The notes beneath the pieces are model-generated. The model did not search any database, was not told where the DNA came from, and worked only from the letters and a program-made list of their open reading frames with translations. The position numbers and the translations under genes were made by a program. A DNA stretch of 64,000 bases from Paenibacillus sp. FSL W8-0186 (GTDB taxonomy: Bacteria > Bacillota > Bacilli > Paenibacillales > Paenibacillaceae): positions 3,899,001-3,963,000 of the forward strand of contig NZ_CP150207.1 of assembly GCF_037969765.1 (NCBI RefSeq). Direction: 5' to 3'. How positions within the stretch are numbered: the stretch's first letter is position 1; each line of letters begins with the position of its first letter. Below are positions 1 through 64,000 of this stretch, piece after piece.

Positions 1-698
1 ATTTCGTTGACTTCATTATTCAAGTTGCACGGCGTCCCGTTGATGCCGTTATACGCAGTCATCATCGAGCCAGCACGACCTTCACGGAATGGCGCTTCAA
101 ACGCCTTCAAATAGTACTCGCGCTTATTCCGGGGGTCGATGCTGACCGAAGCGCTGCCGCGGTCGATCTCGTTATTGTTCCCATAGAAATGCTTCAAGGT
201 GGCTACCGTCTTGTAGTAGAAAGGATGGTCTCCCTGCATTCCCTTAATTAGCTCGGTCGTCAAGCGCCCGGTCAAGCACGGATCTTCCCCATACGCTTCT
301 TCGGTCCGGCCCCAGCGGGGATCGCGCTCCATATCGACCGTCGGCGCCCAAATCGTCAGGCCGTTGATGGCCGGATCACGCTGGTAGTACACCCGGGCTT
401 CATCGGCAATGACCGTGCCGATTTCATGCATCAGCTCGGGATTCCACGTGCAGGCAAGGCCCGTATTTTGCGGAAACACGGTCGCTTCGCCAAGCCAGGC
501 CACACCGTGCGCCCCTTCGGTGCCATGCTTGTATTTGTTTACGCCCAGCCGGGGAATCTCCGCTTGGTATTGACACATTAATTGAATCTTCTCTTCCGTC
601 GTAAATCTCGAGATTAGGTCGTTCACCCGCTCGTTCAGCGGCAAATCGGGATTCTGAAATGGAAATTGGTAATGATTCTCCACGTAAAATGACCTCAT
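1..698 (-). CDS. GH3 family beta-glycosidase, N-terminal part (cut by window edge)
   Basis: Translated from the reverse strand this opens with MRSFYVENHYQFPFQNPDLP and continues through typical GH3 N-terminal blocks: an SRFTTEEKIQLM helix, GTEGAHGVAW, APTVDMERDPRWGR, EEAYGEDP, a VATLKHF motif and TAYNGING. These match the TIM-barrel domain of GH3 beta-xylosidases/beta-glucosidases. The catalytic Asp region and the C-terminal half lie outside the window, so the substrate cannot be read; a pentosidase would suit the neighbours. No signal peptide is seen, so it is probably cytoplasmic. The ATG at 698 is preceded only by a weak AAGG about 15 nt upstream. A cre site lies 21 bp upstream of the start, suggesting glucose repression. 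Confidence 0.85.
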   Translation of the reverse strand, partial: MRSFYVENHYQFPFQNPDLPLNERVNDLISRFTTEEKIQLMCQYQAEIPRLGVNKYKHGTEGAHGVAWLGEATVFPQNTGLACTWNPELMHEIGTVIADEARVYYQRDPAINGLTIWAPTVDMERDPRWGRTEEAYGEDPCLTGRLTTELIKGMQGDHPFYYKTVATLKHFYGNNNEIDRGSASVSIDPRNKREYYLKAFEAPFREGRAGSMMTAYNGINGTPCNLNNEVNE

Positions 699-718
699 TT
701 CTGTATGATTTTCAACCT

Positions 719-732
719 TGAAAGCGCTTTTA
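719..732 (-). promoter_or_regulatory. cre (CcpA) site upstream of GH3
   Basis: TGAAAGCGCTTTTA matches the cre consensus TGWAANCGNTNWCA at all but one fixed position and is close to a perfect palindrome. It lies just upstream of the GH3 start, which fits carbon catabolite repression of that gene. Confidence 0.7.
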
Positions 733-884
733 AATTCTGCGCTGCTTACAGCTATCTTCCCATACTGTCATGATAGCTCGCGTGAAAAGGACTTCATACA
801 CGGAAGATTAGTCATGTTTTCATATAATAATCTAAGTTCTTCGTACTACTGAGCAGGCTTTCCGCTCTACCGGATGAATTAACG

Positions 885-1075
885 GGTTGAATGGATTTCA
901 TGCATCTAATTACTGTTCAATAAGGCTGTTTCGCAAAATAGCTGTATTTAAAGTAACTAAAACACAGCTTTTCAACCTATCGGGACATTTTTTAAATTCT
1001 TACTGCTAGAAATCCAGTTAATGGCGCATTCAGCGATGGACCATATCCTTTTACTACAGCAAATGCAGTTAGCTG
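885..1075. repeat. Possible decayed four-palindrome array in the GH3 upstream region
   Basis: The 396 bp between the GH3 start and the next terminator has no credible gene. Half-sites resembling the 27-bp palindrome of the arrays at 42204 and 58027 occur here: TGCATCTAATT near 901, an element at 997-1023 that resembles the third element of the 58027 array, and a TGCAGTTAGCT arm at 1064. Their spacing is near, but not exactly, the 52-62-52 pattern. I read it as a possible degenerate relic. Confidence 0.3.
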
Positions 1076-1094
1076 CGTGCTCGGAAATAGGGAC

Positions 1095-1128
1095 AAAAAA
1101 ATCTTTCCAGGTTGATGCCTGGAAAGAT
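1095..1128 (-). terminator. Rho-independent terminator of the response-regulator gene
   Basis: A perfect 11-bp stem (ATCTTTCCAGG and its complement, 1101-1111 and 1118-1128) with a 6-nt loop is followed on the minus strand by a run of six U (1095-1100). It lies about 70 bp past the stop of the response regulator. Confidence 0.9.
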
Positions 1129-1196
1129 CGGATGGCGCAGCCTAAGCCTGCATTTTTGTGCTTCGCTTTAACGAAGAGCCTGCTGATTCGTTCTGA

Positions 1197-2747
1197 TCAC
1201 TCACTGCTCGCATGCCGGCGATAAGCGGACGGAGAAGTGCCTACGTACTTTTTGAATTTGGAGTGAAAATAATCGACGTTCGTATAGCCGACCTTCTCGG
1301 CTACCTGGTACACCTTATAACCGGCCTCAAGATAAGATTTCGCCTTCTCGATCCGAACCTTGTCTAGATAGGTATTGAAGTATTCCCCCGTCTCATTCTT
1401 GAACAGCTTGCCTAAGTAGGCGCTATTATAGTTCAGGACGCCCGACAGCGTCTCCAGCTTCAGGTTGTCGCTGAAATTCCGTTCGATCAGGTCGAGCATG
1501 ATTTTGACTTCGCGGTGCCTGTCTTTCTCCCCCAGGCTGTTCATCAACTGCTGAAAGAAATCATCGATCTTGTCATACAGTGAATAGATGCTGCGCATAT
1601 GATATATTTCGGCCAGCATATCCGAGAAGGGCTTGCTATGCTGCTGAAGCTCAGGATGCTGTTGCAGCCCCTTGCCCATAACGGAGGTTAAAATTTCCAC
1701 GAAACGGCGTTTGATATCTGTCTCGGAATATCCTTCCGCAACCAAGCTGCGCCCAGTCTGCCTAACCAGTGATTTCACGGCTTTCATATTGCCGATATCG
1801 ACGGCATAATATATTTGATCCGTTAGAGTTTCGGATGGGAGAACCTCGGAGCAACCCTCTTCATACTCACTATGCTTATCGTCCTGGCATAGCAGTTTCC
1901 CATCATCAAGAAAAAAATGCAGCTTGATCAGTTCGCGCGCAGCGCTGTAGGAACCGGCTATTTCATCCAACGAACCTGCCTTGGAGCCAAGCGCCACCGT
2001 AAATTCTACGCCTGTCTCACCTATGGCAGTCCGGATGGAGCGGTATACGCCTTCCCTCTCTATAGCAAGCAGCGGTTCCTTCAGCAGTACGCCGACTTGC
2101 CCGTAAAGCTCGAAAACAAGGCCCCGGTCATCTTGCTCGAAGGTCTCGGCCATAGCCCTTCTCAGCAGATAAAGCACCGATTCCGTCAATTCGTCATGTA
2201 AAGCGACAAGCAGCACCTGGTAGCAATTCCATATTAGCCCCAGTTCCTCGGCCCGATCCTTCAGCTGGCGGCGGTCATCCGACGTAGGCTCCGTATTCGT
2301 GAGCAGCATATGAATCAAAGCTTCCCTCGTCCACTCCTTCGTGGCATGCTGCCATTCTTCCGATGCCCGTTCCTCTTCGATCGCCGCCTTGATCCCCCGG
2401 AGGTACTCCATCAACTCGTCCTCGTCGACGGGTTTAAGCAAATAACCGTCGGCCCGATGAGCGATGGCCTTCTTGGCATAGTCAAAATCCGCATATCCGC
2501 TTAGAATCAGGATATGAAGCAAGGGATCCAGCTCACGAAGGCGCTGAATAAGCTGGAGCCCGTCCATGCCCGGCATTCTAATATCAGCAATAACGAGCCC
2601 CGGCCGGCAAACTGCGTACTTCTCCAGCGCTTCGTTTCCATTGGCCGCCGTATCCGCTACCCGGTAACCAAGAGCTTCCCAATCGATAAACGCGCGAAGT
2701 CCTTCTCTCAGCTTCGGCTCATCATCCACAATCAGGACGTCAATCAT
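1197..2747 (-). CDS. YesN-type response regulator with AraC DNA-binding domain
   Basis: A 516-residue two-component response regulator. The N-terminal receiver domain (about 1-120) shows the acidic pocket VDDE at 8-11, phospho-acceptor Asp55 in VIADIRMPG, the switch region LSGYADF and Lys in LLKPVDEDE. A variable middle follows, and the last 100 residues are two helix-turn-helix units of the AraC family ending with the PSAYRR signature. Family members are phosphorylated by YesM-type kinases and activate sugar-use genes. No kinase is next to it, so its partner lies elsewhere. It is flanked by GH3 and GH127 genes on the same strand, its likely targets. A cre-like site lies about 110 bp upstream and a strong terminator follows. 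Confidence 0.9.
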   Translation of the reverse strand: MIDVLIVDDEPKLREGLRAFIDWEALGYRVADTAANGNEALEKYAVCRPGLVIADIRMPGMDGLQLIQRLRELDPLLHILILSGYADFDYAKKAIAHRADGYLLKPVDEDELMEYLRGIKAAIEEERASEEWQHATKEWTREALIHMLLTNTEPTSDDRRQLKDRAEELGLIWNCYQVLLVALHDELTESVLYLLRRAMAETFEQDDRGLVFELYGQVGVLLKEPLLAIEREGVYRSIRTAIGETGVEFTVALGSKAGSLDEIAGSYSAARELIKLHFFLDDGKLLCQDDKHSEYEEGCSEVLPSETLTDQIYYAVDIGNMKAVKSLVRQTGRSLVAEGYSETDIKRRFVEILTSVMGKGLQQHPELQQHSKPFSDMLAEIYHMRSIYSLYDKIDDFFQQLMNSLGEKDRHREVKIMLDLIERNFSDNLKLETLSGVLNYNSAYLGKLFKNETGEYFNTYLDKVRIEKAKSYLEAGYKVYQVAEKVGYTNVDYFHSKFKKYVGTSPSAYRRHASSE

Positions 2748-2858
2748 CCAGAACTCCTCCTCCGGATTTATTTATAAACGGCATGTCGCGCCAAATCTTC
2801 GACTTGCCTCCGGCCTATTTCCAATACAAATAAACTGTCATCTCATATCACAGTTAGA

Positions 2859-2872
2859 GTTAAGCGCTTTCA
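2859..2872 (-). promoter_or_regulatory. cre-like site upstream of the response regulator
   Basis: GTTAAGCGCTTTCA carries the core AAGCGCTTTCA of a cre site, with two mismatches at one end. It lies in the 275-bp gap between GH127 and the response regulator, 112 bp before the latter's start. Confidence 0.5.
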
Positions 2873-2950
2873 TTCATCATATACCCGATTCCCGGTTCTT
2901 GGCCTATATAATCCTGTGCATTTGTTGCACTATTTTGACATTGTGCTGTG

Positions 2951-2998
2951 AAAAAATAAGGGTTCCAGGCAGTGGATTGTCTGCGGCATGGAACCCTT
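2951..2998 (-). terminator. Terminator after GH127
   Basis: The stem AAGGGTTCCA (2958-2967) pairs with 2989-2998, and the loop can form a small inner hairpin. On the minus strand it is followed by ATTTTTT. It starts 24 bp past the GH127 stop. Confidence 0.85.
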
Positions 2999-3021
2999 TC
3001 CGAACAAACAGCGCCTTGCAG

Positions 3022-4998
3022 TTAGAACGTTTCCCGAACCCATACGCTCATTTCGCCTTCACCGCGATTGGCCCAGGCGTAATAAGGTATAAATGTCACT
3101 TTCGCTTCTTGCAGAGCTGGCACGGCCTCCGAGCTGTACAACCCGCCCGGCCACTTAGCGGCATCCTGCCGCAGGCCTTGGGCCGTGATCGCTACGGCGC
3201 CCCCCAGCAAGCCGTTTTCAAATTTCGCCTCAAGCTTGGCGTTGGCCGGCAGTACGATTTCATGCAGGTTCGCGCCGTTATCCGCCTGCTCCAGACAATA
3301 CACAAGCGGCCCGCGCTGCAGCGCGACTTTGCCCGCATTTCCGCGAACCAGGGGATGGCTGCGCATACGCTCCACCGGCATATCCAGTACCAGCTCTACG
3401 AAGTCGCCCTGCTGCCAATTCCGGGAGATATGAACGTAGCCATCCTGAATAACTTGGCCGTCCACCGGATATGGCTCGTTGTTGACGGACAGGCGGGCAT
3501 GTCTGCACCAGCCAGGAATACGCAGCGCGAGAGCGAATTCACCAGGCTCCTGCGGGTTAATTTCGAACCGAATCCGTCCATCCCATGGATAATTGGAGGT
3601 TTGCTTCACCTGTACCTCGCTGCCTCCAACGTTCAACTTGGCTTCCCCGCCAATATAGAGATGGGCATAGATGGTGCCTCCCTGAACCATATAAATATAC
3701 TCCCCTAATGAAGCGAGCAGGCGGGCTACGTTTGGCGGACAGCAGGCGCAGCCGAACCATTCCTGGCGCACCGGCTTGATATGGTCGAATTTGTGATTTG
3801 CCCCGCGGCAGGCTTTAGGATCAACCTCCAACGGGTTAACGTAGAAGAAATGCTTGCCGTCCCGCGACATACCGGCGACGACCGTATTGTACAGCGCCCG
3901 CTCCAGCACGTCGGCATACTCCGCCTGCGGAGCAATCCGCAGCATCCGGTGCGCAAAGAAGATCAGCCCGATGGAAGCGCATGTCTCGGCGTATACGGTA
4001 TCGTTCGGCAGGTCGTAGTCGAACGAGAACGCCTCACCCTGCGGCATGGAGCCGATCGCTCCTGTAATGTACATCTGCCGGGACACGATGTTGTCCCACA
4101 GACGCCGGCAAGCTGCGAGAAGCGATTCGTCCTTTGTCTCGGCCGCCACATCCGCCATGCCCGTCAGCATATAGACCTCGCGGACAGCATGGCCGATTGC
4201 TTTCTCCTGCTCCCTGACGGGCGCGTGCGACTGACTATATTGCAAATCGATCGCATGATTAATTCCCGTCCAGTGGCTCTCGCCTCCGCGCTCCTTCAGC
4301 TGTATTTCATAGAAATTCGGCTTCTGGCCCCGCTGCTCTACAAAATATTGGGCAAGGCGCAAATAGCGCTCATTTCCGGTTGCGTGATAAAGCTTAACGA
4401 GGGCCAGCTTGATTTCCTGATGTCCATCATAGCCCCGAAGCTTGCCCGGCTCTGTGCCGAATACGGAGTCGATATGATCCGCAAAGCGGGATACGACGTC
4501 CAGCAGCTTTCTTTTCCCCGTCGCCCGGTAGTAGGCCACGCCCGCCTCGATCATATGGCCCGCGCAATAGAGCTCATGGCATTCCGCCAGATTGCTCCAT
4601 CTTCTTCCCGGCTCTTTAAGCGTATAGTAAGTATTGAGGTAGCCATCCTCCTGTTGAGCCTTGGCGATGATCTCGATCACTTCGTCCGCCGTGCTCTCCA
4701 GCTCGGGATCCGGCTGCGATTCTAATAAATAGGATACAGCCTCCAGCCATTTGGCCACATCGCTGTCCTGAAACACCATGCCGTAAAATTCGCCCTCCTC
4801 CAGCCCGGCTGCAATCTTGAAATTGCGGATAGCCCCGCTTGGCTCGGCGGCTTCGATCCGGTCATTCAGCGCATCCCATTGGTAAGGAACTACGACGCTG
4901 CGCACCAAATCGATATAATAGCTCCAAAAATCGTCATGGATGTTCACATGATCAAGCGGCACTCTGTCAACATGCTGAAATGGTATAGATTTACTCAT
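3022..4998 (-). CDS. GH127 beta-L-arabinofuranosidase
   Basis: A 658-residue cytoplasmic enzyme of the HypBA1 type, which removes beta-L-arabinofuranose as found on plant hydroxyproline-rich glycoproteins. The length equals that of Bifidobacterium HypBA1, and counting from the chosen start puts Glu322 (in QGEAF), Glu338 and Cys340 (in YAETCA) at the family's acid/base and zinc-ligand positions. The nucleophile region reads GCACCPPN at 416-423, which supplies the paired cysteines. ATG 4998 is preferred over an in-frame start ten codons upstream because GGGAGG sits 8 nt before it. It is divergent from an AraC regulator. No signal peptide is seen, so substrates must be imported. Confidence 0.9.
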   Translation of the reverse strand: MSKSIPFQHVDRVPLDHVNIHDDFWSYYIDLVRSVVVPYQWDALNDRIEAAEPSGAIRNFKIAAGLEEGEFYGMVFQDSDVAKWLEAVSYLLESQPDPELESTADEVIEIIAKAQQEDGYLNTYYTLKEPGRRWSNLAECHELYCAGHMIEAGVAYYRATGKRKLLDVVSRFADHIDSVFGTEPGKLRGYDGHQEIKLALVKLYHATGNERYLRLAQYFVEQRGQKPNFYEIQLKERGGESHWTGINHAIDLQYSQSHAPVREQEKAIGHAVREVYMLTGMADVAAETKDESLLAACRRLWDNIVSRQMYITGAIGSMPQGEAFSFDYDLPNDTVYAETCASIGLIFFAHRMLRIAPQAEYADVLERALYNTVVAGMSRDGKHFFYVNPLEVDPKACRGANHKFDHIKPVRQEWFGCACCPPNVARLLASLGEYIYMVQGGTIYAHLYIGGEAKLNVGGSEVQVKQTSNYPWDGRIRFEINPQEPGEFALALRIPGWCRHARLSVNNEPYPVDGQVIQDGYVHISRNWQQGDFVELVLDMPVERMRSHPLVRGNAGKVALQRGPLVYCLEQADNGANLHEIVLPANAKLEAKFENGLLGGAVAITAQGLRQDAAKWPGGLYSSEAVPALQEAKVTFIPYYAWANRGEGEMSVWVRETF

Positions 4999-5140
4999 GC
5001 TGGAGCCCTCCCTTTTTCGAAATATCATACTGACAATTCTGATTCTATCCGATATATTTAATAATTAATATCAATAGTACCAACCTATTATTTATAATAT
5101 TTCACACTAATAATCACACGGATGGACTAGGAGGATTCCT

Positions 5141-6046
5141 ATGATCAGAGCCACAGAAATCGTCCATTTTCCGGCTCCGCCCGCTCCGTATTACCTGGAA
5201 TGCGGCTATACCTCATACGCGCCGGGAGAAGCGCACCCTAACCGGCGGAACATGGGGAAATTCGATCTCATCCTTATGAAGTCCGGGACGCTGTTCATCG
5301 GTGAAGAGCAGCGGAAATGGGGCTTGACGGCCGGGCAATCGCTGCTGCTGCTTCCTGATCGTTATCATTATGCAGTTCAGCCCTGCGAGGAGGATACGAC
5401 ATTTTATTGGGTTCACTTTCACTCTGTATGCAAGTGGGCCGAATTTCCTGCCGACCAGCAGATCGCTCTCCAGTCGGAGCAGCATTATCATGAATTTCTG
5501 ACTTCTCCCTATGACATCCAGCTGCCAAAAATGTGGGACATGCCTTACCCGGAGAGAGCTTACCAGCTTATGGAGACACTGCTGCAAACGCCCGGCACAC
5601 GCCAATCCAGCGCCTTCTGGACACAGCAGCAGGCGTTCGAGGAACTGCTGCGCATGATGGATTTACGGCAGCTCGAACAGTATACGTCCCCCGCCGTCGC
5701 CGTTGCCGAGAAGACCGAGGCCTTCATCCGGAACAACTACCGCACTGAGCTGACGAGCGGGGATATGTCTGCGGCGCTGCACTACCATTACAACTACATT
5801 ACGCGCTGCATGAAGCAGGTCTACGGATTGACGCCAAACGATTATTTGCAGCATTACCGTCTGGAGCAGTCCAAGCTGCTTCTGCTGAAAACGGAGTGGA
5901 AAATCGCGGAAATCGCCAATTACGTCGGCTTTAGGAATACTCCGTATTTTTCCAATCGGTTCGCCGGCAAATACGGCTGTTCCCCGCAGCAGTTCCGCAG
6001 GCAATTCTCCCATACTCCCGTCGTCAGACTCAGAACAAAGAGCTGA
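5141..6046 (+). CDS. AraC family transcriptional regulator with cupin sensor domain
   Basis: A 301-residue regulator. The N-terminal half (about 10-110) looks like an AraC-type cupin ligand-binding domain, with FDLILMKSGTLFIGEE and LLLLPDRYHYAVQP strands. The last 100 residues hold two helix-turn-helix units with IAEIANYVGF and SPQQFRRQF, the AraC signature. The start has a strong TAGGAGG seven nt upstream. It is divergent from GH127 over 142 bp of A/T-rich DNA, so it probably senses a sugar and controls GH127. The ligand cannot be read from the sequence. The stop codon lies inside a hairpin. Confidence 0.88.
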   Translation: MIRATEIVHFPAPPAPYYLECGYTSYAPGEAHPNRRNMGKFDLILMKSGTLFIGEEQRKWGLTAGQSLLLLPDRYHYAVQPCEEDTTFYWVHFHSVCKWAEFPADQQIALQSEQHYHEFLTSPYDIQLPKMWDMPYPERAYQLMETLLQTPGTRQSSAFWTQQQAFEELLRMMDLRQLEQYTSPAVAVAEKTEAFIRNNYRTELTSGDMSAALHYHYNYITRCMKQVYGLTPNDYLQHYRLEQSKLLLLKTEWKIAEIANYVGFRNTPYFSNRFAGKYGCSPQQFRRQFSHTPVVRLRTKS

Positions 6047-6074
6047 TCGCATCTACCTGCGGATCAGCTCTTTG
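6036..6074. terminator. Convergent hairpin between AraC gene and SLH-GH43
   Basis: A perfect 13-bp stem (6036-6048 with 6062-6074) and 13-nt loop overlaps the AraC stop and lies 17 bp past the end of the leftward operon. There is no strong U tract on either side, so termination in both directions is likely but not certain. Confidence 0.6.
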
Positions 6075-6090
6075 CACGCTCTAATTGAAT

Positions 6091-9000
6091 TTATTTATGG
6101 GCCAGCGCCGCTACATCATCCGCCGTAATGGCACCCTTGTAAATATGCAGCTCATCGATCATGCCCTTGAACGGCGCATCCCACCAGTTCACGCCCAAGC
6201 TAAAGGTGCCTTGGTCATCGAGGAACACATCCGGGAAGCCGGTGCCTGTAAATTTCTCTTCTCCGTTCACGTACACGGTGACATGGCCCTTGTTGACGGT
6301 GAAGGCAAAATGCGTCCATTCTCTCGGAACTGTATTCACGCCGGTTCCAGCATCATACCAGTTCGATCCCGCCCATAACATCGCACTGTTTCCTACGCCG
6401 TCATGGCCCTTCGGCTGAAAACTGATCCAGCTGTCACTGGTCTGCGCTCCAAAAAAGACTGGCGTATAAGGTGCAAGCTCCTCCGCATATACCCACATCG
6501 TTACCGAGTAGCTATCGCCGGAAATCAGTCCCTTCGGCAGCAGGACGCCTGACGCGCCGTCGAATACGGCTGCTTTGCCGGTTACGCCCGGCTCATAGGA
6601 AATGGTTCCGCCGGACGGTGAACTGATCATGTCCCCAATAACCGTCCCTGCCCCAAAGCTGCCCGCTGTATCGAGTAAATGATCCTCAAAGGAAAATTTG
6701 GCTGCTAATTCTGCAGCGGTCTCGCCCGAATCCGGAGCGTATTCCTGCGACAGCTTTGCCACCAGCTCAGCGGTAATCGGCACGTCATAAATCCGCACCT
6801 CATCCATCATGCCCTTAAACGGCGTATCCCACCAGTTCACGCCCAAGCCGAAGGTGCCGTGTTCATCCGTAAACACATTCGGGAAGCCGGTGCCTGTAAA
6901 TTTCTGTACGCCGTCGACAAAGACTTTTACCGTTCCGCGATCAACCGTAAAGGCTACATGATGCCATTCATTGGCGCGGATTCTGGAGCCGGTCGTCGCA
7001 TCGTACCAAGACTCGCCCGACCATAGCATCGTGTTGTTATCCCAGGATTGCGGCACCAGGCTGATCCAGCTGTTATTCGCCTTTGCGCCGAAGAAACTCG
7101 TCGCAAATTGCGTGTGCTGCTCCACATTCAGCCACATGGCGACAGAATATCGGTCGCTGGCAATCAGTCCATCCGGCAGTTTAATGCCGGAATTCCCGTC
7201 AAATATCGCAGCTTTGCCTTTTACCCCTTCATCATAGGTTATTGTGCCGCCAGTGTTGTCGATCCGGTTGCCTGTAACTGTACCTGCGCCGAAATTGCCG
7301 ACGGTATCGAGCAAATCCCCCTCAAAAGAATACTGTGCCACCAGGCCATATGCAGGATCGATCGGCACAACCACGATCTCGAATGTCTTCGTGGCGGTCG
7401 CCGTTCCTTTCGTCATGGTCGCCGTAAGTGTCGCCGTCAAATTCGCTTCGCCAACCTCCGGCGGTGAAATAATCCCCTTGTCGGTGATGACCGTTTCATC
7501 TGAGGTTTGCCAGGAAATGACCGTACCGCGGGCACCAGTCGTTGGCAGCGTTAAATGGGTCATGACCCGGCTCGTATCGCCAAGCTCCAGAGCGCTCTTC
7601 ACATCGCCCACGATCTGTTCGTCCGATTTGTCCGGCTGCCGGATACCCCAAACGGTCTCTCCAGCAGAGGAGATCGCGGTAAATGTCATCGTCTCCCGTT
7701 CGAGCGCCGTATCCCACTGACGGACGAATACTCCGTCATAGGTTACACCATCTACCGTGATTGCAGCCAGATGTCCATTCCGCAGCTCCCAAGATCCTGT
7801 AACATCGCCTGTTATCGTCCTATCCTCGTTCAGACGGACGTTAACAGCATGCGTGATATTTCCAGAATAGGCCAGCCCATGGTTTATAAATTTGTAATCA
7901 CCAGCAATGTCGCCGGCATTCGCCGTTTGAATCGTCTCCCCGGCATAGCGCTCCGGCGCGACCACGAACCAGCCGTCTTTATTCAAGAACATCTGATGGA
8001 CGCGAAGCTCATGCGCCTCGCCCCTTTGCGGAAAACGCGTATGGAACAGCAGGAAGTACTTCCCTGACTCCTCCTCATAATATACGGAGTTATGGCCTGG
8101 CGATGCATAGCCGTAGCCTATGCCCGTCCCCGGCTCTCCGACCTGCCGCTCAAAGAGGAAATTGCCGATCATCTTGATGCCGTACGGCGAGTTATCGGTA
8201 TTGCCCGGAAGAACCGCATTGTTCCCCGCCACATCTACATATGGGCCATCCGGCTCGGTCGCCCGGAACAATCTCATGTTGTAGCCGCCGTCCGCCCCCA
8301 GCCATCCATAAGTCACATTCAAGAAATAGTAGCCGGTAGCCTTATCATAAATAATGTACGGGCCTTCTCCCGATTTCGTATATCCGCCGGCAATTTTGGT
8401 GCCGAAATAACGATCGATGATTCGGCCATCCGCCGTAATTCCATCCTGGCCTGGATACATCGCCCGGCCTGTCTGCGGATCGAGCTCAAGGACGAAAATT
8501 CCGCCAGACCAGGAGCCATAGGTCATCCACAGCCTTCCGCTGCTATCCGTAAACAATGTCGCATCAATAGCGTTCGGATACATGCTGTTGTTATAGGAGC
8601 CATTGCTGTTGAACCAGTTCGGGTTGCTTCCGGTCAATATGCCGTTATCGACCAGCGCCTGAATATTTGTATTTGTCCATTTCTTGTTGACCTGGCTATC
8701 GGCATCGTAGGCGTCGTTTCTCGTAAATCCCGAGTACACGATCGTATCCACATATTGATAAGGGCCTTCGATGTTTTTGGATACCGCATAACCGATCGCC
8801 GACCGGATATAGGTGGAGGATGCGCTGTAATACATCATATAAGCGCCCTTAGTTCCATCCTCATTCACGTAATGCTCGTTCCAGACGACGTCCGGCGCCC
8901 AGACGGAGAAACCGCCTTTACTGTCGGAGTCGTTCTCTCCAGCCCAGGCAAACGAACCCGCCAAATTCGCGGATAAATCGCCAAAAATCACATTGCCTGG

Positions 9001-10587
9001 CGTCTCGTACCCATTCGTGAACCGGGTCCAGTTCATCAGATCAGCCGACTTGGCCGCCTCGATATGTGAGCCGAATACGTAATATGTGCTGCCATCTTTG
9101 ATGATGGACGGGTCATGAACCGACACCTCGGTAAATGCCGGCTTGCCCCCCGGCTGCGGATTCGGGTTTGGCGATGGTCTGGAAGTTGACGGCGAGCTTG
9201 AACTCGAACCTCCGGGCGTATTTGTACTTCCATTGCCGGGAACCGGAGCTCCCTCCCCTTCACGGACGAGTCTCTGATCGTTTGAATGAATCACTCCTTT
9301 GCCTCTCACCGGAATCGTCTTATTTACATAAATGACGACCTCTTCGATTACGCTGCCTTCGTAAACATTCAGTGCCGCCTGCTGACGAAGAACGAGCTTC
9401 TTCATCAAGCCCTGCAGCAAGCTAAGCTCAGGATTGGACAAGGAACGAACCTCGACCTCAGCGAATTCTCCTGACAGTTGTACCTTCGAGTGCTTCGGCA
9501 AAGCCTCGTCCAATATCACTTGCACGAAGCCTTCGGCCCCGTCCGCCAGCGTCCTTTCCTCCAATTTGGCGCTGGATTGGACAATGATTTGCTGGACACT
9601 TGTATGGCCTTTGGCCGCCAGTCTAATTTGCCCGTTCCGCTTATTTACAACGATTTCACGAATTTCAGAATCGGCCAAGATGACTGTGTTCTCCCCGCCC
9701 CCGTTCGCGTACACCCTGCCCTGTACCTTGACGTTGTCGAGCGTCACTTCTCCCTCGGCAACCCCTTCTGTCAAATACAGATTACCTTGAATCGTTGCAT
9801 CCTTCAGAACAATGCCGCCGCGATGGATGACCGCATTCCGGTACGAGCCGCCCGAATGTGTGCCTTCCTGATTAAAAATTTCGCCGGACAGCTTGCCGAG
9901 CAGAACGAGCGCCTCGGCTCTCGTCACGGGATTGCCGCCTCTAAAAGAATGATCGGGATATCCGCTCGCATAGCCGCCTTCCAGCAGCGCAGCTACCGCC
10001 GGGGCACTCCAGGAAGGAAGCTCCTCCCCATCCTGAAGCTGCACCGCCGTGCCCGATGAGCCGGAGGGCTGCAATGCAAACACCTTCGCCAGTACGACGG
10101 CCGCTTCCTGCCGCGTAATCACTGCGCCTGGGCGTACAGTCCCATCCTCATATCCGCTCAAATAACCGGCTGTAATCGCTTTCTTAATTTCTGAATAATA
10201 AGCATCCTCAGCATGCATATCCTTAAAGGAAATTTCATTCACTGCCGAGAAATTAAATACTTTATTGACCAAGGTCACAAATTCAGCTCTCGTTATCGCC
10301 TGATTTGGCTTAAACGACCCATCGCCATAACCGTGAACCAGCCCTTTCTGAACCCAGTCGGCAAACGGCTTCTCCGCCCAGTGGCCCTTTACGTCGGTTA
10401 TGTCGGTTGTGCTGCTTACAGCGCTTATACCGCCTATACCATTTTTGTCACTAACGCCGTCTATGCTATTTCCGCCGCTGCCCGAACCGGAAAAACTGCC
10501 AGGCTCGGCAAAAGCCGCGGCAGGCATTAGCATGGCCAAAGTCAATATGACGGCCAGCAGCTTATCCCATATACGCTTCACATTCAT
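6091..10587 (-). CDS. Surface-anchored multidomain GH43 endo-arabinanase with SLH and LamG domains
   Basis: About 1498 residues. Order: signal peptide (1-27); three S-layer homology domains (about 62-112, 119-172, 187-236) that should bind the wall; a beta-rich stretch with NAVIHRGGIVLKDATIQGNL-type repeats; a Ser/Pro/Gly linker (448-482); a GH43 catalytic domain from about 483 with Asp492 in VHDPSII, Asp in NAIDATLF and Glu in SGEGPYIIY; a GH43 C-terminal beta domain; an atrophied Ig-like domain; and two LamG-like domains that are near copies of each other. This fits cell-bound cleavage of alpha-1,5-arabinan. ATG 10587 lies only 2 nt after GGGGG; GTG 10581 (third codon) has better spacing. 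It is the last gene of the P1 operon, behind a terminator-like hairpin. Confidence 0.88.
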   Translation of the reverse strand: MNVKRIWDKLLAVILTLAMLMPAAAFAEPGSFSGSGSGGNSIDGVSDKNGIGGISAVSSTTDITDVKGHWAEKPFADWVQKGLVHGYGDGSFKPNQAITRAEFVTLVNKVFNFSAVNEISFKDMHAEDAYYSEIKKAITAGYLSGYEDGTVRPGAVITRQEAAVVLAKVFALQPSGSSGTAVQLQDGEELPSWSAPAVAALLEGGYASGYPDHSFRGGNPVTRAEALVLLGKLSGEIFNQEGTHSGGSYRNAVIHRGGIVLKDATIQGNLYLTEGVAEGEVTLDNVKVQGRVYANGGGENTVILADSEIREIVVNKRNGQIRLAAKGHTSVQQIIVQSSAKLEERTLADGAEGFVQVILDEALPKHSKVQLSGEFAEVEVRSLSNPELSLLQGLMKKLVLRQQAALNVYEGSVIEEVVIYVNKTIPVRGKGVIHSNDQRLVREGEGAPVPGNGSTNTPGGSSSSSPSTSRPSPNPNPQPGGKPAFTEVSVHDPSIIKDGSTYYVFGSHIEAAKSADLMNWTRFTNGYETPGNVIFGDLSANLAGSFAWAGENDSDSKGGFSVWAPDVVWNEHYVNEDGTKGAYMMYYSASSTYIRSAIGYAVSKNIEGPYQYVDTIVYSGFTRNDAYDADSQVNKKWTNTNIQALVDNGILTGSNPNWFNSNGSYNNSMYPNAIDATLFTDSSGRLWMTYGSWSGGIFVLELDPQTGRAMYPGQDGITADGRIIDRYFGTKIAGGYTKSGEGPYIIYDKATGYYFLNVTYGWLGADGGYNMRLFRATEPDGPYVDVAGNNAVLPGNTDNSPYGIKMIGNFLFERQVGEPGTGIGYGYASPGHNSVYYEEESGKYFLLFHTRFPQRGEAHELRVHQMFLNKDGWFVVAPERYAGETIQTANAGDIAGDYKFINHGLAYSGNITHAVNVRLNEDRTITGDVTGSWELRNGHLAAITVDGVTYDGVFVRQWDTALERETMTFTAISSAGETVWGIRQPDKSDEQIVGDVKSALELGDTSRVMTHLTLPTTGARGTVISWQTSDETVITDKGIISPPEVGEANLTATLTATMTKGTATATKTFEIVVVPIDPAYGLVAQYSFEGDLLDTVGNFGAGTVTGNRIDNTGGTITYDEGVKGKAAIFDGNSGIKLPDGLIASDRYSVAMWLNVEQHTQFATSFFGAKANNSWISLVPQSWDNNTMLWSGESWYDATTGSRIRANEWHHVAFTVDRGTVKVFVDGVQKFTGTGFPNVFTDEHGTFGLGVNWWDTPFKGMMDEVRIYDVPITAELVAKLSQEYAPDSGETAAELAAKFSFEDHLLDTAGSFGAGTVIGDMISSPSGGTISYEPGVTGKAAVFDGASGVLLPKGLISGDSYSVTMWVYAEELAPYTPVFFGAQTSDSWISFQPKGHDGVGNSAMLWAGSNWYDAGTGVNTVPREWTHFAFTVNKGHVTVYVNGEEKFTGTGFPDVFLDDQGTFSLGVNWWDAPFKGMIDELHIYKGAITADDVAALAHK
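6100..7345 (-). repeat. Tandem duplication of the LamG-domain coding segment
   Basis: The coding DNA of the two C-terminal LamG-like domains is repeated at a 648-bp offset (216 codons). For example, the stretch starting at 6161 recurs at 6809 with few changes over some 90 bp. Identity at the DNA level implies a recent in-frame duplication or ongoing gene conversion. Confidence 0.8.
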
Positions 10588-10610
10588 TTCCCCCTCTATG
10601 GATTCATGTA

Positions 10611-10669
10611 AATAAAAGGACCGGCAGCGTACTGGATTGACGAATGGCTCCATCTCGCTGTCGGTCCTT
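10611..10669 (-). terminator. Terminator-like hairpin (possible attenuator) between abf2 and SLH-GH43
   Basis: A 14-bp stem with one G-U pair (10616-10629 with 10656-10669) is followed on the minus strand by UUUUAUUUA. It begins 20 bp past the abf2 stop and ends 24 nt before the SLH-GH43 start. No room is left for a separate promoter after it, so the last gene must be reached by read-through or from a promoter inside the hairpin region. Confidence 0.75.
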
Positions 10670-10688
10670 GTTCTTCTTCTGTGAGCTG

Positions 10689-12176
10689 TTACTCTACAGC
10701 AATCGTGACGACGGACATGGCCGGCAGCTTGATCGCCAGCTTATTGCCCTGCACGGCAGCTCCAGTGAATTCCACCGGCTTGACGGCCTCCGGCTGCTCA
10801 AAGGTATTATGGGCATTCATCTTGTCAGCCGTGAGGATCGTTCCCGATACCTTCGCACCGACAGCACCGAGACCGCGAAGCTCAAGGTCGAGCTCGGCAT
10901 CCTGCAGATGATCGATATTGCACAGGCTGATATGGACTTTACCTGCAGCATCTCTGGAAGCGGAGACCGTTACCTGCGGCAGTTTCTCGCCATTGTATTC
11001 GTACTCGCCAAAGGTAGAATCAACGGCCAGCAGCTCGGCATCCTGATGAACCTTGTACATGTCGAACACATGATAGGTCGGCGTCAGGATCATTTTCTCG
11101 CCTTCCGTCAGAATCATCGCCTGCAGCACGTTGACGGTCTGAGCAATGTTCGTCATTTGCACGCGGTCGCAGTGGTTGTGGAAAATATTGAAGTGCAAAC
11201 CGGCCACCAGTGCGTCCCGAATCGTGTTCTGCTGATACAGGAATCCTGGATTCGTTCCCGGCTCCACATCGAACCACGTGCCCCATTCATCGATGATCAT
11301 GCCTACGCGTTTGTCCGGATCGTATTTATCCATGATCGTGCTGTGCTTGCGAATCAATTCGTCCATATGAAGAGCTTTCTTCATCGTCATAAACCACTCG
11401 TCCTCCGGAAAGTCGAGGGCCGATCCTTTGCCCAGCCAGAAGTCCCCCGGAATCGTGTAATAATGCAGGCTTAATCCGTCCATAAGCCAGCCAGCATTCT
11501 TCATTAACACTTCCGTCCAGTTATAATCGTCCACATTCGCCCCGCCGGCGATTTTATAAATTTTGTTGTCCCCGTAATTACGCACATAAGTTTGATAGCG
11601 GCGGTACAAATCAGCGTAATATTCCGGACGCATATTTCCGCCGCAGCCCCAATTCTCATTCCCCACGCCAAAATATTTCAGTTTCCATGGCTCTTCCCGG
11701 CCATTCTCTCGTCTCCAGTTCGCCATGGGGGATTCGCCGTCAAAGGTCATATATTCGACCCATTCCGACATCTCCTGTACCGTTCCGCTGCCCACGTTGC
11801 CGCAAATATACGGCTCGCATTCCAGCAGCTCGCAGAGCAGCAAGAACTCGTGGGTTCCGAAATGATTGTTCTCAACCACACCGCCCCAATGCGTGTTGAC
11901 CATGCGTTTGCGGCTTTCCCTAGGCCCGACGCCGTCCTTCCAATGATATTCGTCGGCGAAGCAGCCTCCCGGCCAGCGCAGCACCGGAACCTTGATCTGC
12001 TTCAGCGCCTGGAGAACGTCATTGCGAATTCCTTTCGTATTGGGGATCGGGGAGTCCTCGCCAACCCAAATCCCCTCGTAGATGCAGCGGCCCAAATGCT
12101 CCGAGAAATGGCCGTAAATATTCTTATTAATAGTTCCTTTGCGGATGTCCGCGTTAACGATCACGACATTGTTCAA
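10689..12176 (-). CDS. abf2: GH51 alpha-L-arabinofuranosidase (Abf2/Xsa type)
   Basis: A 495-residue cytoplasmic exo-enzyme that removes alpha-L-arabinofuranosyl units from arabino-oligosaccharides. It follows Bacillus subtilis Abf2 along its length. The acid/base is Glu174 in [11 protein letters not shown] and the nucleophile Glu297 in [22 protein letters not shown] and [12 protein letters not shown] are family blocks. Start is TTG at 12176, with GGAGGG seven nt upstream and no ATG nearby. It follows a cytoplasmic GH43 by 55 bp in the P1 operon. The other GH51 (abfA) in this window is only distantly similar, so the two are paralogues, not a recent duplication. Confidence 0.92.
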
Positions 12177-12231
12177 AATGATGCCCTCCAGATGAAAAAT
12201 AATATTTTCCCATTACAAGACAAGCAGCAAA

Positions 12232-13200
12232 TTACCGAGTTCGTTGCGCATCCGGCAGCGGTTCCCCGAAGTTCGGCGTTCCGTCCTCATTCCAATGGAA
12301 GATTTGGGCGCGCGTATGCCGGTTTGGATCATACAGCGGATCCCCTGTAATCTCTTTGTAATTGCGGGCATGATAGACAATGACGTCCCGGCCGTCCTCT
12401 GTAACCGTAAAGCTGTTATGTCCCGGACCATATTGCCCGTGCTCCTCATTCGTCTGGAAGACGGGAACCGGAGATTTGGACCAGGCTTGCGGATCAAGCA
12501 GATCGGCATTTTCGTCTGCACACAACAGTCCCATGCAATAATTGTGATCCGTGGCGCTGGCCGAGTAGCTGATGAATATTTTTCCGTTGCGCTTTAAGAC
12601 CGCTGCTCCTTCATTCACCTTGAAGCCAATGACCTCCCAGTCATATTCCGGGGTTGAGATCATCGTCTGCTCTCCTGTCAGCGTCCACGGATTGCTCATT
12701 TTGGAAATATACATATTCGAGTTGCCGTCAATTTCAGGATCCTTCTGCGCCCACACATAGTACAGATCCCCCCGGTGCTCGAACACGGTCGCGTCCAGGG
12801 CAAAAGATTCCCAGCGGGTGCGAACCTGCCCCTTCTCTACCCAAGTTCCTTCAAGCGGGTTAACTGCACTGTTCTCCAAAACGTACATCCGGTGATCGAA
12901 CAAGCCGTCCTTCGTCTCCGTTGTTCGAGCAGCGGCGAAGTAGATATACCATTTACCCTGAATATAATGAATTTCCGGAGCCCAAATGTTAGCGCTAAGC
13001 GGCCCGGTTTCATACTTTCTCCAAGCCACAACGGGCTCTGCCTCGCCAAGCCCTTGAATCGTTCGGGCTCTGCGCACTTCGATCCGATCGTACTCCGGGA
13101 CAGAAGCCGTAAAGTAGTAATAGCCGTCACTATGCAGGTAAACCCAAGGATCAGCCCGTTGCTCTATAATTGGATTTTTGAATTCATGGTTTGTCATCAT
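12232..13200 (-). CDS. GH43 exo-acting alpha-L-arabinofuranosidase/arabinanase, cytoplasmic
   Basis: A 322-residue single-domain GH43 enzyme without signal peptide. The three catalytic acids are visible: Asp17 in RADPWV (base), Asp136 in FALDATVF and Glu197 in VNEGAAVL (acid). NIWAPEIHYIQGKWYIYFAA is a family hallmark. The RADPWV...TASVPEYDRIE opening is typical of a GH43 group that acts on arabino-oligosaccharides from the chain end; the exact linkage is inferred. Start ATG 13200 has AAGGAG eight nt upstream. It lies between the secreted GH43 gene and abf2 in the same operon, so it likely works on imported oligomers. Confidence 0.85.
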   Translation of the reverse strand: MMTNHEFKNPIIEQRADPWVYLHSDGYYYFTASVPEYDRIEVRRARTIQGLGEAEPVVAWRKYETGPLSANIWAPEIHYIQGKWYIYFAAARTTETKDGLFDHRMYVLENSAVNPLEGTWVEKGQVRTRWESFALDATVFEHRGDLYYVWAQKDPEIDGNSNMYISKMSNPWTLTGEQTMISTPEYDWEVIGFKVNEGAAVLKRNGKIFISYSASATDHNYCMGLLCADENADLLDPQAWSKSPVPVFQTNEEHGQYGPGHNSFTVTEDGRDVIVYHARNYKEITGDPLYDPNRHTRAQIFHWNEDGTPNFGEPLPDAQRTR

Positions 13201-13247
13201 TCTGGTTTCTCCTTTGTGAAATCATTTTGTGTACATCCAGGGCAGGC

Positions 13248-14684
13248 TCAGCTCTCTCGTTGGGCCTTTTGCTTGCCCCAGATTGAAACTCCACGCTCAT
13301 CCAATCCGGTAAATACGAGGGTTTGCCCCCCTTTTTCCCAATCCCATGAAGGAAGCAGCTGCACGCTCGCGCTTTTCCCCTCGCCTTCGGCAACATCGTT
13401 CCATGTCAAAGTCACCGTTCTCCGTCCATCGAATTTCCAGGTCCCTTGTCCCCGGCTGCCTTCCAGCTTCCCTTTGGGGTGAAGGATAAGCTGGTCGGAC
13501 TCGATCAGTCCGTCGATAAACGGATCGATTTCAATCCGTTCCCACGCCCCGGCAATCAGCGCCTCCGGTATGTCCTGCTCCTGCTCTCCGGCATATCTCT
13601 CTGGTGATACGACAGGCCATCCGTCCTCCGTCCACAGAATTTTGCGGATATGAAGATATGACCAATGCTTATCTACCTCTCCGCGGGCATGATGAACGAT
13701 GTAATATTCGTCTCCATCCTTGAGAACGGAATTGTGGCCTGGTGCTATCCAGCCCTCGTCTTCGCCGAACTTATAGCCGCCGAGAATTTTAGTGCCAACC
13801 TCATACTGCGGCTCGAATCCGGTATCTGTCATTTCCCGCCCGTTATAGTCCACATAAGGCCCGGTAATCTTATCTGAACGAGCCACCCGTACGTTATAAT
13901 CCTCGAATAAAGAATCATAGGATACGAACAAATAATATTTGTTTAACTTCTCGTTATAGATGATATAAGGCCCTTCAACTGCCCCGTCCTCCGAAATAGG
14001 ATCACGTGCGGCTATTCTAGTGCCGAATCCTTCCTCGCCAGGCTTCCCTGTCTCCGGATCAAGTTCAATGATGTGAATTCCGCCAAAAAAAGAACCGTAC
14101 ACCATCCACATCCGCCCATCGGCATCCGTAATAATGTTAGGATCGATGGCATTCAGCACATCCTCGCTTCTCGTCTTAAGCACAGCCCCTTGATCTTTCC
14201 ACGGGCCTTCGATGGACTTGGAAGTTGCCATGCCGATCATAGACTGCCTGCTGCCAAACGTGGAAGCCGAATAATAGAGCCGGTACTCATCCCCATGCTT
14301 CACGACATCGGGAGCCCATAAATTGACTGCCCCGCTCCAAGCCCCAGCCTCTTCCGAAATACCCGGCAGCGCATAGCCGACCCATTGCCAGCGGATAAGA
14401 TCCTGGGATTTGCGCACCATGACTCCCGGCTGCGGCTCTCCGCCGACTTTGACGTCCGTAGAAAAGATATAATAGCCGTCTTCCGTCTTGATAATGCCAG
14501 GATCGTGGGCATTGTTGACCGTCCACTTCTCTTCTGCATGAAGAATTGACGTATCATACATCGCCATCTCACCTGGCGAATCGGGAAATATCGGTTGGGG
14601 CGCTCCTTTTCCCGTGCAGCCAACCGCCCCGAGAATCATCAATAGAGACATGCCTGACAGCACCGCCTTTTTAGATATATTCAT
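13248..14684 (-). CDS. GH43 endo-alpha-1,5-L-arabinanase, lipoprotein
   Basis: A 478-residue extracellular lipoprotein. Signal peptide with lipobox LGAVGC (lipidated Cys23). The GH43 five-blade propeller carries Asp61 (AHDPGIIK), Asp181 (NAIDPNII) and Glu237 (VEGPYIIY), and GWIAPGHNSV marks the AbnA/AbnB-type endo-arabinanases. A C-terminal beta domain (about 385-478) ends with GTWKF...FTGLDERGVSIWGKQ. It should cut arabinan at the membrane surface beside the importer encoded just upstream (26 bp gap to the permease). Part of the P1 operon. Confidence 0.88.
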   Translation of the reverse strand: MNISKKAVLSGMSLLMILGAVGCTGKGAPQPIFPDSPGEMAMYDTSILHAEEKWTVNNAHDPGIIKTEDGYYIFSTDVKVGGEPQPGVMVRKSQDLIRWQWVGYALPGISEEAGAWSGAVNLWAPDVVKHGDEYRLYYSASTFGSRQSMIGMATSKSIEGPWKDQGAVLKTRSEDVLNAIDPNIITDADGRMWMVYGSFFGGIHIIELDPETGKPGEEGFGTRIAARDPISEDGAVEGPYIIYNEKLNKYYLFVSYDSLFEDYNVRVARSDKITGPYVDYNGREMTDTGFEPQYEVGTKILGGYKFGEDEGWIAPGHNSVLKDGDEYYIVHHARGEVDKHWSYLHIRKILWTEDGWPVVSPERYAGEQEQDIPEALIAGAWERIEIDPFIDGLIESDQLILHPKGKLEGSRGQGTWKFDGRRTVTLTWNDVAEGEGKSASVQLLPSWDWEKGGQTLVFTGLDERGVSIWGKQKAQRES

Positions 14685-14710
14685 TGCTGCTCACCGCCCT
14701 GCAGACTCGC

Positions 14711-15559
14711 TTATCCTTTCACTCCAGAAATCGCGACCGACTCGATAATTTGCTTCTGGAACACAAGGAAAATGATCAGCACCGGCAGAAGAGCAATAAC
14801 AGAAGCCGCCATAATCAGCGGATAGTCCGTCTGGATCGCATACGTCGCATTAAAGTTCGCTATAACGAGCTGGAGCGTCATTTTTTCCGGCGAATTCAAA
14901 TAAATGATCGGTGCCAGATAATCGTTCCATATGCCCATAAACCATAAGATCAGCTGAGCGGCCACGGCAGGTTTGATTAATGGAAACGTAATGACCGAGA
15001 AGAGCCGGAAATAAGAGCTTCCATCAATTTTTGCCGCCTCAATAACCTCGTTCGGAATGCTGATCAAATACTGCCTCAGGAAGAAAATCATAATAATATT
15101 GCCGAATAAGCCAGGAACGATGAGCGGCAGCAGCGTATCGATCCAGCCCATTTTAGAGAACATCATAAATTGCGGAATCATGACTGCGGGATAAGGGATC
15201 ATCATCGCCGACAGCAGCATGAGAAAAATTTGATTTTTGCCGGGAAATCTGAGCTTCGCGAACGAAAATGCGGCCAGACTGGAGGTAAACGTACCTACGA
15301 CTGTAACTGAAACCGCGATGATAACGCTATTTTGGATCCCGCTAAGCAGCGGACCGGCTTCCCATATTTCCAAGTACTTGCTCCATTGCGGATTACTAGG
15401 GATCCACACCGGAGGCAATGCAAATACGTCCAGTTTCTGTTTGATCGAAGTAGACAGCATCCATAGCAGGGGCGCAATCATAAATACGGCCCCGATCGCC
15501 AATATGATGAAAATAATCGTATTCGTCAGCTTGATTCTAGTCGAATGAGACATATTCAT
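14711..15559 (-). CDS. abnJ: Carbohydrate ABC transporter permease (AraQ/MalG type)
   Basis: A 282-residue inner-membrane permease with six predicted membrane segments. The EAA loop reads EVIEAAKIDGSSYFRLF, the docking site for the ATPase. AAGGAG lies upstream of ATG 15559. It follows its partner permease by 21 bp. The set binding protein-permease-permease followed by arabinanases equals AbnE-AbnF-AbnJ, the arabino-oligosaccharide importer of Geobacillus; the symbol is by that analogy. No ATPase gene is in the operon. Confidence 0.82.
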   Translation of the reverse strand: MNMSHSTRIKLTNTIIFIILAIGAVFMIAPLLWMLSTSIKQKLDVFALPPVWIPSNPQWSKYLEIWEAGPLLSGIQNSVIIAVSVTVVGTFTSSLAAFSFAKLRFPGKNQIFLMLLSAMMIPYPAVMIPQFMMFSKMGWIDTLLPLIVPGLFGNIIMIFFLRQYLISIPNEVIEAAKIDGSSYFRLFSVITFPLIKPAVAAQLILWFMGIWNDYLAPIIYLNSPEKMTLQLVIANFNATYAIQTDYPLIMAASVIALLPVLIIFLVFQKQIIESVAISGVKG

Positions 15560-15580
15560 ATTCTCTCCTTTCCCTCATGC

Positions 15581-16468
15581 TCAAATATCAAAGGATGACT
15601 TCTCGTTCATTTTGAATTGAATCAGGGTCACAATAAATATGAATATGCCCAGAACAACTGCCATGGCGGAGGCATAACCCATTTGCAGGTTGTTGAAAGC
15701 CTTCTGCCAAATATAGAACACGACGGAAGCCGATGAATATTCCGGTCCCCCCGTAGAGGTCATGATGTTGATTTCCGTAAAAATTTGCGACCCGCCGATA
15801 ATATTCGTCACAACGATAAAGAAGGTCACCGGCTTGACCATCGGCCAAGTGATATGGCGGAAGGCCGCGAAGCCGTTGGCTCCGTCCAGTTCAGCCGCTT
15901 CATAATAGGAGCGGGGAACGCTTTGCAGAGCTGCTAAATACAGGAGCATCGTGTAACCAAGGCCTTTCCATACGGTCATCATGATTAGGGCTGGTTTGAC
16001 CGTATGCTTGTTCATCAGCCAGTTTGGCCCTTTAATGCCGAACAGTTCGAGGAATTGGTTCACCAAGCCGTAATCGCCGTTAAAAGCCCAGCTCCACATA
16101 ATCGAAATAGCGGCAAGCGAAGAAATGACCGGAACATAATAAATGACGCGAAACGTCGTCGTTCCTGGTATGCCCCGGTTCAATCCGAGGGCAAGCAGCA
16201 GGGCGAGCACGATGCCGATCGGAATTCCGATCATCATGTAGATGGTATTGAAGCTTGCCTTGTGGAAGAGTTCATCCGTAAACAAATCCTTAAAATTGCT
16301 CAGGCCGATGAAATCCATCTGTCCCAGGCCATCCCAGTCCGTAAACGAACCGTAGAACGAATACGCCACAGGAAACAAGGTAAATAGCAAAAAGCCCAAA
16401 ACCGGGGGAGTTACATACAGCAGTCCGTACATTTTTTCTTTTCGATAGAGATTCGATTTGGTTTTCAT
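15581..16468 (-). CDS. abnF: Carbohydrate ABC transporter permease (AraP/MalF type)
   Basis: A 295-residue permease with six membrane segments and the EAA loop YYEAAELDGANGFAAFRHI. ATG 16468 is chosen because GAGGTG lies six nt upstream and the in-frame GTG three codons earlier overlaps that site. It is separated from the binding-protein gene by 120 bp that hold a strong hairpin. It forms the transmembrane pore with the downstream permease. Confidence 0.82.
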   Translation of the reverse strand: MKTKSNLYRKEKMYGLLYVTPPVLGFLLFTLFPVAYSFYGSFTDWDGLGQMDFIGLSNFKDLFTDELFHKASFNTIYMMIGIPIGIVLALLLALGLNRGIPGTTTFRVIYYVPVISSLAAISIMWSWAFNGDYGLVNQFLELFGIKGPNWLMNKHTVKPALIMMTVWKGLGYTMLLYLAALQSVPRSYYEAAELDGANGFAAFRHITWPMVKPVTFFIVVTNIIGGSQIFTEINIMTSTGGPEYSSASVVFYIWQKAFNNLQMGYASAMAVVLGIFIFIVTLIQFKMNEKSSFDI

Positions 16469-16499
16469 GCGGTTCACCTCTATTTCGGATGCCAGAATG

Positions 16500-16550
16500 A
16501 AAATGATGCTAGCCCCTTTGTATGATAACCTCAGTGACTAACATCATTTT
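16500..16550 (-). promoter_or_regulatory. Intercistronic hairpin between binding protein and permease genes
   Basis: AAAATGATGCTAG (16500-16512) pairs with 16538-16550 with one mismatch. No U run follows it. Such hairpins at a binding-protein/permease junction often protect the upstream mRNA and lower permease expression. Confidence 0.6.
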
Positions 16551-16588
16551 GCATACTGGATTATTACGATGCTAATGTTGCAGAACGG

Positions 16589-17977
16589 TTATTTTTTCTT
16601 CGATTTTTGCTCCTGTTCAATGGCTTTATCCAACAGCTTTTGCATCTTCGGCTGTTCCTGCTTCACATATTCCGCAGCCGTAATTTTGCCATCCAGGACT
16701 GGCTGGATATCCGTAAAGAACAGGTTGTACCATTCGGCATTGTAAGTATAGTGGCCTGGCAGCACTCTGCCGTAATCTCCTACGATGTCCAGGAACTCCT
16801 GTTTGTTGGCTGGTTTCGTCGACGTATCGGCAGCCCATTCCTCCGCCATATCGATCAGGTTCGGAATTTGCACTTTGGCGTTAACCAGCATTTCCATGCC
16901 TTCCTTGGATGCGGTCAAATAGTTGACCAGAGCAACCGCCTCTTCCGGATATTTCGTCTTCTCGGAAACTCCGATTCCAAGCGAGCCTATCCAAGTAGCG
17001 GACTTGCCTGTCGAGCCTGCAGGGTAAGGCATTAGATCATATTCGAATGGGAGCCCTTCGTAAGTACTCATATCCCAAGGTCCTACCGGGAAGAAGGCCA
17101 GCTCGCCTTTCATCCAGCGCTGGTAGGTATCCAAGGTTTGCGCATCTTCGGCGGAAGGCGTAATTTTATGGACGTTTTGCATGTCTGCAAAGAACTGCAG
17201 CGCTTCCACAAATTTCGGATCATCGATCGTGACTTTCGTCTTTGTCTCGTCAATCCAGTCTGCACCATTGCTCCAGACTAGCGACTGCAATACCCAGTTC
17301 ACGTTAAAGCCTGTCCCGTATTGATCGATTTTTCCGTCTCCGTTCGTGTCCTTGGTCAGCTTTTTGTTCACTTCGATAAATTCATCCCAGGTCATCGGGA
17401 CGTCATTGTCAGGCAGCGGGATGCCTTCCTTCTCGAACATCGTCTTGTTATATCCTAAAGCGAACGGCCCAACGTCCTTCGGCATGCCGTAGATATCGCC
17501 TTGTCCGGCCATCTCACCGTCATAGCGGTATAAATCAACGCCGTATTTCCAAATGTTATCAAGATTAATATCGTCGTTATAATTCAGGTATGGCGTAAGG
17601 TTCATCAAAATTCCGCTGTTCACGTAGGCTTTCAAATCGCCGGATTCAAAGTAGAACACGTCAGGCACTTTATTTCCCGTGATGGCCGCTTTCAGCTTCG
17701 TGGCATACTGATCCGCTGCTGTAACGACCATTTTCACTTTTACGCCGGGATGATCCGCTTCAAATTTCTTGACGACTTCCGTATAAGCCTTCTGCTCATC
17801 GGTACCTCCGCGGTACATAAATGTCAGCTCTTTAGTCTCTGAAGATTTGCCGGCATTCCCGTTGCCATTACCGGCTCCTGCCTCACCGTTCCCTTTGCCT
17901 CCGCAGCCTGCCAGCACGGTTGAGAGGATGAGAATGAGCGAAACGAGCGTAAACCAACTTTTTTTCTTGACCACCAT
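16589..17977 (-). CDS. abnE: Sugar ABC transporter substrate-binding lipoprotein (arabino-oligosaccharides)
   Basis: A 462-residue extracellular binding protein of the family 1 solute-binding type. Lipobox LAGC near residue 24, followed by a Gly/Asn-rich tether; then [20 protein letters not shown] and [11 protein letters not shown], typical of these proteins. ATG 17977 is preferred because AGGAGGG lies just upstream, and the longer frame upstream would hide the signal peptide. It is the first gene of the P1 operon, with a leader of about 110 nt. Its ligand is inferred from the arabinanase genes downstream. Confidence 0.85.
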
Positions 17978-18040
17978 AAACCCTCCTAATGAATATTGAT
18001 TTAACATTGCATGAAATAGAAATGTTGTGCCTACGTATTC

Positions 18041-18064
18041 TTCAATCATATGTAAAACTATTTC
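18041..18064 (-). promoter_or_regulatory. Leader element of P1, position-locked with P2 and P3
   Basis: This 24-bp stretch matches 17 positions of the element at 23494 (P2). In all three units the TTCAAT core starts exactly 55 bp from the left edge of the -10 box, inside the transcribed leader. It may be an operator or an RNA element. Confidence 0.5.
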
Positions 18065-18076
18065 TAAATAATTGAA

Positions 18077-18124
18077 TGAATCCGCTTGCAAGTATAAAAT
18101 AACATATAGAACGCAGATTGTAAA
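18077..18124 (-). promoter_or_regulatory. Promoter P1 with cre at the start site
   Basis: On the minus strand: -35 TTTACA (18119-18124), 17-nt spacer, extended -10 TGT-TATTTT (18096-18104), then the cre-like TGCAAGCGGATTCA (18077-18090) over the predicted start. P2 and P3 have the same parts at the same spacing. Confidence 0.8.
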
Positions 18125-18225
18125 TAATAAAACATAAAACTTTTTATAATTATCTAAAATTAAATGGTGAATAGCGTTAAAAGGGGAGACAGGAACTAAA
18201 TTAGCGCTTATTTAGAGGCATTAAT

Positions 18226-18243
18226 TTTATATAAATATATAAT
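18226..18243. promoter_or_regulatory. Distal A/T block shared by P1, P2 and P3
   Basis: TTTATATAAATATATAAT lies 102 bp upstream of the P1 -35 box. The identical block is 104 bp upstream of P2 and a close variant 114 bp upstream of P3. The rest of the 260 bp up to the araQ terminator is A/T-rich with no gene seen. Confidence 0.5.
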
Positions 18244-18386
18244 ATAAGGATTATATCATCCATATTTCTTTATATATATTTGCTTTTCAATCAAATTTAG
18301 GATGTTTTATAGGGAATAAGAAGTATTTATTTATGCTTAATTAAAATAAATGGGCTTCCCATGACCTTGTCCAACCGGAAATGAAG

Positions 18387-18406
18387 AAAAAAGCACCTGT
18401 CGGTGC
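18387..18406 (-). terminator. Terminator of the abfA-araNPQ operon
   Basis: GCACC-GACA-GGTGC on the minus strand, followed by six U. It lies about 50 bp past the araQ stop and follows another small hairpin (18408-18420). Confidence 0.9.
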
Positions 18407-18458
18407 CTCATCAAATGAGGAGATTAGCTGCTCTCTCCGATGATTTAGGGGCGGCCAG

Positions 18459-19292
18459 CTAACCTTTTACCGCCCCGGCCGTCATGCCATCGATGAAATA
18501 TTTTTGGAAGGCTACAAATAAAATAAAAATGGGAAGAATCGAAAAAAACGAGCCTACAATCAATAAATCATAGTTGTTTCCGTAGGGTGTGAGCAGCGTC
18601 TTGAGGCCAATCGGGAGCGTGTACTTCCCGGCATCGCTCAGCACCATAAACGGCCACAGGAAGTTATTCCAGCTGTTCATGCCGTTCAGAATCGCCATCG
18701 CTGCAAAAGACGGCTTCATGACAGGCAGGATCAATCTTACGTAAATCCCATATTCCGTAGCCCCGTCAACCCGGCCTGCAGCAATGATCTCCTTCGGCAC
18801 GCCTCTTAAGTATTGCCGGAAGAAGAAGATCGTCGCGGCGCTGGCGATCCCCGGAAGCACGATGGCCGAATAGGAGTTCATGAGACCGATATTATGGGTC
18901 AGCGTATACAAAGGCAGCAGCAGAATTTCAAACGGCACCATCATGATCAGCAGCACGCAGATAAACAGGAAGTTCTTCCCCTTGAATTCGTAGGCCGAGA
19001 ACCCGTAAGCCACCGTTGCGCTAACCAGCAAGGTTAGCACCACCTGGACAATCGTCAGCAGCAGCGAGTTAAAAAACCAGGTGAAATACGCATGGTTCCC
19101 GGAGAATAAATAAACGAAGTTATCAAAATTCATGACCGAGAGGTCGAAGCTCAAATTCAGGCCGTAGCGGATCAAATCCTCCCCCGGCTTGAAGGAGGCG
19201 ATGGTTACGGCATAAAACGGAATGAGAATTAGCGCACACAGGATGGCGAAAAAGACAAAAAGGATGATTTTAACGGAAGTATCCCTGCTCAT
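18459..19292 (-). CDS. araQ: Arabino-oligosaccharide ABC transporter permease AraQ
   Basis: A 277-residue permease with six membrane segments; the EAA loop is EIIAAGRVDGATEYGIYVRL. It starts 3 bp after the AraP stop and is last in the araN-araP-araQ set. AraNPQ of Bacillus subtilis imports alpha-1,5-arabino-oligosaccharides and borrows the MsmX ATPase; no ATPase is encoded here either. A strong terminator follows. Confidence 0.82.
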   Translation of the reverse strand: MSRDTSVKIILFVFFAILCALILIPFYAVTIASFKPGEDLIRYGLNLSFDLSVMNFDNFVYLFSGNHAYFTWFFNSLLLTIVQVVLTLLVSATVAYGFSAYEFKGKNFLFICVLLIMMVPFEILLLPLYTLTHNIGLMNSYSAIVLPGIASAATIFFFRQYLRGVPKEIIAAGRVDGATEYGIYVRLILPVMKPSFAAMAILNGMNSWNNFLWPFMVLSDAGKYTLPIGLKTLLTPYGNNYDLLIVGSFFSILPIFILFVAFQKYFIDGMTAGAVKG

Positions 19293-19295
19293 TCG

Positions 19296-20189
19296 TCACT
19301 CCTCCTTCTTGAACATCCCGGAAAAGGCCAGCTGCGTCAGATTGATGACCATCGTAATGGCCAAAAGCACAATGCCGACGGCTGCCGCATATCCGAGATT
19401 GTTCTTCTCGATTCCTTGCCGGTACAAATATCCGACGATCGTAAGGCCGATGTTCTTGGGCGAGTTATTTCCATTCCACAGCATCATGCTCTCGATGAAC
19501 ATCGCGAGTCCCGCATAAATGCTGATCGTTAATACATAGATCGTGGTCGGTTTCAATAAAGGCATCGTGATCCTTGTGAATTTCTGCAAGGACGACGCTC
19601 CGTCGATCGAGGCGGCTTCATAGTATTCATCCGGAATATTTTTGAGGCCTGCCAAAAAATAAAGCATATTGACCCCTGTCCACCTCCAGGTCGCCAGCGA
19701 CACCAGAGCTACAAATCCAGTAACCTGCCCCTTCAGAAATTTGACTGGACCGATTCCGAACCAGGCCAGCACGCTGTTGATCAGTGAGCCTTCCATTTCT
19801 CCAAACATCAGCCGGAAAATCGTCCCGGCCACGACCACGGAGGTCAATGCCGGAAAGAAGAAGGAGGATTTAAAGAAATCTCTCCCCCACATGAATTTAT
19901 TGTTGATGAGTACGGCAAACAGCATCGGAAATGGAATCAGCACAGCTAGAGTAAGCACCATGTAAACGGCGCTGTTCGTTACGGCTTTGAGGAATACGCC
20001 GTCGCCCATCAGCTTCTCGTAATTGCTGAAGCCGACCCAGCTGGCTTCCTGCCCGAGCTGGATTTTCTGAAAACTCATGCCAAATGAGCTGCCCAGCGGA
20101 TAGACCCAGAAGAATAAGAACACGAGGATAAAAGGCAGCACAAAAACGTAGGGAGCGACTTTTTGCGAGTAGAGAAATTTTTTGATCAT
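19296..20189 (-). CDS. araP: Arabino-oligosaccharide ABC transporter permease AraP
   Basis: A 297-residue permease resembling B. subtilis AraP: LFYSQKVAPYVFVLPFIL-like start, SFQKIQLG periplasmic stretch and EAA loop YYEAASIDGASSLQKFTRI. Six membrane segments. It follows araN by 81 bp holding a hairpin and precedes araQ by 3 bp. It pairs with AraQ to form the channel. Not to be confused with the sugar-binding sensor protein called AraP in Geobacillus, whose counterpart is at 28540. Confidence 0.82.
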   Translation of the reverse strand: MIKKFLYSQKVAPYVFVLPFILVFLFFWVYPLGSSFGMSFQKIQLGQEASWVGFSNYEKLMGDGVFLKAVTNSAVYMVLTLAVLIPFPMLFAVLINNKFMWGRDFFKSSFFFPALTSVVVAGTIFRLMFGEMEGSLINSVLAWFGIGPVKFLKGQVTGFVALVSLATWRWTGVNMLYFLAGLKNIPDEYYEAASIDGASSLQKFTRITMPLLKPTTIYVLTISIYAGLAMFIESMMLWNGNNSPKNIGLTIVGYLYRQGIEKNNLGYAAAVGIVLLAITMVINLTQLAFSGMFKKEE

Positions 20190-20216
20190 CGCACTACTCC
20201 TTTATGAAATGGAGTC

Positions 20217-20244
20217 GGAGCTGCCCTTGGGAAGGACAGCCTCC
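20217..20244 (-). promoter_or_regulatory. Intercistronic hairpin between araN and araP
   Basis: GGAG-CTG-CCTT pairs with its complement around a GGG loop, with small interruptions. It sits between the binding protein and first permease genes, the same place as the hairpin at 16500-16550. Confidence 0.55.
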
Positions 20245-20270
20245 TGAATTGATGAATAAGCGGTTACTTG

Positions 20271-21602
20271 CTATTTCAATTCTTGTTCAATTTGCGCTTG
20301 AGCTGCGTCTAGTGCTTCCTTTATATCTCTGCCGTCTTCAAATATTTCGTTCAAGGTCACTGTGCAAAGGACATTGTTGATCGTTGGCGTCGCAGAGGTC
20401 GATTTGATCAGCTGGATTTCGCCCTTGAGCTCATTCAGAACATCGAAGGGGTTGTTCTGGAAATATTGCACGAACTGGTTGTCTGGGTTGTGCGTAACGT
20501 CCTTCATGTCCCAGACGTCCATGTTGACCGGATCAAAGCCCAGCGTATTCCAGATTTCCTTATTCGCATCCAGCGATAATTTGGCGAAGGCCAGGAAGTC
20601 CTTGGCCAGCTGAATATCCTTGGCCGTCTTCGTCACGACGGTGCCCGTGCCTCCCCCGCCCACAGAGCGCGGCATTCCTTTCTCAATGACGGGGATCGGC
20701 GCGATCGCAATTTTGCCGGATAAATCCTTCATATAGTTCGTATATCTCGACATTTGCCATAGAGGCATGAAAGCGGTAGCGTAATTGCCCGCATTGAACT
20801 CACCGTAGGCTTCCTCGGTATCCGGCTGCCCTCCGGCAATCGTCGATAGAACATTGCTGTCCTGCAAATCCTTCAGAATGGTCAGACCTTTGACCATTTG
20901 TTCCGAGTTTACGACGGGCTTGCTGGCCTCATCCGTAAAATCGCTGCCCTGCTGCGCAAGCAGCATCGAGGTCTGCCAGGTTGCGCTGGTATCGGCGGTA
21001 CCCATGTATTTGCCGGTGGCTTCGTATACTTTGATTCCAGCCTGCTTGAAGTCTTCCCAGGTCTCGATCGTCTTGTAGTCGACGTCAGCCTGCTCTAGAA
21101 TTTCCGTATTATAGAACGCGACCGATGCGCCTACATGGGTAGGCACGCCGTAATTTTGGCCGTCCTTGCTGTACAGGTCGACCCTGGATTTCACGATCGT
21201 GTCGCGATACGGGTCAATCACGTCATTCAAAGGCACCAATTGGGGAGTCCCTGCAAGGAAATCCGGGAACTTGCCCAGCTCAATGTCCGCGATATCGGGA
21301 GCCCCAACCCCTGTTTGCACGGCGATCGATAGTTTATTATGCATGTCATCGTAAGGCATTACTGTCACATTCAATTTGATTTGCCGATCCTGGTTGGCCT
21401 CGTTCCATTTGCCAAGCATCTTCTCAAAATGTTGACCGTGTAACTCCACAAATGTCCAATAGGACAATTCCGTTGCGCCTTCACCTGCTCCTCCGTCGAG
21501 AACCGAGGTTTGCCCTCCCATGCTCTTAGGCGACTGCCCGCAACCGAACAATGCGAGCGTCATTGACATTGCGACAAGCACAATAAACCATCTTTGCTTC
21601 AT
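20271..21602 (-). CDS. araN: Arabino-oligosaccharide-binding lipoprotein AraN
   Basis: A 443-residue secreted lipoprotein, lipobox ALFGC (Cys21). LSYWTFVELHGQHFE and MPYDDMHNKLSIAVQTG match AraN-type binding proteins. It starts with a strong AAGGAGG upstream of ATG 21602. It should capture arabino-oligomers for AraPQ. No promoter was recognised in the 345-bp gap to abfA, so it is probably co-transcribed with abfA from P2. Confidence 0.83.
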   Translation of the reverse strand: MKQRWFIVLVAMSMTLALFGCGQSPKSMGGQTSVLDGGAGEGATELSYWTFVELHGQHFEKMLGKWNEANQDRQIKLNVTVMPYDDMHNKLSIAVQTGVGAPDIADIELGKFPDFLAGTPQLVPLNDVIDPYRDTIVKSRVDLYSKDGQNYGVPTHVGASVAFYNTEILEQADVDYKTIETWEDFKQAGIKVYEATGKYMGTADTSATWQTSMLLAQQGSDFTDEASKPVVNSEQMVKGLTILKDLQDSNVLSTIAGGQPDTEEAYGEFNAGNYATAFMPLWQMSRYTNYMKDLSGKIAIAPIPVIEKGMPRSVGGGGTGTVVTKTAKDIQLAKDFLAFAKLSLDANKEIWNTLGFDPVNMDVWDMKDVTHNPDNQFVQYFQNNPFDVLNELKGEIQLIKSTSATPTINNVLCTVTLNEIFEDGRDIKEALDAAQAQIEQELK

Positions 21603-21744
21603 TGTTGACCTCCTTAAAATTTTCTTTTAAGTGCAGATCATAGAAGTTAAAGTTGTGCATACTTGTTAAATCCGGCGGCTGTACGCTGCTGTGCCTGTGA
21701 CGAGTTGTCAGTTTAGGTAATGTTAAACTATGTTGTACGCAGAT

Positions 21745-21915
21745 GGGCTGCGAACAGCTGTAACTGGCTATGCGCTACTCTTAGCTATGCGCTGCTCATG
21801 GGCTATGAACAGCTGTGTGCTACATCTTAGCGATGTGCTGCTCATGGCTATGAACAGCTGTGTGCTGGTCTTAGCCATGCGCTGCATCTTAGCTTTGAAC
21901 AGCTATTTGCTGGCA
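21745..21915. repeat. 45-bp degenerate tandem repeats between abfA and araN
   Basis: GAACAGCT recurs at 21752, 21807, 21852 and 21897 (steps 55, 45, 45), and GGCTATGAACAGCTGTGTGC occurs at 21801 and 21846. TTAGC-ATG blocks recur in between. The gap (21603-21947) has no credible gene. On the transcribed strand the repeats form part of the abfA-araN intercistronic region. Confidence 0.75.
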
Positions 21916-21947
21916 TGACTCGGCTGTAATTGGCGTGACTGGCGCTG

Positions 21948-23577
<1,630 letters not shown>

Positions 23578-23680
23578 CGATTAAACATAAACCTTTTTAT
23601 AATAATATGAAACTATTGCTCTTTTTTATGCTTATTTAGGGCAATTTTAGTTCTTCTGCGGCCTTTGGACATCTATTAAA

Positions 23681-23698
23681 TTTATATAAATATATAAT
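23681..23698. promoter_or_regulatory. Distal A/T block of P2
   Basis: TTTATATAAATATATAAT, identical over 18 bp to the block at 18226, lies 104 bp upstream of the P2 -35. A further stretch at 23786-23810 (TTGGTTTAGAATTATTTGAA) resembles 27268-27292 in front of the ArsR-type gene. Confidence 0.5.
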
Positions 23699-23908
23699 AC
23701 ATACGCTGATATATTCTTGTTTTTTAATCGTTTAAAGGCAATTGGCTAAAAATGCAGGCGATATATCTTGTTTTTTTGGAAATTATTGGTTTAGAATTAT
23801 TTGAACTAAAAGAGTGATGGAGGATTAGTTGACAGGCTGAGGATGGCTAGTAACCTGTGTGCAGCGGCCGGCGTGGCTGGTTGGGTTGGGCTTGGCTAGT
23901 TACTTGGG

Positions 23909-23993
23909 ATGCAATGGGCTGGGCGTCCATACTCGAATGTAGTGGTTGGGCGTGGCCACACTCGAATGCAATGGGTTGGGCGAAGGCTAACGG
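23909..23993. repeat. Three 28-29-bp direct repeats
   Basis: Units starting ATGYARTGGKYTGGGCG begin at 23909, 23937 and 23966. The third runs into the first large repeat unit. Non-coding on both strands as far as I can see. Confidence 0.65.
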
Positions 23994-24170
23994 ACACAGC
24001 AGACGCTATTCTCGCTTTTCCGGCTAATTTGGCGGCCTAACGGACACAGGAGACCTTATTTACTCAAAACCCATATTCTTTCCAGTCATTTTGGCACAAT
24101 AGCGGAACCACGGTCCGTTAGCTTACAGATTTGCGGCATTTTGGAGAAATAGCGGATCCAGGGTCCGTTA
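23988..24170. repeat. Four-palindrome array, 23-bp family, copy 1
   Basis: Four 23-bp elements of the form TAACGGAC-N8-CGCTATT (one CTTATT variant) at 23988, 24038 (forward) and 24098, 24148 (inverted). Start-to-start spacing is 50, 60 and 50 bp. The best copies form a 7-bp stem with one mismatch. Total 183 bp. Confidence 0.85.
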
Positions 24171-24308
24171 CGTTTGCAGCAAAGCTTTATTTCATTCGAG
24201 CATAATGGAACTGAGCCGAAGCAGCCATTGACTGGCATGTAGGTACGATAGTGTGCTATGTATCTTGTGAAACCAAGTAGCTGGCTTGGCCCAAAGCTCG
24301 TAATTGAA

Positions 24309-24398
24309 CCAACTGATGTGCTTGAACCGACTGGTGTGCTTGAACCGACTGGTGTGCTTGTACCAACTGATGTGCTTGTACCAACTGATGTGCTTGCC
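24309..24398. repeat. 18-bp tandem repeats, five units
   Basis: Five units of the form CCRACTGRTGTGCTTGWA in a row (24309, 24327, 24345, 24363, 24381). Two subtypes alternate (CCAACTGATG and CCGACTGGTG). Other copies of the large repeat hold three units or a decayed run. Confidence 0.85.
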
Positions 24399-24428
24399 GC
24401 CGGTAAATGCAATGGGTTGGGCGAAGGC

Positions 24429-24611
24429 TAACGGACATAGGAGACGCTATTCTCGCTTTTTCGGCTAATTTGGCGGCCTAACGGACACAGGGGACCTTAT
24501 TTACTCAAAACCCATATTCTTTCCAGTCATTTTGGCACAATAGCGGAACCACGGTCCGTTAGCTTACAGATTTGCGGCATTTTGGAGAAATAGCGGATGC
24601 AGGGTCCGTTA
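24429..24611. repeat. Four-palindrome array, 23-bp family, copy 2
   Basis: Elements at 24429, 24479, 24539 and 24589; spacing 50, 60, 50 bp, the same as copy 1, with a few base changes. Confidence 0.85.
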
Positions 24612-24750
24612 CGTTTGCAGCAAAGCTTTGCTTCATTCGAGCATAATTGGACTGAGCCGAAGCAGCCATTGACTGGCATGTAGGTACGATAGTGTGCTAG
24701 GTATCTTGTGAAACCCAAGTAGCTGGCTTGGCCCAAAGCTCGTAACTGAA

Positions 24751-24804
24751 CCGACTGGTGTGCTTGAACCGACTGGTGTGCTTGTACCAACTGATGTGCT
24801 TGCC
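24751..24804. repeat. 18-bp tandem repeats, three units
   Basis: Units at 24751, 24769 and 24787, in phase with those of copy 1. The unit number differs from the other copies, as expected for slippage. Confidence 0.8.
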
Positions 24805-24834
24805 GCCGGTAAATGCAATGGGTTGGGCGAAGGC

Positions 24835-25017
24835 TAACGGACATAGGAGACGCTATTCTCGCTTTTTCGGCTAATTTGGCGGCCTAACGGACACAGGGGA
24901 TCTTATTTACTCAAAACCCATGTTCTTTTCAGTCATTTTGGCACAATAGCGGAACCACGGTCCGTTAGCTTACAGATTTGCGGCATTTTGGAGAAATAGC
25001 GGATCCAGGGTCCGTTA
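24835..25017. repeat. Four-palindrome array, 23-bp family, copy 3
   Basis: Elements at 24835, 24885, 24945 and 24995; spacing 50, 60, 50 bp again. Confidence 0.85.
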
Positions 25018-25156
25018 CGTTTGCAGCAAAGCTTTATTTCATTCGAGCATAATGGAACTGAGCCGAAGCAGCCATCGACTGGCATGTAGGTACGATAGTG
25101 TGCTAGGTATCTTGTGAAACCCAAGTAGCTGGCTTGGCCCAAAGCTCGTAACTGAA

Positions 25157-25247
25157 CCGACTGGTGTGCTTCAACCGACTGGTGTGCTTTAATTAATTGA
25201 GCGTACTTGTACCAACTGATACGCTGGTACCAACTAGTCTGCTTGCT
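25157..25247. repeat. 18-bp tandem repeats, five decayed units
   Basis: Units at 25157 and 25175 are regular, one at 25193 is 19 bp and diverged, and those at 25212 and 25230 carry substitutions. The run marks the outer edge of the repeat block. Confidence 0.65.
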
Positions 25248-25262
25248 GCCCACAAAACCAAA

Positions 25263-25289
25263 AGCCCTTGACCATAATGGTCAAGGGCT
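25263..25289 (-). terminator. Terminator of the GH43 lipoprotein gene
   Basis: A 12-bp perfect stem (AGCCCTTGACCA and complement) with 3-nt loop, followed on the minus strand by UUUUGGUUUUG. It lies about 80 bp past the GH43 stop. Confidence 0.88.
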
Positions 25290-25372
25290 AGCAGCTATAC
25301 AAGCAACTAACGCGTCTGGTACAGCTCAGCTCGAACAATTCACAATAGCTCAATCGGCTCGAACGGTCAATT

Positions 25373-26878
25373 TCACTCCTTCGCTGTAATACGGCTGCCC
25401 CACACCGCCTCACCTGCGCCGGATAAAGCAGTGAAGACCATGACGTGCTGCAGCGTTCCGCCGTCCCATTGGCGCAGGAAAACGCCGCGGTATACGCTGC
25501 CCGAAAGGGCCAGTTCAAGCTCATGGCCGCCGGTAAGGCGCCATGTGCCTTCCTCGCTGCCAGTCACCTTGCCGTTGTCGTCCAGGCGGATGAGCGAGGA
25601 CTCCTTGACCTCGGCCGTAATGTCCTTGCCGTGGCGGACGAACTTGTAATCGCCGGCAAGCTCCGCCGCATTGTACGACCCGATCGTCTCGCCGCTATAG
25701 CGGTGAGGCGCCACGACCGGCCAGCCCTGCTCATTCATAAACATCTGATGCACGCGCACCTCATGCCTCTCCCCCAGATTCGGAAACCGGGTATGAAAAA
25801 TCAAAAAATACCTGCCTGTCGCTTCATCATAATAAGCGGAATTGTGTCCAGGCGACACATAAGCCGTACCCGCAGCCAGGGTGTCTCCCTCGGCAGAGCC
25901 AAATTCCACATTGCCCATCAGCTTCACGCCATAAGGTGCAATCGCCTCATCATCAAAGAACGTGCCCGCAGGGCCGCCTACACGGGTCATGTCATGACCC
26001 TCGGCATCCACAAACGGACCGTCCGGCGTTTTCGACCTTACTACGCGAATGTTGTAGCCTCCTGTAGCGTCAAGCCCGCCGTATGACAAAAACAAGTAAT
26101 AATAATCCGTATCCGGGCTGTACAGCATATAAGGGCCTTCGATGCGGCTATGGTTAGCCCCGAGGAGCTTTTTCCCATAGCCTTGGTCTGGATAAGGGAA
26201 TCCGGTCTCCGGATCCATCTGCAGAATGTAGATGCCCCCCGAATAAGAGCCGTACACCATCCACAGCTTCTCCTCTTTATCGAAAAATACGTGCGGATCG
26301 ACGACGTTCGGATGAACGGTGGCATCGTACACCGTACCATCCTCGCTAGGCTGGCCCCACATCCCCGACTTCAGCATAATGCCCAGGTTCTTGTACGGCC
26401 CCCCGACCTGATCCGCCACCGCCACGCCCATAGCCGATAATGGGGAATCCCCCTTGCAGGCGTTGTAGTACATGTAAAAACGTCCATCCGGCAATTGAAT
26501 GACATCCGGCGCCCAAAGCGTATTGCTCTGCGCCCATTCCAGCGTTTCCGCCAGCTCGGTAGTCACGTTCGGGATCAATGGATTACCGTCATGTACCCCT
26601 GAAGCAATCTCCGTCCAATTCATGAAATCCGTTGTCTTCGCCGCCGCCAAATGGGAACCAAAGACATAATAAGTATCGTCTACCTTGATGACAGATGGAT
26701 CATGAACGGATGCATTTTTGAAATTCGGCACCTCATCTGCCGCAGCTTGTTTTCCCGTCTCTGTCTGCACTTTTCCGCCTCCCTTAGCAGCCCCCTCGGG
26801 CAAACCGGTCACAGCCTGCCCGCTGCATGAAGCCAGCAGCAGCATGACTGTCCATCCGATGGCTATTTTAAGCTTCAA
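25373..26878 (-). CDS. GH43 endo-arabinanase, lipoprotein
   Basis: About 501 residues. TTG 26878 is chosen because GGGAGGG lies six nt upstream; the ATG five codons earlier overlaps that site. A short signal peptide with lipobox LLASC (Cys18) is followed by a Gly/Thr-rich tether. The GH43 domain shows Asp60 in SVHDPSVIK, Asp in VDPHVFF and Glu in RIEGPYMLY, plus AYVSPGHNSAYYDE. A C-terminal beta domain (LAGDYKFVRHG...VFTALSGAGEAVWG) is also present in the SLH enzyme at 6091. It is a membrane-anchored endo-arabinanase, transcribed alone from P3 and divergent from the ArsR-type regulator. Confidence 0.88.
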   Translation of the reverse strand: MKLKIAIGWTVMLLLASCSGQAVTGLPEGAAKGGGKVQTETGKQAAADEVPNFKNASVHDPSVIKVDDTYYVFGSHLAAAKTTDFMNWTEIASGVHDGNPLIPNVTTELAETLEWAQSNTLWAPDVIQLPDGRFYMYYNACKGDSPLSAMGVAVADQVGGPYKNLGIMLKSGMWGQPSEDGTVYDATVHPNVVDPHVFFDKEEKLWMVYGSYSGGIYILQMDPETGFPYPDQGYGKKLLGANHSRIEGPYMLYSPDTDYYYLFLSYGGLDATGGYNIRVVRSKTPDGPFVDAEGHDMTRVGGPAGTFFDDEAIAPYGVKLMGNVEFGSAEGDTLAAGTAYVSPGHNSAYYDEATGRYFLIFHTRFPNLGERHEVRVHQMFMNEQGWPVVAPHRYSGETIGSYNAAELAGDYKFVRHGKDITAEVKESSLIRLDDNGKVTGSEEGTWRLTGGHELELALSGSVYRGVFLRQWDGGTLQHVMVFTALSGAGEAVWGSRITAKE

Positions 26879-26967
26879 TGGTAACCCTCCCATAGATTGT
26901 AACACGATTTATTCGCCAGGATCTCCGCTATGATTGTACTCACATATCTCCTCCAGCTTCAGATCAT

Positions 26968-27053
26968 GTTTCAATTAAACATAAACTAATTTTGTAATCA
27001 TTAAATGAATTCGCTTACAGCTATAAAATAGCATACAGTCCCCTTATAGTAAA
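26968..27053 (-). promoter_or_regulatory. Promoter P3 with cre and leader palindrome
   Basis: -35 TTTACT (27048-27053), 17-nt spacer, extended -10 TGC-TATTTT (27025-27033), cre TGTAAGCGAATTCA (27006-27019, one mismatch) over the start, and GTTTCAATTAAAC (26968-26980) in the leader, at the same offset from the -10 as in P2. Confidence 0.82.
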
Positions 27054-27166
27054 CGTATCTATATAAATCTTTTCATATTTTGTTGAATTCCATCTCTTTA
27101 TTTTTAATATAAGCTTATAAATATAAAGAATCATTCGAAAATCGCTTTATTGCTTGCTGCCTCTTC

Positions 27167-27187
27167 TTTATATAAGTATAAAATAAT
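27167..27187. promoter_or_regulatory. Distal A/T block of P3
   Basis: A near copy of the block at 18226 and 23681 (first 18 bp TTTATATAAGTATAAAAT), 114 bp upstream of the P3 -35, in the 454-bp region shared with the divergent regulator. Confidence 0.45.
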
Positions 27188-27250
27188 GATAATTTAAATT
27201 GGAATCAATTGTTTTATATTGTATTAATATTACATTATTTAATTAATTGC

Positions 27251-27292
27251 TTTCATTTTCAGTTTTGTTGGTTTATAATTATTTGAAACAAA
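27251..27292 (+). promoter_or_regulatory. Probable promoter of the ArsR-type regulator
   Basis: A -10 box TATAAT (27274-27279) has a weak TTTCAT 17 bp upstream. The stretch TTGGTTTATAATTATTTGAA overlaps the -10 and recurs with two changes at 23786 upstream of P2, which suggests an operator and autoregulation. Confidence 0.5.
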
Positions 27293-27332
27293 CGAAAATG
27301 AAATCAACTTTTTTCGGAGGCTGGTACGGTAG

Positions 27333-28334
27333 ATGATCTACATTAAAGATCTAATGAGCGGGATCGACATTTTCAAGGCTCTAGGCTCAGAGATTCGAAT
27401 TCAAATCCTGGAGCTGCTGGCAAACAATCAATCCTTGAACCTGAATGATCTGGCTAACAAGCTCAATCTAAGCAATGGCGCCATCACGATGCATATTCGG
27501 AAGCTCGAGGAAAGCGGGCTTATTGAAATCAATACGACGGTAGGCAAGCACGGAATCCAGAAAATTTGTTACTTGAACAAAGACAAATTAATGGTCGATC
27601 TGCGCAGCAAGGATGTGGAAAATTTATATGAGGTGGAAATCCAGGTAGGACATTACAGCGACTACCAGGCGGTTCCTACCTGTGGACTGGCGACGAAGGA
27701 CAGCATTATCGGCGATTTTGACGACCCGCGCTATTTCGCGGATCCGCAGCGGATCGACTCGGAAATTATTTGGCTCGCCGACGGATTTCTGGAATACCGG
27801 ATTCCTAACTATTTGAAGCCGAATCAGACGTTCCGCGAAATCCAGTTCTCCATGGAGCTGAGCTCGGAGGCGCCCGGCTTCAATGACAACTACCCGTCCG
27901 ACATTTACTTCTATATCAATGGCATCGAAATCGGCTACTGGACGAGTCCGGGCGATTTCGGCGATGCCCGGGGAACCTTCAACCCCGACTGGTGGCCGCC
28001 TCATTTGAACCAGTACGGCATGCTTAAACTGATCCGTATCAACCACGAAGGCAGCTTCATTGACGGATGCCGGATTTCCGATGTCACCATCGATCAGATC
28101 AAACTGGACTACAAGAGCGAGCTGACCTTCAGAATCGCGGTTACCGATAAACCCGTGAACAAAAGAGGCTTAACGATCTACGGCAAGCATTTCGGCAACT
28201 ATAGCCAAGACCTGCTCGCCCGGGTGCTCTATGATGTTCATGAGGTCCATGAGGCCGAGGATAAAGCATCCTCGAGACCCGGCAAGGATAGCAAGCACAC
28301 CAACTCGACGGTGCAGACTGCAGCTCAGGAATAA
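27333..28334 (+). CDS. ArsR-type winged-helix regulator with C-terminal beta-rich sensor domain
   Basis: A 333-residue regulator. Residues 10-80 are a winged helix of the ArsR kind (IDIFKALGSEIRIQILELLA, then LANKLNLSNGAITMHIRKLE). It lacks an obvious metal site. Residues 100-310 are rich in aromatic and acidic residues and beta-strand patterns (WWPPHLNQYG, FYINGIEIGYW), which suggests a jelly-roll ligand-binding domain, perhaps for a sugar; this is inference. Start ATG 27333 has GGAGG twelve nt upstream, rather far. It is divergent from a GH43 gene across P3 and is a good candidate for the factor that reads the shared elements of P1-P3. Confidence 0.75.
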   Translation: MIYIKDLMSGIDIFKALGSEIRIQILELLANNQSLNLNDLANKLNLSNGAITMHIRKLEESGLIEINTTVGKHGIQKICYLNKDKLMVDLRSKDVENLYEVEIQVGHYSDYQAVPTCGLATKDSIIGDFDDPRYFADPQRIDSEIIWLADGFLEYRIPNYLKPNQTFREIQFSMELSSEAPGFNDNYPSDIYFYINGIEIGYWTSPGDFGDARGTFNPDWWPPHLNQYGMLKLIRINHEGSFIDGCRISDVTIDQIKLDYKSELTFRIAVTDKPVNKRGLTIYGKHFGNYSQDLLARVLYDVHEVHEAEDKASSRPGKDSKHTNSTVQTAAQE

Positions 28335-28383
28335 GCAAGGCAACTCATCGGATCGGCCACAATAGGATACAGCAATCAGCCGA

Positions 28384-28434
28384 AGGCTGTCTTTAGGTGC
28401 GGAAGCAATGTTCTGCATAAGAGACGGCCTTTTG
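28384..28434 (+). terminator. Terminator of the ArsR-type gene
   Basis: An imperfect stem (AAGGCTGTCTTT with AAGAGACGGCCTT) and a loop that can fold internally, followed by UUUU. It lies 50 bp past the stop. Confidence 0.7.
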
Positions 28435-28539
28435 CCCGTTCAGGTCTTTAAGGCCAGGCGCTGCATGGGAAAAGGATATATTTCAGCAGCGATTCATAGT
28501 ATGATGTGTCCAAGCTCTGTCTTTGAAAGGGGTTTCAAT

Positions 28540-29538
28540 ATGAAAAAGATTTGGATCGTCTATTTGCTCCTGATCGGCTTTTTTCTGCTGTACGTACTGG
28601 ACTACAGATCCCAAAGCCACTTGAACGAACAGTGGAAAACGGCAGGACTGCGGGGCGAAATCGATGAAAAATACGTGATGGTCACCTTTCAAATGGGGAT
28701 CGATTACTGGAAAAGCAGCCTGAAGGGCTTCGAGGACGCTGCCCAGGCGCTGAATGTGTCCGTCGAATACCGCGGCTCCACGCAGCGCGACGTCCATGAG
28801 CAGATTACGGTGCTGGAGCAAATTATCGCCAAGAAGCCGGCGGGCATCGCGATCTCGGCCATTCATCCCGCTGATTTGACGGAGACGATAGGCAAAGCGG
28901 TGGACGCGGGGATTCCCGTCGTCCTGTTCGACTCCGATGCGCCCGGAAGCAAAGCCTATTCCTTCCTCGGCACGAATAACTATTCCGCAGGCATTAAAGC
29001 TGCGCATCAAATGGCGGAGCTGACGAATGGCCGCGGCCAAGTCGCGGTCGTCACCACGCCCAACCAGCAGAACCATCAGGATAGGACCGACGGATTCCTG
29101 GCTACAATCCAGAAGGATTATCCCGAAATGAAGGTTGTCGCCGTGAAGAACGGCAAAGGGGATCAGATTTACTCCCGGCAGTCGGCCGAGGAAATATTGC
29201 GGGATTACCCGGATATTGCCGGTATTTTTGCGACGGAAGCGAACGGCGGCATCGGAGTTGCGGAAGCGGTACGGGAAATCGGCGGGAGCCAGCGGCCGAA
29301 AATTATCAGCTTTGATACCGACAAGGGCACGCTGGATCTCGTCAAAAGCGGGGATATCTCCGCAACGATGGCCCAGGGCACCTGGAATATGGGCTATTGG
29401 TCGCTGCAATTCCTTTTCTCGCTCGGACATGATCTGAACACCGCGCAAATTCCGGGTACGCCGCCCGTTCCCGAACAGGTGGATACCGGAATCACGGTAG
29501 TAACGCGGCAAAACGTGGATGATTACTATGCGAAATAA
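28540..29538 (+). CDS. Membrane-anchored sugar-binding sensor protein (AraP of the AraPST type)
   Basis: A 332-residue periplasmic-binding-type protein of the ribose/galactose-binding class. One N-terminal membrane segment (about 3-20) without a lipobox, then a Peripla_BP domain (YVMVTFQMGIDYWKSSLKGF, ISAIHPADL, VVLFDSDAP, GIFATEANG). ATG 28540 has AAAGGGG eight nt upstream; the longer frame upstream has no ribosome site. It overlaps the histidine kinase gene. In Geobacillus, the triad AraP-AraS-AraT senses arabinose outside the cell and switches on the araEGH importer; this set has the same order. Confidence 0.83.
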   Translation: MKKIWIVYLLLIGFFLLYVLDYRSQSHLNEQWKTAGLRGEIDEKYVMVTFQMGIDYWKSSLKGFEDAAQALNVSVEYRGSTQRDVHEQITVLEQIIAKKPAGIAISAIHPADLTETIGKAVDAGIPVVLFDSDAPGSKAYSFLGTNNYSAGIKAAHQMAELTNGRGQVAVVTTPNQQNHQDRTDGFLATIQKDYPEMKVVAVKNGKGDQIYSRQSAEEILRDYPDIAGIFATEANGGIGVAEAVREIGGSQRPKIISFDTDKGTLDLVKSGDISATMAQGTWNMGYWSLQFLFSLGHDLNTAQIPGTPPVPEQVDTGITVVTRQNVDDYYAK

Positions 29539-31441
29539 GTTTACGTCGGCGGGGGTGCGTCATTTGTCATTCAACAATTTACCGATCCGCTATAAGCTGA
29601 TTATCCATTTTCTGCTTATCAGCATCCTTCCGTCCATTGGGCTCGGTTTCCTGATTCACTGGACCGTCGACCGCGTTCTGGATCGCCAGGTTACAAATAA
29701 CACCCTGCAGCTGATCGGCAAGGTGAATGAATCTCTGGAGACATATGTAGAAAATTTGCAGAATATGACGTTCCTGATCGCTTTTAATCCGGGTGTTCAG
29801 CGTTTCCTGGAGCCTGATAGCAAGAGCGGATCAGCGCCTGTGCCCGCCTCCGAGGAGGATCATTACGATATCCGCAAATTTCTGCAAGGCTTTACGACTC
29901 TCCATTCAGAGGTAGCCGGCATTATGATCGTGAACAGCAGCGGCGAATATATCAGCAACGAAATGTATGCGCGGACGGAGAGCGACTTAACCCGCGAATC
30001 GTGGTATCAGGAGGCCGTGAGCAATAAGGGGATATTCAAGATCGTCGGCCATCCGAATGAGCGCAATGTCACCAATCATGTCAATTACAAAAACAGTGAA
30101 GTGGTGTCGGCTGTCCGAGCCATTCTCGATCCGGATACACAGCAGGTGAAAGGCGTCGTCCTCATCGATTTGAAGCTGAGAGTCATCGCAGAGACGGCGC
30201 AGGACGTCCGGCTCGGCAAAACCGGTTACCTCACGGTGATCGATAGCAGCGGCGATCTCATCTATGCTCCTCCTGATCCGTACATCGAACATATTCCGCT
30301 GGATTGGCTGAACAAAGACGGCTCGGGAACGTATTCCCATCAAGCCGACGGACGGAAGCTGCAGTTCATCTACCGGGTATCCCCGTTTACCAACTGGACA
30401 ACGGTCGGCGTCTTCAGTACGGAGGATTCCATCTCGGAAATGCGGGAAATCCGCTTCTATGTCGTCAGCTTCGTATTTGTGGTCTGTCTGCTTGGCATGA
30501 CGGCCTCCTTCTACCTGGCCCATTCCATCTCCAGGCCGATCGGGCAGCTGATGTCCTTCATGCAGAAGGCTCAGTCCGGCGACTTGACGATCCGCTACTG
30601 GGGCGACCGCTCGGATGAGGTGGGTCTCCTCGGCCGCCGCTTCAACGAAATGCTGCTGCAAATCAACCGGCTCATTTCCTTGACGGAACGGCAGGAGCGG
30701 CAAAAGCGCGAGGCCGAGCTCAGCAGCCTGCAGGCTCATATTAAGCCGCATTTTCTATACAACACGCTGGACACTATCCATTGGATGGCCCGCCGCAAGG
30801 ATGCCGTGGATATCGCCGAGATGGCAGAATCGCTGTCAAAGCTGTTCCGGATCGGGCTCAGCAAAGGCAATGTTATTATTCCGTTATCCGATGAAATCGA
30901 GCACATTCGCAGCTATTTGCAAATCCAGCATGTCCGCTATCAGAACAAACTGGATTATGAGCTGAAGGTCGATCCGGCCGTGCAGGATTTCAGTGTGTTG
31001 AAGCTCATTCTTCAACCCATCGTAGAGAATGCGATTTATCACGGGATCAAAGAACGACGGGGTCCGGGACATATTGAGGTGGAAGCGATGGAACGGGAAG
31101 GAAATCTGGTGATTACGATTCGTGACAATGGCAAAGGAATGTCGGAGCAGCAGCTGTTGGAGCTCCGCCGGGCGATTGAACAAGCAGCAAGCGCAGAGGA
31201 GGAGCCTGGCTCCGGTCAAGCTTCCATCGGGAACAAGGATAACACGTCAGCTGGGGAAGCCGCAAAAACGGCTGGAGAAACGAAGGGTTACGGCATTTTG
31301 AACGTACAAGCCCGGCTGCGGCTTACCTTCGGCGATAAATACGGCCTTCACCTGGACAGCGTTCTGGGCGAAGGAACAACGGTAACGGTAATGCACCCGC
31401 TGCTGCGGGACAATGATTTTCACAATGGAGTTGATCGCTGA
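29519..31441 (+). CDS. araS: YesM-type sensor histidine kinase (AraS-like)
   Basis: A 640-residue membrane kinase. TM1 about 25-49, extracellular Cache-like sensor about 50-310, TM2 about 313-335, HAMP about 336-388, a His_kinase domain with phospho-His411 in HIKPHFLYNTLD, and HATPase_c with PIVENAIYHG, IRDNGKGMS and GYGILNVQARL. The start at 29519 overlaps the sensor-protein stop by 20 bp; ATG 29528 is also possible, and a TTG 12 codons further has a better ribosome site. It should read the sugar-loaded binding protein and pass phosphate to the next gene product. Confidence 0.88.
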   Translation: MITMRNKFTSAGVRHLSFNNLPIRYKLIIHFLLISILPSIGLGFLIHWTVDRVLDRQVTNNTLQLIGKVNESLETYVENLQNMTFLIAFNPGVQRFLEPDSKSGSAPVPASEEDHYDIRKFLQGFTTLHSEVAGIMIVNSSGEYISNEMYARTESDLTRESWYQEAVSNKGIFKIVGHPNERNVTNHVNYKNSEVVSAVRAILDPDTQQVKGVVLIDLKLRVIAETAQDVRLGKTGYLTVIDSSGDLIYAPPDPYIEHIPLDWLNKDGSGTYSHQADGRKLQFIYRVSPFTNWTTVGVFSTEDSISEMREIRFYVVSFVFVVCLLGMTASFYLAHSISRPIGQLMSFMQKAQSGDLTIRYWGDRSDEVGLLGRRFNEMLLQINRLISLTERQERQKREAELSSLQAHIKPHFLYNTLDTIHWMARRKDAVDIAEMAESLSKLFRIGLSKGNVIIPLSDEIEHIRSYLQIQHVRYQNKLDYELKVDPAVQDFSVLKLILQPIVENAIYHGIKERRGPGHIEVEAMEREGNLVITIRDNGKGMSEQQLLELRRAIEQAASAEEEPGSGQASIGNKDNTSAGEAAKTAGETKGYGILNVQARLRLTFGDKYGLHLDSVLGEGTTVTVMHPLLRDNDFHNGVDR

Positions 31442-32679
31442 TGTTAAATCAATTTTCGCCTGCCTCCGCTCACCGCTGGAAGGTGCTTATTGCCGACGAT
31501 GAATTCATCATTCGCGAAGGCATCCGGGAAAGCGTCGATTGGGAGAAGCTGCGGCTGCAGGTCGCCGCGGAAGCCGAGGATGGCGAAGAAGCGCTTGAGC
31601 TCGCCCTTCGGCATGGGATCGACATTTTGCTCGTCGATCTCAATATGCCCATCATGGACGGAATCGAACTGATGAAGCACGTCCGCGAGGAGCTGCCGGA
31701 CTGTAAAATCGTCATCATCACAGGCCATGATGAATTCACTTATGCCCAGACGGCGATCCGCCTTCAGGTGAAGGATTACATCCTGAAGCCGGCCAATCCG
31801 GCGCAGCTGGAGAAGGTGCTGCGCCAGGTCAGGGATGAGCTGGAGGCCGAGGCCATCCAGCAGGAGCATCTGCAGACCGCTTCGCGGCAAATTACGAAGA
31901 GCTACCCTCTGCTGCGGGAACGCTTCTGCCAGGAATGGATGGACGGGAGCATGACCGGGGAGGAAATCGTGGAGCAGCTGTCTTTTCTCCAACTGCCCGT
32001 GACTGCTCCCGCCCTGCTTGGCATGATCCGCCTGCGCGAGGCAGCTGCGCCGCAGCCCCTGATGAAAGAGAGCGAGCGCCAGCTCTATTTGTTCGCGATC
32101 GAGAATATTGCCGCCGAACTGCTCGCACCATACCCGAAGGTCATCTTCCGCGATCCCTTCGGCGTTATCGTGGTGCTGCTCTGGAGCTTCTCCGCCGATG
32201 CCGATTTCCATCAGATCGAATCGTCCGTGCGGACTTACTTGAAGGTCGCCGTAGATGTCCATTTGACCGAGGGGGATAACGATGTCGCAGCTATGCCTGC
32301 CGTCTTCCGCAAGTGTAAATCCGCCGTTTTGAAGGAGACCGCTGTCTCCCCGTTAGTGCGCAGAGCGAAGCAGTACATGCTGGAGCATTACGGCGACTGT
32401 ACGCTGACACTGGAGTCGATGGCCCAGCAGCTCCAGTCCTCTCCGGTGTATCTAAGCCGGATGATCAAGCAGGAGCTGGATACCTCGTTCAACAGCTATT
32501 TAACACAAATCCGAATTCGCCGGGCGTCCCAGCTGCTGAACGGCACCGACCTCACCATCGCCGAAATCGCCAGACAGGTCGGCTACGAAACCCAGCATTA
32601 TTTCAGCACGGCGTTTAAACGCACCACCGGAATCTCCCCCCTGCAATATCGCAAAGGAGGCGCTGCTCAAGATGAGTAG
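31441..32679 (+). CDS. araT: Response regulator with AraC DNA-binding domain (AraT-like)
   Basis: A 412-residue regulator. Receiver domain about 14-130 with IADDE, phospho-acceptor Asp66 in LLVDLNMP, TGHDEF and LKPANP. The last 100 residues form an AraC-type double helix-turn-helix (LTIAEIARQVGYE, SPLQYRKG). Its ATG shares one base with the kinase stop, so the two are translationally coupled. The likely target is the sugar importer at 42601, about 10 kb away. A terminator overlaps the end of the gene. Confidence 0.88.
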   Translation: MLNQFSPASAHRWKVLIADDEFIIREGIRESVDWEKLRLQVAAEAEDGEEALELALRHGIDILLVDLNMPIMDGIELMKHVREELPDCKIVIITGHDEFTYAQTAIRLQVKDYILKPANPAQLEKVLRQVRDELEAEAIQQEHLQTASRQITKSYPLLRERFCQEWMDGSMTGEEIVEQLSFLQLPVTAPALLGMIRLREAAAPQPLMKESERQLYLFAIENIAAELLAPYPKVIFRDPFGVIVVLLWSFSADADFHQIESSVRTYLKVAVDVHLTEGDNDVAAMPAVFRKCKSAVLKETAVSPLVRRAKQYMLEHYGDCTLTLESMAQQLQSSPVYLSRMIKQELDTSFNSYLTQIRIRRASQLLNGTDLTIAEIARQVGYETQHYFSTAFKRTTGISPLQYRKGGAAQDE

Positions 32680-32692
32680 CGCCTTAGTTTTT
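32659..32692 (+). terminator. Terminator overlapping the end of the response regulator gene
   Basis: GGCGCTGCTC (32659-32668) pairs with 32674-32683 with one G-U pair, followed by UUAGUUUUU. The stop codon lies inside the second arm. Confidence 0.85.
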
Positions 32693-32991
32693 GTCGAAAA
32701 GATTTAGCTCCTAGCATATTCCAATAATACTATATTTTTGTTATATTTATATTAGTATCCTAAAATATGGGAAATTTATAATTTTGAAAGGAGGGGATGT
32801 CGCCGGGATTGCCTCCGCTGCTAGACATTGAATAAGGTATTTTCCTACTTAGAAGAAAGCGGGATAAGCAGAAGATCTACTATACTCATGATCATTCTCG
32901 GGAATCAGTTTTACTGCAGTAATCCTGGCAAGTTTACTGGGGTTCAGCTTGTTTCTCAACTACCTATTTCAATTAAAAAGGAGACATTCAC
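32693..32991 (+). other. Upstream region of the SH3 protein gene
   Basis: About 300 bp, A/T-rich at its start, which may hold the promoter. A possible 12-codon peptide begins at the ATG just after AAAGGAGGGG (near 32795), but that ribosome site touches the start codon. No other gene is seen. Confidence 0.35.
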
Positions 32992-33381
32992 ATGTTCAAA
33001 AAAATCGTCGCCGTTTCGTTAGTAGCAGCCACTCTTATGATCCCTTCCTACGGAGTCTTTGCCGCGGATAGCAGCAGTTACGTCAGCACCACTACTCTAA
33101 GCTCGAAAGAGGTTTTGGCAGGATTAACGCCTGTGAAATCGTCCGGAAAAATTACAACGATGTCTGCAACATACAAAATCACAGGAGACGGTGTAAGACT
33201 GAGAAAAACTCCTTCGACATCCGGTACAGTACTCGGCTTGCTTAACAAGGGCGATATGGTTAACGCCCAACATGGCGGCACCGATGTGGTTGCCGACGGA
33301 TATGTCTGGAAGCAGGTTTATAGCTACAATCACGAGGCATGGGGATGGGTTGCCGTTGATTACCTGGAGGAAATAGGCTAA
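32992..33381 (+). CDS. Secreted small protein with bacterial SH3 domain
   Basis: A 129-residue exported protein. Signal peptide 1-25 ending in GVFAADS. Residues 57-127 form an SH3b domain: YKITGDGVRLRKTPSTSGTV, LNKGDMV and WKQVYSYNHEAWGWVAVDYL. These domains bind cell-wall peptide bridges. AAAGGAGA lies 7 nt before the ATG. It is monocistronic and convergent with an amidase, sharing a two-way terminator. The role is probably in the wall; no enzyme domain is present. Confidence 0.82.
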   Translation: MFKKIVAVSLVAATLMIPSYGVFAADSSSYVSTTTLSSKEVLAGLTPVKSSGKITTMSATYKITGDGVRLRKTPSTSGTVLGLLNKGDMVNAQHGGTDVVADGYVWKQVYSYNHEAWGWVAVDYLEEIG

Positions 33382-33401
33382 TCACAGCCTCCTATATAGT
33401 A

Positions 33402-33440
33402 AACCCCCTCGCCATGGGAGATTCCCACGGTGAGGGGGTT
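33402..33440. terminator. Bidirectional terminator
   Basis: An 18-bp imperfect stem (33402-33419 with 33423-33440) rich in G-C, located between two convergent genes. Confidence 0.82.
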
Positions 33441-33472
33441 ATTTAAATCTAAGCACCTATTCAGTTCGCTCA

Positions 33473-34930
33473 CTAGTTGATTCCGAAGTATTCCTTAATC
33501 GCATCCACAATGCCTTGGGCTACCCTGTTCTGAAAATCTTCCGTGAAAAGCAGCGCTTCCTCTTCTGCATTGGACAAAAAGCCTACCTCCAGCAAGGTAG
33601 CTGGCATGTTGCTCCTTCTTAACACCTCATAGTTATTGTATTTGACTTTACGATCCTTAAGCCGGGTCGCTTGAATCAGGTGCTTATGCATCACATCAGC
33701 CAACGGCTTGCTGGCTTCGCTGTAATAATAGGTTTCGGTACCGCTTGCCGTCGGTATATTCAGCACCGAATTGGCATGAATAGAGATAAACGCATCCGCG
33801 TTAAGATCGTTTGCGAGTTTGGCGCGATCGGGTCTTGTGACGTAGGTGTCATCATGCCTGGTAAGCACCACATCGATCAACGGCTCCTGCCCAAGCAGCG
33901 CTTCTACTTTTAAAGCCATCGTCAAGTTGAAATCCTTCTCTACTCTGCCAGACACTCCGGTAGTACCATTATCGTGAGCTCCATGTCCCGCATCTATCAC
34001 GACTAACCTATTCCCGGTAACCGGTACCGTCGTCGTTGTTGTCGGCGGTGTAGATATGTCTGGAATGGTGTCAGGAGACGTAGCTGGTACGGTTGGCGAA
34101 GTTGGATCGAATAAATCCAGTACAATTCCTTCCGAATTCCCCGCAGCATTGGAAAGCTGATAACTTGCCTTGGAGTTCAAATCCAGGACAACGCGAATGG
34201 TCGAAGGATCCGATTTGAACAAGGAATAACGGATTTTGCTTACAAAAGATTGTTCTTCCTCAATATTAATCTGGTAGCTCCCCGCTCCCGCCATATTTTG
34301 CAAAGTAAAAGCATCCGCTAAAGCAGCCCCCGGCAAATCTAGAACGATCCGCTCCGGCCCGCTCATTGTGAAAATTTCCGGCTGCACGCTTTGATCCATG
34401 TTAATCGTCAGACGATTGTCCGCAAATTGGATATTCTCTATTAATCCCTTATTAGCAGAGGTTGTATCGAGCGAATCAGGTGTGCTCTCTAAAGCGTCCG
34501 AGGATAAATACACCGATTTGGTACCGTTATCCCAGTTGACCTCCAGGCCGAATTCTTCCCCGATAAACCGCAAGGGCACAAAAGAGGTCCCCCCTTTCAA
34601 CAAGGGTGGTGACGTAAGCGAAACGACCCGGTCATCGACATAGGCACTGGATTTATTAATGGCCATCGCAACCGTTTTGGAGTTGTTTTGAATTTTCACC
34701 GTCTGATCCGTCTTATTCCAGTTTACAACGTAACCCAGCTCCTCCACCACGCGGATCGGAACCATCACTTTGCTGTTGACGATTTCAACTTGAGACAAAT
34801 TAGCCGCGCTGAGCTGCGCCCCATTCAAATATATTGAAGCGGTATTGGCAAATACCGGCGAATTAAAACTAAGCAGGAACAAGCTAACGGCAAACAAAAC
34901 GATGACTCCAAGCCTTTTCAATCTATCCAC
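33473..34930 (-). CDS. N-acetylmuramoyl-L-alanine amidase with stalk and AMIN domains
   Basis: About 485 residues. Signal peptide (to about residue 29, SPVFANT), a copper-amine-oxidase-like N-terminal domain repeat (about 35-150: KVMVPIRVVEELGYVVNW and SFVPLRFIGEEFGLEVNW), an AMIN domain (about 160-275), a Pro/Thr linker, and an Amidase_3 zinc domain (about 310-485) with IDAGHGAHDNG, HANS and the Glu of LLEVGFLSN. It should cut the bond between muramic acid and the peptide in septal or lateral wall. No ATG fits; GTG 34930 has AAAGGA close upstream, and a TTG nine codons earlier is the alternative. Confidence 0.85.
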   Translation of the reverse strand: MDRLKRLGVIVLFAVSLFLLSFNSPVFANTASIYLNGAQLSAANLSQVEIVNSKVMVPIRVVEELGYVVNWNKTDQTVKIQNNSKTVAMAINKSSAYVDDRVVSLTSPPLLKGGTSFVPLRFIGEEFGLEVNWDNGTKSVYLSSDALESTPDSLDTTSANKGLIENIQFADNRLTINMDQSVQPEIFTMSGPERIVLDLPGAALADAFTLQNMAGAGSYQINIEEEQSFVSKIRYSLFKSDPSTIRVVLDLNSKASYQLSNAAGNSEGIVLDLFDPTSPTVPATSPDTIPDISTPPTTTTTVPVTGNRLVVIDAGHGAHDNGTTGVSGRVEKDFNLTMALKVEALLGQEPLIDVVLTRHDDTYVTRPDRAKLANDLNADAFISIHANSVLNIPTASGTETYYYSEASKPLADVMHKHLIQATRLKDRKVKYNNYEVLRRSNMPATLLEVGFLSNAEEEALLFTEDFQNRVAQGIVDAIKEYFGIN

Positions 34931-35080
34931 GCATCCTTTTAATAATAATAGAGACAACTAAATATATCCAAAATTCCAACATCACCCATTTTAACGCTAA
35001 AACACACCAAAAGTTGCTATTTTTCTATAATATTTTTGAATAAGAATCTACAATTCTATCAAAAGTCCTAAAACATGCGC

Positions 35081-35106
35081 AAAAAAACCACTTCTATCGA
35101 AGTGGT
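35081..35106 (-). terminator. Terminator of the UgpABE-like operon
   Basis: ACCACTTC-GATA-GAAGTGGT on the minus strand, followed by seven U. It lies 12 bp past the metallophosphoesterase stop. Confidence 0.92.
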
Positions 35107-35117
35107 CTTAGATTTTT

Positions 35118-35993
35118 CTAGTAGTTGACTTGAAACTGCGCCGACTCCACCCAGCTGCCCGATGCAAAATCCCGGCCTCTGACCAGAACCTTGTCTGCAT
35201 AGATTTCAACGTAAAAGCCTTGGCTCCCGGTAAGATGAACATCCTCGTCCGTCCATAAATAGGCTACGGAAGCCGCGTTGAACATCGTTGCCGTTTCTCC
35301 CTTGCCATCGAACATCGTATGCTCGGCCTCTAACTGCCAATGGGTATGCCCGGTAAACATGATCGCTTGCGGATGCTTGCTCAGCACCTGCTTCAGCTCC
35401 TTATCCTGCTCCACGCCGTACCAGTTCTGAGCTTGGAGAGAACCCGCCACCGTATCCATCAGCGGTTGATGCAAAAATACGAAAACCGGTTTATCGGCGG
35501 AAGCCTTCTCTCCAAGCTTCTGATCCAGCCATTCCAGCTGCTGCTTCGTCAAATGGCAGAATCTCTCCAGTCCCTGTTCCGTACCGAGAAAAATGAAGTG
35601 ATACCCGTCGATCCAGTGATCATGATAAACTCCCTGCATGCCAGTCTGGGCGGTATAGTTCCCCAATCTGGAGCTCCAATTTCCAAAGGCGACATCATGA
35701 TTGCCCAAGGTAAAAAGAATAGGAGGAAGACCTTCCCGGTTAGCCTCGATAATACGCTTCAATTCCCCGTACTCCTCGATAAAGCCGTGATCCGTAATAT
35801 CGCCTACATGCATAATTCCGCTGCTTCCGGCCGCGTTGGCAATAATGTCCTTTAGGGCTCTATCGAAATTCTGGTTATATTCATGATCGGCATTCCCGGT
35901 CACATGGGTATCCGTAATGACCTGGAAGGCAGCCAGCGGCTGTTCAATTGCCTGGGCATGATCGATGAGATCGATATGATCGTGATGTCTCAT
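35118..35993 (-). CDS. Metallophosphoesterase (calcineurin-like)
   Basis: A 291-residue cytoplasmic phosphodiesterase or monoesterase. The five metal-site blocks are present: ITDTHV, HVGDITDHG, LGNHDVAFG, FLHQP and GHTHW. ATG 35993 has GGAG six nt upstream; the longer frame upstream overlaps the SMR gene. It is last in an operon with a UgpABE-like importer, a HAD phosphatase and an SMR protein, so it likely hydrolyses an imported phosphodiester such as a glycerophosphodiester. The substrate is inferred. Confidence 0.8.
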   Translation of the reverse strand: MRHHDHIDLIDHAQAIEQPLAAFQVITDTHVTGNADHEYNQNFDRALKDIIANAAGSSGIMHVGDITDHGFIEEYGELKRIIEANREGLPPILFTLGNHDVAFGNWSSRLGNYTAQTGMQGVYHDHWIDGYHFIFLGTEQGLERFCHLTKQQLEWLDQKLGEKASADKPVFVFLHQPLMDTVAGSLQAQNWYGVEQDKELKQVLSKHPQAIMFTGHTHWQLEAEHTMFDGKGETATMFNAASVAYLWTDEDVHLTGSQGFYVEIYADKVLVRGRDFASGSWVESAQFQVNY

Positions 35994-36034
35994 GGAAATC
36001 TCCACTCCCTTTCTTTTACCATTTACAAAGATGA

Positions 36035-36376
36035 TTAATGGGCTTTCGAGCTCATATTCAATCCAATTACGCCAATAACGATGATCGTCATCCACATGAT
36101 CGAGGACAGGGGAAGCCGTTCACCGAACAGCCGCACGCCCGCCAGCGTAATCAAGACAATGCCGATGCCTGACCAGGTAGCGTAAGCGATGCTCATGTCC
36201 ATATAACGCAGGGCATAGTTAAGGAACGTAAAAGCAGCACCATAGGACGCAAACATCGCTACGGAGGGCCATAATCGCGTGAAGCCCTCGGACATTTTCA
36301 TGGATACCGTGCCCGACAGCTCAAGCGCGATGGCCAGGGCGAGAAATAACCAGCCGATTCCATCCGCAGCCTTCAT
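36035..36376 (-). CDS. Small multidrug resistance (SMR) family transporter
   Basis: A 113-residue protein with four membrane segments. The conserved proton-coupling Glu is Glu19 in ALELSGTVSMK, and the loop YMDMSIAYATWSGIGIV is the SMR hallmark. It overlaps the HAD gene by 4 bp. SMR proteins export cationic compounds such as quaternary amines or guanidinium. In this operon, under a GbsR-like repressor, export of an amine head group is possible. Confidence 0.85.
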   Translation of the reverse strand: MKAADGIGWLFLALAIALELSGTVSMKMSEGFTRLWPSVAMFASYGAAFTFLNYALRYMDMSIAYATWSGIGIVLITLAGVRLFGERLPLSSIMWMTIIVIGVIGLNMSSKAH

Positions 36377-37200
36377 TCTGCCGCTCCTTTCAGCCGGAGC
36401 TCCTCATAAGCTCCAATAATATAATCGGCATCGGGCAAAAGCTCCGCCGCCCCGGCCTGCTTCGAATGCAAGCCGATGCATATTCTTGCTCCGGCCGCCT
36501 GGCCCATGATCATATCTCCGTTCGTGTCGCCGATCACCGCTGCACCCTGTACATCTATGGACAACTTACCGCAGGCCAGCTCCAGCATATCGGGAAACGG
36601 CTTTCCCCGCCCAACCTGATCGGTACCAACTACAGCACCGAACAAATGGCGAATGCCTAGCCATTCCAGATGCTTCTCGGCCGCTAATGTATCATCGGCA
36701 GTTACGACTCCAAGCGGGATATGCTGTGCATGGCACGCTTCGAGAAAAGCGAGGACTCCAGCGATCGGCCGGACGGGACGAGCCCGCTCCAGCTCCGCAT
36801 CGGCTAACCTGCCGCTTAGCTCCGCCAACTCTTTGGCTTTTGCCCAGGATAACCCCGCTCGATAACCCCGCCAAGTCAGCAGGGTAAACAGCTCCCCCAT
36901 CGTCCCCATCGCCAGCGGTCCATTGCGATCATAATCGATCACCGCGCCATCCTGTCCATGAACCGTCCCCCACAAGTGTGACTCTGTGAAGAGCAGCTCC
37001 TGTCCCGGCTCCAGTCCAGTTTCTAGCTGTCTTGCCCGGCCAGACTGCCTCAGCTCCGCTACTAGCTGGCTTCCAAAATGCCGCAGCATATGCTCGCTCC
37101 AGCTCCCCCACATGGACACAAAATCCAGCAGGGTGCCGTCCTTATCCAATAAAATGCCGTTAATCGCATAGCTGTGATTACTTACAATGAGTTCAGGCAT
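36373..37200 (-). CDS. HAD family phosphatase
   Basis: About 275 residues. HAD motifs: DKDGT near residue 19 (nucleophile Asp), VVTAD, GRGKP with the Lys, and GDTNGD for Mg. A helical cap lies between the first two motifs, as in phosphoglycolate phosphatase-like enzymes. ATG 37200 is preferred over GTG 37212, whose codon abuts the AGGA. It sits between the importer's binding protein (14 bp) and the SMR gene (overlap). Confidence 0.82.
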   Translation of the reverse strand: MPELIVSNHSYAINGILLDKDGTLLDFVSMWGSWSEHMLRHFGSQLVAELRQSGRARQLETGLEPGQELLFTESHLWGTVHGQDGAVIDYDRNGPLAMGTMGELFTLLTWRGYRAGLSWAKAKELAELSGRLADAELERARPVRPIAGVLAFLEACHAQHIPLGVVTADDTLAAEKHLEWLGIRHLFGAVVGTDQVGRGKPFPDMLELACGKLSIDVQGAAVIGDTNGDMIMGQAAGARICIGLHSKQAGAAELLPDADYIIGAYEELRLKGAAE

Positions 37201-37214
37201 TCCTTGCGTCACTC

Positions 37215-38555
37215 CTATTTCATGCTATCCAGCGCCTTTTGGGCCACTGCCTTCGCTTCCTTCAGCGCTTCTTCAGCCGGAATATTCTCGATTTGCACTT
37301 TATCAGCTGCGATTTTCAGCGCATCGTTAATTCTGCCGCCGGTTGGATCCTGGAATGGAGCGGAAGCATGCGCTGCCTGCATGAGCGGGATTTTACTCTG
37401 CGGGTTTTGTTCGCTGTAGGCAATGAAATCCGGATCATCCAGTGCAGATTGGCGAACAGCAATATAGCCGGTATTCATCGACCAGGCTGCCGTATTTTTG
37501 GAATTATTGAAAAAAGAGAACCATTTAAACGCCGCCTGCTGCTGCTCGGGACTTGCTTTGGCCGGAATGCCCGCCAAGATGGCGCTCGCGACCGGCTTGC
37601 CTTCGCCAACTCCCGCCCAGCCCGGCTGCTCCATCGCTCCAAGCTGTGTGAAATCAAGATCGCCCTGGTCGCCGCTCGAGCCGGTATAACCTGCCGCTTG
37701 GCCTTTCATCACGTCGTCGATCGTTTTGTACCAATATTCCCAGCCTTGTCCGCCATAGTGAATGCGCATAATGCCATCTTCATGAATCCATTTGCGGAAC
37801 AGCGACCACGTTTCCACCCATTCCGGGGAATCGATCATGACTGTCTTTCCATCCTCACTAAGAATACGTCCGCCTTTACTTAGTACGGCATCGATCATAT
37901 TCTCGCTGCCCCACATCGGCTCCCAGCCGTACACCTTCGTTTTGCCGCCTTCCCGTTCCGTCATTGCCGCGGCCGCCGCCGCCAAGTCTTCCCATGTCTT
38001 GATATCCTCCGCCTGGATGCCTGCCTGCGCAAATTTGTCCTTACGGTAGTACATCACCTGGGTTGTGCCATACATCGGCAGGAAGTATTGCTTGCCGTCC
38101 ACCTGTCCCTGAGACAGAAAGGTCTGTACAAAATCCTCTTTATTAAAGTCCGGGCTTTGGGCGATCATTTCGTCCAGCTCGGCAAAATAACCTTTTCGAG
38201 CCCAATGCACATTGGCCGCTAGAACAGCCGCAGGCACATCACCCGAAGCGATCGCCGCCTGAAGCTTCTTCTCCGTCTCCGAATAATCAGCCTGGACGAT
38301 CCCTTTGACAATAACCTCCTGCTGGGAGGCATTGAATTCGTCGATGAGCGCCTTCATTTGCTCGCCCAGCTTGCCGCCAAGCCCGTACCAAAATTCAATC
38401 GTCACTGGCTCCTTCGCTCCCGAATCCTTCGCTCCATTTACTGCAGCGCCAGCCTGCCCCCCCGTGCTGCTTCCGCTGCCGTTAGTACCGCAGCCTGTGA
38501 TCAGCACGAAGCTTAGGATCAAGGTGAAAATCAAACCCTTTTTCAATAAATTCAT
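37215..38555 (-). CDS. UgpB-like ABC transporter substrate-binding lipoprotein
   Basis: About 446 residues. Lipobox ITGC near residue 22, then a Gly/Ser-rich tether and VTIEFWYGLGGKLGEQMKAL, typical of UgpB-class proteins that bind glycerol-3-phosphate or glycerophosphodiesters. YFLPMYGTTQVMYYRKDKF and GYTGSSGDQG are similar to that group. ATG 38555 has GGAGGAG six nt upstream. It follows the two permease genes. The ligand is inferred from the class and the phosphatase genes downstream. Confidence 0.8.
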   Translation of the reverse strand: MNLLKKGLIFTLILSFVLITGCGTNGSGSSTGGQAGAAVNGAKDSGAKEPVTIEFWYGLGGKLGEQMKALIDEFNASQQEVIVKGIVQADYSETEKKLQAAIASGDVPAAVLAANVHWARKGYFAELDEMIAQSPDFNKEDFVQTFLSQGQVDGKQYFLPMYGTTQVMYYRKDKFAQAGIQAEDIKTWEDLAAAAAAMTEREGGKTKVYGWEPMWGSENMIDAVLSKGGRILSEDGKTVMIDSPEWVETWSLFRKWIHEDGIMRIHYGGQGWEYWYKTIDDVMKGQAAGYTGSSGDQGDLDFTQLGAMEQPGWAGVGEGKPVASAILAGIPAKASPEQQQAAFKWFSFFNNSKNTAAWSMNTGYIAVRQSALDDPDFIAYSEQNPQSKIPLMQAAHASAPFQDPTGGRINDALKIAADKVQIENIPAEEALKEAKAVAQKALDSMK

Positions 38556-38592
38556 GTATAGCTCCTCCACTCCACTTTATGATTTATATGGT

Positions 38593-39435
38593 TTATCCCT
38601 TGTTAACTCCCGCAGATAAATTCACGCTCTGCATAATTGTCCTCTGCGTCAGCAGAAACAGCAGCAATAATGGCATAATCGTGAATGAACTGGCAGCCAT
38701 GATCAGCGGCCACTTCAAGCCGTAAGCACCCCCCTCCACAAAAAAACTGCGCAGACCCGCCGAAACTAGCTGCAGATCAGGACTTTTGGTGATCAGCATA
38801 GGCCAGAAATAATTGTTGTATTGCTCTATGAACGTAATGAGCACGAGCACAGCGAAGGACGAGCGGGTTAACGGAACGAGAATTGACCCCAGAATGCGTC
38901 CATGCGATGCCCCATCGATATGCCCGGCTTCCACCAGTTCATGGGATACCTGTAAAAAAGCTTGCCTGATGAGAAATATCGAAAATACGCTGACACAGTT
39001 AGATAGAATCATGCCGGCGTAACTATCCAGCAGGTGAAGCTTGGATAACACGATATAACTCGGTAAATAAACTGCGGTGTTCGGCACCATATAACCCAGT
39101 AGGATCAATGCGGTCAGCAGGCCCTTCAGCCGGAATTTCATATGGGTTAGTGCGTAGGCCATCATCGCGGAATTGATTACCTGAATGATGGCAATCGCGC
39201 CAGCTACACCGATGCTGTTTGCCATATAGCGCCAAAATGGCGCCGCCTCCCAGGCTTCGAGAAAATTACCCCACTGGGGAGATTCTGGCCAGAAGGTTGG
39301 TGGAAACTGCCAGATTTCATCATTGGTTTTGAGACCGCTGGTCACCATCCAATAGAACGGGAAGGCCATTAGGAGGCCGATTAGCACCAACGGCAGATGC
39401 CTTGTGAGAATCGGGCTTATCTTTGTCTCAGTCAT
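38593..39435 (-). CDS. UgpE-like ABC transporter permease
   Basis: A 280-residue permease with six membrane segments. EAA loop ELVEAGHIDGASHGRILGSI. It follows the first permease by 31 bp. No ATPase gene is in the operon, so a shared one is needed. Confidence 0.82.
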   Translation of the reverse strand: MTETKISPILTRHLPLVLIGLLMAFPFYWMVTSGLKTNDEIWQFPPTFWPESPQWGNFLEAWEAAPFWRYMANSIGVAGAIAIIQVINSAMMAYALTHMKFRLKGLLTALILLGYMVPNTAVYLPSYIVLSKLHLLDSYAGMILSNCVSVFSIFLIRQAFLQVSHELVEAGHIDGASHGRILGSILVPLTRSSFAVLVLITFIEQYNNYFWPMLITKSPDLQLVSAGLRSFFVEGGAYGLKWPLIMAASSFTIMPLLLLFLLTQRTIMQSVNLSAGVNKG

Positions 39436-39466
39436 GAATTGCTCTCCTGTTCCTATCGATCTTGAT

Positions 39467-40348
39467 TTAGTGGTAGTGTACGCTGCTCCTGCTTACTGCA
39501 AATGAAACCATGGAGAGCAGCACGCAGCCAATGACCAGCACGACTGCCACAGACGATGCTTCTCCAATATTGAAGGCCTCAAATGCAGATTGATAATACA
39601 TGTACAGCAGCGTTCTCGTAGATCCCGACGGCCCGCCTTGCGTCATCACGTTAATCTGATCGTAGGCCTGCAGGGACTGAATAATTAGCACAATCGTCAG
39701 AAAGAATGTAGTCGGAGATATGAGCGGAACCGTGACATACGTGAACCTACGCAAGCTTCCGGCTCCATCGATTGCGGCCGCTTCCAGCAAATCGCGCGGC
39801 ACGTTGCGCAGAGCTACCAGGTAGAAGACCATCGCCCAGCCGACGGATTTCCAGCACGTTACAATCAAGATGCCGATAAGTGCCCAGCTTGGATCACCCA
39901 GCCAGCCTACTCCCTCCGAACCGAAGAAGCGCAGCACGTTATTGGCCAGCCCTACCTCCGGTTCAAAAATCCAAGACCATACGATGGCCACGGCTACGGT
40001 TGGTGTTACCCAAGGTGAAAAAATAAGCGTACGATATATTCCGGAAAATCTAAGCTTGCTGTTCAGCAGCAGGGCGAAGCCGAGCCCGCCGATCAGCGTA
40101 GGAAGGACGCTTCCCGCCGTAAACAGCAGCGTAACGCGCAGCGCCTTGTAAAACGCGGGGTTGTCCGCCAATTCAGCATAGTTGGCCATGCCGACGAACA
40201 GCTTGTCCGGACTCATGAAATCCCATTCCGTAAAACTCAGATAGAAAGCATATCCTAGCGGGATGAGCCAAAACATCGTGAGCGGAATCATTGCCGGCAG
40301 CGTGAACAGCAGCGCCTTGGCATCGGCCGCCAGTTTGGATTGTTTCAA
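39467..40348 (-). CDS. UgpA-like ABC transporter permease
   Basis: About 293 residues with six membrane segments. EAA loop LLEAAAIDGAGSLRRFTYV; GLANNVLRFFGSEGVGWL is typical of UgpA-type proteins. Start TTG 40348 has AGGAGG six nt upstream; the frame continues eight codons upstream to another TTG that lies before the ribosome site. First gene of a six-gene operon. An inverted repeat lies directly upstream of the ribosome site. Confidence 0.82.
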   Translation of the reverse strand: MKQSKLAADAKALLFTLPAMIPLTMFWLIPLGYAFYLSFTEWDFMSPDKLFVGMANYAELADNPAFYKALRVTLLFTAGSVLPTLIGGLGFALLLNSKLRFSGIYRTLIFSPWVTPTVAVAIVWSWIFEPEVGLANNVLRFFGSEGVGWLGDPSWALIGILIVTCWKSVGWAMVFYLVALRNVPRDLLEAAAIDGAGSLRRFTYVTVPLISPTTFFLTIVLIIQSLQAYDQINVMTQGGPSGSTRTLLYMYYQSAFEAFNIGEASSVAVVLVIGCVLLSMVSFAVSRSSVHYH

Positions 40349-40366
40349 GTTGCTCCTCCTTTTTTC

Positions 40367-40384
40367 GTTCAAAATATTTTTAAC
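40367..40384. promoter_or_regulatory. Putative operator O1 (GbsR-like repressor)
   Basis: GTTCAA-N6-TTTAAC, an inverted repeat with one mismatch, just upstream of the UgpA-like ribosome site. The same arrangement recurs at 40517 before the divergent regulator. Confidence 0.6.
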
Positions 40385-40516
40385 TTATATCAATAGGAAC
40401 TTTTTTGATTTCCGAAAGCCTATTGAACACTCGCTCGATTTATGATTTGACGCTATGTTATAATCGCTTTAAATTCCGTCCTCCTTGTCTGTATGAAAAT
40501 CTAGTAAACTTCGTTC

Positions 40517-40534
40517 GTTCAAAAAATATTGTAC
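40517..40534. promoter_or_regulatory. Putative operator O2 (GbsR-like repressor)
   Basis: GTTCAA-N6-TTGTAC, one mismatch in the arms, in the same 285-bp divergent region. A further half-site TTGAAC lies at 40423. Flanks TTCGTTCAAAA are shared with O1. Confidence 0.6.
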
Positions 40535-40633
40535 ACTCGAAGTTAAGAGGTATGGTTTTCTCCATGTAAAATGGAATAGGAAGTTATGTAAAAGACAATC
40601 GTGAATAATTTTGATGCGATAGCGGGTGAAATT

Positions 40634-41224
40634 ATGAAACAATCCAATCGGGATGAGGAGCAGCGCAAGATCAAACATGAGGAGCTTCGCCGAAAAGTGG
40701 TTAAGGCCATTGCCGATACGATGGATTTGTACGGGGCAACCCATTCCTTTGGCGAGTTATATGGCATCATGTATTTCGAGGACAAGCCGATGACGCTGGA
40801 AGAAATGAAGAACCGCATGAATATGAGCAAAAGCAATATGAGCTATGCCGTTCGTTCGCTCATGGCTTCCCAAATGGTCTTTAAGCTGCCGGAAAAGGAG
40901 CAGCGTAAAGACCTCTATCAGGCGGAGACGAACTTTTTTCTGGCTTTTCAGAATTTTTTTACGATAAAGCTGCAGCGTGAAATAGATGTGATGACGGAGG
41001 CCATTAACGACGTTCTGCCCGAACTTACAGAAATCATTCTCGACCTTGACACGCCGGAAGAAGAGCGCCAGCTATGCTTGCAGGATCTTCACAAGCTGCG
41101 GCATGCCCTTAGCTACTACACATGGCTCCAGCAGTTCGTTTATGATCTTCGGGAGGGGCGTTATTTTGACGAAAGCGTGATAATCGAGCCGGAGAATAAG
41201 GCGGAGCCTAACTCTGCGGAATAA
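40634..41224 (+). CDS. GbsR/OpcR-like MarR-type repressor
   Basis: About 196 residues. The winged helix (about 20-110) contains MDLYGATHSFGELYGIMYFE, MTLEEMKNRMNMSKSNMSYAVR and RKDLYQAETNFF, which follow GbsR closely. GbsR senses choline and represses glycine-betaine synthesis genes. ATG 40634 has GGGTGA five nt upstream; a GTG eleven codons earlier has no site. It is divergent from the UgpABE-like operon, with two matching inverted repeats between, and 23 bp ahead of a CobQ-like gene. Confidence 0.83.
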   Translation: MKQSNRDEEQRKIKHEELRRKVVKAIADTMDLYGATHSFGELYGIMYFEDKPMTLEEMKNRMNMSKSNMSYAVRSLMASQMVFKLPEKEQRKDLYQAETNFFLAFQNFFTIKLQREIDVMTEAINDVLPELTEIILDLDTPEEERQLCLQDLHKLRHALSYYTWLQQFVYDLREGRYFDESVIIEPENKAEPNSAE

Positions 41225-41247
41225 AAATTAGCGAAGCAGGTGAACCC

Positions 41248-42030
41248 ATGAAATCCTTAATGATTGTCGGAACCAGCTCCTCCTGCGGCAAAAGCTTCAT
41301 CACAGCGGCTCTGCTGCGTATGCTGCGGAATAAAGGTATTGCTGCCGCCCCCTTTAAGGCGCAAAATATTTCCTCCAAGTCCTTCACGACCGAAGATGAC
41401 TGCGAAATCGCTTATTCTACCTATATCCAGGCCTTAAGCGCAGGCGTGGCTCCGGAAGCGGATATGAATCCCGTTCTCATTAAGCCTGCCTATGACCAGA
41501 CGCAAATCATTTTAAACGGCAAGTTATTGTATACAGGCAGTTATACGAAATACGAGGATTATCTGCCGGAAATCAGAGCTGGCATTGAAAGCTCTTTTCA
41601 TCGACTGGCCGCCAAATACGACATTCTCATCATTGAAGGCGCGGGATCAACCGCAGAGATTAATTTGGCCAATCAGGACGTAGCTAATGTTTATACGGCA
41701 AAAATAACGAACTCCCCGCTGCTGCTCGTCTCGGACATTCATTACGGCGGCGTCTTTGCAGCGATTCACGGCACGATTGATTTATTGGATAAGTCCATCA
41801 AGAATCAATTGGGAGGATTCATTATCAATCGCTATCAAGGGATCAAGGATATTTTGCAGCCAGGCATAGATGTCCTTGAAAATAAGCATGGCGTCCCCTG
41901 TGCCGGGATTTTGCCTTACCAGCATGACCTCATCGTGCCGGACGAGCAGAGCTTTGACCGTATGGCCGAGTTGTTCGAAGCCAACATCGATCTTGGACGG
42001 ATCAGCCGTTTGCTGGATGTTGCGTTGTGA
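41248..42030 (+). CDS. CobQ/CbiP-like N-terminal ATPase domain protein, stand-alone
   Basis: A 260-residue P-loop protein. GTSSSCGKSF (P-loop), PFKAQNIS, IIEGAGSTAEINL, VSDIHYGGVFA and GGFIINRYQGI match the synthetase domain of cobyric acid synthase. The C-terminal glutamine amidotransferase domain of CobQ (about 240 residues) is absent, and no cobalamin genes are near. It could be a bioD-like or CobQ-derived ligase with a new role. It forms an operon with the GbsR-like gene. Confidence 0.75.
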   Translation: MKSLMIVGTSSSCGKSFITAALLRMLRNKGIAAAPFKAQNISSKSFTTEDDCEIAYSTYIQALSAGVAPEADMNPVLIKPAYDQTQIILNGKLLYTGSYTKYEDYLPEIRAGIESSFHRLAAKYDILIIEGAGSTAEINLANQDVANVYTAKITNSPLLLVSDIHYGGVFAAIHGTIDLLDKSIKNQLGGFIINRYQGIKDILQPGIDVLENKHGVPCAGILPYQHDLIVPDEQSFDRMAELFEANIDLGRISRLLDVAL

Positions 42031-42203
42031 TTGAAAATAGAAACAAGTGAGAGCTAAAGCTACTCCCCGGTCTGTAATGGGATTTCGTAACTCCTTTGTA
42101 TGACGAAAAATTGCAAGAACCTCACGACCTCCTAAATAAAAATGAATCCTTCCTCTCCAATAAATTAGACTACTAATTTATGACTAGATCGTCAGGATCA
42201 GGT

Positions 42204-42396
42204 AACTAAATGCATTTCATGCAGTTAGTTCAGCGATTTTTTCCGTGTTAGCGGGAACTAACTGCAAAACCTACATTTAGTTTAAAGCTATTTCGACGAA
42301 TGAGCTCCATTCGGGCAAACTAACTGCATGTTTTACATTTAGCGTATGTATTTTTGATAAAAGAGGCTTAACTAAATGTATAAAATACATTCCTAT
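42204..42396. repeat. Four-palindrome array, 27-bp family
   Basis: Four elements, each an 11-bp arm (AACTAAMTGYA), 5-bp centre and 11-bp inverted arm, at 42204, 42256, 42318 and 42370. Start spacings are 52, 62 and 52 bp. The fourth has a decayed right arm. Each could form an 11-bp stem-loop. The rest of the 570-bp gap between the CobQ-like gene and the importer holds only the promoter listed next. Confidence 0.85.
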
Positions 42397-42534
42397 CTTA
42401 AATGATCAAAGATATTTCCTCTTTCATGACTAGAACCACAGGATACCCCCTCTCCCCAAAGTTGCTTCCCCACAAATAAGTTTGATTTTTATAAAAAGAG
42501 TAGATTTATTGTAAATACGAAAGCCGCCTCCCCT

Positions 42535-42563
42535 TGTTATACTCTCTTCTGAAAGCGGATTCA
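42535..42563 (+). promoter_or_regulatory. Promoter and cre of the araEGH-type importer
   Basis: Extended -10 TGT-TATACT (42535-42543) with no good -35, as expected for an activator-dependent promoter, followed by cre TGAAAGCGGATTCA (42550-42563, one mismatch) over the predicted start. The same -10/cre layout as in P1-P3. Confidence 0.7.
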
Positions 42564-42600
42564 TAAAAGAATTCAATTTATAAACAGGGGGTAAGCGGGA

Positions 42601-43689
42601 ATGAAAAAAACGACATTATTGCTGCTGACGTTCGTACTGGCATTAACTTTGACGGCTTGCGGAAGCAAGGATAACAGCGGCGGATCGACGAAAGGCGAGA
42701 AAGGCACAGTCGGAATTGCGATGCCGACGAAATCATCGGAGCGCTGGGTGAATGACGGCAACAATATGGTGAAGGAATTCCAACAGCAGGGTTACGGCAC
42801 GGATCTGCAATACGGCGAGGATGTCGTAGAGAACCAGGTATCCCAAATCGAGAACATGATCACCAAAGGCGTGGATCTGCTCGTCATCGCTTCCATTGAT
42901 GGCGCAGCCATTACCGAGGTGCTGCAAAAAGCGCATGATCAAGGCATCAAGGTCATCGCCTATGACCGCCTGATCATGAACAGCGAATACGTAGATTACT
43001 ACGCCACCTTCGACAACTTCAAGGTCGGCGTGCAGCAGGCCTCTTATATCGAGGAGAAGCTTGGCCTGAAGGAAGGCAAAGGGCCGTTCAATATCGAGCT
43101 GTTCGGCGGCTCGCCGGACGATAACAACGCTTATTTCTTCTATAACGGCGCGATGTCCATTCTTCAGCCGTACATCGATTCCGGCAAGCTGGTCGTGCGC
43201 AGCAATCAGACAAAAATGGAGCAAATCGCCACCCTGCGCTGGGACGGGGCTACCGCTCAGGCGCGCATGGATAATCTGCTGAGCGCTCACTATGCGACAG
43301 AGAACGTCGATGCGGTTCTCTCCCCTTATGACGGCATCAGTATCGGAATCCTCTCTTCCCTGAAAGGCGTCGGATACGGCTCCGGCAATAAGCCAATGCC
43401 GATCGTTACCGGACAGGATGCCGAGCTGGCTTCAATCAAATCAATTTTGGCCGGCGAGCAGACGCAAACGGTCTTCAAGGATACGCGCGAGCTGGCAAAG
43501 AAAGCCGTGGGCATGGCCCTCAGCATTCTCGAAGGCACGGAAGCCGAGGTCAACGATACGGAAACCTATGACAACGGCGTGAAAGTCGTCCCTTCCTACC
43601 TGCTGGAGCCAAAATCGGTAGACAAGGACAACATTGAGCAGGAATTGGTAGAGACCGGCTACTATACCAAAGAGGAATTGGGACTGTAA
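42601..43689 (+). CDS. Sugar ABC transporter substrate-binding lipoprotein (ChvE/AraE type)
   Basis: A 362-residue lipoprotein, lipobox LTAC (Cys20). The Peripla_BP domain has [35 protein letters not shown] and [12 protein letters not shown], a close pattern to ChvE, which binds arabinose, xylose and galactose. In Geobacillus this position in the arabinose importer is called AraE; I leave the symbol blank because AraE names a different protein in B. subtilis. First gene of a three-gene operon ending in a strong terminator. Confidence 0.85.
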
Positions 43690-43783
43690 AGTTGCGTGAA
43701 CGCAAACGGCACATACGGCGGTGGCCTTTCCGGCCTCCGCTGTCCTTTGTACTCGAATGGAGACGAAAGGCTTGGTGAGAACT

Positions 43784-45313
43784 GTGAGTGACTTCATTTT
43801 GGAGATGAGAGGAATTACAAAGACATTTCCGGGCGTCAAGGCCTTGGAAAATGTGAACTTGAAGGTCAAGGAAGGCGAAGTCCACGCCCTCTGCGGGGAG
43901 AACGGCGCCGGCAAATCCACGCTGATGAAGGTGCTGAGCGGCGTCTATCCGCATGGCTCGTATGAGGGCGATATTTTGTTCCGAGGCAAGGTATGCGAAT
44001 TCAAGGATATTAAGCAGAGCGAGAGCCTGGGTATCGTCATCATTCACCAGGAGCTGGCTTTGATCCCCTACCTATCCATCGCGGAAAATATTTTTCTCGG
44101 CAACGAGCAGACCAAGCGGGGCGTCATCAACTGGAACGAAACGACCGTCAAAACGAAGGAGCTGCTGGCCACGGTGGGGCTTGAAGAATCCCCCAACACC
44201 CATGTGGTCCAGATCGGAGTCGGCAAGCAGCAGCTTGTGGAAATTGCCAAGGCGCTCTCCAAGAAGGTGAAGCTGCTCATTCTGGATGAGCCGACGGCCG
44301 CTCTCAACGAGGATGACAGCGAAAATTTGCTGAACCTGATCCTGGAGCTCAAGAAGCAGGGCATTTCCTCGATCATCATTTCCCACAAGCTGAATGAAAT
44401 CGAGAAGGTCGCGGATTCGATTACGATTCTGAGGGACGGCAAGACCATTCAGACGCTGGACATGCACAAGGATCAGGTGACGGAGGATGTCATCATCAAA
44501 GGAATGGTTGGCCGGGATCTCACACACCGTTATCCGGAGCGTGTACCGAACATCGGGGAGAAATTGTTTGAAGTGCAGAACTGGCAGGTCGATCACCCTG
44601 AACAGGAAGGCCGCAAAATGCTGGACGACATCAACATCCATATCCGGCGCGGCGAAATTGTCGGCGTGGCCGGTCTCATGGGGGCGGGAAGAACGGAGCT
44701 TGCAATGAGTATTTTCGGCAAGTCCTATGGAAGAAACATCCAGGGCAAGCTGCTGCTGCATGGAAAGGAAATCCGTCTGAACGATATCAGCAGTGCGATC
44801 AAACATGGCATCGCCTACGTGACGGAGGACCGCAAGCATTATGGTCTTGTATTGATCGACGATATCAAGCGCAACATTTCCCTCGCCAATTTGGGCAAGC
44901 TGTCCCGCCGCGGTGTGATTAATGAGAGCGAAGAAGTGCTGGTCGCCGAGGAATACCGGCAGAAATTAAAAATCAAGACGCCAAGCATTCTGCAGAAAAC
45001 GGTCAATTTAAGCGGAGGCAACCAGCAGAAGGTCGTGCTCAGCAAATGGATCTACGCGCAGCCGGAAATTCTCATTTTGGACGAACCCACCCGCGGCATT
45101 GACGTCGGCGCCAAATACGAAATCTACTCCATCGTCAATCAGTTGGCGGATGAAGGCAAAGGCATTCTGTTCATATCCTCGGAGCTTCCCGAACTGCTCG
45201 GCATGTGCGACCGCATCTATGTCATGAGCGAAGGGCGCATTACCGGTGAAGTCCAGCGCGAGGACGCCACCCAGGAAGTACTGATGAAATCCATGACTCG
45301 AGGCAGGGGGTAA
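43784..45313 (+). CDS. araG: Sugar ABC transporter ATPase, two fused nucleotide-binding domains (AraG/GguA)
   Basis: About 509 residues. Domain 1 has Walker [10 protein letters not shown] at 38-46 and [11 protein letters not shown]; domain 2 has the usual degenerate Walker [10 protein letters not shown], the signature [14 protein letters not shown] and [16 protein letters not shown]. The start GTG 43784 follows GGTGAG by five nt and gives the normal [16 protein letters not shown]-terminus; an ATG nine codons earlier is less likely. It powers only its own importer, unlike the ATPase-less systems in this window. Confidence 0.88.
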
Positions 45314-45323
45314 GGAGATGCAA

Positions 45324-46481
45324 ATGATTAGCGAGCTTTTCAAAAAAAATATCCGCCAGTATGGCATGATTATCGCTCTTGTATTCATCACGGTCTTATT
45401 TCAAATTCTAACCGACGGCATTCTGCTGAAGCCGCTTAACGTAACCAACTTGATATTGCAAAACAGTTACATTCTCGTGCTGGCCATCGGGATGGTGCTG
45501 GTCATCATTACGGGTCATATCGACCTGTCGGTCGGCTCCATCGCGGCGTTCATCGGAGCCCTGGCGGCCATCATGATGGTCGATATGCAGCTGCCTCCCT
45601 TTCTCGCCGTTATCATATCCCTGGGCGTCGGGGCGCTAATCGGCGCATGGCAGGGCTTCTGGATCGCTTACGTGAGGATTCCCGCTTTTATCGTCACCTT
45701 GGCCGGGATGCTGCTGTTCCGTGGTCTAACCATGATTATTCTGAACGGCCAATCGATCTCGCCGTTTCCGAAGTCGTTCCAGAAGATCAGCTCCGGATTT
45801 TTGCCGGACTGGTTCGGAGGCGAGAGCATTCACATCCTGACGATCGTCCTTGGCGCCATCCTCTCCCTGCTCGTCATTTGGCAGGAATGGAAGGAGCGCC
45901 AGACACAAATCAAATACAATTTTGAGACTGCACCCATGTGGATTTTCCTTGCCAAAGTGATCTCCCTTGTCGCGATCGTCAACGTCTTTACCTATGTGCT
46001 CGCTACCTATAACGGGATTCCGAACATTCTCGTCATCCTGTTCGTGCTCATCGTCATCTACTCCTTCGTCATGAACCGGATGATCGCCGGACGCCATATT
46101 TACGCGCTGGGCGGCAACGAGAAAGCCGCCAAGCTGTCCGGGGTCAAGACGAAGAAAGTGACCTTCTGGGTTTTCGTCAATATGGGCGCGATGGCTGCGT
46201 TATCCGGACTCATCTTCGCCGCACGCCTCAACTCGGCAACGCCTAAAGCGGGCACGAATTTCGAGCTGGATGCGATCGCAGCCTGCTTCATCGGCGGCGC
46301 TTCTGCTTCCGGCGGCATCGGCACCGTCATCGGTGCAATTATCGGCGGCCTGGTCATGGGCGTCATGAACAACGGCATGTCCCTGATCGGCCTTGGGGTG
46401 GACTGGCAGCAAGGCATCAAAGGGCTTGTCCTGCTCCTGGCCGTAGCCTTTGACATCTATAACAAATCGAAAACGAATTAA
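45324..46481 (+). CDS. araH: Sugar ABC transporter permease (AraH/GguB)
   Basis: About 385 residues, with 9-10 predicted membrane segments and the family blocks GMVLVIITGHIDLSVGS and FIGGASASGGIGTVIGA. ATG 45324 is preferred because AAGGAG directly abuts the ATG two codons earlier. It is 10 bp after the ATPase gene. Forms the pore of the arabinose importer. Confidence 0.87.
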   Translation: MISELFKKNIRQYGMIIALVFITVLFQILTDGILLKPLNVTNLILQNSYILVLAIGMVLVIITGHIDLSVGSIAAFIGALAAIMMVDMQLPPFLAVIISLGVGALIGAWQGFWIAYVRIPAFIVTLAGMLLFRGLTMIILNGQSISPFPKSFQKISSGFLPDWFGGESIHILTIVLGAILSLLVIWQEWKERQTQIKYNFETAPMWIFLAKVISLVAIVNVFTYVLATYNGIPNILVILFVLIVIYSFVMNRMIAGRHIYALGGNEKAAKLSGVKTKKVTFWVFVNMGAMAALSGLIFAARLNSATPKAGTNFELDAIAACFIGGASASGGIGTVIGAIIGGLVMGVMNNGMSLIGLGVDWQQGIKGLVLLLAVAFDIYNKSKTN

Positions 46482-46521
46482 GTGCGATTTGCAGCCTGCA
46501 GGTGTGCAGTCCTCTGAAAAA

Positions 46522-46557
46522 GCTTCACTCTTTGTTAAAGAGTGGGGCCTTTTTTTT
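46522..46557 (+). terminator. Terminator of the araEGH-type operon
   Basis: A 12-bp stem (46522-46533 with 46537-46548, two G-U pairs) with a 3-nt loop, followed by eight U. Confidence 0.92.
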
Positions 46558-46609
46558 ATGCTACAATTGGATATATCTGGATAACCATTAGGGATAGCGG
46601 GGGATTCTT

Positions 46610-47176
46610 TTGTCGAACTCGACCATTACGAAGGGAGCCTTGGCCCATGCCTTGAAGCAAACCATGCAGGAGCTTCCCTTAAACAAGATTACTGTAAAGC
46701 AGCTCGTAAGCCGCTGCGGGGTGAATCGGCAAACGTTTTACTACCATTTTCAAGATATCTACGATTTGCTCGGTTGGATTTATGAGACGGAGGCCGTGGG
46801 CAACCTCGCCGAATATCGCAGTTACGATACGTGGACGCACGGGTTATATACGATTTTCGCCTATATTGAGAGCAATAAATCCTTCTGCCTGAACACCCTT
46901 CATTCCCTGGCTCGAAGTCAACTGGACTCCTACCTATATAATGTCACCTATGACCTGATGATGGGCGTCGTGGAGGAGGTAAGCCGCGGCATGCATGTTG
47001 CCGAAGAGAATAAGAAATTTCTCGCCAACTTCTATACGCTGGCCTTTACCGGGCTTGTCACTCAATGGATGCAGCAGGGAATGAAGGAAGAGCCGGCTTT
47101 GATCGTGGAACAATTAAGTGAACTGATGCAGGGCAATTTTGAACGGGCCTTGCAGCGTTATAGGCAGAAAATCTAG
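46610..47176 (+). CDS. TetR family regulator (DhaS-like)
   Basis: A 188-residue regulator. Helix-turn-helix near residues 26-47 (ITVKQLVSRCGVNRQTFYYHF), then an all-helical C-terminal part with FCLNTLHSLARSQLDSYLY, like the DhaS/TetR_C_8 group. TTG 46610 follows AGCGGGGG by about seven nt. It lies 144 bp ahead of the oleate hydratase gene on the same strand, and TetR genes are often found next to that gene, so it may control it. Confidence 0.82.
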   Translation: MSNSTITKGALAHALKQTMQELPLNKITVKQLVSRCGVNRQTFYYHFQDIYDLLGWIYETEAVGNLAEYRSYDTWTHGLYTIFAYIESNKSFCLNTLHSLARSQLDSYLYNVTYDLMMGVVEEVSRGMHVAEENKKFLANFYTLAFTGLVTQWMQQGMKEEPALIVEQLSELMQGNFERALQRYRQKI

Positions 47177-47320
47177 ACATTACCATGCACATGTCCAAAA
47201 ATGATACAGTACCCGCCGATTGTCGATTTTATATAAAAAAGAAATGCCGTACATTGAAATTGTCTTACTCTAGATGTGCTGTGGTTGTTATCAAAATCTA
47301 CGAAGGCGGGGATGAAGAGC

Positions 47321-48898
47321 ATGGGCACTTACAGTAACCAGGTGTATTTTGTCGGAGGAGGAATCGCTTCATTAGCTGGGGCGGCATTTCTGATCAGGGA
47401 TTGCGGCTTTCCAGGACGGCAGATTCATATTATCGAAGAGCTGAAGGTACTTGGAGGAAGCAACGACGGCGCAGGAGACCGTCTGCATGGCTATGTCATC
47501 CGGGGCGGCAGAATGCTGAACGATGAGACATATGAGAATTTATGGGACCTGCTGAGCTCGATCCCCTCTCTCGATGACCCCAGCCAATCGGTAAGGGATG
47601 AGATTATGGCCTTTGATACGGCGCATCCTACGCATTCCCGGGCCAGGCTTGTGAACAAGGATGGTGAAGTGGTGGATGCGGCCTCTATGGGATTTGACAT
47701 GGGGGATCGTATGGACATGGCCAAGCTCATCATCACACCGGAGGAGCAGTTAGGCCGGCTGCGGATTAACGAATGGTTTGGGGCTCATTTTTTCCAGACG
47801 AATTTCTGGTATATGTGGGCGACAACCTTCGCCTTTCAGCCCTGGCACAGCGCAGTCGAGCTCAAAAGGTACATGATCCGCTTCATGCATGAGTTTCCGC
47901 GGATTCATACGCTTGAAGGCGTCACGCGTACGCCTTATAACCAGTACGACTCGATCATTCTTCCGCTGCACCGGTATTTGCAGGAGCATGGTGTTGATTT
48001 TGAAATGAATTGCACGGTGACGGATTTGGATTTCCAAGCGGGGGATGGCATTACGGTGACACGCATGCACTATGTAAAGGATGGAGTGGAGCGTGCGCTG
48101 GATTTGACGGAGGAGGATTTGGTCATTGTCACGAACGGCTCGATGACGGAAAGTTCAAGTCTTGGGTCGATGACAGCCCCTCCACAGCTATACGGCAAAG
48201 GCAGCTCATGGCAGCTGTGGGATCGGATCGCGGCGAAAAAGCCAGGGCTGCTCGGTAATCCCGCTTCCTTTGATGATCACATCGATGAATCCAAATGGGA
48301 ATCGTTTACCGTCACCTGCCAGGGCTCCCGCTTCTTCGATCGGATGGAGAAGTTCTCGCGGAATAGAGCCGGAAGCGGAGCTCTGGTGACCTTTAAAGAT
48401 TCCAGCTGGTTCATGTCCATCGTGCTGGCTCATCAACCGCACTTCCGCAACCAGCCTGAGGATGTAAAAGTGTTCTGGGGTTATGGCTTGTATCCGGATC
48501 ATGTGGGGGACTATGTGAAAAAAAGAATGTGCGACTGCACCGGAGAGGAAATTTTAACGGAGCTGCTGCATCATTTGAAATTTGAAAATGAGTTGGATGA
48601 GCTTATCCGTTCCGCAAACTGTATTCCCTGCATGATGCCGTATATTACGGCGCAATTCATGCCCAGAACGCCCGGCGACCGGCCTCAGGTCGTTCCGGAA
48701 GGCTCAACGAACCTAGCTTTGATCGGTCAATTCTGTGAAATTCCTGATGACGTTGTTTTTACAGAGGAGTACTCCGTCAGGACAGCTAGAATCGCTGTCT
48801 ATCAACTGCTGGGAGTGAACAAACCAATCCAGCCGATCAACCGGTATCAATATGATATACGTACTTTGCTTCAGAGCGCCGCAGCCTCTTTCCGTTAG
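47321..48898 (+). CDS. ohyA: Oleate hydratase
   Basis: About 525 residues. FAD-dependent fatty-acid hydratase that adds water to the cis-9 double bond of oleate (10-hydroxystearate), a detoxification step against host or plant fatty acids. The FAD fingerprint is VGGGIASLAGAAFLIRDCG; GAGDRLHGYVIRGGRMLNDE and FQTNFWYMWATTFAFQPWHS are family blocks with the catalytic region. ATG 47321 lies nine nt past GGCGGGG. An ATG three codons earlier overlaps the ribosome site. It has no link to arabinose use. Confidence 0.9.
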   Translation: MGTYSNQVYFVGGGIASLAGAAFLIRDCGFPGRQIHIIEELKVLGGSNDGAGDRLHGYVIRGGRMLNDETYENLWDLLSSIPSLDDPSQSVRDEIMAFDTAHPTHSRARLVNKDGEVVDAASMGFDMGDRMDMAKLIITPEEQLGRLRINEWFGAHFFQTNFWYMWATTFAFQPWHSAVELKRYMIRFMHEFPRIHTLEGVTRTPYNQYDSIILPLHRYLQEHGVDFEMNCTVTDLDFQAGDGITVTRMHYVKDGVERALDLTEEDLVIVTNGSMTESSSLGSMTAPPQLYGKGSSWQLWDRIAAKKPGLLGNPASFDDHIDESKWESFTVTCQGSRFFDRMEKFSRNRAGSGALVTFKDSSWFMSIVLAHQPHFRNQPEDVKVFWGYGLYPDHVGDYVKKRMCDCTGEEILTELLHHLKFENELDELIRSANCIPCMMPYITAQFMPRTPGDRPQVVPEGSTNLALIGQFCEIPDDVVFTEEYSVRTARIAVYQLLGVNKPIQPINRYQYDIRTLLQSAAASFR

Positions 48899-48926
48899 AT
48901 TTCAGAGGATGGCTGAGGCAAATCTC

Positions 48927-48958
48927 AAGAAGCCGATTGCTTTAGGCGATCGGTTCTT
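48927..48958. terminator. Convergent terminator after oleate hydratase
   Basis: AAGAAGCCGATTGC and GGCGATCGGTTCTT form a stem with a bulge and UUUA loop, followed by UU. It overlaps the stop of the Spo0E-like gene. Confidence 0.65.
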
Positions 48959-49133
48959 TTCTCCGCAAATAATCATACATGACTTCATTATAGCGATTGA
49001 TCAGCCGGTCAAGTTCCATGGACTGCCTCAGCACCCGCGTATCCCGCAGGCCGTATTGCTCCGCAAGCTGCCCAAGCTGACGCCGTTCTTCTTCAATCCT
49101 ATGTTTAATATAATTGGATTTTAATTTCTGCAC
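48942..49133 (-). CDS. Spo0E-like aspartyl-phosphate phosphatase
   Basis: A 63-residue protein. Two helices with the motif RQSMELDRLINRYNEVM, which contains the SxELD core of the Spo0E family. These proteins remove phosphate from Spo0A-P and delay sporulation. GTG 49133 has AGGTGG eight nt upstream; a GTG four codons earlier overlaps it. Supports an endospore-forming host. Confidence 0.85.
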   Translation of the reverse strand: MQKLKSNYIKHRIEEERRQLGQLAEQYGLRDTRVLRQSMELDRLINRYNEVMYDYLRRKEPIA

Positions 49134-49217
49134 AAAAAACACCACCTAATGAATATATTAGTATAGGTTGACAAATATACCCATTATACGTTTTTCGATA
49201 ACTTTTATTTGATGCAT

Positions 49218-49254
49218 AAAGAGCCCGAAGCCTGCAAGGCCCCGGACTCTCTTT
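49218..49254 (-). terminator. Terminator of the DUF805 gene
   Basis: Nested stem (AAAGAG with CTCTTT, then CCG/CGG and GCCT/AGGC) about 67 bp past the DUF805 stop. U tract is short. Confidence 0.6.
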
Positions 49255-49320
49255 GTGTTCCATTCTTAAAACATATGTATAGATAGATAAAACTTAATTG
49301 GTATAGACAACTTAATTTTA

Positions 49321-49671
49321 TTAACTTTGAAGCTTAGGATTGGAACCATATTTATTGTCGCCTGGCTCGCTATCTTGGCACATGAACACAATTAGAACAA
49401 TCGCGCCAACTAGAGGAATAAAGCTTAGCAGAATCATCCAGCCGCTTCTTCCTGTATCATGCAATCTACGCATAGCTACCGCGAGACTTGGCAATAAAAC
49501 AGCCAAAGAATAAATGTAGGACAGAATTGTATCCAAGCCTATTAACCTACCGATAAAGCCAAGAACTAACGAAACAATCATGTTGAATAGAATAAACATC
49601 CAGTATTCTTTACGGCGCGCTCTCCCTTCAAATCCGACATAGTTTTTGAGAACCTTTAAATACCACTCCAC
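49321..49671 (-). CDS. DUF805 membrane protein
   Basis: A 116-residue protein with about three membrane segments. GFEGRARRKEYWMFILFN and AMRRLHDTGRSGWMILL are the DUF805 signatures, and it ends in the usual GDNKYGSNP. The start GTG 49671 has GAGGTGA five nt upstream; the longer frame has none. Function unknown; the gene stands alone. Confidence 0.85.
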   Translation of the reverse strand: MEWYLKVLKNYVGFEGRARRKEYWMFILFNMIVSLVLGFIGRLIGLDTILSYIYSLAVLLPSLAVAMRRLHDTGRSGWMILLSFIPLVGAIVLIVFMCQDSEPGDNKYGSNPKLQS

Positions 49672-49786
49672 TAACGTCACCTCATAAAAATAGTTTTGTT
49701 GCGACAATTCGCACAAGGATATATCGGTTTAATATATTGATTTTTTTATAGAAAACATACTATTTTTTTGCAAAATCAATGAAAGA

Positions 49787-49820
49787 AAGGATTGCCTGGG
49801 TTAAATCCCAAGCAATCCTT
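49787..49820 (-). terminator. Terminator of araDBM
   Basis: A 14-bp stem with one mismatch (49787-49800 with 49807-49820) and 6-nt loop, about 30 bp past the araM stop. The following U tract is interrupted (UUCUUUC). Confidence 0.75.
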
Positions 49821-49850
49821 CGTCACCACCTATTATAAGAATAAGCTAAA

Positions 49851-50981
49851 TCATGCCTCATTCAACGCTCGCAGCAAGGTGTGCCGATTGTAGCGAACCA
49901 GATGCGCCTCGCGAAGACTCTCCGTAAATAAATCTTCATCGACGCCAAGCTCTTCCAGCGTAGAAGGACCTCCAGCAAGAACGAGCAATTCCCGGATCCT
50001 GGATGCGGGCGGTACCTCGGCCAGCCATTCCCGAATCTGGTCACCGTGCTCAAGCAGCGCCTTCGGCTGCCGTCCCGGGAATTTGCCTTCGTCCACGGCC
50101 GCGTGATACAAGCTGGAAATTTCAGCACAGGCCACGCCAACCTTTGCCCCGTGTAGCAGTGCCCGATTTCCGCGGCGCAAATAGGCCATCTCCCAATGGT
50201 GAGATAAATGGTGCTCTGCGCCGGAAGCCGGATGAGATTGCCCGAACAGCAGCATCGCAATGCCTGATTCGATCAAGGCCGTCATCAGGATGCGAATCCC
50301 TTCCTCTGTCCGCTCTCCGATCTCCGCAGCATGCTGGATGCAGGATTTAAGCGCCTGCTCTGTAATGACTGCAGCCTGTTCGCTGTAAGGCTCTCCCCCC
50401 GTAAGGCGGGATACCTTCCAATCGAACAGAGAGGTATATTTGCCCAGCATATCCCCGAAACCAGCCGCTACCAGCGGCTGCGGCGCCTTCATTAGAACGT
50501 GCACATCGGCAAATATGGCAATCGGCGGAACAGCCGCCACCGTCTTCTTAATTCCGCGAATAATCAGCGGCGCTCCCGCCGAGGTAAAGCCGTCTACGGA
50601 AGGAGCCGTCGGAATGGATACAAACGGAATTCCCGTCTTATGACTCGCGAAACGTACGATATCATGGATCGTTCCGGCTCCAACAGCAATAAGCCCATCC
50701 GTGGTGCCAGGATCTACTTCAAGCAGCAGCTGCACAACAGCCTGCTCATCGGCGACGACATCGCCGGCCGCATTCGGCTCCAGAATACATAGCTTTGTCT
50801 TCAAGCCCTGGGATTGGAGACTCTCTTCCACGGCTTTCCCTGCCGCATCATAAGTATTCTGGTCGGCTACGATCACTAAGCGGTGCAGAATACGATCTCT
50901 TAGAAAAGAAGCTGCCTTATAGATCGCTCCGGTCTCCAGAACGATTTTCTCCAAATGGTCTATTTCCCGGGAATTATCCAT
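49851..50981 (-). CDS. araM: AraM, sn-glycerol-1-phosphate dehydrogenase
   Basis: A 376-residue NAD-linked metal enzyme that reduces dihydroxyacetone phosphate to glycerol-1-phosphate. VGAGTIHDIVRF, APSVDGFTSAGAP and GFGDMLGKYTSLFDW match AraM/EgsA, and GAEHHLSHHWE supplies His metal ligands. In B. subtilis araM lies in the arabinose operon without a role in arabinose breakdown. It starts 27 bp after araB and ends the operon. Confidence 0.9.
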   Translation of the reverse strand: MDNSREIDHLEKIVLETGAIYKAASFLRDRILHRLVIVADQNTYDAAGKAVEESLQSQGLKTKLCILEPNAAGDVVADEQAVVQLLLEVDPGTTDGLIAVGAGTIHDIVRFASHKTGIPFVSIPTAPSVDGFTSAGAPLIIRGIKKTVAAVPPIAIFADVHVLMKAPQPLVAAGFGDMLGKYTSLFDWKVSRLTGGEPYSEQAAVITEQALKSCIQHAAEIGERTEEGIRILMTALIESGIAMLLFGQSHPASGAEHHLSHHWEMAYLRRGNRALLHGAKVGVACAEISSLYHAAVDEGKFPGRQPKALLEHGDQIREWLAEVPPASRIRELLVLAGGPSTLEELGVDEDLFTESLREAHLVRYNRHTLLRALNEA

Positions 50982-51008
50982 GCAGAATTTACCTCCAGTC
51001 TGACGGCA

Positions 51009-52679
51009 TTACTCCGTAGATTTCTTGATGCTCTTGAGCCGCTTCATCACGTCGTTCTCGCCGCGGCCGAAATAATCATGCAGCTTGCTGTATTCCTGGT
51101 ATAGACGGTCATAGATTTCCACATTCTCCGGAATCGGCTTGAACGTCTCTTCTTTCACCCGGGCCATCCGCTCTGCCGCATCAAGAATCGTATCATAACC
51201 GCCAGCCTGTTTCCCGGCAGCTACCGCCGCAAACATCGCTGCACCAAGTGCCGGCGTCTGCTTGGAATCGGCAACGAAAATTTCGCGATTCGTAACATCC
51301 GCGTAAATCTGCATCAGCAGACGGTTCTTCTGCGGCAATCCGCCGCAAGCGTACAAGGCGTCAACCTCAACTCCATTGTTATGGAAAGCATCTACGATCT
51401 TACGGGTACCGAAGGCCGTAGCTTCGAGCAGGGTACGGTAAATTTCCTGCGGCTTGGTAAGCAACGTCATACCCAGAATCAGGCCGGTCAAATCTGTATC
51501 GACGAGAACAGACCGGTTGCCGTTCCACCAATCCAGCGCCAGTAATCCGGTTTGTCCCGGCTTATAGGCCGCGGCTTCCTTCTCAAGCCATTGATGGACG
51601 CCGATGCCTTCCTTGGCCGCCGCTTCTTTGACGTATCCTGGAACCGCCTCGTCTACGTACCATTCAAAAATATCGCCTACAGCCGACTGTCCCGCCTCAT
51701 ATCCATACAGCCCGGGGATGATGCCATCCTCAACGACGCCGCACATGCCTTCGACCTGCTTCTCTTCCGTGCCCAGCAGCATATGGCAAATCGAGGTGCC
51801 CATCGCCATCACAAGCTTGCCCGGCGTTACGACGCCGACAGCCGGCACTGCAGCATGAGCGTCTACGTTCCCGACGGCAACTGCAATGCCCGGCTTGAGG
51901 CCCATGATTTGCGCCATACGCTCAGTCAACCCGCCCGCATTCGTACCGAGCGGAATGACTTCACCGCGAAGCTTTGTCTCTGTAAGATTTTCCAGCCTTG
52001 GATCCAGCGCTTTGAAATATTCCTTGCTTGGATAGCCGTCCTGCTTATGCCAGATCGCTTTATAACCAGCCGTACAGCTGTTGCGGACGATGGTGCCCGT
52101 CATTTGCGAGATGACCCAATCTGTCGCCTCCAGGAACATATCTGTGCGCTCATAGATTTCGGGGGCTTCATCAAGGATTTGCCATACTTTGGCGATCATC
52201 CATTCGGATGAAATTTTACCGCCGTAACGCGGGAGAAACGCTTCTCCGCGCTCCGCTGCGATTTCATTGATCTTATCGGCTTCCGGCTGAGCGGCGTGAT
52301 GCTTCCATAGCTTCACCCAGCTGTGCGGATTATCGATGTATTTCGCATCGAAGCAGAGCGGCTGGCCCTGCTCGTCGATCGGCAGCATCGTGCATGCCGT
52401 AAAATCGATGCCAATTCCGATTACATCAGCCGGATCGATGCCAGACTCCCGGATAACCGCTGGCACAGATTTCCGCAGTACCTCCAGATAATCGTCAGGA
52501 TGCTGCAGCGCCCAGTCATGCTCAAGCTTGATACCGGAGCCCGGCAGCTGTTCGTCGATAACGTGATGCGGATAAGGGGTCACGTGATCCGCCACTTCGC
52601 GTCCGTCCGCTAAGTCGACCAGTACCGCGCGGCCCGATTGCGTACCGTAATCTACCCCGATGGTATACTTGTTAGCCAT
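51009..52679 (-). CDS. araB: Ribulokinase AraB
   Basis: A 556-residue FGGY kinase, phosphorylates L-ribulose to L-ribulose-5-phosphate. The opening [17 protein letters not shown] has the ATP-site pattern, [11 protein letters not shown] follows, and [12 protein letters not shown] and [20 protein letters not shown] mark the kinase core. Normal length for B. subtilis AraB. GGGAGG lies before ATG 52679. It is 27 bp after araD and 27 bp before araM. Confidence 0.95.
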
Positions 52680-52706
52680 TTGAAAAACCTCCCGTTCAAT
52701 AGCGCA

Positions 52707-53396
52707 TTATTTTTGTCCGTAATATGCCTTGGCTCCATGCTTGCGCAGGAAATGGCGGTCCAGCAGCGTCTGATCCATAGGTGCCGCCTCCGGGTTCAGC
52801 ATCAGCATGCGTGCCGCAATTTTCGCTACTTCCTCAAGAACAACCGCGTTATGAACCGCATTGTGGGCATCTTTTCCCCATACGAAGGGTGCATGGGCAT
52901 GCACCAATACACCTGGCACCTGGTTCGGGTCGATGTCCGCAAACCGTTCGACGATCACGTTCCCCGTCTCCAGTTCATAAGCCCCTTCGATTTCTTCCCG
53001 GGTCATCGGCCGGGTCACAGGAATTTCTCCGTAGAAATAATCGGCATGTGTCGTGCCGTAAGCTGGCAGCGCCTTTCCAGCCTGCGCCCAGCTTGTTCCC
53101 CAAGGTGAGTGAGTGTGCACGACCCCGCCGATATCCGGAAAAGACCGGTACAGCACCATATGGGTCGGAGTATCGGAGGATGGACGCAATTTGCCCTCGA
53201 CCACATTGCCCTCCAGATCCACGACGACCATATCTTCCGCTTTCAATTCCTCGTACGGCACGCCGCTTGGCTTTATGACGAACAGCCCGCTTTTACGATC
53301 AATGCCGCTGACGTTTCCCCATGTAAATGTAACCAGTCCGTGCTTCGGCAGTTCCAAATTAGCCTCCAGAACCTGCTGTTTAAGCGCCTCCAACAT
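52707..53396 (-). CDS. araD: L-ribulose-5-phosphate 4-epimerase AraD
   Basis: 229 residues, the same length as B. subtilis AraD. Class II aldolase fold: TWGNVSGID and KPSG for phosphate binding, zinc ligands in VVHTHSPW and [10 protein letters not shown], and [12 protein letters not shown]. Converts L-ribulose-5-phosphate to D-xylulose-5-phosphate. ATG 53396 has AAGGAG nine nt upstream; a start eight codons earlier has no site. First gene of araD-araB-araM; an AraR operator lies about 580 bp upstream. Confidence 0.95.
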
Positions 53397-53973
53397 ATGC
53401 AGCCACTCCTTTCCTCTCATCGTAATTCTTTACGTTGCATATCTATTACAGATACCCTGTCCTGATTAGAAGGCAGATGCAGATCTACAACTAGATCTAT
53501 AAACAAGACAAGTATCCAATCCGATCAAACTGCAAACATCTAGTGTTAGATCAAACTACAAGATCAGTCAAATCAAGTTGTAAATATAGATCTAAGATGA
53601 ATTCGACTGAAAATTTGGGATGCAGTCAAGGAAACACATCCCATGAACCTGTATCATCCAAGGAATTTAGGAGGTACAGCTTCGTAGGAACAGTTTACGT
53701 ACTTACTCACAACATTTTTATCATTCAACTTAATAATAAATGGATTTATAGCCGTTAGTTTCTACGGTAAGAAAGGGAACATAAATTTAAATGGATTTAG
53801 TTATAAGAAGGAACATCGCCAATGATCGGACTAGATCCTTGATCTTAGGTGTATAAATCCATCTAATTCCCTAAAACAATGGTTTAGAGCCTAATTAGAT
53901 ACCTTCATTCCATTTAATACAGCACAGTTTGGTTGGTATATGCATATAAACATACAAGCTAAATCAAAACGTA
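53397..53973 (-). other. Long leader of araDBM
   Basis: About 577 bp between the AraR operator and the araD start, A/T-rich, with repeated AGATCTA/TAGATCT-like words near 53480-53610 and again near 53830. I recognise no known riboswitch or T-box and no supported gene. It is an unusually long leader for an ara operon. Confidence 0.4.
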
Positions 53974-53985
53974 TTGTACGTACAA
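53974..53985. promoter_or_regulatory. araO: AraR operator upstream of araDBM
   Basis: TTGTACGTACAA, a perfect 12-bp palindrome matching the AraR site of B. subtilis. The promoter it controls was not identified with confidence. Confidence 0.8.
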
Positions 53986-53993
53986 GTTATAGG

Positions 53994-54020
53994 CTAGAGC
54001 CCTGGGAAACGGACCCTAGC
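53994..54020 (-). terminator. Weak hairpin at the araR stop
   Basis: GCTAGGGTCC pairs with GGGCTCTAGC (two G-U pairs) around an 8-nt loop. The araR stop lies in the first arm. No U tract, so termination is uncertain. Confidence 0.35.
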
Positions 54021-55140
54021 TTTGCAATTCCACTTCTTGATTCGCCTGTTCTCTGTTATGCACGGATTCCCGCTCTACGATCTCCGGTTTAAAGACCGTG
54101 TCTTCAACCACCAGTCCCTGCTCAATCATCCCGATGAGCTGCCGGGCTGCCAGCTCGCCCATCTCCGTTTTCGGATGCGTCAGCGTCGTCAGCTTCGTCC
54201 CGGAAGCGAGCGCAAGAGATGAATCGTCAAAACCGACGACCGAAACGTCCTCCGGAACACGCAGGCTGCACTGTTGAATAGCCTCCATCAGAACGACCGC
54301 CAATTGATCGTTGTAGCACACAAAGGCGGTCGGCCGGCCTTCCTCATCCTGCTGTAGCAGCTGCACCGCTTGAGTGTACGGGACTCCGTCCTTCTCCTCC
54401 GTCGTGTAAGTTACTACTCGTTGGGGAGATACACTGATCCCGAACTCCCGATGCGCCGCGAGAAAACCTTTAAGGCGATTAACCCCTTGCAGGTCATCCC
54501 GTTTAAAGAACCCGACGATAGAGGTGTGTCCCTTCTCCAGCAGATGTCGTGCAGCCAAATAGCCGCCAAGCTCGTCATCCACCTTCAGGCAAGGACATTC
54601 CAGCTCGCGATACTTCTCATTGATCATCAGGTACGGAATGCCCTTCTCCTGCAGCGACAGAAAGTAGCTTAAGTTTGGATTGCCTTCCGCGCTCTTGGTG
54701 GGCTCGATGATGAGCCCGCTCAGCGGCTGGCTGGTCATCAGCTGCAGGCTTTCCATTTCCTTCTCTTTATTGTTATCCGTGCTCGATAGAAGAAGCCGGT
54801 ATCCTTTGCTTCGCAGCTCCGCCTCGGCGCCGCGGACGATATGCGGAAAGATATAGTCCGAAATGTATGTCGTGATGATCCCAATCGTCTTGACCTGCTC
54901 ACCCTCTCGGCGCAATGGGTTTCTCGCGAAGGTGCCTTTGCCTTGAATCCGCTCCAGCCACCCTTCCTTCTCCAATTCACCGAACGTCTGGCGCACCGTT
55001 TGCCGGCTAATGCCGAACTGTTCAGAAATCTCGTTCTCCGATGGGACCTGTTGTCCGGGCTGCAGCTTTCCCGTTTCAAACCATGACAACAGTTCATTTT
55101 TGAGCTGCATATATTTAGGAATCCGCCGATTACTCATCAT
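54016..55140 (-). CDS. araR: Arabinose repressor AraR (GntR/LacI chimera)
   Basis: A 374-residue repressor. N-terminal GntR winged helix (about 6-75: PSENEISEQFGISRQTVRQT and IQGKGTFA) joined to a LacI/GalR-type sugar-binding domain (about 85-365: IGIITTYISDYIFPHIVRG, FVCYNDQLA, VVGFDDSSLA). Arabinose releases it from DNA. Matching operators lie upstream of araA (two) and araD (one). It is on the same strand as araA, 87 bp downstream, so read-through from araA would link repressor level to induction. The second ATG (55137) has better ribosome spacing. Confidence 0.93.
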   Translation of the reverse strand: MMSNRRIPKYMQLKNELLSWFETGKLQPGQQVPSENEISEQFGISRQTVRQTFGELEKEGWLERIQGKGTFARNPLRREGEQVKTIGIITTYISDYIFPHIVRGAEAELRSKGYRLLLSSTDNNKEKEMESLQLMTSQPLSGLIIEPTKSAEGNPNLSYFLSLQEKGIPYLMINEKYRELECPCLKVDDELGGYLAARHLLEKGHTSIVGFFKRDDLQGVNRLKGFLAAHREFGISVSPQRVVTYTTEEKDGVPYTQAVQLLQQDEEGRPTAFVCYNDQLAVVLMEAIQQCSLRVPEDVSVVGFDDSSLALASGTKLTTLTHPKTEMGELAARQLIGMIEQGLVVEDTVFKPEIVERESVHNREQANQEVELQS

Positions 55141-55227
55141 TCACCTCAGCCAAATGCTCTTATTCTACCCGCTATTGTATCATAGGCCGGGGAACGCGCG
55201 GAAACAGGATCTCTCAGGCTTAGACCA

Positions 55228-56715
55228 TTAGCGCAAGCGGTATGCCATGTCGCTCCAGCGAAGCTCGTTCTTGAACCGGCGCAGCGACGTATCCTTGTCA
55301 ATGATAACAGCCTCGATACCAGCCATTTCCGCCCAATCCGACAGATTCTCGGCCGTAATGTTATAGGACAGCACCGTATGGTGAGCCCCGCCTGCCAAAA
55401 TCCATGCTTCTGCAGCTTCTCTCAGCGACGGCTGCGGCTTCCAGAGTACGCGGGCAACCGGCAGCTTCGGCATCGGCTTCTCTACCTTTACCCCGTCAAC
55501 AACGTTAACGATCAGGCGGAAACGGTTGCCCAAGTCTACGAGGGAAGCGTTGACCGCCGGGCCGTCTTGACCATCGAAGACGATGCGCGCCGGATCTTCC
55601 TTGCCCCCGATGCCTAGCGGGTGAACCTCGATCGACGGCTTCGTCGCAGCTATCGTCGGGCAAACCTCAAGCATATGTGCGCCAAGGATCATATGCTTGC
55701 CCGGCTCGAAATGATACGTGTAGTCCTCCATGAAGGAAGTATTCTTGTTGTCGGCAAGCACTTTGAGCACGCGGGTCAATGCGGCGGTCTTCCAGTCGCC
55801 TTCGCCGCCGAAGCCGTAGCCCGCTTCCATCAGACGCTGTACAGCCAGACCCGGGAGCTGCTTCAGACCATGCAAGTCTTCAAATGTCGTAGTGAACGCA
55901 CCAAAATTACCAGCTTCAAGGAACTGTTTCATCGCGATTTCGAGACGCGCCTGATAAGCGATGGAATCGCGAACCGAACCAGGACTCAGACCTTCTTTGG
56001 TAATCGTGTATTTCTCAGCATATTCATCGAGAAGCTGCTTCACTTCTGCATCGCTTACTTCGTTTACCAGCTGTACGAGATCGCCGATACCATACCCGTT
56101 CACCGACCAGCCAAGCTGGATTTGCGCTTCAACCTTATCGCCCTCAGTTACCGCTACCTCGCGCATGTTATCTCCAAAGCGCGCTACCTTCAGGCTGCGG
56201 CTCTCTGCATACGAAACGGCAGTCCGCATCCAACCGGCGATATCCTGGCGAACCTCGGCGTCCTCCCAATGACCGACAACGATTTTACGGGCAATGCCAA
56301 GACGGGCCCCGATATGGCCGTATTCCCGGTCGCCATGCGCAGACTGGTTCAGGTTCATAAAGTCCATATCGATCGTTTCCCAAGGAATGTCGCGGTTAAA
56401 TTGCGTATGGAAATGAAGCAGCGGTTTCTGCAATTGGGACAAGCCGCGAATCCACATCTTGGCCGGCGAGAACGTGTGCATCCATGTTATGATCCCGGCG
56501 CAGGATGAATCGCTGTTCGCTTCGACAATTAATTTATAAATTTCATCTGGTGTGGTTACAATTGGCTTAAATACGATGGATTGTGCAAACGCAGGATCTT
56601 TGTCCAGCTGCTCGGCAATGATGCGGGAATGCCCAGCTACCTCTTCCAACGTCTCAGGCCCGTACAAATGCTGACTTCCTGTTACAAACCAAAATGAATA
56701 CGGTTTCAAATTCAT
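55228..56715 (-). CDS. araA: L-arabinose isomerase AraA
   Basis: 495 residues, converts L-arabinose to L-ribulose with Mn. [40 protein letters not shown] and [23 protein letters not shown] are signature blocks that include the metal-site Glu and His. ATG 56715 has GGAGGCG nine nt upstream and gives the normal length; a start 20 codons earlier does not. Controlled by two AraR operators upstream. Confidence 0.95.
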
Positions 56716-56776
56716 TGCGTTAACGCCTCCCAGAGTGATTGATTTCTTTAAGTAAGAATGGAATAGTTCTGCCAAC

Positions 56777-56829
56777 TTGTATATACAATATTTATATATT
56801 TAAATTCTTGATGTTAATTGTACGTACAA
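56777..56829. promoter_or_regulatory. araO: Tandem AraR operators upstream of araA
   Basis: TTGTATATACAA (56777-56788) and TTGTACGTACAA (56818-56829), both perfect palindromes, with centres 41 bp apart, about four helical turns. This mirrors the paired AraR sites of B. subtilis araABD, where the two sites bind cooperatively. The near one ends 62 bp before the araA start. Confidence 0.88.
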
Positions 56830-56910
56830 GTTCTTACCTAGATTCTATAGCTGCTCCTCTGAAAAGGCAAGTATTTTTTATCCCTATCGGTTCAAATTCC
56901 TATGTAATCT

Positions 56911-57195
56911 TCAATCATTCGTCCAGTAATCGATATCGCTTCGCAATCCCCGCCGCGGCCTAGCCTTAGCTTGTTCCTCCGTCCCTGCAACATTTAACAG
57001 CCTCAGGGTGGCTAGATTGGATTTGTCCGGCCAATTCAGATATCCGTCTCTCTCCAGCCGTCCCATAGCTGCCAGGATATCCCGCTCCATTCTGCCAGTT
57101 GTACGTTCAAGTTCCTTCATACTCGGAATACGACGGCGCTGTGACCAAAAATTATAAATAATCCGCAACAGCTTGCGTTCCAAATCAGGAAGCAT
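56911..57195 (-). CDS. Small winged-helix protein, LexA-like DNA-binding domain
   Basis: 94 residues. LRIIYNFWSQRRRIPSMKEL and AMGRLERDGYLNW look like the winged helix of LexA without the protease domain. AAAGGAGG lies eight nt before the ATG, and the gene overlaps the upstream one by 11 bp. Function unknown; possibly acts with the upstream gene product as a two-protein regulator. Confidence 0.65.
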   Translation of the reverse strand: MLPDLERKLLRIIYNFWSQRRRIPSMKELERTTGRMERDILAAMGRLERDGYLNWPDKSNLATLRLLNVAGTEEQAKARPRRGLRSDIDYWTND

Positions 57196-57556
57196 AGTAG
57201 CTGCCTCCTTTCGTCATTTGCTGCATAGATGATTGCACGATTGGTTGCGCGGTTGGTTGTACACTCGATCTTGCAGGTTGTTTCATAGATCGCTTCACGG
57301 GTTGTTTTATGGATGGTATTATGGATTGTTTTGTAGATTGTTTTATCGATTGTTTCATAGATGGCTTCACAGATTGCTTCACGGGATGAAGTGCGAGAAT
57401 TTGCTCAGTTCTAAAAGCTCTTGGCGCTCCCGATTGCAGACATGTTGCCCGAACCAGCCCACTGCAAATGGCATGAATGTGAATGGGCCGCTGCGAAATT
57501 CTGCCGCTGCGATCCATATATATGATCTCGACCACCTGGTTAATGTATTTTTTCAC
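57185..57556 (-). CDS. WYL-like small protein with repetitive Lys/Gln/Ser tail
   Basis: About 123 residues. Residues 1-58 (VVEIIYMDRSGRISQRPIHI, GLVRATCLQSGAPRAFRTEQ) resemble a WYL-type ligand or nucleic-acid binding strand set. Residues 60-115 are low-complexity KQS/KPS units from 12-bp DNA repeats and look basic and disordered. The start is uncertain: GTG 57556 or TTG 57559 follow GGAG at good spacing, ATG 57565 touches it. Overlaps the LexA-like gene. Confidence 0.55.
   Translation of the reverse strand: MKKYINQVVEIIYMDRSGRISQRPIHIHAICSGLVRATCLQSGAPRAFRTEQILALHPVKQSVKPSMKQSIKQSTKQSIIPSIKQPVKRSMKQPARSSVQPTAQPIVQSSMQQMTKGGSYYAS
57240..57385. repeat. Degenerate 12-bp repeats in a coding region
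   Basis: Units of the form GATTGTTTYRTA and variants repeat in phase with the reading frame, giving four-residue units such as KQSI and KQST. The repeat keeps the frame open. Confidence 0.75.
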
Positions 57557-57768
57557 CAAAATCATCTCCGATAAGAACGTTTGTTTGTATTATATACGAA
57601 CTTATGTTCTTTAACAAGTAGAAAATAGCGCCTGATTGCCCGGACTTTTCCTTAAGATGGCTTGTTTAGATTTGGTCAGGCAATGTTAAGGAATAGTAAG
57701 AGGGTCGGAGGAGAAGCATGGAGTATTAAAGGGAAAATCGATCATGTGAAATGAAAGGAGACTGCATC

Positions 57769-57891
57769 ATGTGGAAGCTTGGCGAAAGATATCGAGGCAA
57801 AGGGAAGGGGATTTTGTGGATTATTGTGTTTTGCATACTGATGGGGTGTGCGTATGTCGCGTACATTCTGTTTAGCGTGTATTGGTCATAA
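57769..57891 (+). CDS. Small single-span membrane protein (40 residues)
   Basis: A short frame with a very good AAAGGAG eight nt before the ATG. It begins MWKLGERYRGKGKG, followed by one hydrophobic segment (about 15-36). The positive N-terminus suggests the C-terminus is outside. No family recognised. The plus-strand gene stands alone between minus-strand genes. Confidence 0.6.
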   Translation: MWKLGERYRGKGKGILWIIVFCILMGCAYVAYILFSVYWS

Positions 57892-58026
57892 AGAAACTTA
57901 CAGGGAGTCTGCGTCTTGAGACCAATGGGGTTGCTAATCCCCTTGTTCCTCTAGATTAAGGCTTAACCATGGGTAATAATCACTGCGACTCGCCTGCAAG
58001 CTGGCAGCCTAGTATGGGAAGGCGTC

Positions 58027-58219
58027 CGCTAGATGTATTTTCTACATTTACTTTAAGCTAATAAGGGTAAATTTTGCGAAGTAAATGTAATTCCTACATC
58101 TAGTTTACGGTATTTTGCCTAACTAGCCTCCATATCTCATTTCTAACTGTAAGAATTGCAGCTAGTTTGTATCGTCAACGATAAACGGTAGTTTTTAAAT
58201 GTAACAAATACAATTAGTT
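58027..58219. repeat. Four-palindrome array, 27-bp family, second location
   Basis: Elements with 11-5-11 layout at 58027, 58079, 58141 and 58193; start spacings are 52, 62 and 52 bp, identical to the array at 42204. Arms have drifted (for example AAGTAAATGTA and TTCTAACTGTA), yet the spacing is exact. Confidence 0.82.
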
Positions 58220-58428
58220 CGCACTAACTAGCTAGCTAAACAGCGAATGGCTGATAGCAATTAGAGGTAGTGGATAGTAAAGCAGCAAATAGCAAATAGT
58301 GGATAGCGAATAACGGAGTAACAATAAAGAAGTATCGAAAAAGCTACGAATAGAGAACCAATAGCAAAATCACAAATCCTACAATGAAGCAGCAATTACG
58401 CAGAGGAAACTCCCGGCGCCATGGGAAT
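58220..58428. other. Low-complexity gap before the phage module
   Basis: A run of short words such as ATAGCAAATAG and GGATAGCGAATA with no gene, terminator or promoter that I can support. It separates the array from the phage amidase stop. Confidence 0.5.
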
Positions 58429-59148
58429 TTACTTCTGTAATCTGCTGAGGATCGTGCCAAGCGTTCCGATATCAATCAGGTCGGTTGCTTTCCAGTCCGG
58501 ACTAATTCCAGCGTGCGTAATAAGCCATTCGCGACCACTCTCTTTCCAAGTCTGTTTTGCCCCTGAATCGGCGGGTTCCTGTTGTTGTTTTACCCCTTTC
58601 GGCTTCAATCCGAGGAACTGGGCCACGCCGCGCACATGCCCTTGCGCAATTACTTCAATAACCTCCTGCTGCTTCAGCTTGTTCGCATCGTTAACTACAT
58701 CAACAAACAAATTCTCCGTCAGCACCGCAGGCATTTTGCTCTCTCTAACCATATGGAGGTTCTTCGTTTTCTCCCCCCTGTCGTTGACGCCGTAAGGCTT
58801 GAGCTCCGTCATGACGGCGTTATGCAAAACGTCCTGCAAGGACCTAGAAGCCGCGGATGCCGCAGTATAGCAGTACGATTCGAAGCCTCCCGCCCCACCC
58901 CCGGCGTTACAGTGAACGGAGATAAGAATATCGGCACTCGCCTGATTGGCTTTGTCGGTGCGTTCTTTTAAAGTCATATCGGCATCCGAACTGCGGGAGA
59001 GCAGCACCTTAACACCCTCATATTGCGATTCGAGCCGCCGTTTAATGGCTAGAGATAATTGGAGGGTAATGTCCTTTTCTTTCAATCCATTTCCTGTTGC
59101 CCCCGGATCTTTACCTCCGTGGCCTGCGTCAATCCATACCGTTTTCAT
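58429..59148 (-). CDS. Phage endolysin, N-acetylmuramoyl-L-alanine amidase
   Basis: About 239 residues. Amidase_3 domain (about 1-175) with WIDAGHGGKDPGA, HCNAGGG and ENLFVD (zinc His, His and catalytic Glu region). The C-terminal part (about 180-239) is a linker and a small domain. No signal peptide; export by the holin encoded just upstream. ATG 59148 has GGGGCGG six nt upstream and lies within the holin gene's end. Confidence 0.85.
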   Translation of the reverse strand: MKTVWIDAGHGGKDPGATGNGLKEKDITLQLSLAIKRRLESQYEGVKVLLSRSSDADMTLKERTDKANQASADILISVHCNAGGGAGGFESYCYTAASAASRSLQDVLHNAVMTELKPYGVNDRGEKTKNLHMVRESKMPAVLTENLFVDVVNDANKLKQQEVIEVIAQGHVRGVAQFLGLKPKGVKQQQEPADSGAKQTWKESGREWLITHAGISPDWKATDLIDIGTLGTILSRLQK

Positions 59149-59413
59149 GATCATCCGCCCCTTTCAATGCTTGCTTCACAAACTGATTGCCGTACACTGC
59201 AAACGCCCCGGTAAGAATGCCCTGAATCAGTGAATCCGGTCCCCAGCCGAGCAGCCAAATAGTCAGCAGTACTGATACGACGGTAACAATATAGATGATG
59301 CTCCAATCGGGAACCTTGGGCGTCTTTTTGAGGATATAGCCAATCACCCAACACACCGCCACAACTCCGAATAAATACGGATGAATGAGATCAAAAATAG
59401 CGTTCCAGTCCAT
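59129..59413 (-). CDS. Phage holin
   Basis: 94 residues with two or three membrane segments (about 10-28, 38-60 and a weaker one at 63-78) and a charged tail (KGADDHENG). It lies next to the endolysin and overlaps it by 20 bp, the usual lysis-cassette order. The exact holin family cannot be stated. Confidence 0.75.
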   Translation of the reverse strand: MDWNAIFDLIHPYLFGVVAVCWVIGYILKKTPKVPDWSIIYIVTVVSVLLTIWLLGWGPDSLIQGILTGAFAVYGNQFVKQALKGADDHENGMD

Positions 59414-59444
59414 TTCTACCTTCCTTTCCAGCTTATAATATAGT

Positions 59445-59723
59445 TTATTCCTCCAGGCGGTCCAACCGCTTGTGTGCTTGCTTAGTCGACTCCTCCACCC
59501 TTGTCACGCGTTCGGATATTCCATCCAAGCGCTGGCTTTGAATCCGCATATCCACCCTTATGTCATCGACGCCGCGTTTGATATATTCCACGTCCGTCTG
59601 CAGGGTCGCTCCTGCCTCCGCGTCTTTCGCTGCATCCTGGCGTATGGTCCGCGTGCGCCCCAACCAGCCTAGCAAAATTCCACTAACGGCTGTCGCAATG
59701 GAGATAAGTATCGTAATTTCCAT
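59445..59723 (-). CDS. XhlA-like phage protein
   Basis: 92 residues: one N-terminal membrane segment (about 3-22) and a coiled coil (about 35-92: YIKRGVDDIRVDMRIQSQRL). This matches haemolysin XhlA of the PBSX lysis cassette, which works with the holin and amidase. It lies upstream of the holin by 31 bp and after a terminator. Confidence 0.75.
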   Translation of the reverse strand: MEITILISIATAVSGILLGWLGRTRTIRQDAAKDAEAGATLQTDVEYIKRGVDDIRVDMRIQSQRLDGISERVTRVEESTKQAHKRLDRLEE

Positions 59724-59740
59724 CCTGCTCCCTCCGTTTC

Positions 59741-59770
59741 AAAAGAAATAGCCCCCGGGAAATCGGGGGC
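59741..59770 (-). terminator. Terminator between tail and lysis genes
   Basis: GCCCCCG-N6-CGGGGGC on the minus strand, followed by a U-rich stretch (UAUUUCUUUU). A second small hairpin (59779-59794) precedes it. Confidence 0.85.
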
Positions 59771-59784
59771 AAAGGAAAAACGCC

Positions 59785-59895
59785 TTATAGGGCGTAAGAA
59801 TTTAGTAACTCTTGCACTTGAGCCTGCCACCGAAGCGGCACATCGTTAATAGCTTTTATATTTGCCATGATTAGATCATAGTATATTTTAGCCAA
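59785..59895 (-). CDS. Tiny phage protein (36 residues), CD1375-like
   Basis: A short frame that begins at TTG 59895 with GGGGGTGA five nt upstream and overlaps the end of the preceding gene by 8 bp. The sequence YYDLIMANIKAINDVPLRWQ resembles the tiny CD1375/XkdX-type proteins placed just after the tail genes in PBSX-like phages. Its role is unknown. Confidence 0.65.
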   Translation of the reverse strand: MAKIYYDLIMANIKAINDVPLRWQAQVQELLNSYAL

Positions 59896-60463
59896 CAGTC
59901 TCACCCCCTGTAATAATTTCTGCAAGTTCTGCAAGCGCTAGCTGCATTTCGAGTTTATCAGCTTCCTGCGATTCAGCTAGTTCGACGAGAGCCAGTTTAA
60001 GCTCGGTGTTCTCTGCCTGGAGACGTTCAAGTTCGGTTGGCTCTTGTGACTGTGGACAAGTAAGCTCCTCGATCTCTTCGGGTGATAAGCCCTCGCTCCA
60101 CAACGTCGGCTGCTCTGGGTGTGTATAAACAGGGAGTTGCCCGCGCTCTTCTTCGGGTTGAGTGGTCCATTTCGCATACATAGTTTGGTATTCACTCTCT
60201 GCCGCAGTTAGAGCATCCTGGTATTTCCGCCATGCTGCTATGTCAAAACGAGGACAGAATAAACCCGGAGGTACCGGGACCCCAACAATGTAACCAACTG
60301 GCTGCTGCTGCTCTTCTGACAGCTTGTCTTCAACGCAAGTATTGGTTTCAAGCTGCGTCACCAAATCCTGGTAATAGAAAGGAACGACTCCGTTAAAGGC
60401 ATCATTCACTAATTCGTCCTCCAGATAAACGCCGTCTGCATTTACTTTAGGTACTGCTTTCAC
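59888..60463 (-). CDS. Phage tail accessory protein, hypothetical
   Basis: 191 residues. Residues 1-80 contain KVNADGVYLEDELVND and a Pro-rich IVGVPVPPGLFCPRFD stretch seen in XkdW-like tail proteins; the last 60 form a predicted coiled coil (LERLQAENTELKLALVEL). It follows the tail fibre gene by 12 bp. Possibly a fibre chaperone; function is inferred from position. Confidence 0.6.
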   Translation of the reverse strand: MKAVPKVNADGVYLEDELVNDAFNGVVPFYYQDLVTQLETNTCVEDKLSEEQQQPVGYIVGVPVPPGLFCPRFDIAAWRKYQDALTAAESEYQTMYAKWTTQPEEERGQLPVYTHPEQPTLWSEGLSPEEIEELTCPQSQEPTELERLQAENTELKLALVELAESQEADKLEMQLALAELAEIITGGETVG

Positions 60464-60475
60464 GGTAATTCCTCC

Positions 60476-63109
60476 TTATTGTTCGGCCACAAATGACATG
60501 CTAAGCGTTAAATGTGTACTTTGAGATGGAAAAACAGCTAAGATATCACCATTAGCTTTTACATCAAAATAGGCAATATAGACATTCACCCCAGACATGA
60601 TTATTGAAGGTATTCTACTTGTTATTTTTGGCCTGTAACCAATCGGAAGCTTAAATACAACAGTTTCTGTCGCCCCACCTGTTACAATACCTTTCACATG
60701 GACAATCCCCATACTGTCTTTGAAATATTGAGCCGGAAATACACCGCTGCTCGATAATGTCCACCCATTCAACAACGTCGGCGTAATCCAACCTGGTGCA
60801 TCCTTCTCCGCTTTCTTCTGCTCAACGACGCTTACCCGATGCAGGGCTTCGGACACGCCTGCGGTCAAGTCGTTAAGTTGAGACTTTTCGTTTGTAGCCA
60901 GGCTTCCGCTTATCGGAACAATAGGTGATTTATCGAGTTTGAGATAGGTGACGCTATAAGCTGCTGATTGGTCATAGTCTGCGGTAGGTAAATAGGCTCG
61001 TTGTCTACCGTAAGCATTGACACTGTCGACAATACTCCACTTAAAATCCGCCATGGAATTCTTATATACACCTAGAACTACATTATTTTTATACCTTAGC
61101 TCTGAGGCAGAGCTTGGAATTTTGGTGCCATCTATTGCAATCCAACACCCTGTTCCATCAAGTTTCGGTTTCACACTCTCCCTTAACACCATCCCCGTAC
61201 CGAATTCGACCATGTTATCGCCTTCGGCTAGTGCCAAGCAACCCTCTGAAACGACTGGCTCAACGGTTTCTTTGGCAAGGCGGTACAGAAGCTGATAAGG
61301 CGTATATCCTTGATCGTTCATCACGGTTGGCAGGGTAGTGGTTCCACTACCCTCGACCAAATTGCCAGCTTTGTCGATTTGACCCCATGCCTTTACTCCA
61401 GTTCCCGGGTACGGTAAGCCCCAATTGTCGTTAGCGGCCATACGCCATCCTCTAAAGAACGCCTTAATCTCGTCTGCCGAAGGTGTGTAGTTGTCTCCCC
61501 AACCACTATCCGCATTAGAAACATGAAAAAGAAGGTAGTTGCCGCTGTCTGAGCCAACTGCATACGTATCCGCACCAGAAGATTGATCCATACGTACTAA
61601 CTGATTCCCGTTATATTTTGTCGCGAATGCTGTATACCTTGGCACTGTTTGAGGAGTAGGGCCGATATTCCGTAATCTTATACGTTTATATCCGGTGTAT
61701 GATATCGGCGCTTCGTAAACCACCTCGGGCAGATCCCCGGTTACTAGAACCTTTTTCCACTTCGCCAGCTTATTATACTGTCCGTTCCGTTCATAAAGTA
61801 CGTCCGGGTCGCTGCCGTCAAGTGGGTTCGCGTGTATCTCCGTCTGGAAAGTAAGCATGGATTTATGTTGCGGTTTGAACGGTTTCGGATTATTTCCATG
61901 GATGAGAACTGGATTTTTAAATAATATTGTCCCTATATCCCCGGAAAAAACGATCCTTATAGTACCCACATTTTGAGGAGCTTGTACGGTCAATGTCCTT
62001 GCGGTTGTCCCGTTCACTCCGTAGCCAGAAACTGCGTTGCCGCTACTGTCATAGAATTGAATACTGACAGTAGCCTGTACGGATGAATCACTCTCCCAAT
62101 ATAAAGAGTAATAATCTCCAGGAATAGCTGCTATGTCTTTGTAAATATTTTGCCCGGCGGCTGTCCTGATTAAAGTTGCAGCGTATGGCCCATCCACTGT
62201 AACAGTGTAGGATGTTCCCCAAGTCCACTCATAAAACGGTGGCAGCAAATTACCAGACGTAGCAATCGCATAGGGATTTTCCACGCCTACAATACCGGAA
62301 GAAACGAACGGGTATTTATCAGCAATTTCCTCACTGGTCATCCCATCTAGTGCCGCGTACTCGGCCTCCGAAAGCTTATAAATGCTCACCTCGTCGATGT
62401 TACAACCTTCGGCTCCAGTTCCTGTAAAGTTTTCATTTCCATTTTGATCAACAAGAGCAATTCTCGGAACTACATAACGAGCGCCAGGAGGAACTTTTGC
62501 CTTAACATACCCATATGTAAACTTCGAAGGGTTTCCATAAATAACGCTTCCTCCAATTAGTCCGCTTACATTATCGGTACCTGTCTCGTTCCAAAAAAAT
62601 AAGGTCATGTGTGCACCAGCAGATTGTGGCTTTATCCATGCTCCAAAAAGGATATATTCTCCTTCTGAAACCCTGTAGCAGTCTTCTACTACACTTCCTG
62701 CGAATCTATAATAATGAGTAGTATCAGTCGAAGTATCCGCCACAACCTTTAAAGAAGCACTCCCAGACTTTTTGACTGTTGTGTCTATACTCGCGGTTAC
62801 TCTATTATAAAAATATCGAGGATTTAGACTTTCACATCCTCCCCAGCTACCGAGTATATTAATCAGCGTTCGTCCCCGTACTTCGCCAAGCTTAAAGCGT
62901 GCGTCGCGCTTAGCGTTGATCGTTTGTAATCCTGGTTGCAGTGTAACAAACTCGGTGCTGGATCTATTTAGACGATTTTGGACATTACCAACGGCCTCGT
63001 CAATCTTATCCCAGTTCTCATTCAGCATCGTCTCAATATTAAAATACTCATTCCCATCGGCTACCGGATCCTTCTTCAACAAGTTCAAGTGTTCTGTGTT
63101 ACTTGCCAA
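60476..63109 (-). CDS. Phage tail fibre / tail spike-like protein
   Basis: About 877 residues. N-terminal helix EYFNIETMLNENWDKIDEAV is typical of PBSX-type tail fibres. The middle holds carbohydrate-binding-like beta domains (YRVSEGEYILFGAWIKPQSA, IYKLSEAEYAAL, and GDYYSLYWESDSS), and the end a receptor-binding beta tip (GWTLSSSGVFPAQYFKDSMG). TTG 63109 has AGGAGGTGG just upstream and overlaps the preceding gene by 11 bp; a start 17 codons earlier is in the wrong place. Likely decides host range. Confidence 0.75.
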   Translation of the reverse strand: MASNTEHLNLLKKDPVADGNEYFNIETMLNENWDKIDEAVGNVQNRLNRSSTEFVTLQPGLQTINAKRDARFKLGEVRGRTLINILGSWGGCESLNPRYFYNRVTASIDTTVKKSGSASLKVVADTSTDTTHYYRFAGSVVEDCYRVSEGEYILFGAWIKPQSAGAHMTLFFWNETGTDNVSGLIGGSVIYGNPSKFTYGYVKAKVPPGARYVVPRIALVDQNGNENFTGTGAEGCNIDEVSIYKLSEAEYAALDGMTSEEIADKYPFVSSGIVGVENPYAIATSGNLLPPFYEWTWGTSYTVTVDGPYAATLIRTAAGQNIYKDIAAIPGDYYSLYWESDSSVQATVSIQFYDSSGNAVSGYGVNGTTARTLTVQAPQNVGTIRIVFSGDIGTILFKNPVLIHGNNPKPFKPQHKSMLTFQTEIHANPLDGSDPDVLYERNGQYNKLAKWKKVLVTGDLPEVVYEAPISYTGYKRIRLRNIGPTPQTVPRYTAFATKYNGNQLVRMDQSSGADTYAVGSDSGNYLLFHVSNADSGWGDNYTPSADEIKAFFRGWRMAANDNWGLPYPGTGVKAWGQIDKAGNLVEGSGTTTLPTVMNDQGYTPYQLLYRLAKETVEPVVSEGCLALAEGDNMVEFGTGMVLRESVKPKLDGTGCWIAIDGTKIPSSASELRYKNNVVLGVYKNSMADFKWSIVDSVNAYGRQRAYLPTADYDQSAAYSVTYLKLDKSPIVPISGSLATNEKSQLNDLTAGVSEALHRVSVVEQKKAEKDAPGWITPTLLNGWTLSSSGVFPAQYFKDSMGIVHVKGIVTGGATETVVFKLPIGYRPKITSRIPSIIMSGVNVYIAYFDVKANGDILAVFPSQSTHLTLSMSFVAEQ

Positions 63110-63677
63110 CTGAACCACCTCCTGCAAATTTTGATAGCGGCACCTGCTCCAATTCGCCAAGCGTTATGACGGCATGGATGTCTTGAATCAGCAAATAGCT
63201 GAATTCGTACTCGACCGCCAGATGAGCCGGTTTAAGTTCTTCGATAACAGCTTTGAGATCATCCAGATTCGGTGGAACGCCGATTGTATCAATAAACTTC
63301 ACCGTGATGCTCCATTCATCCGGCTGAAAGGATACATCGACCGTACCGCCGTCGTATGCTTCGGCGACATTTTTGACCAGCCGTCCCGTAAATTGCCCAG
63401 CGCCTCGCAGCTTTGACTCCACGACGGCGCGCCGCTGTGCCAGTGGCTTGGCCAGGTCTGTTTCAATCCCCAGTTCCTGCTCCCAGCGGTTCAGCCCCCA
63501 GGTGGCCGTCTTGACGAAAAATTGCTCCAATGTCTCATCGAGCGCCTGGTACAGCAGATCCAATTCTGCACCTTTTGCATTCATATCCCCTCGTATGACG
63601 CGGGAGGTTTCATAATAACCCGGTAGGTACGAAAATAGCTCGCGCCCTCTCGGGCTTGTCATTATTTGAGCATTCAT
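63099..63677 (-). CDS. YmfQ-like phage tail protein (DUF2313)
   Basis: 192 residues. LGIETDLAKPLAQRRAVVES and YSFLIQD-like end match DUF2313/XkdU, a baseplate-associated protein that follows baseplate J in PBSX-like phages. It overlaps the tail-fibre gene. The 116-bp gap to the baseplate-J gene is larger than usual, and I see no gene in it. Confidence 0.8.
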   Translation of the reverse strand: MNAQIMTSPRGRELFSYLPGYYETSRVIRGDMNAKGAELDLLYQALDETLEQFFVKTATWGLNRWEQELGIETDLAKPLAQRRAVVESKLRGAGQFTGRLVKNVAEAYDGGTVDVSFQPDEWSITVKFIDTIGVPPNLDDLKAVIEELKPAHLAVEYEFSYLLIQDIHAVITLGELEQVPLSKFAGGGSVGK

Positions 63678-63793
63678 AGACGACCACCATTTCCAGTACT
63701 CATTATCGTTTTATAATTCATAATTTCAACACCATCCTCAGCAACATTCGCCGACTCGTGCTTGCATCAGCCCACGAACACTCCATCACCACA

Positions 63794-64000
63794 TTACGCA
63801 TTCACTACCACCGTCCCCAACACGGCGACCTGACCGGGCTGAATCTGAATGTTCGTATCCGCGTTACCATTCACCGTTAGATCGGAGTAATCAATAATCG
63901 GTGGAATATCCAGCAGAACTGAGGCAATACGCGTTACCCGCACGAGCGGATCGGCAAAAGCCAGCTGCTTCAAATATGCCTGCACTCCCTTTTCGATCAG
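63794..64000 (-). CDS. Baseplate J-like protein (XkdT), C-terminal end, cut by window edge
   Basis: The frame is open through the right edge of the window. The visible 68 residues (LIEKGVQAYLKQLAFADPLV, ASVLLDIPPIIDYSDLTVNG, IQPGQVAVLGTV) match the end of baseplate J/XkdT. The rest of the gene is outside the window. Confidence 0.75.
   Translation of the reverse strand: MIEKGVQAYLKQLAFADPLVRVTRIASVLLDIPPIIDYSDLTVNGNADTNIQIQPGQVAVLGTVVVNA

Follow-up and report, generated by a model that had tools for sequence, protein, structure and literature searches.

The window, a stretch of 64,000 nucleotides of Paenibacillus sp. FSL W8-0186 DNA (C1:3899001-3963000 of a 5.66-Mb genome), carries three 183-bp arrays of a 23-bp site, here called family I. 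Copy 1, recovered by both blastn and model matches, occupies 23988..24170 on the + strand, with sites at 23988-24010 (+), 24038-24060 (+), 24098-24120 (-) and 24148-24170 (-). Copy 2 occupies 24429..24611 on the + strand (sites 24429-24451 (+), 24479-24501 (+), 24539-24561 (-) and 24589-24611 (-); 97% identity to copy 1), and copy 3 occupies 24835..25017 on the + strand (sites 24835-24857 (+), 24885-24907 (+), 24945-24967 (-) and 24995-25017 (-); 96% identity to copy 1). The coordinates, the forward-forward-reverse-reverse (F-F-R-R) order, the starts 50/60/50 bp apart and the gaps of 27/37/27 bp given for them by a first-pass annotation are exact in all three. That annotation read each array as four TAACGGAC-N8-CGCTATT sites, which is exact for 9 of the 12; the second forward site of each array instead ends in CCTTATT or TCTTATT and has 2-3 mismatches. 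Allowing up to 3 mismatches, the site pattern has 14 matches in the window, 12 of them within the family I arrays, where 1.41 are expected (0 of 100 shuffles reach 14). The plan had been counted as seen three times, and all three arrays are present, but the copies are not independent: they are carried by a tandem segmental duplication at 23900..25189 (strand not applicable; period 406, array spacings 441 and 406 bp) with 18-bp minisatellites in between, whose duplicated units are 81-97% identical over 300 nt. Because one unit was duplicated in tandem, the three window arrays count as a single observation. The term palindrome overstated the case, since the family I site is asymmetric, with CGGAC and TATT its strongest parts, and the complementarity of its arms is slightly above that of shuffled arms (over 120 sites, 5.74 of 10 pairs vs 5.60, an excess owed mainly to the central pair; 0 of 500 shuffles equal it).

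The surroundings of these arrays hold other repeats. At window 18345-26546, 8.2 kb containing several genes and the three arrays correspond to a spacer of approximately 0.5 kb in genome G022 that has a single array. A 122-bp region is repeated at window 18041-18162, 23494-23615 and 26970-27091 (66 and 78% identity to the first copy); each of its three copies stands at the start of an ORF or upstream of it, perhaps as a shared promoter or regulator site. A 12/24-bp tandem repeat lies at window 57278-57381.

Additional arrays on the + strand of the window follow the same plan with other sites. Family II, the 27-bp family of the first-pass annotation, has one array at 42204..42396, found in the geometry scan described below, with CTAAATGCA/CTAACTGCA sites whose centres are 52-62-52 apart (counted by hand), and a second at 58028..58218, found by sequence and geometry scan. 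A probable family III array with TAACTGGATTT-like sites (51-59-51) lies at 888..1071, with a geometry scan score of 46.6, and a weaker, possible one with TAAATGGATTT sites (51-59-51) lies at 53735..53918; the latter is below the composition-corrected cut of 40, and a relative's copy (L319:8803) scored 42.2. At least four sequence families thus have the common four-site plan: besides family I these are family II (52-62-52), family III (TTAGATGGATTT, approximately 51-62-51) and family IV (TAACGGTTG, approximately 50-61-50). A geometry-only scan, of the kind that had been suggested for this plan, sought four similar 23-mers in F-F-R-R order at lags of 40-72 irrespective of motif; it gave 7 matches in the window and 8 across 298 kb of G022; one Markov shuffle of each set gave 0. 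Spacing was approximately 50-60-50 in 6 of the 7 window matches and 7 of the 8 from G022, across several sequence families. Two matches, at 21753 in the window and one in G022, are ordinary tandem repeats, and the 'other' class of geometry matches includes such artefacts; a 45-bp tandem repeat (3.2 copies) at window 21767-21911 imitates the plan as 45-42-45.

From two sequences taken to be unrelated, a class of element defined by architecture had been proposed. The class is supported by this motif-free scan and by the free-gap scan below, but the families are related and have a partner protein family in common too. Nor do the arms of the two families differ entirely, as had been stated: TAA(C/A)(G/T)G half-sites occur in both and are common to most array families. 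TAAC(G/T)G resembles the eukaryotic Myb site; Myb-like proteins were rejected as partners, with RsfA present in 59 of 59 genomes and PF13921 giving 0 to 2 matches per genome (43 of 59 genomes), unrelated to arrays.

Genome-wide, the exact family I site pattern has 36 matches, compared with 1 for the reversed control. The genome holds at least 41 family I arrays, a lower bound because at least one more (1394957) surfaced only in a later model search; 39 loci were fetched for the array table, two of which (L060, L065) yielded none under that rule. All four sites stand at 50/60/50 within 1 bp in 38 of the 41, exactly so in 24 of those 38, and a site is lost or shifted in the remaining three (1613104, 2374502, 4524616). 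Other full-length blastn matches in this genome share 65-74% identity with the window copy, and for most unlinked copies similarity stops at or near the array edges. By a simple ORF caller all 41 arrays are intergenic; among the 38 with both neighbours, 12 lie between convergent and 3 between divergent genes, compared with 8 and 11 of 56 background gaps longer than 150 bp. The nearest gene ends facing 174 arrays, again from simple ORF calls, are 3' ends in 194 cases and 5' ends in 117. Array coordinates, judged by eye, show no clear bias with respect to origin or terminus. Three arrays (G000:C1:91152, 1041830 and 4961330; L039, L049 and L073) are inside dispersed near-identical stretches of at least approximately 1.2 kb (pieces 93-100% identical), which suggests that larger units around them were duplicated recently.

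Had the shared plan been fortuitous, spacing should vary among relatives, as the first-pass annotation pointed out. This was not observed: with the first gap left free between 12 and 42 bp in a scan of named genomes (80 loci used of at least 120 matching), the gap is exactly 27 bp in 82 of 91 distinct site pairs. The first inverted site follows 60 bp on in 81 of 88 forward pairs, and the next inverted site is at 50 in 71 of 84 and at 51 in 9 of 84. Among the matches listed, these arrays come from Paenibacillus, Cohnella, Alkalihalobacillus bogoriensis and a Bacillus. Spacing is also kept in place. Of the 41 arrays, 37 have a counterpart in G022 and were compared (two of the other four were without a located counterpart locus and two were not covered; window copies 1-3 were each compared with the same single G022 array). 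Gap openings per 100 aligned bases are 0.36 inside arrays and 3.83 in flanks (identity 91.6 vs 85.8%), and in 7 comparisons with G011 they are 0.71 and 7.67 (identity 80.8 vs 74.7%); at shared positions, gap openings are thus roughly tenfold rarer within arrays than alongside, in a set where badly decayed copies are under-represented because the arrays were found with a model. An apparent empty site at 3260975 was rejected, as a deletion in G022 sparing the last site explains the absence; this was the single inspectable absence, and no true empty site was found.

The spacing may be related to the DNA helix. In 76 non-redundant arrays from many species, A/T content oscillates with a 10.1-bp period that persists with the sites masked (period power 3.91 for whole arrays, 0.68 with sites masked, 0.02 for flanks), and A runs and T runs both stand at phased places; this set says nothing on spacing, because a 27-bp gap was required for entry. 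In g19, another genus of the same family, arrays with CTAACGAA-type sites are 50-70-50 in 16 of 18 and 50-69-50 in 2 of 18 (8 genomes), so that the middle gap is longer by one helical turn than in 50-60-50. The 18 arrays were drawn from listed full-length matches; the remaining listed ones are approximately 192-195 bp long, with one of 185 bp (G185:C5:306127), and because of this one other g19 arrays may deviate from 50-70-50. Together, the A/T phasing and the one-turn step in g19 suggest that a protein assembles on double-strand DNA that is bent or wrapped.

An association with one protein family is evident around the arrays: the family recurs at five array-adjacent loci and in two species lies between two arrays. 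An array is found within 1.5 kb at 43 of 50 gene loci, and on both sides at 14; the downstream side has one at 41 loci, no more than 200 bp from the matched part of the gene in 30 of them. The background density is 9 arrays per 378 kb of G022, which is conservative because the stretches were partly chosen near expected arrays. By the fixed rule, seven of the 50 loci are without an array: L358 (a short locus), L392, L394, L395, L397 (the only member seen above the DUF559 cut-off), L398 and L400. Among 20 further gene copies, scanned with wider lag ranges, 10 have an array nearby, of yet other motifs, and 10 have none by the fixed rules; L427 (54-46-54) and L433, whose arrays are more than 2 kb off, are not among the positive copies. 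Arrays were found at 7 of 17 copies from genomes in which the family I model had found nothing and at 3 of 3 from genomes in which it had matched.

The genome of FSL W8-0186 itself has eight such gene loci, six of them beside arrays of six different motifs: 2034893 (TAACGGAC, family I), 1985322 (TAACGGAAC), 1997387 (TAACGAA), 2792619 (TAACGGTTG, family IV; the gene, at 2792619-2793267, is broken and the array still adjoins it), 5099410 (TTAGATGGATTT-like on both sides, family III) and C1:438107 (L388; CTAAATGCA, family II). The loci 1095128 and 2011278 (a broken gene, 2011278-2011772) have no array by the fixed rule; a weak match with another motif (TGTGTATGAAAATTCATATAGAT, 51-50-52) lies directly 3' of the eighth paralog, at approximately position 954 of L308 (G000:C1:1095953). 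Motif distance follows protein distance, with a Mantel correlation of 0.79 over 25 non-redundant proteins and 0.51 within the near branch (n=18), reached by 0 of 2000 permutations in each case. Computational support for the gene-array pairing is strong, and each array family appears to be paired with its own small nuclease-like DNA-binding protein. Listings of open-access papers on the subject described neither the arrays nor their pairing with the gene.

The family I member, a 215-aa protein, is encoded at 2034893-2035546, 1.9 Mb from the window, and is most likely the protein that reads the family I arrays there. It is 99% identical to a Paenibacillus woosongensis protein, which marks the present genome as closely related to that species, and has no Pfam or NCBIfam assignment above cut-off; many homologs carry the record name 'transcriptional regulator' (best 120 of 998). 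Fold predictions suggest that the partner joins a Vsr/EDxHD-like (PD-(D/E)XK) nuclease domain to a C-terminal winged helix. The predicted nuclease domain has an alpha-beta-beta-beta-alpha-beta core with acidic residues on strands 2 and 3, and the putative catalytic residues are invariant across 44 diverse proteins. Among the nearest known counterparts is the EDxHD/Vsr-like homing endonuclease I-Bth0305I; differently from it, the partner gene here lies between or beside complete arrays without interrupting them, its product has a C-terminal winged helix, and the arrays are many and dispersed. A likeness to DUF559 (PF04480) extends to 13 of the 44 members at E <= 0.1, and L397 alone of 8 singly scanned members exceeds the curated cut-off (25.6 vs 20.6 bits); the family I partner has no DUF559 match even at E <= 10.

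Arrays and protein also occur together across genomes. Among 59 genomes (the present one included), 38 have both, 2 arrays only, 4 protein only (distant paralogs) and 15 neither; array matches were counted up to 44 per genome, some array-positive genomes are weak (e.g. G050, G054, G056 and G032), and in two relatives, G032 and G042, there are array matches with no gene detected. The near protein branch (E <= 1e-60) is found in 31 of 40 array genomes and in 0 of 19 others. In 299 genomes of the class, 22 have both, 7 arrays only, 12 the gene only (no R1 array) and 258 neither. All 7 array-only genomes belong to g19, in which the arrays per genome, among the matches listed, number 4, 2, 6, 2, 2, 6 and 8 where the gene is lacking and 8, 8, 8, 7, 8, 8, 8 and 8 in the others (8 standing for at least 8). 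Kinship is ignored in the co-occurrence, the linkage counts and the array statistics.

To our knowledge, dispersed bacterial repeats with a dedicated enzyme are chiefly REP-RAYT systems, which use HUH chemistry and single-strand hairpins. REP/RAYT REPtrons, in the passages of PMC2817692 that concern them, are dispersed intergenic repeats with a flanked partner gene, co-divergence, an abundance that tracks the gene, and orthologous gene loci that stay put. The four-site arrays are alike in that the partner gene is flanked by repeats, though the partner is a different protein family, and in that repeat and partner co-diverge and array abundance tracks the gene. Their partner, however, is a predicted Vsr/EDxHD-like nuclease with a winged helix, whereas the HUH Y1 transposase belongs to RAYT, and their repeating unit has four sites in a fixed geometry that is stepped by helical turns, whereas a REP is one or two hairpins. 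The Y1 transposase PF01797 has 0 matches in the present genome (the control matched in 5 of 14 genomes), an absence on which RAYT/REPIN membership was rejected, and the GTAG/GT(A/G)G head of REPs is absent at the site ends in the consensus of 30 arrays of this genome. On what PMC2817692 says of REP-RAYT, the resemblance is in logic, not in enzyme or DNA form. The DNA gyrase wrapping motif, as outlined in PMC6379681, is likewise a long degenerate DNA pattern with phased base content, but it spans 130 bp with a 10.75 bp period, whereas the arrays span 183 bp with a 10.1 bp period and have four strong sequence-specific sites that vary by lineage. The bcr1 repeat of the Bacillus cereus group is intergenic and of similar size (147 and 167 bp); the account of it drawn from PMC2267715 mentions no four-site plan.

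We put a probability of roughly 0.7 on the arrays being a four-site scaffold for a trans-acting, family-specific nuclease/winged-helix protein, the two making up a REPtron-like pair in which a gene copy has one or two adjoining arrays and many further array copies are gene-less and intergenic. Its computed basis is the rigid spacing, the one-turn step, the A/T phasing of approximately 10.1 bp, linkage, co-occurrence, co-divergence and predicted folds. The protein would bind the four sites in trans, probably as one dimer per site, while the DNA would bend or wrap along the phased A/T tracts and the four sites would face one assembly; the predicted nuclease may then nick or cut DNA at the assembled array, which could spread or maintain arrays. 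The nuclease might serve in cutting to spread arrays, in repairing or converting them, or mainly in DNA organising or repression, and a non-cutting role of the partner is possible. That this is a separate dispersed-repeat system of Paenibacillales and other Bacilli, whose protein assembles on a wrapped, helically phased unit, spreads or preserves units, and has diversified into orthogonal pairs within one genome, we hold to be somewhat better than an even bet, and four-site arrays with their partner look like a type of bacterial repeat system that has not been described. That array positions are stable and indels depleted speaks for a role that is maintained; the number of families, the patchy presence of the gene and the gene-array composites speak for a selfish origin. 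Against the four-site scaffold count the arrays' staying put, the array-only genomes, the gene-only genomes, the gene loci without an array and the naming as transcriptional regulator.

If correct, this would appear to be an independent solution, in which a homing-endonuclease-like protein goes with a double-strand array and the array spacing changes by a full helical turn from one genus to another. Many intergenic elements of Paenibacillus and its relatives would find an explanation, and a protein family now catalogued as 'transcriptional regulator' would gain a context. The system would also supply protein-DNA pairs that are orthogonal by nature, and it would open to testing the question why bacteria retain such repeats over long times.

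The naming of the partner in many records, together with the A/T phasing, the stable orthologous positions with indel depletion, the excess of 3' over 5' gene ends facing arrays and their rarity between divergent genes, would suit an autoregulated winged-helix organiser or repressor that wraps the arrays, for example as a roadblock, insulator or loop anchor near gene 3' ends, its nuclease activity lost or irrelevant and the arrays immobile. We regard this architectural or regulatory role as a tentative alternative with perhaps a one-in-three prospect. Against it, the putative catalytic residues are invariant in such diverse proteins, and the coexistence of several families in a genome, with the gene patchily present, hints at a selfish past. 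Dispersed, intergenic copies whose similarity mostly ends with the array, and outermost sites inverted like the terminal inverted repeats of a MITE, recall the classical MITEs or REPINs that a known transposase leaves behind, their spacing a by-product of copying. This is improbable: the Y1 transposase is absent from the genome, a different protein family is linked to the arrays, copies as divergent as those matched here nearly all keep the spacing, and indels are depleted in place. As regards the target-site duplication or precise empty site of a MITE, the one inspected absence is a deletion and 37 of 41 positions are common to G022. A split autonomous transposon was likewise rejected, with no split form among the 88 testable forward pairs, all of which have an inverted site within 260 bp and 84 of which have two (3 more ran off the fetched DNA).

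A structured RNA or single long hairpin could account for an RNA folding z of approximately -4.4 on both strands and for the slight within-site arm complementarity above shuffles. The folding signal, however, is equal on both strands, and the complementarity of linker 1 to linker 3 is lower within copies than across them (7.90 vs 9.06 of 27), the arms giving, of 23, F1/R2 13.23 within vs 12.87 between copies and F2/R1 14.50 vs 13.98; no covariation between array arms or linkers was seen, which led us to reject this candidate. With the one-turn step in g19 and 0 Rfam matches at gathering scores over the window also against it, an RNA or hairpin is very improbable, slightly more so than a MITE or REPIN. 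As for a coincidence of two unrelated repeats, we found no point in its support, and the free-gap scan, the motif-free scan, the several families and the g19 geometry leave it almost no probability.

Returning to the distant gene copies, tandem arrays with near-perfect palindromic sites (e.g. ACAGCGGAACGCCGTTCCGCTGT) adjoin L434, L435 and L401; that these near-palindromic arrays stand in tandem indicates that array number can expand in this way.
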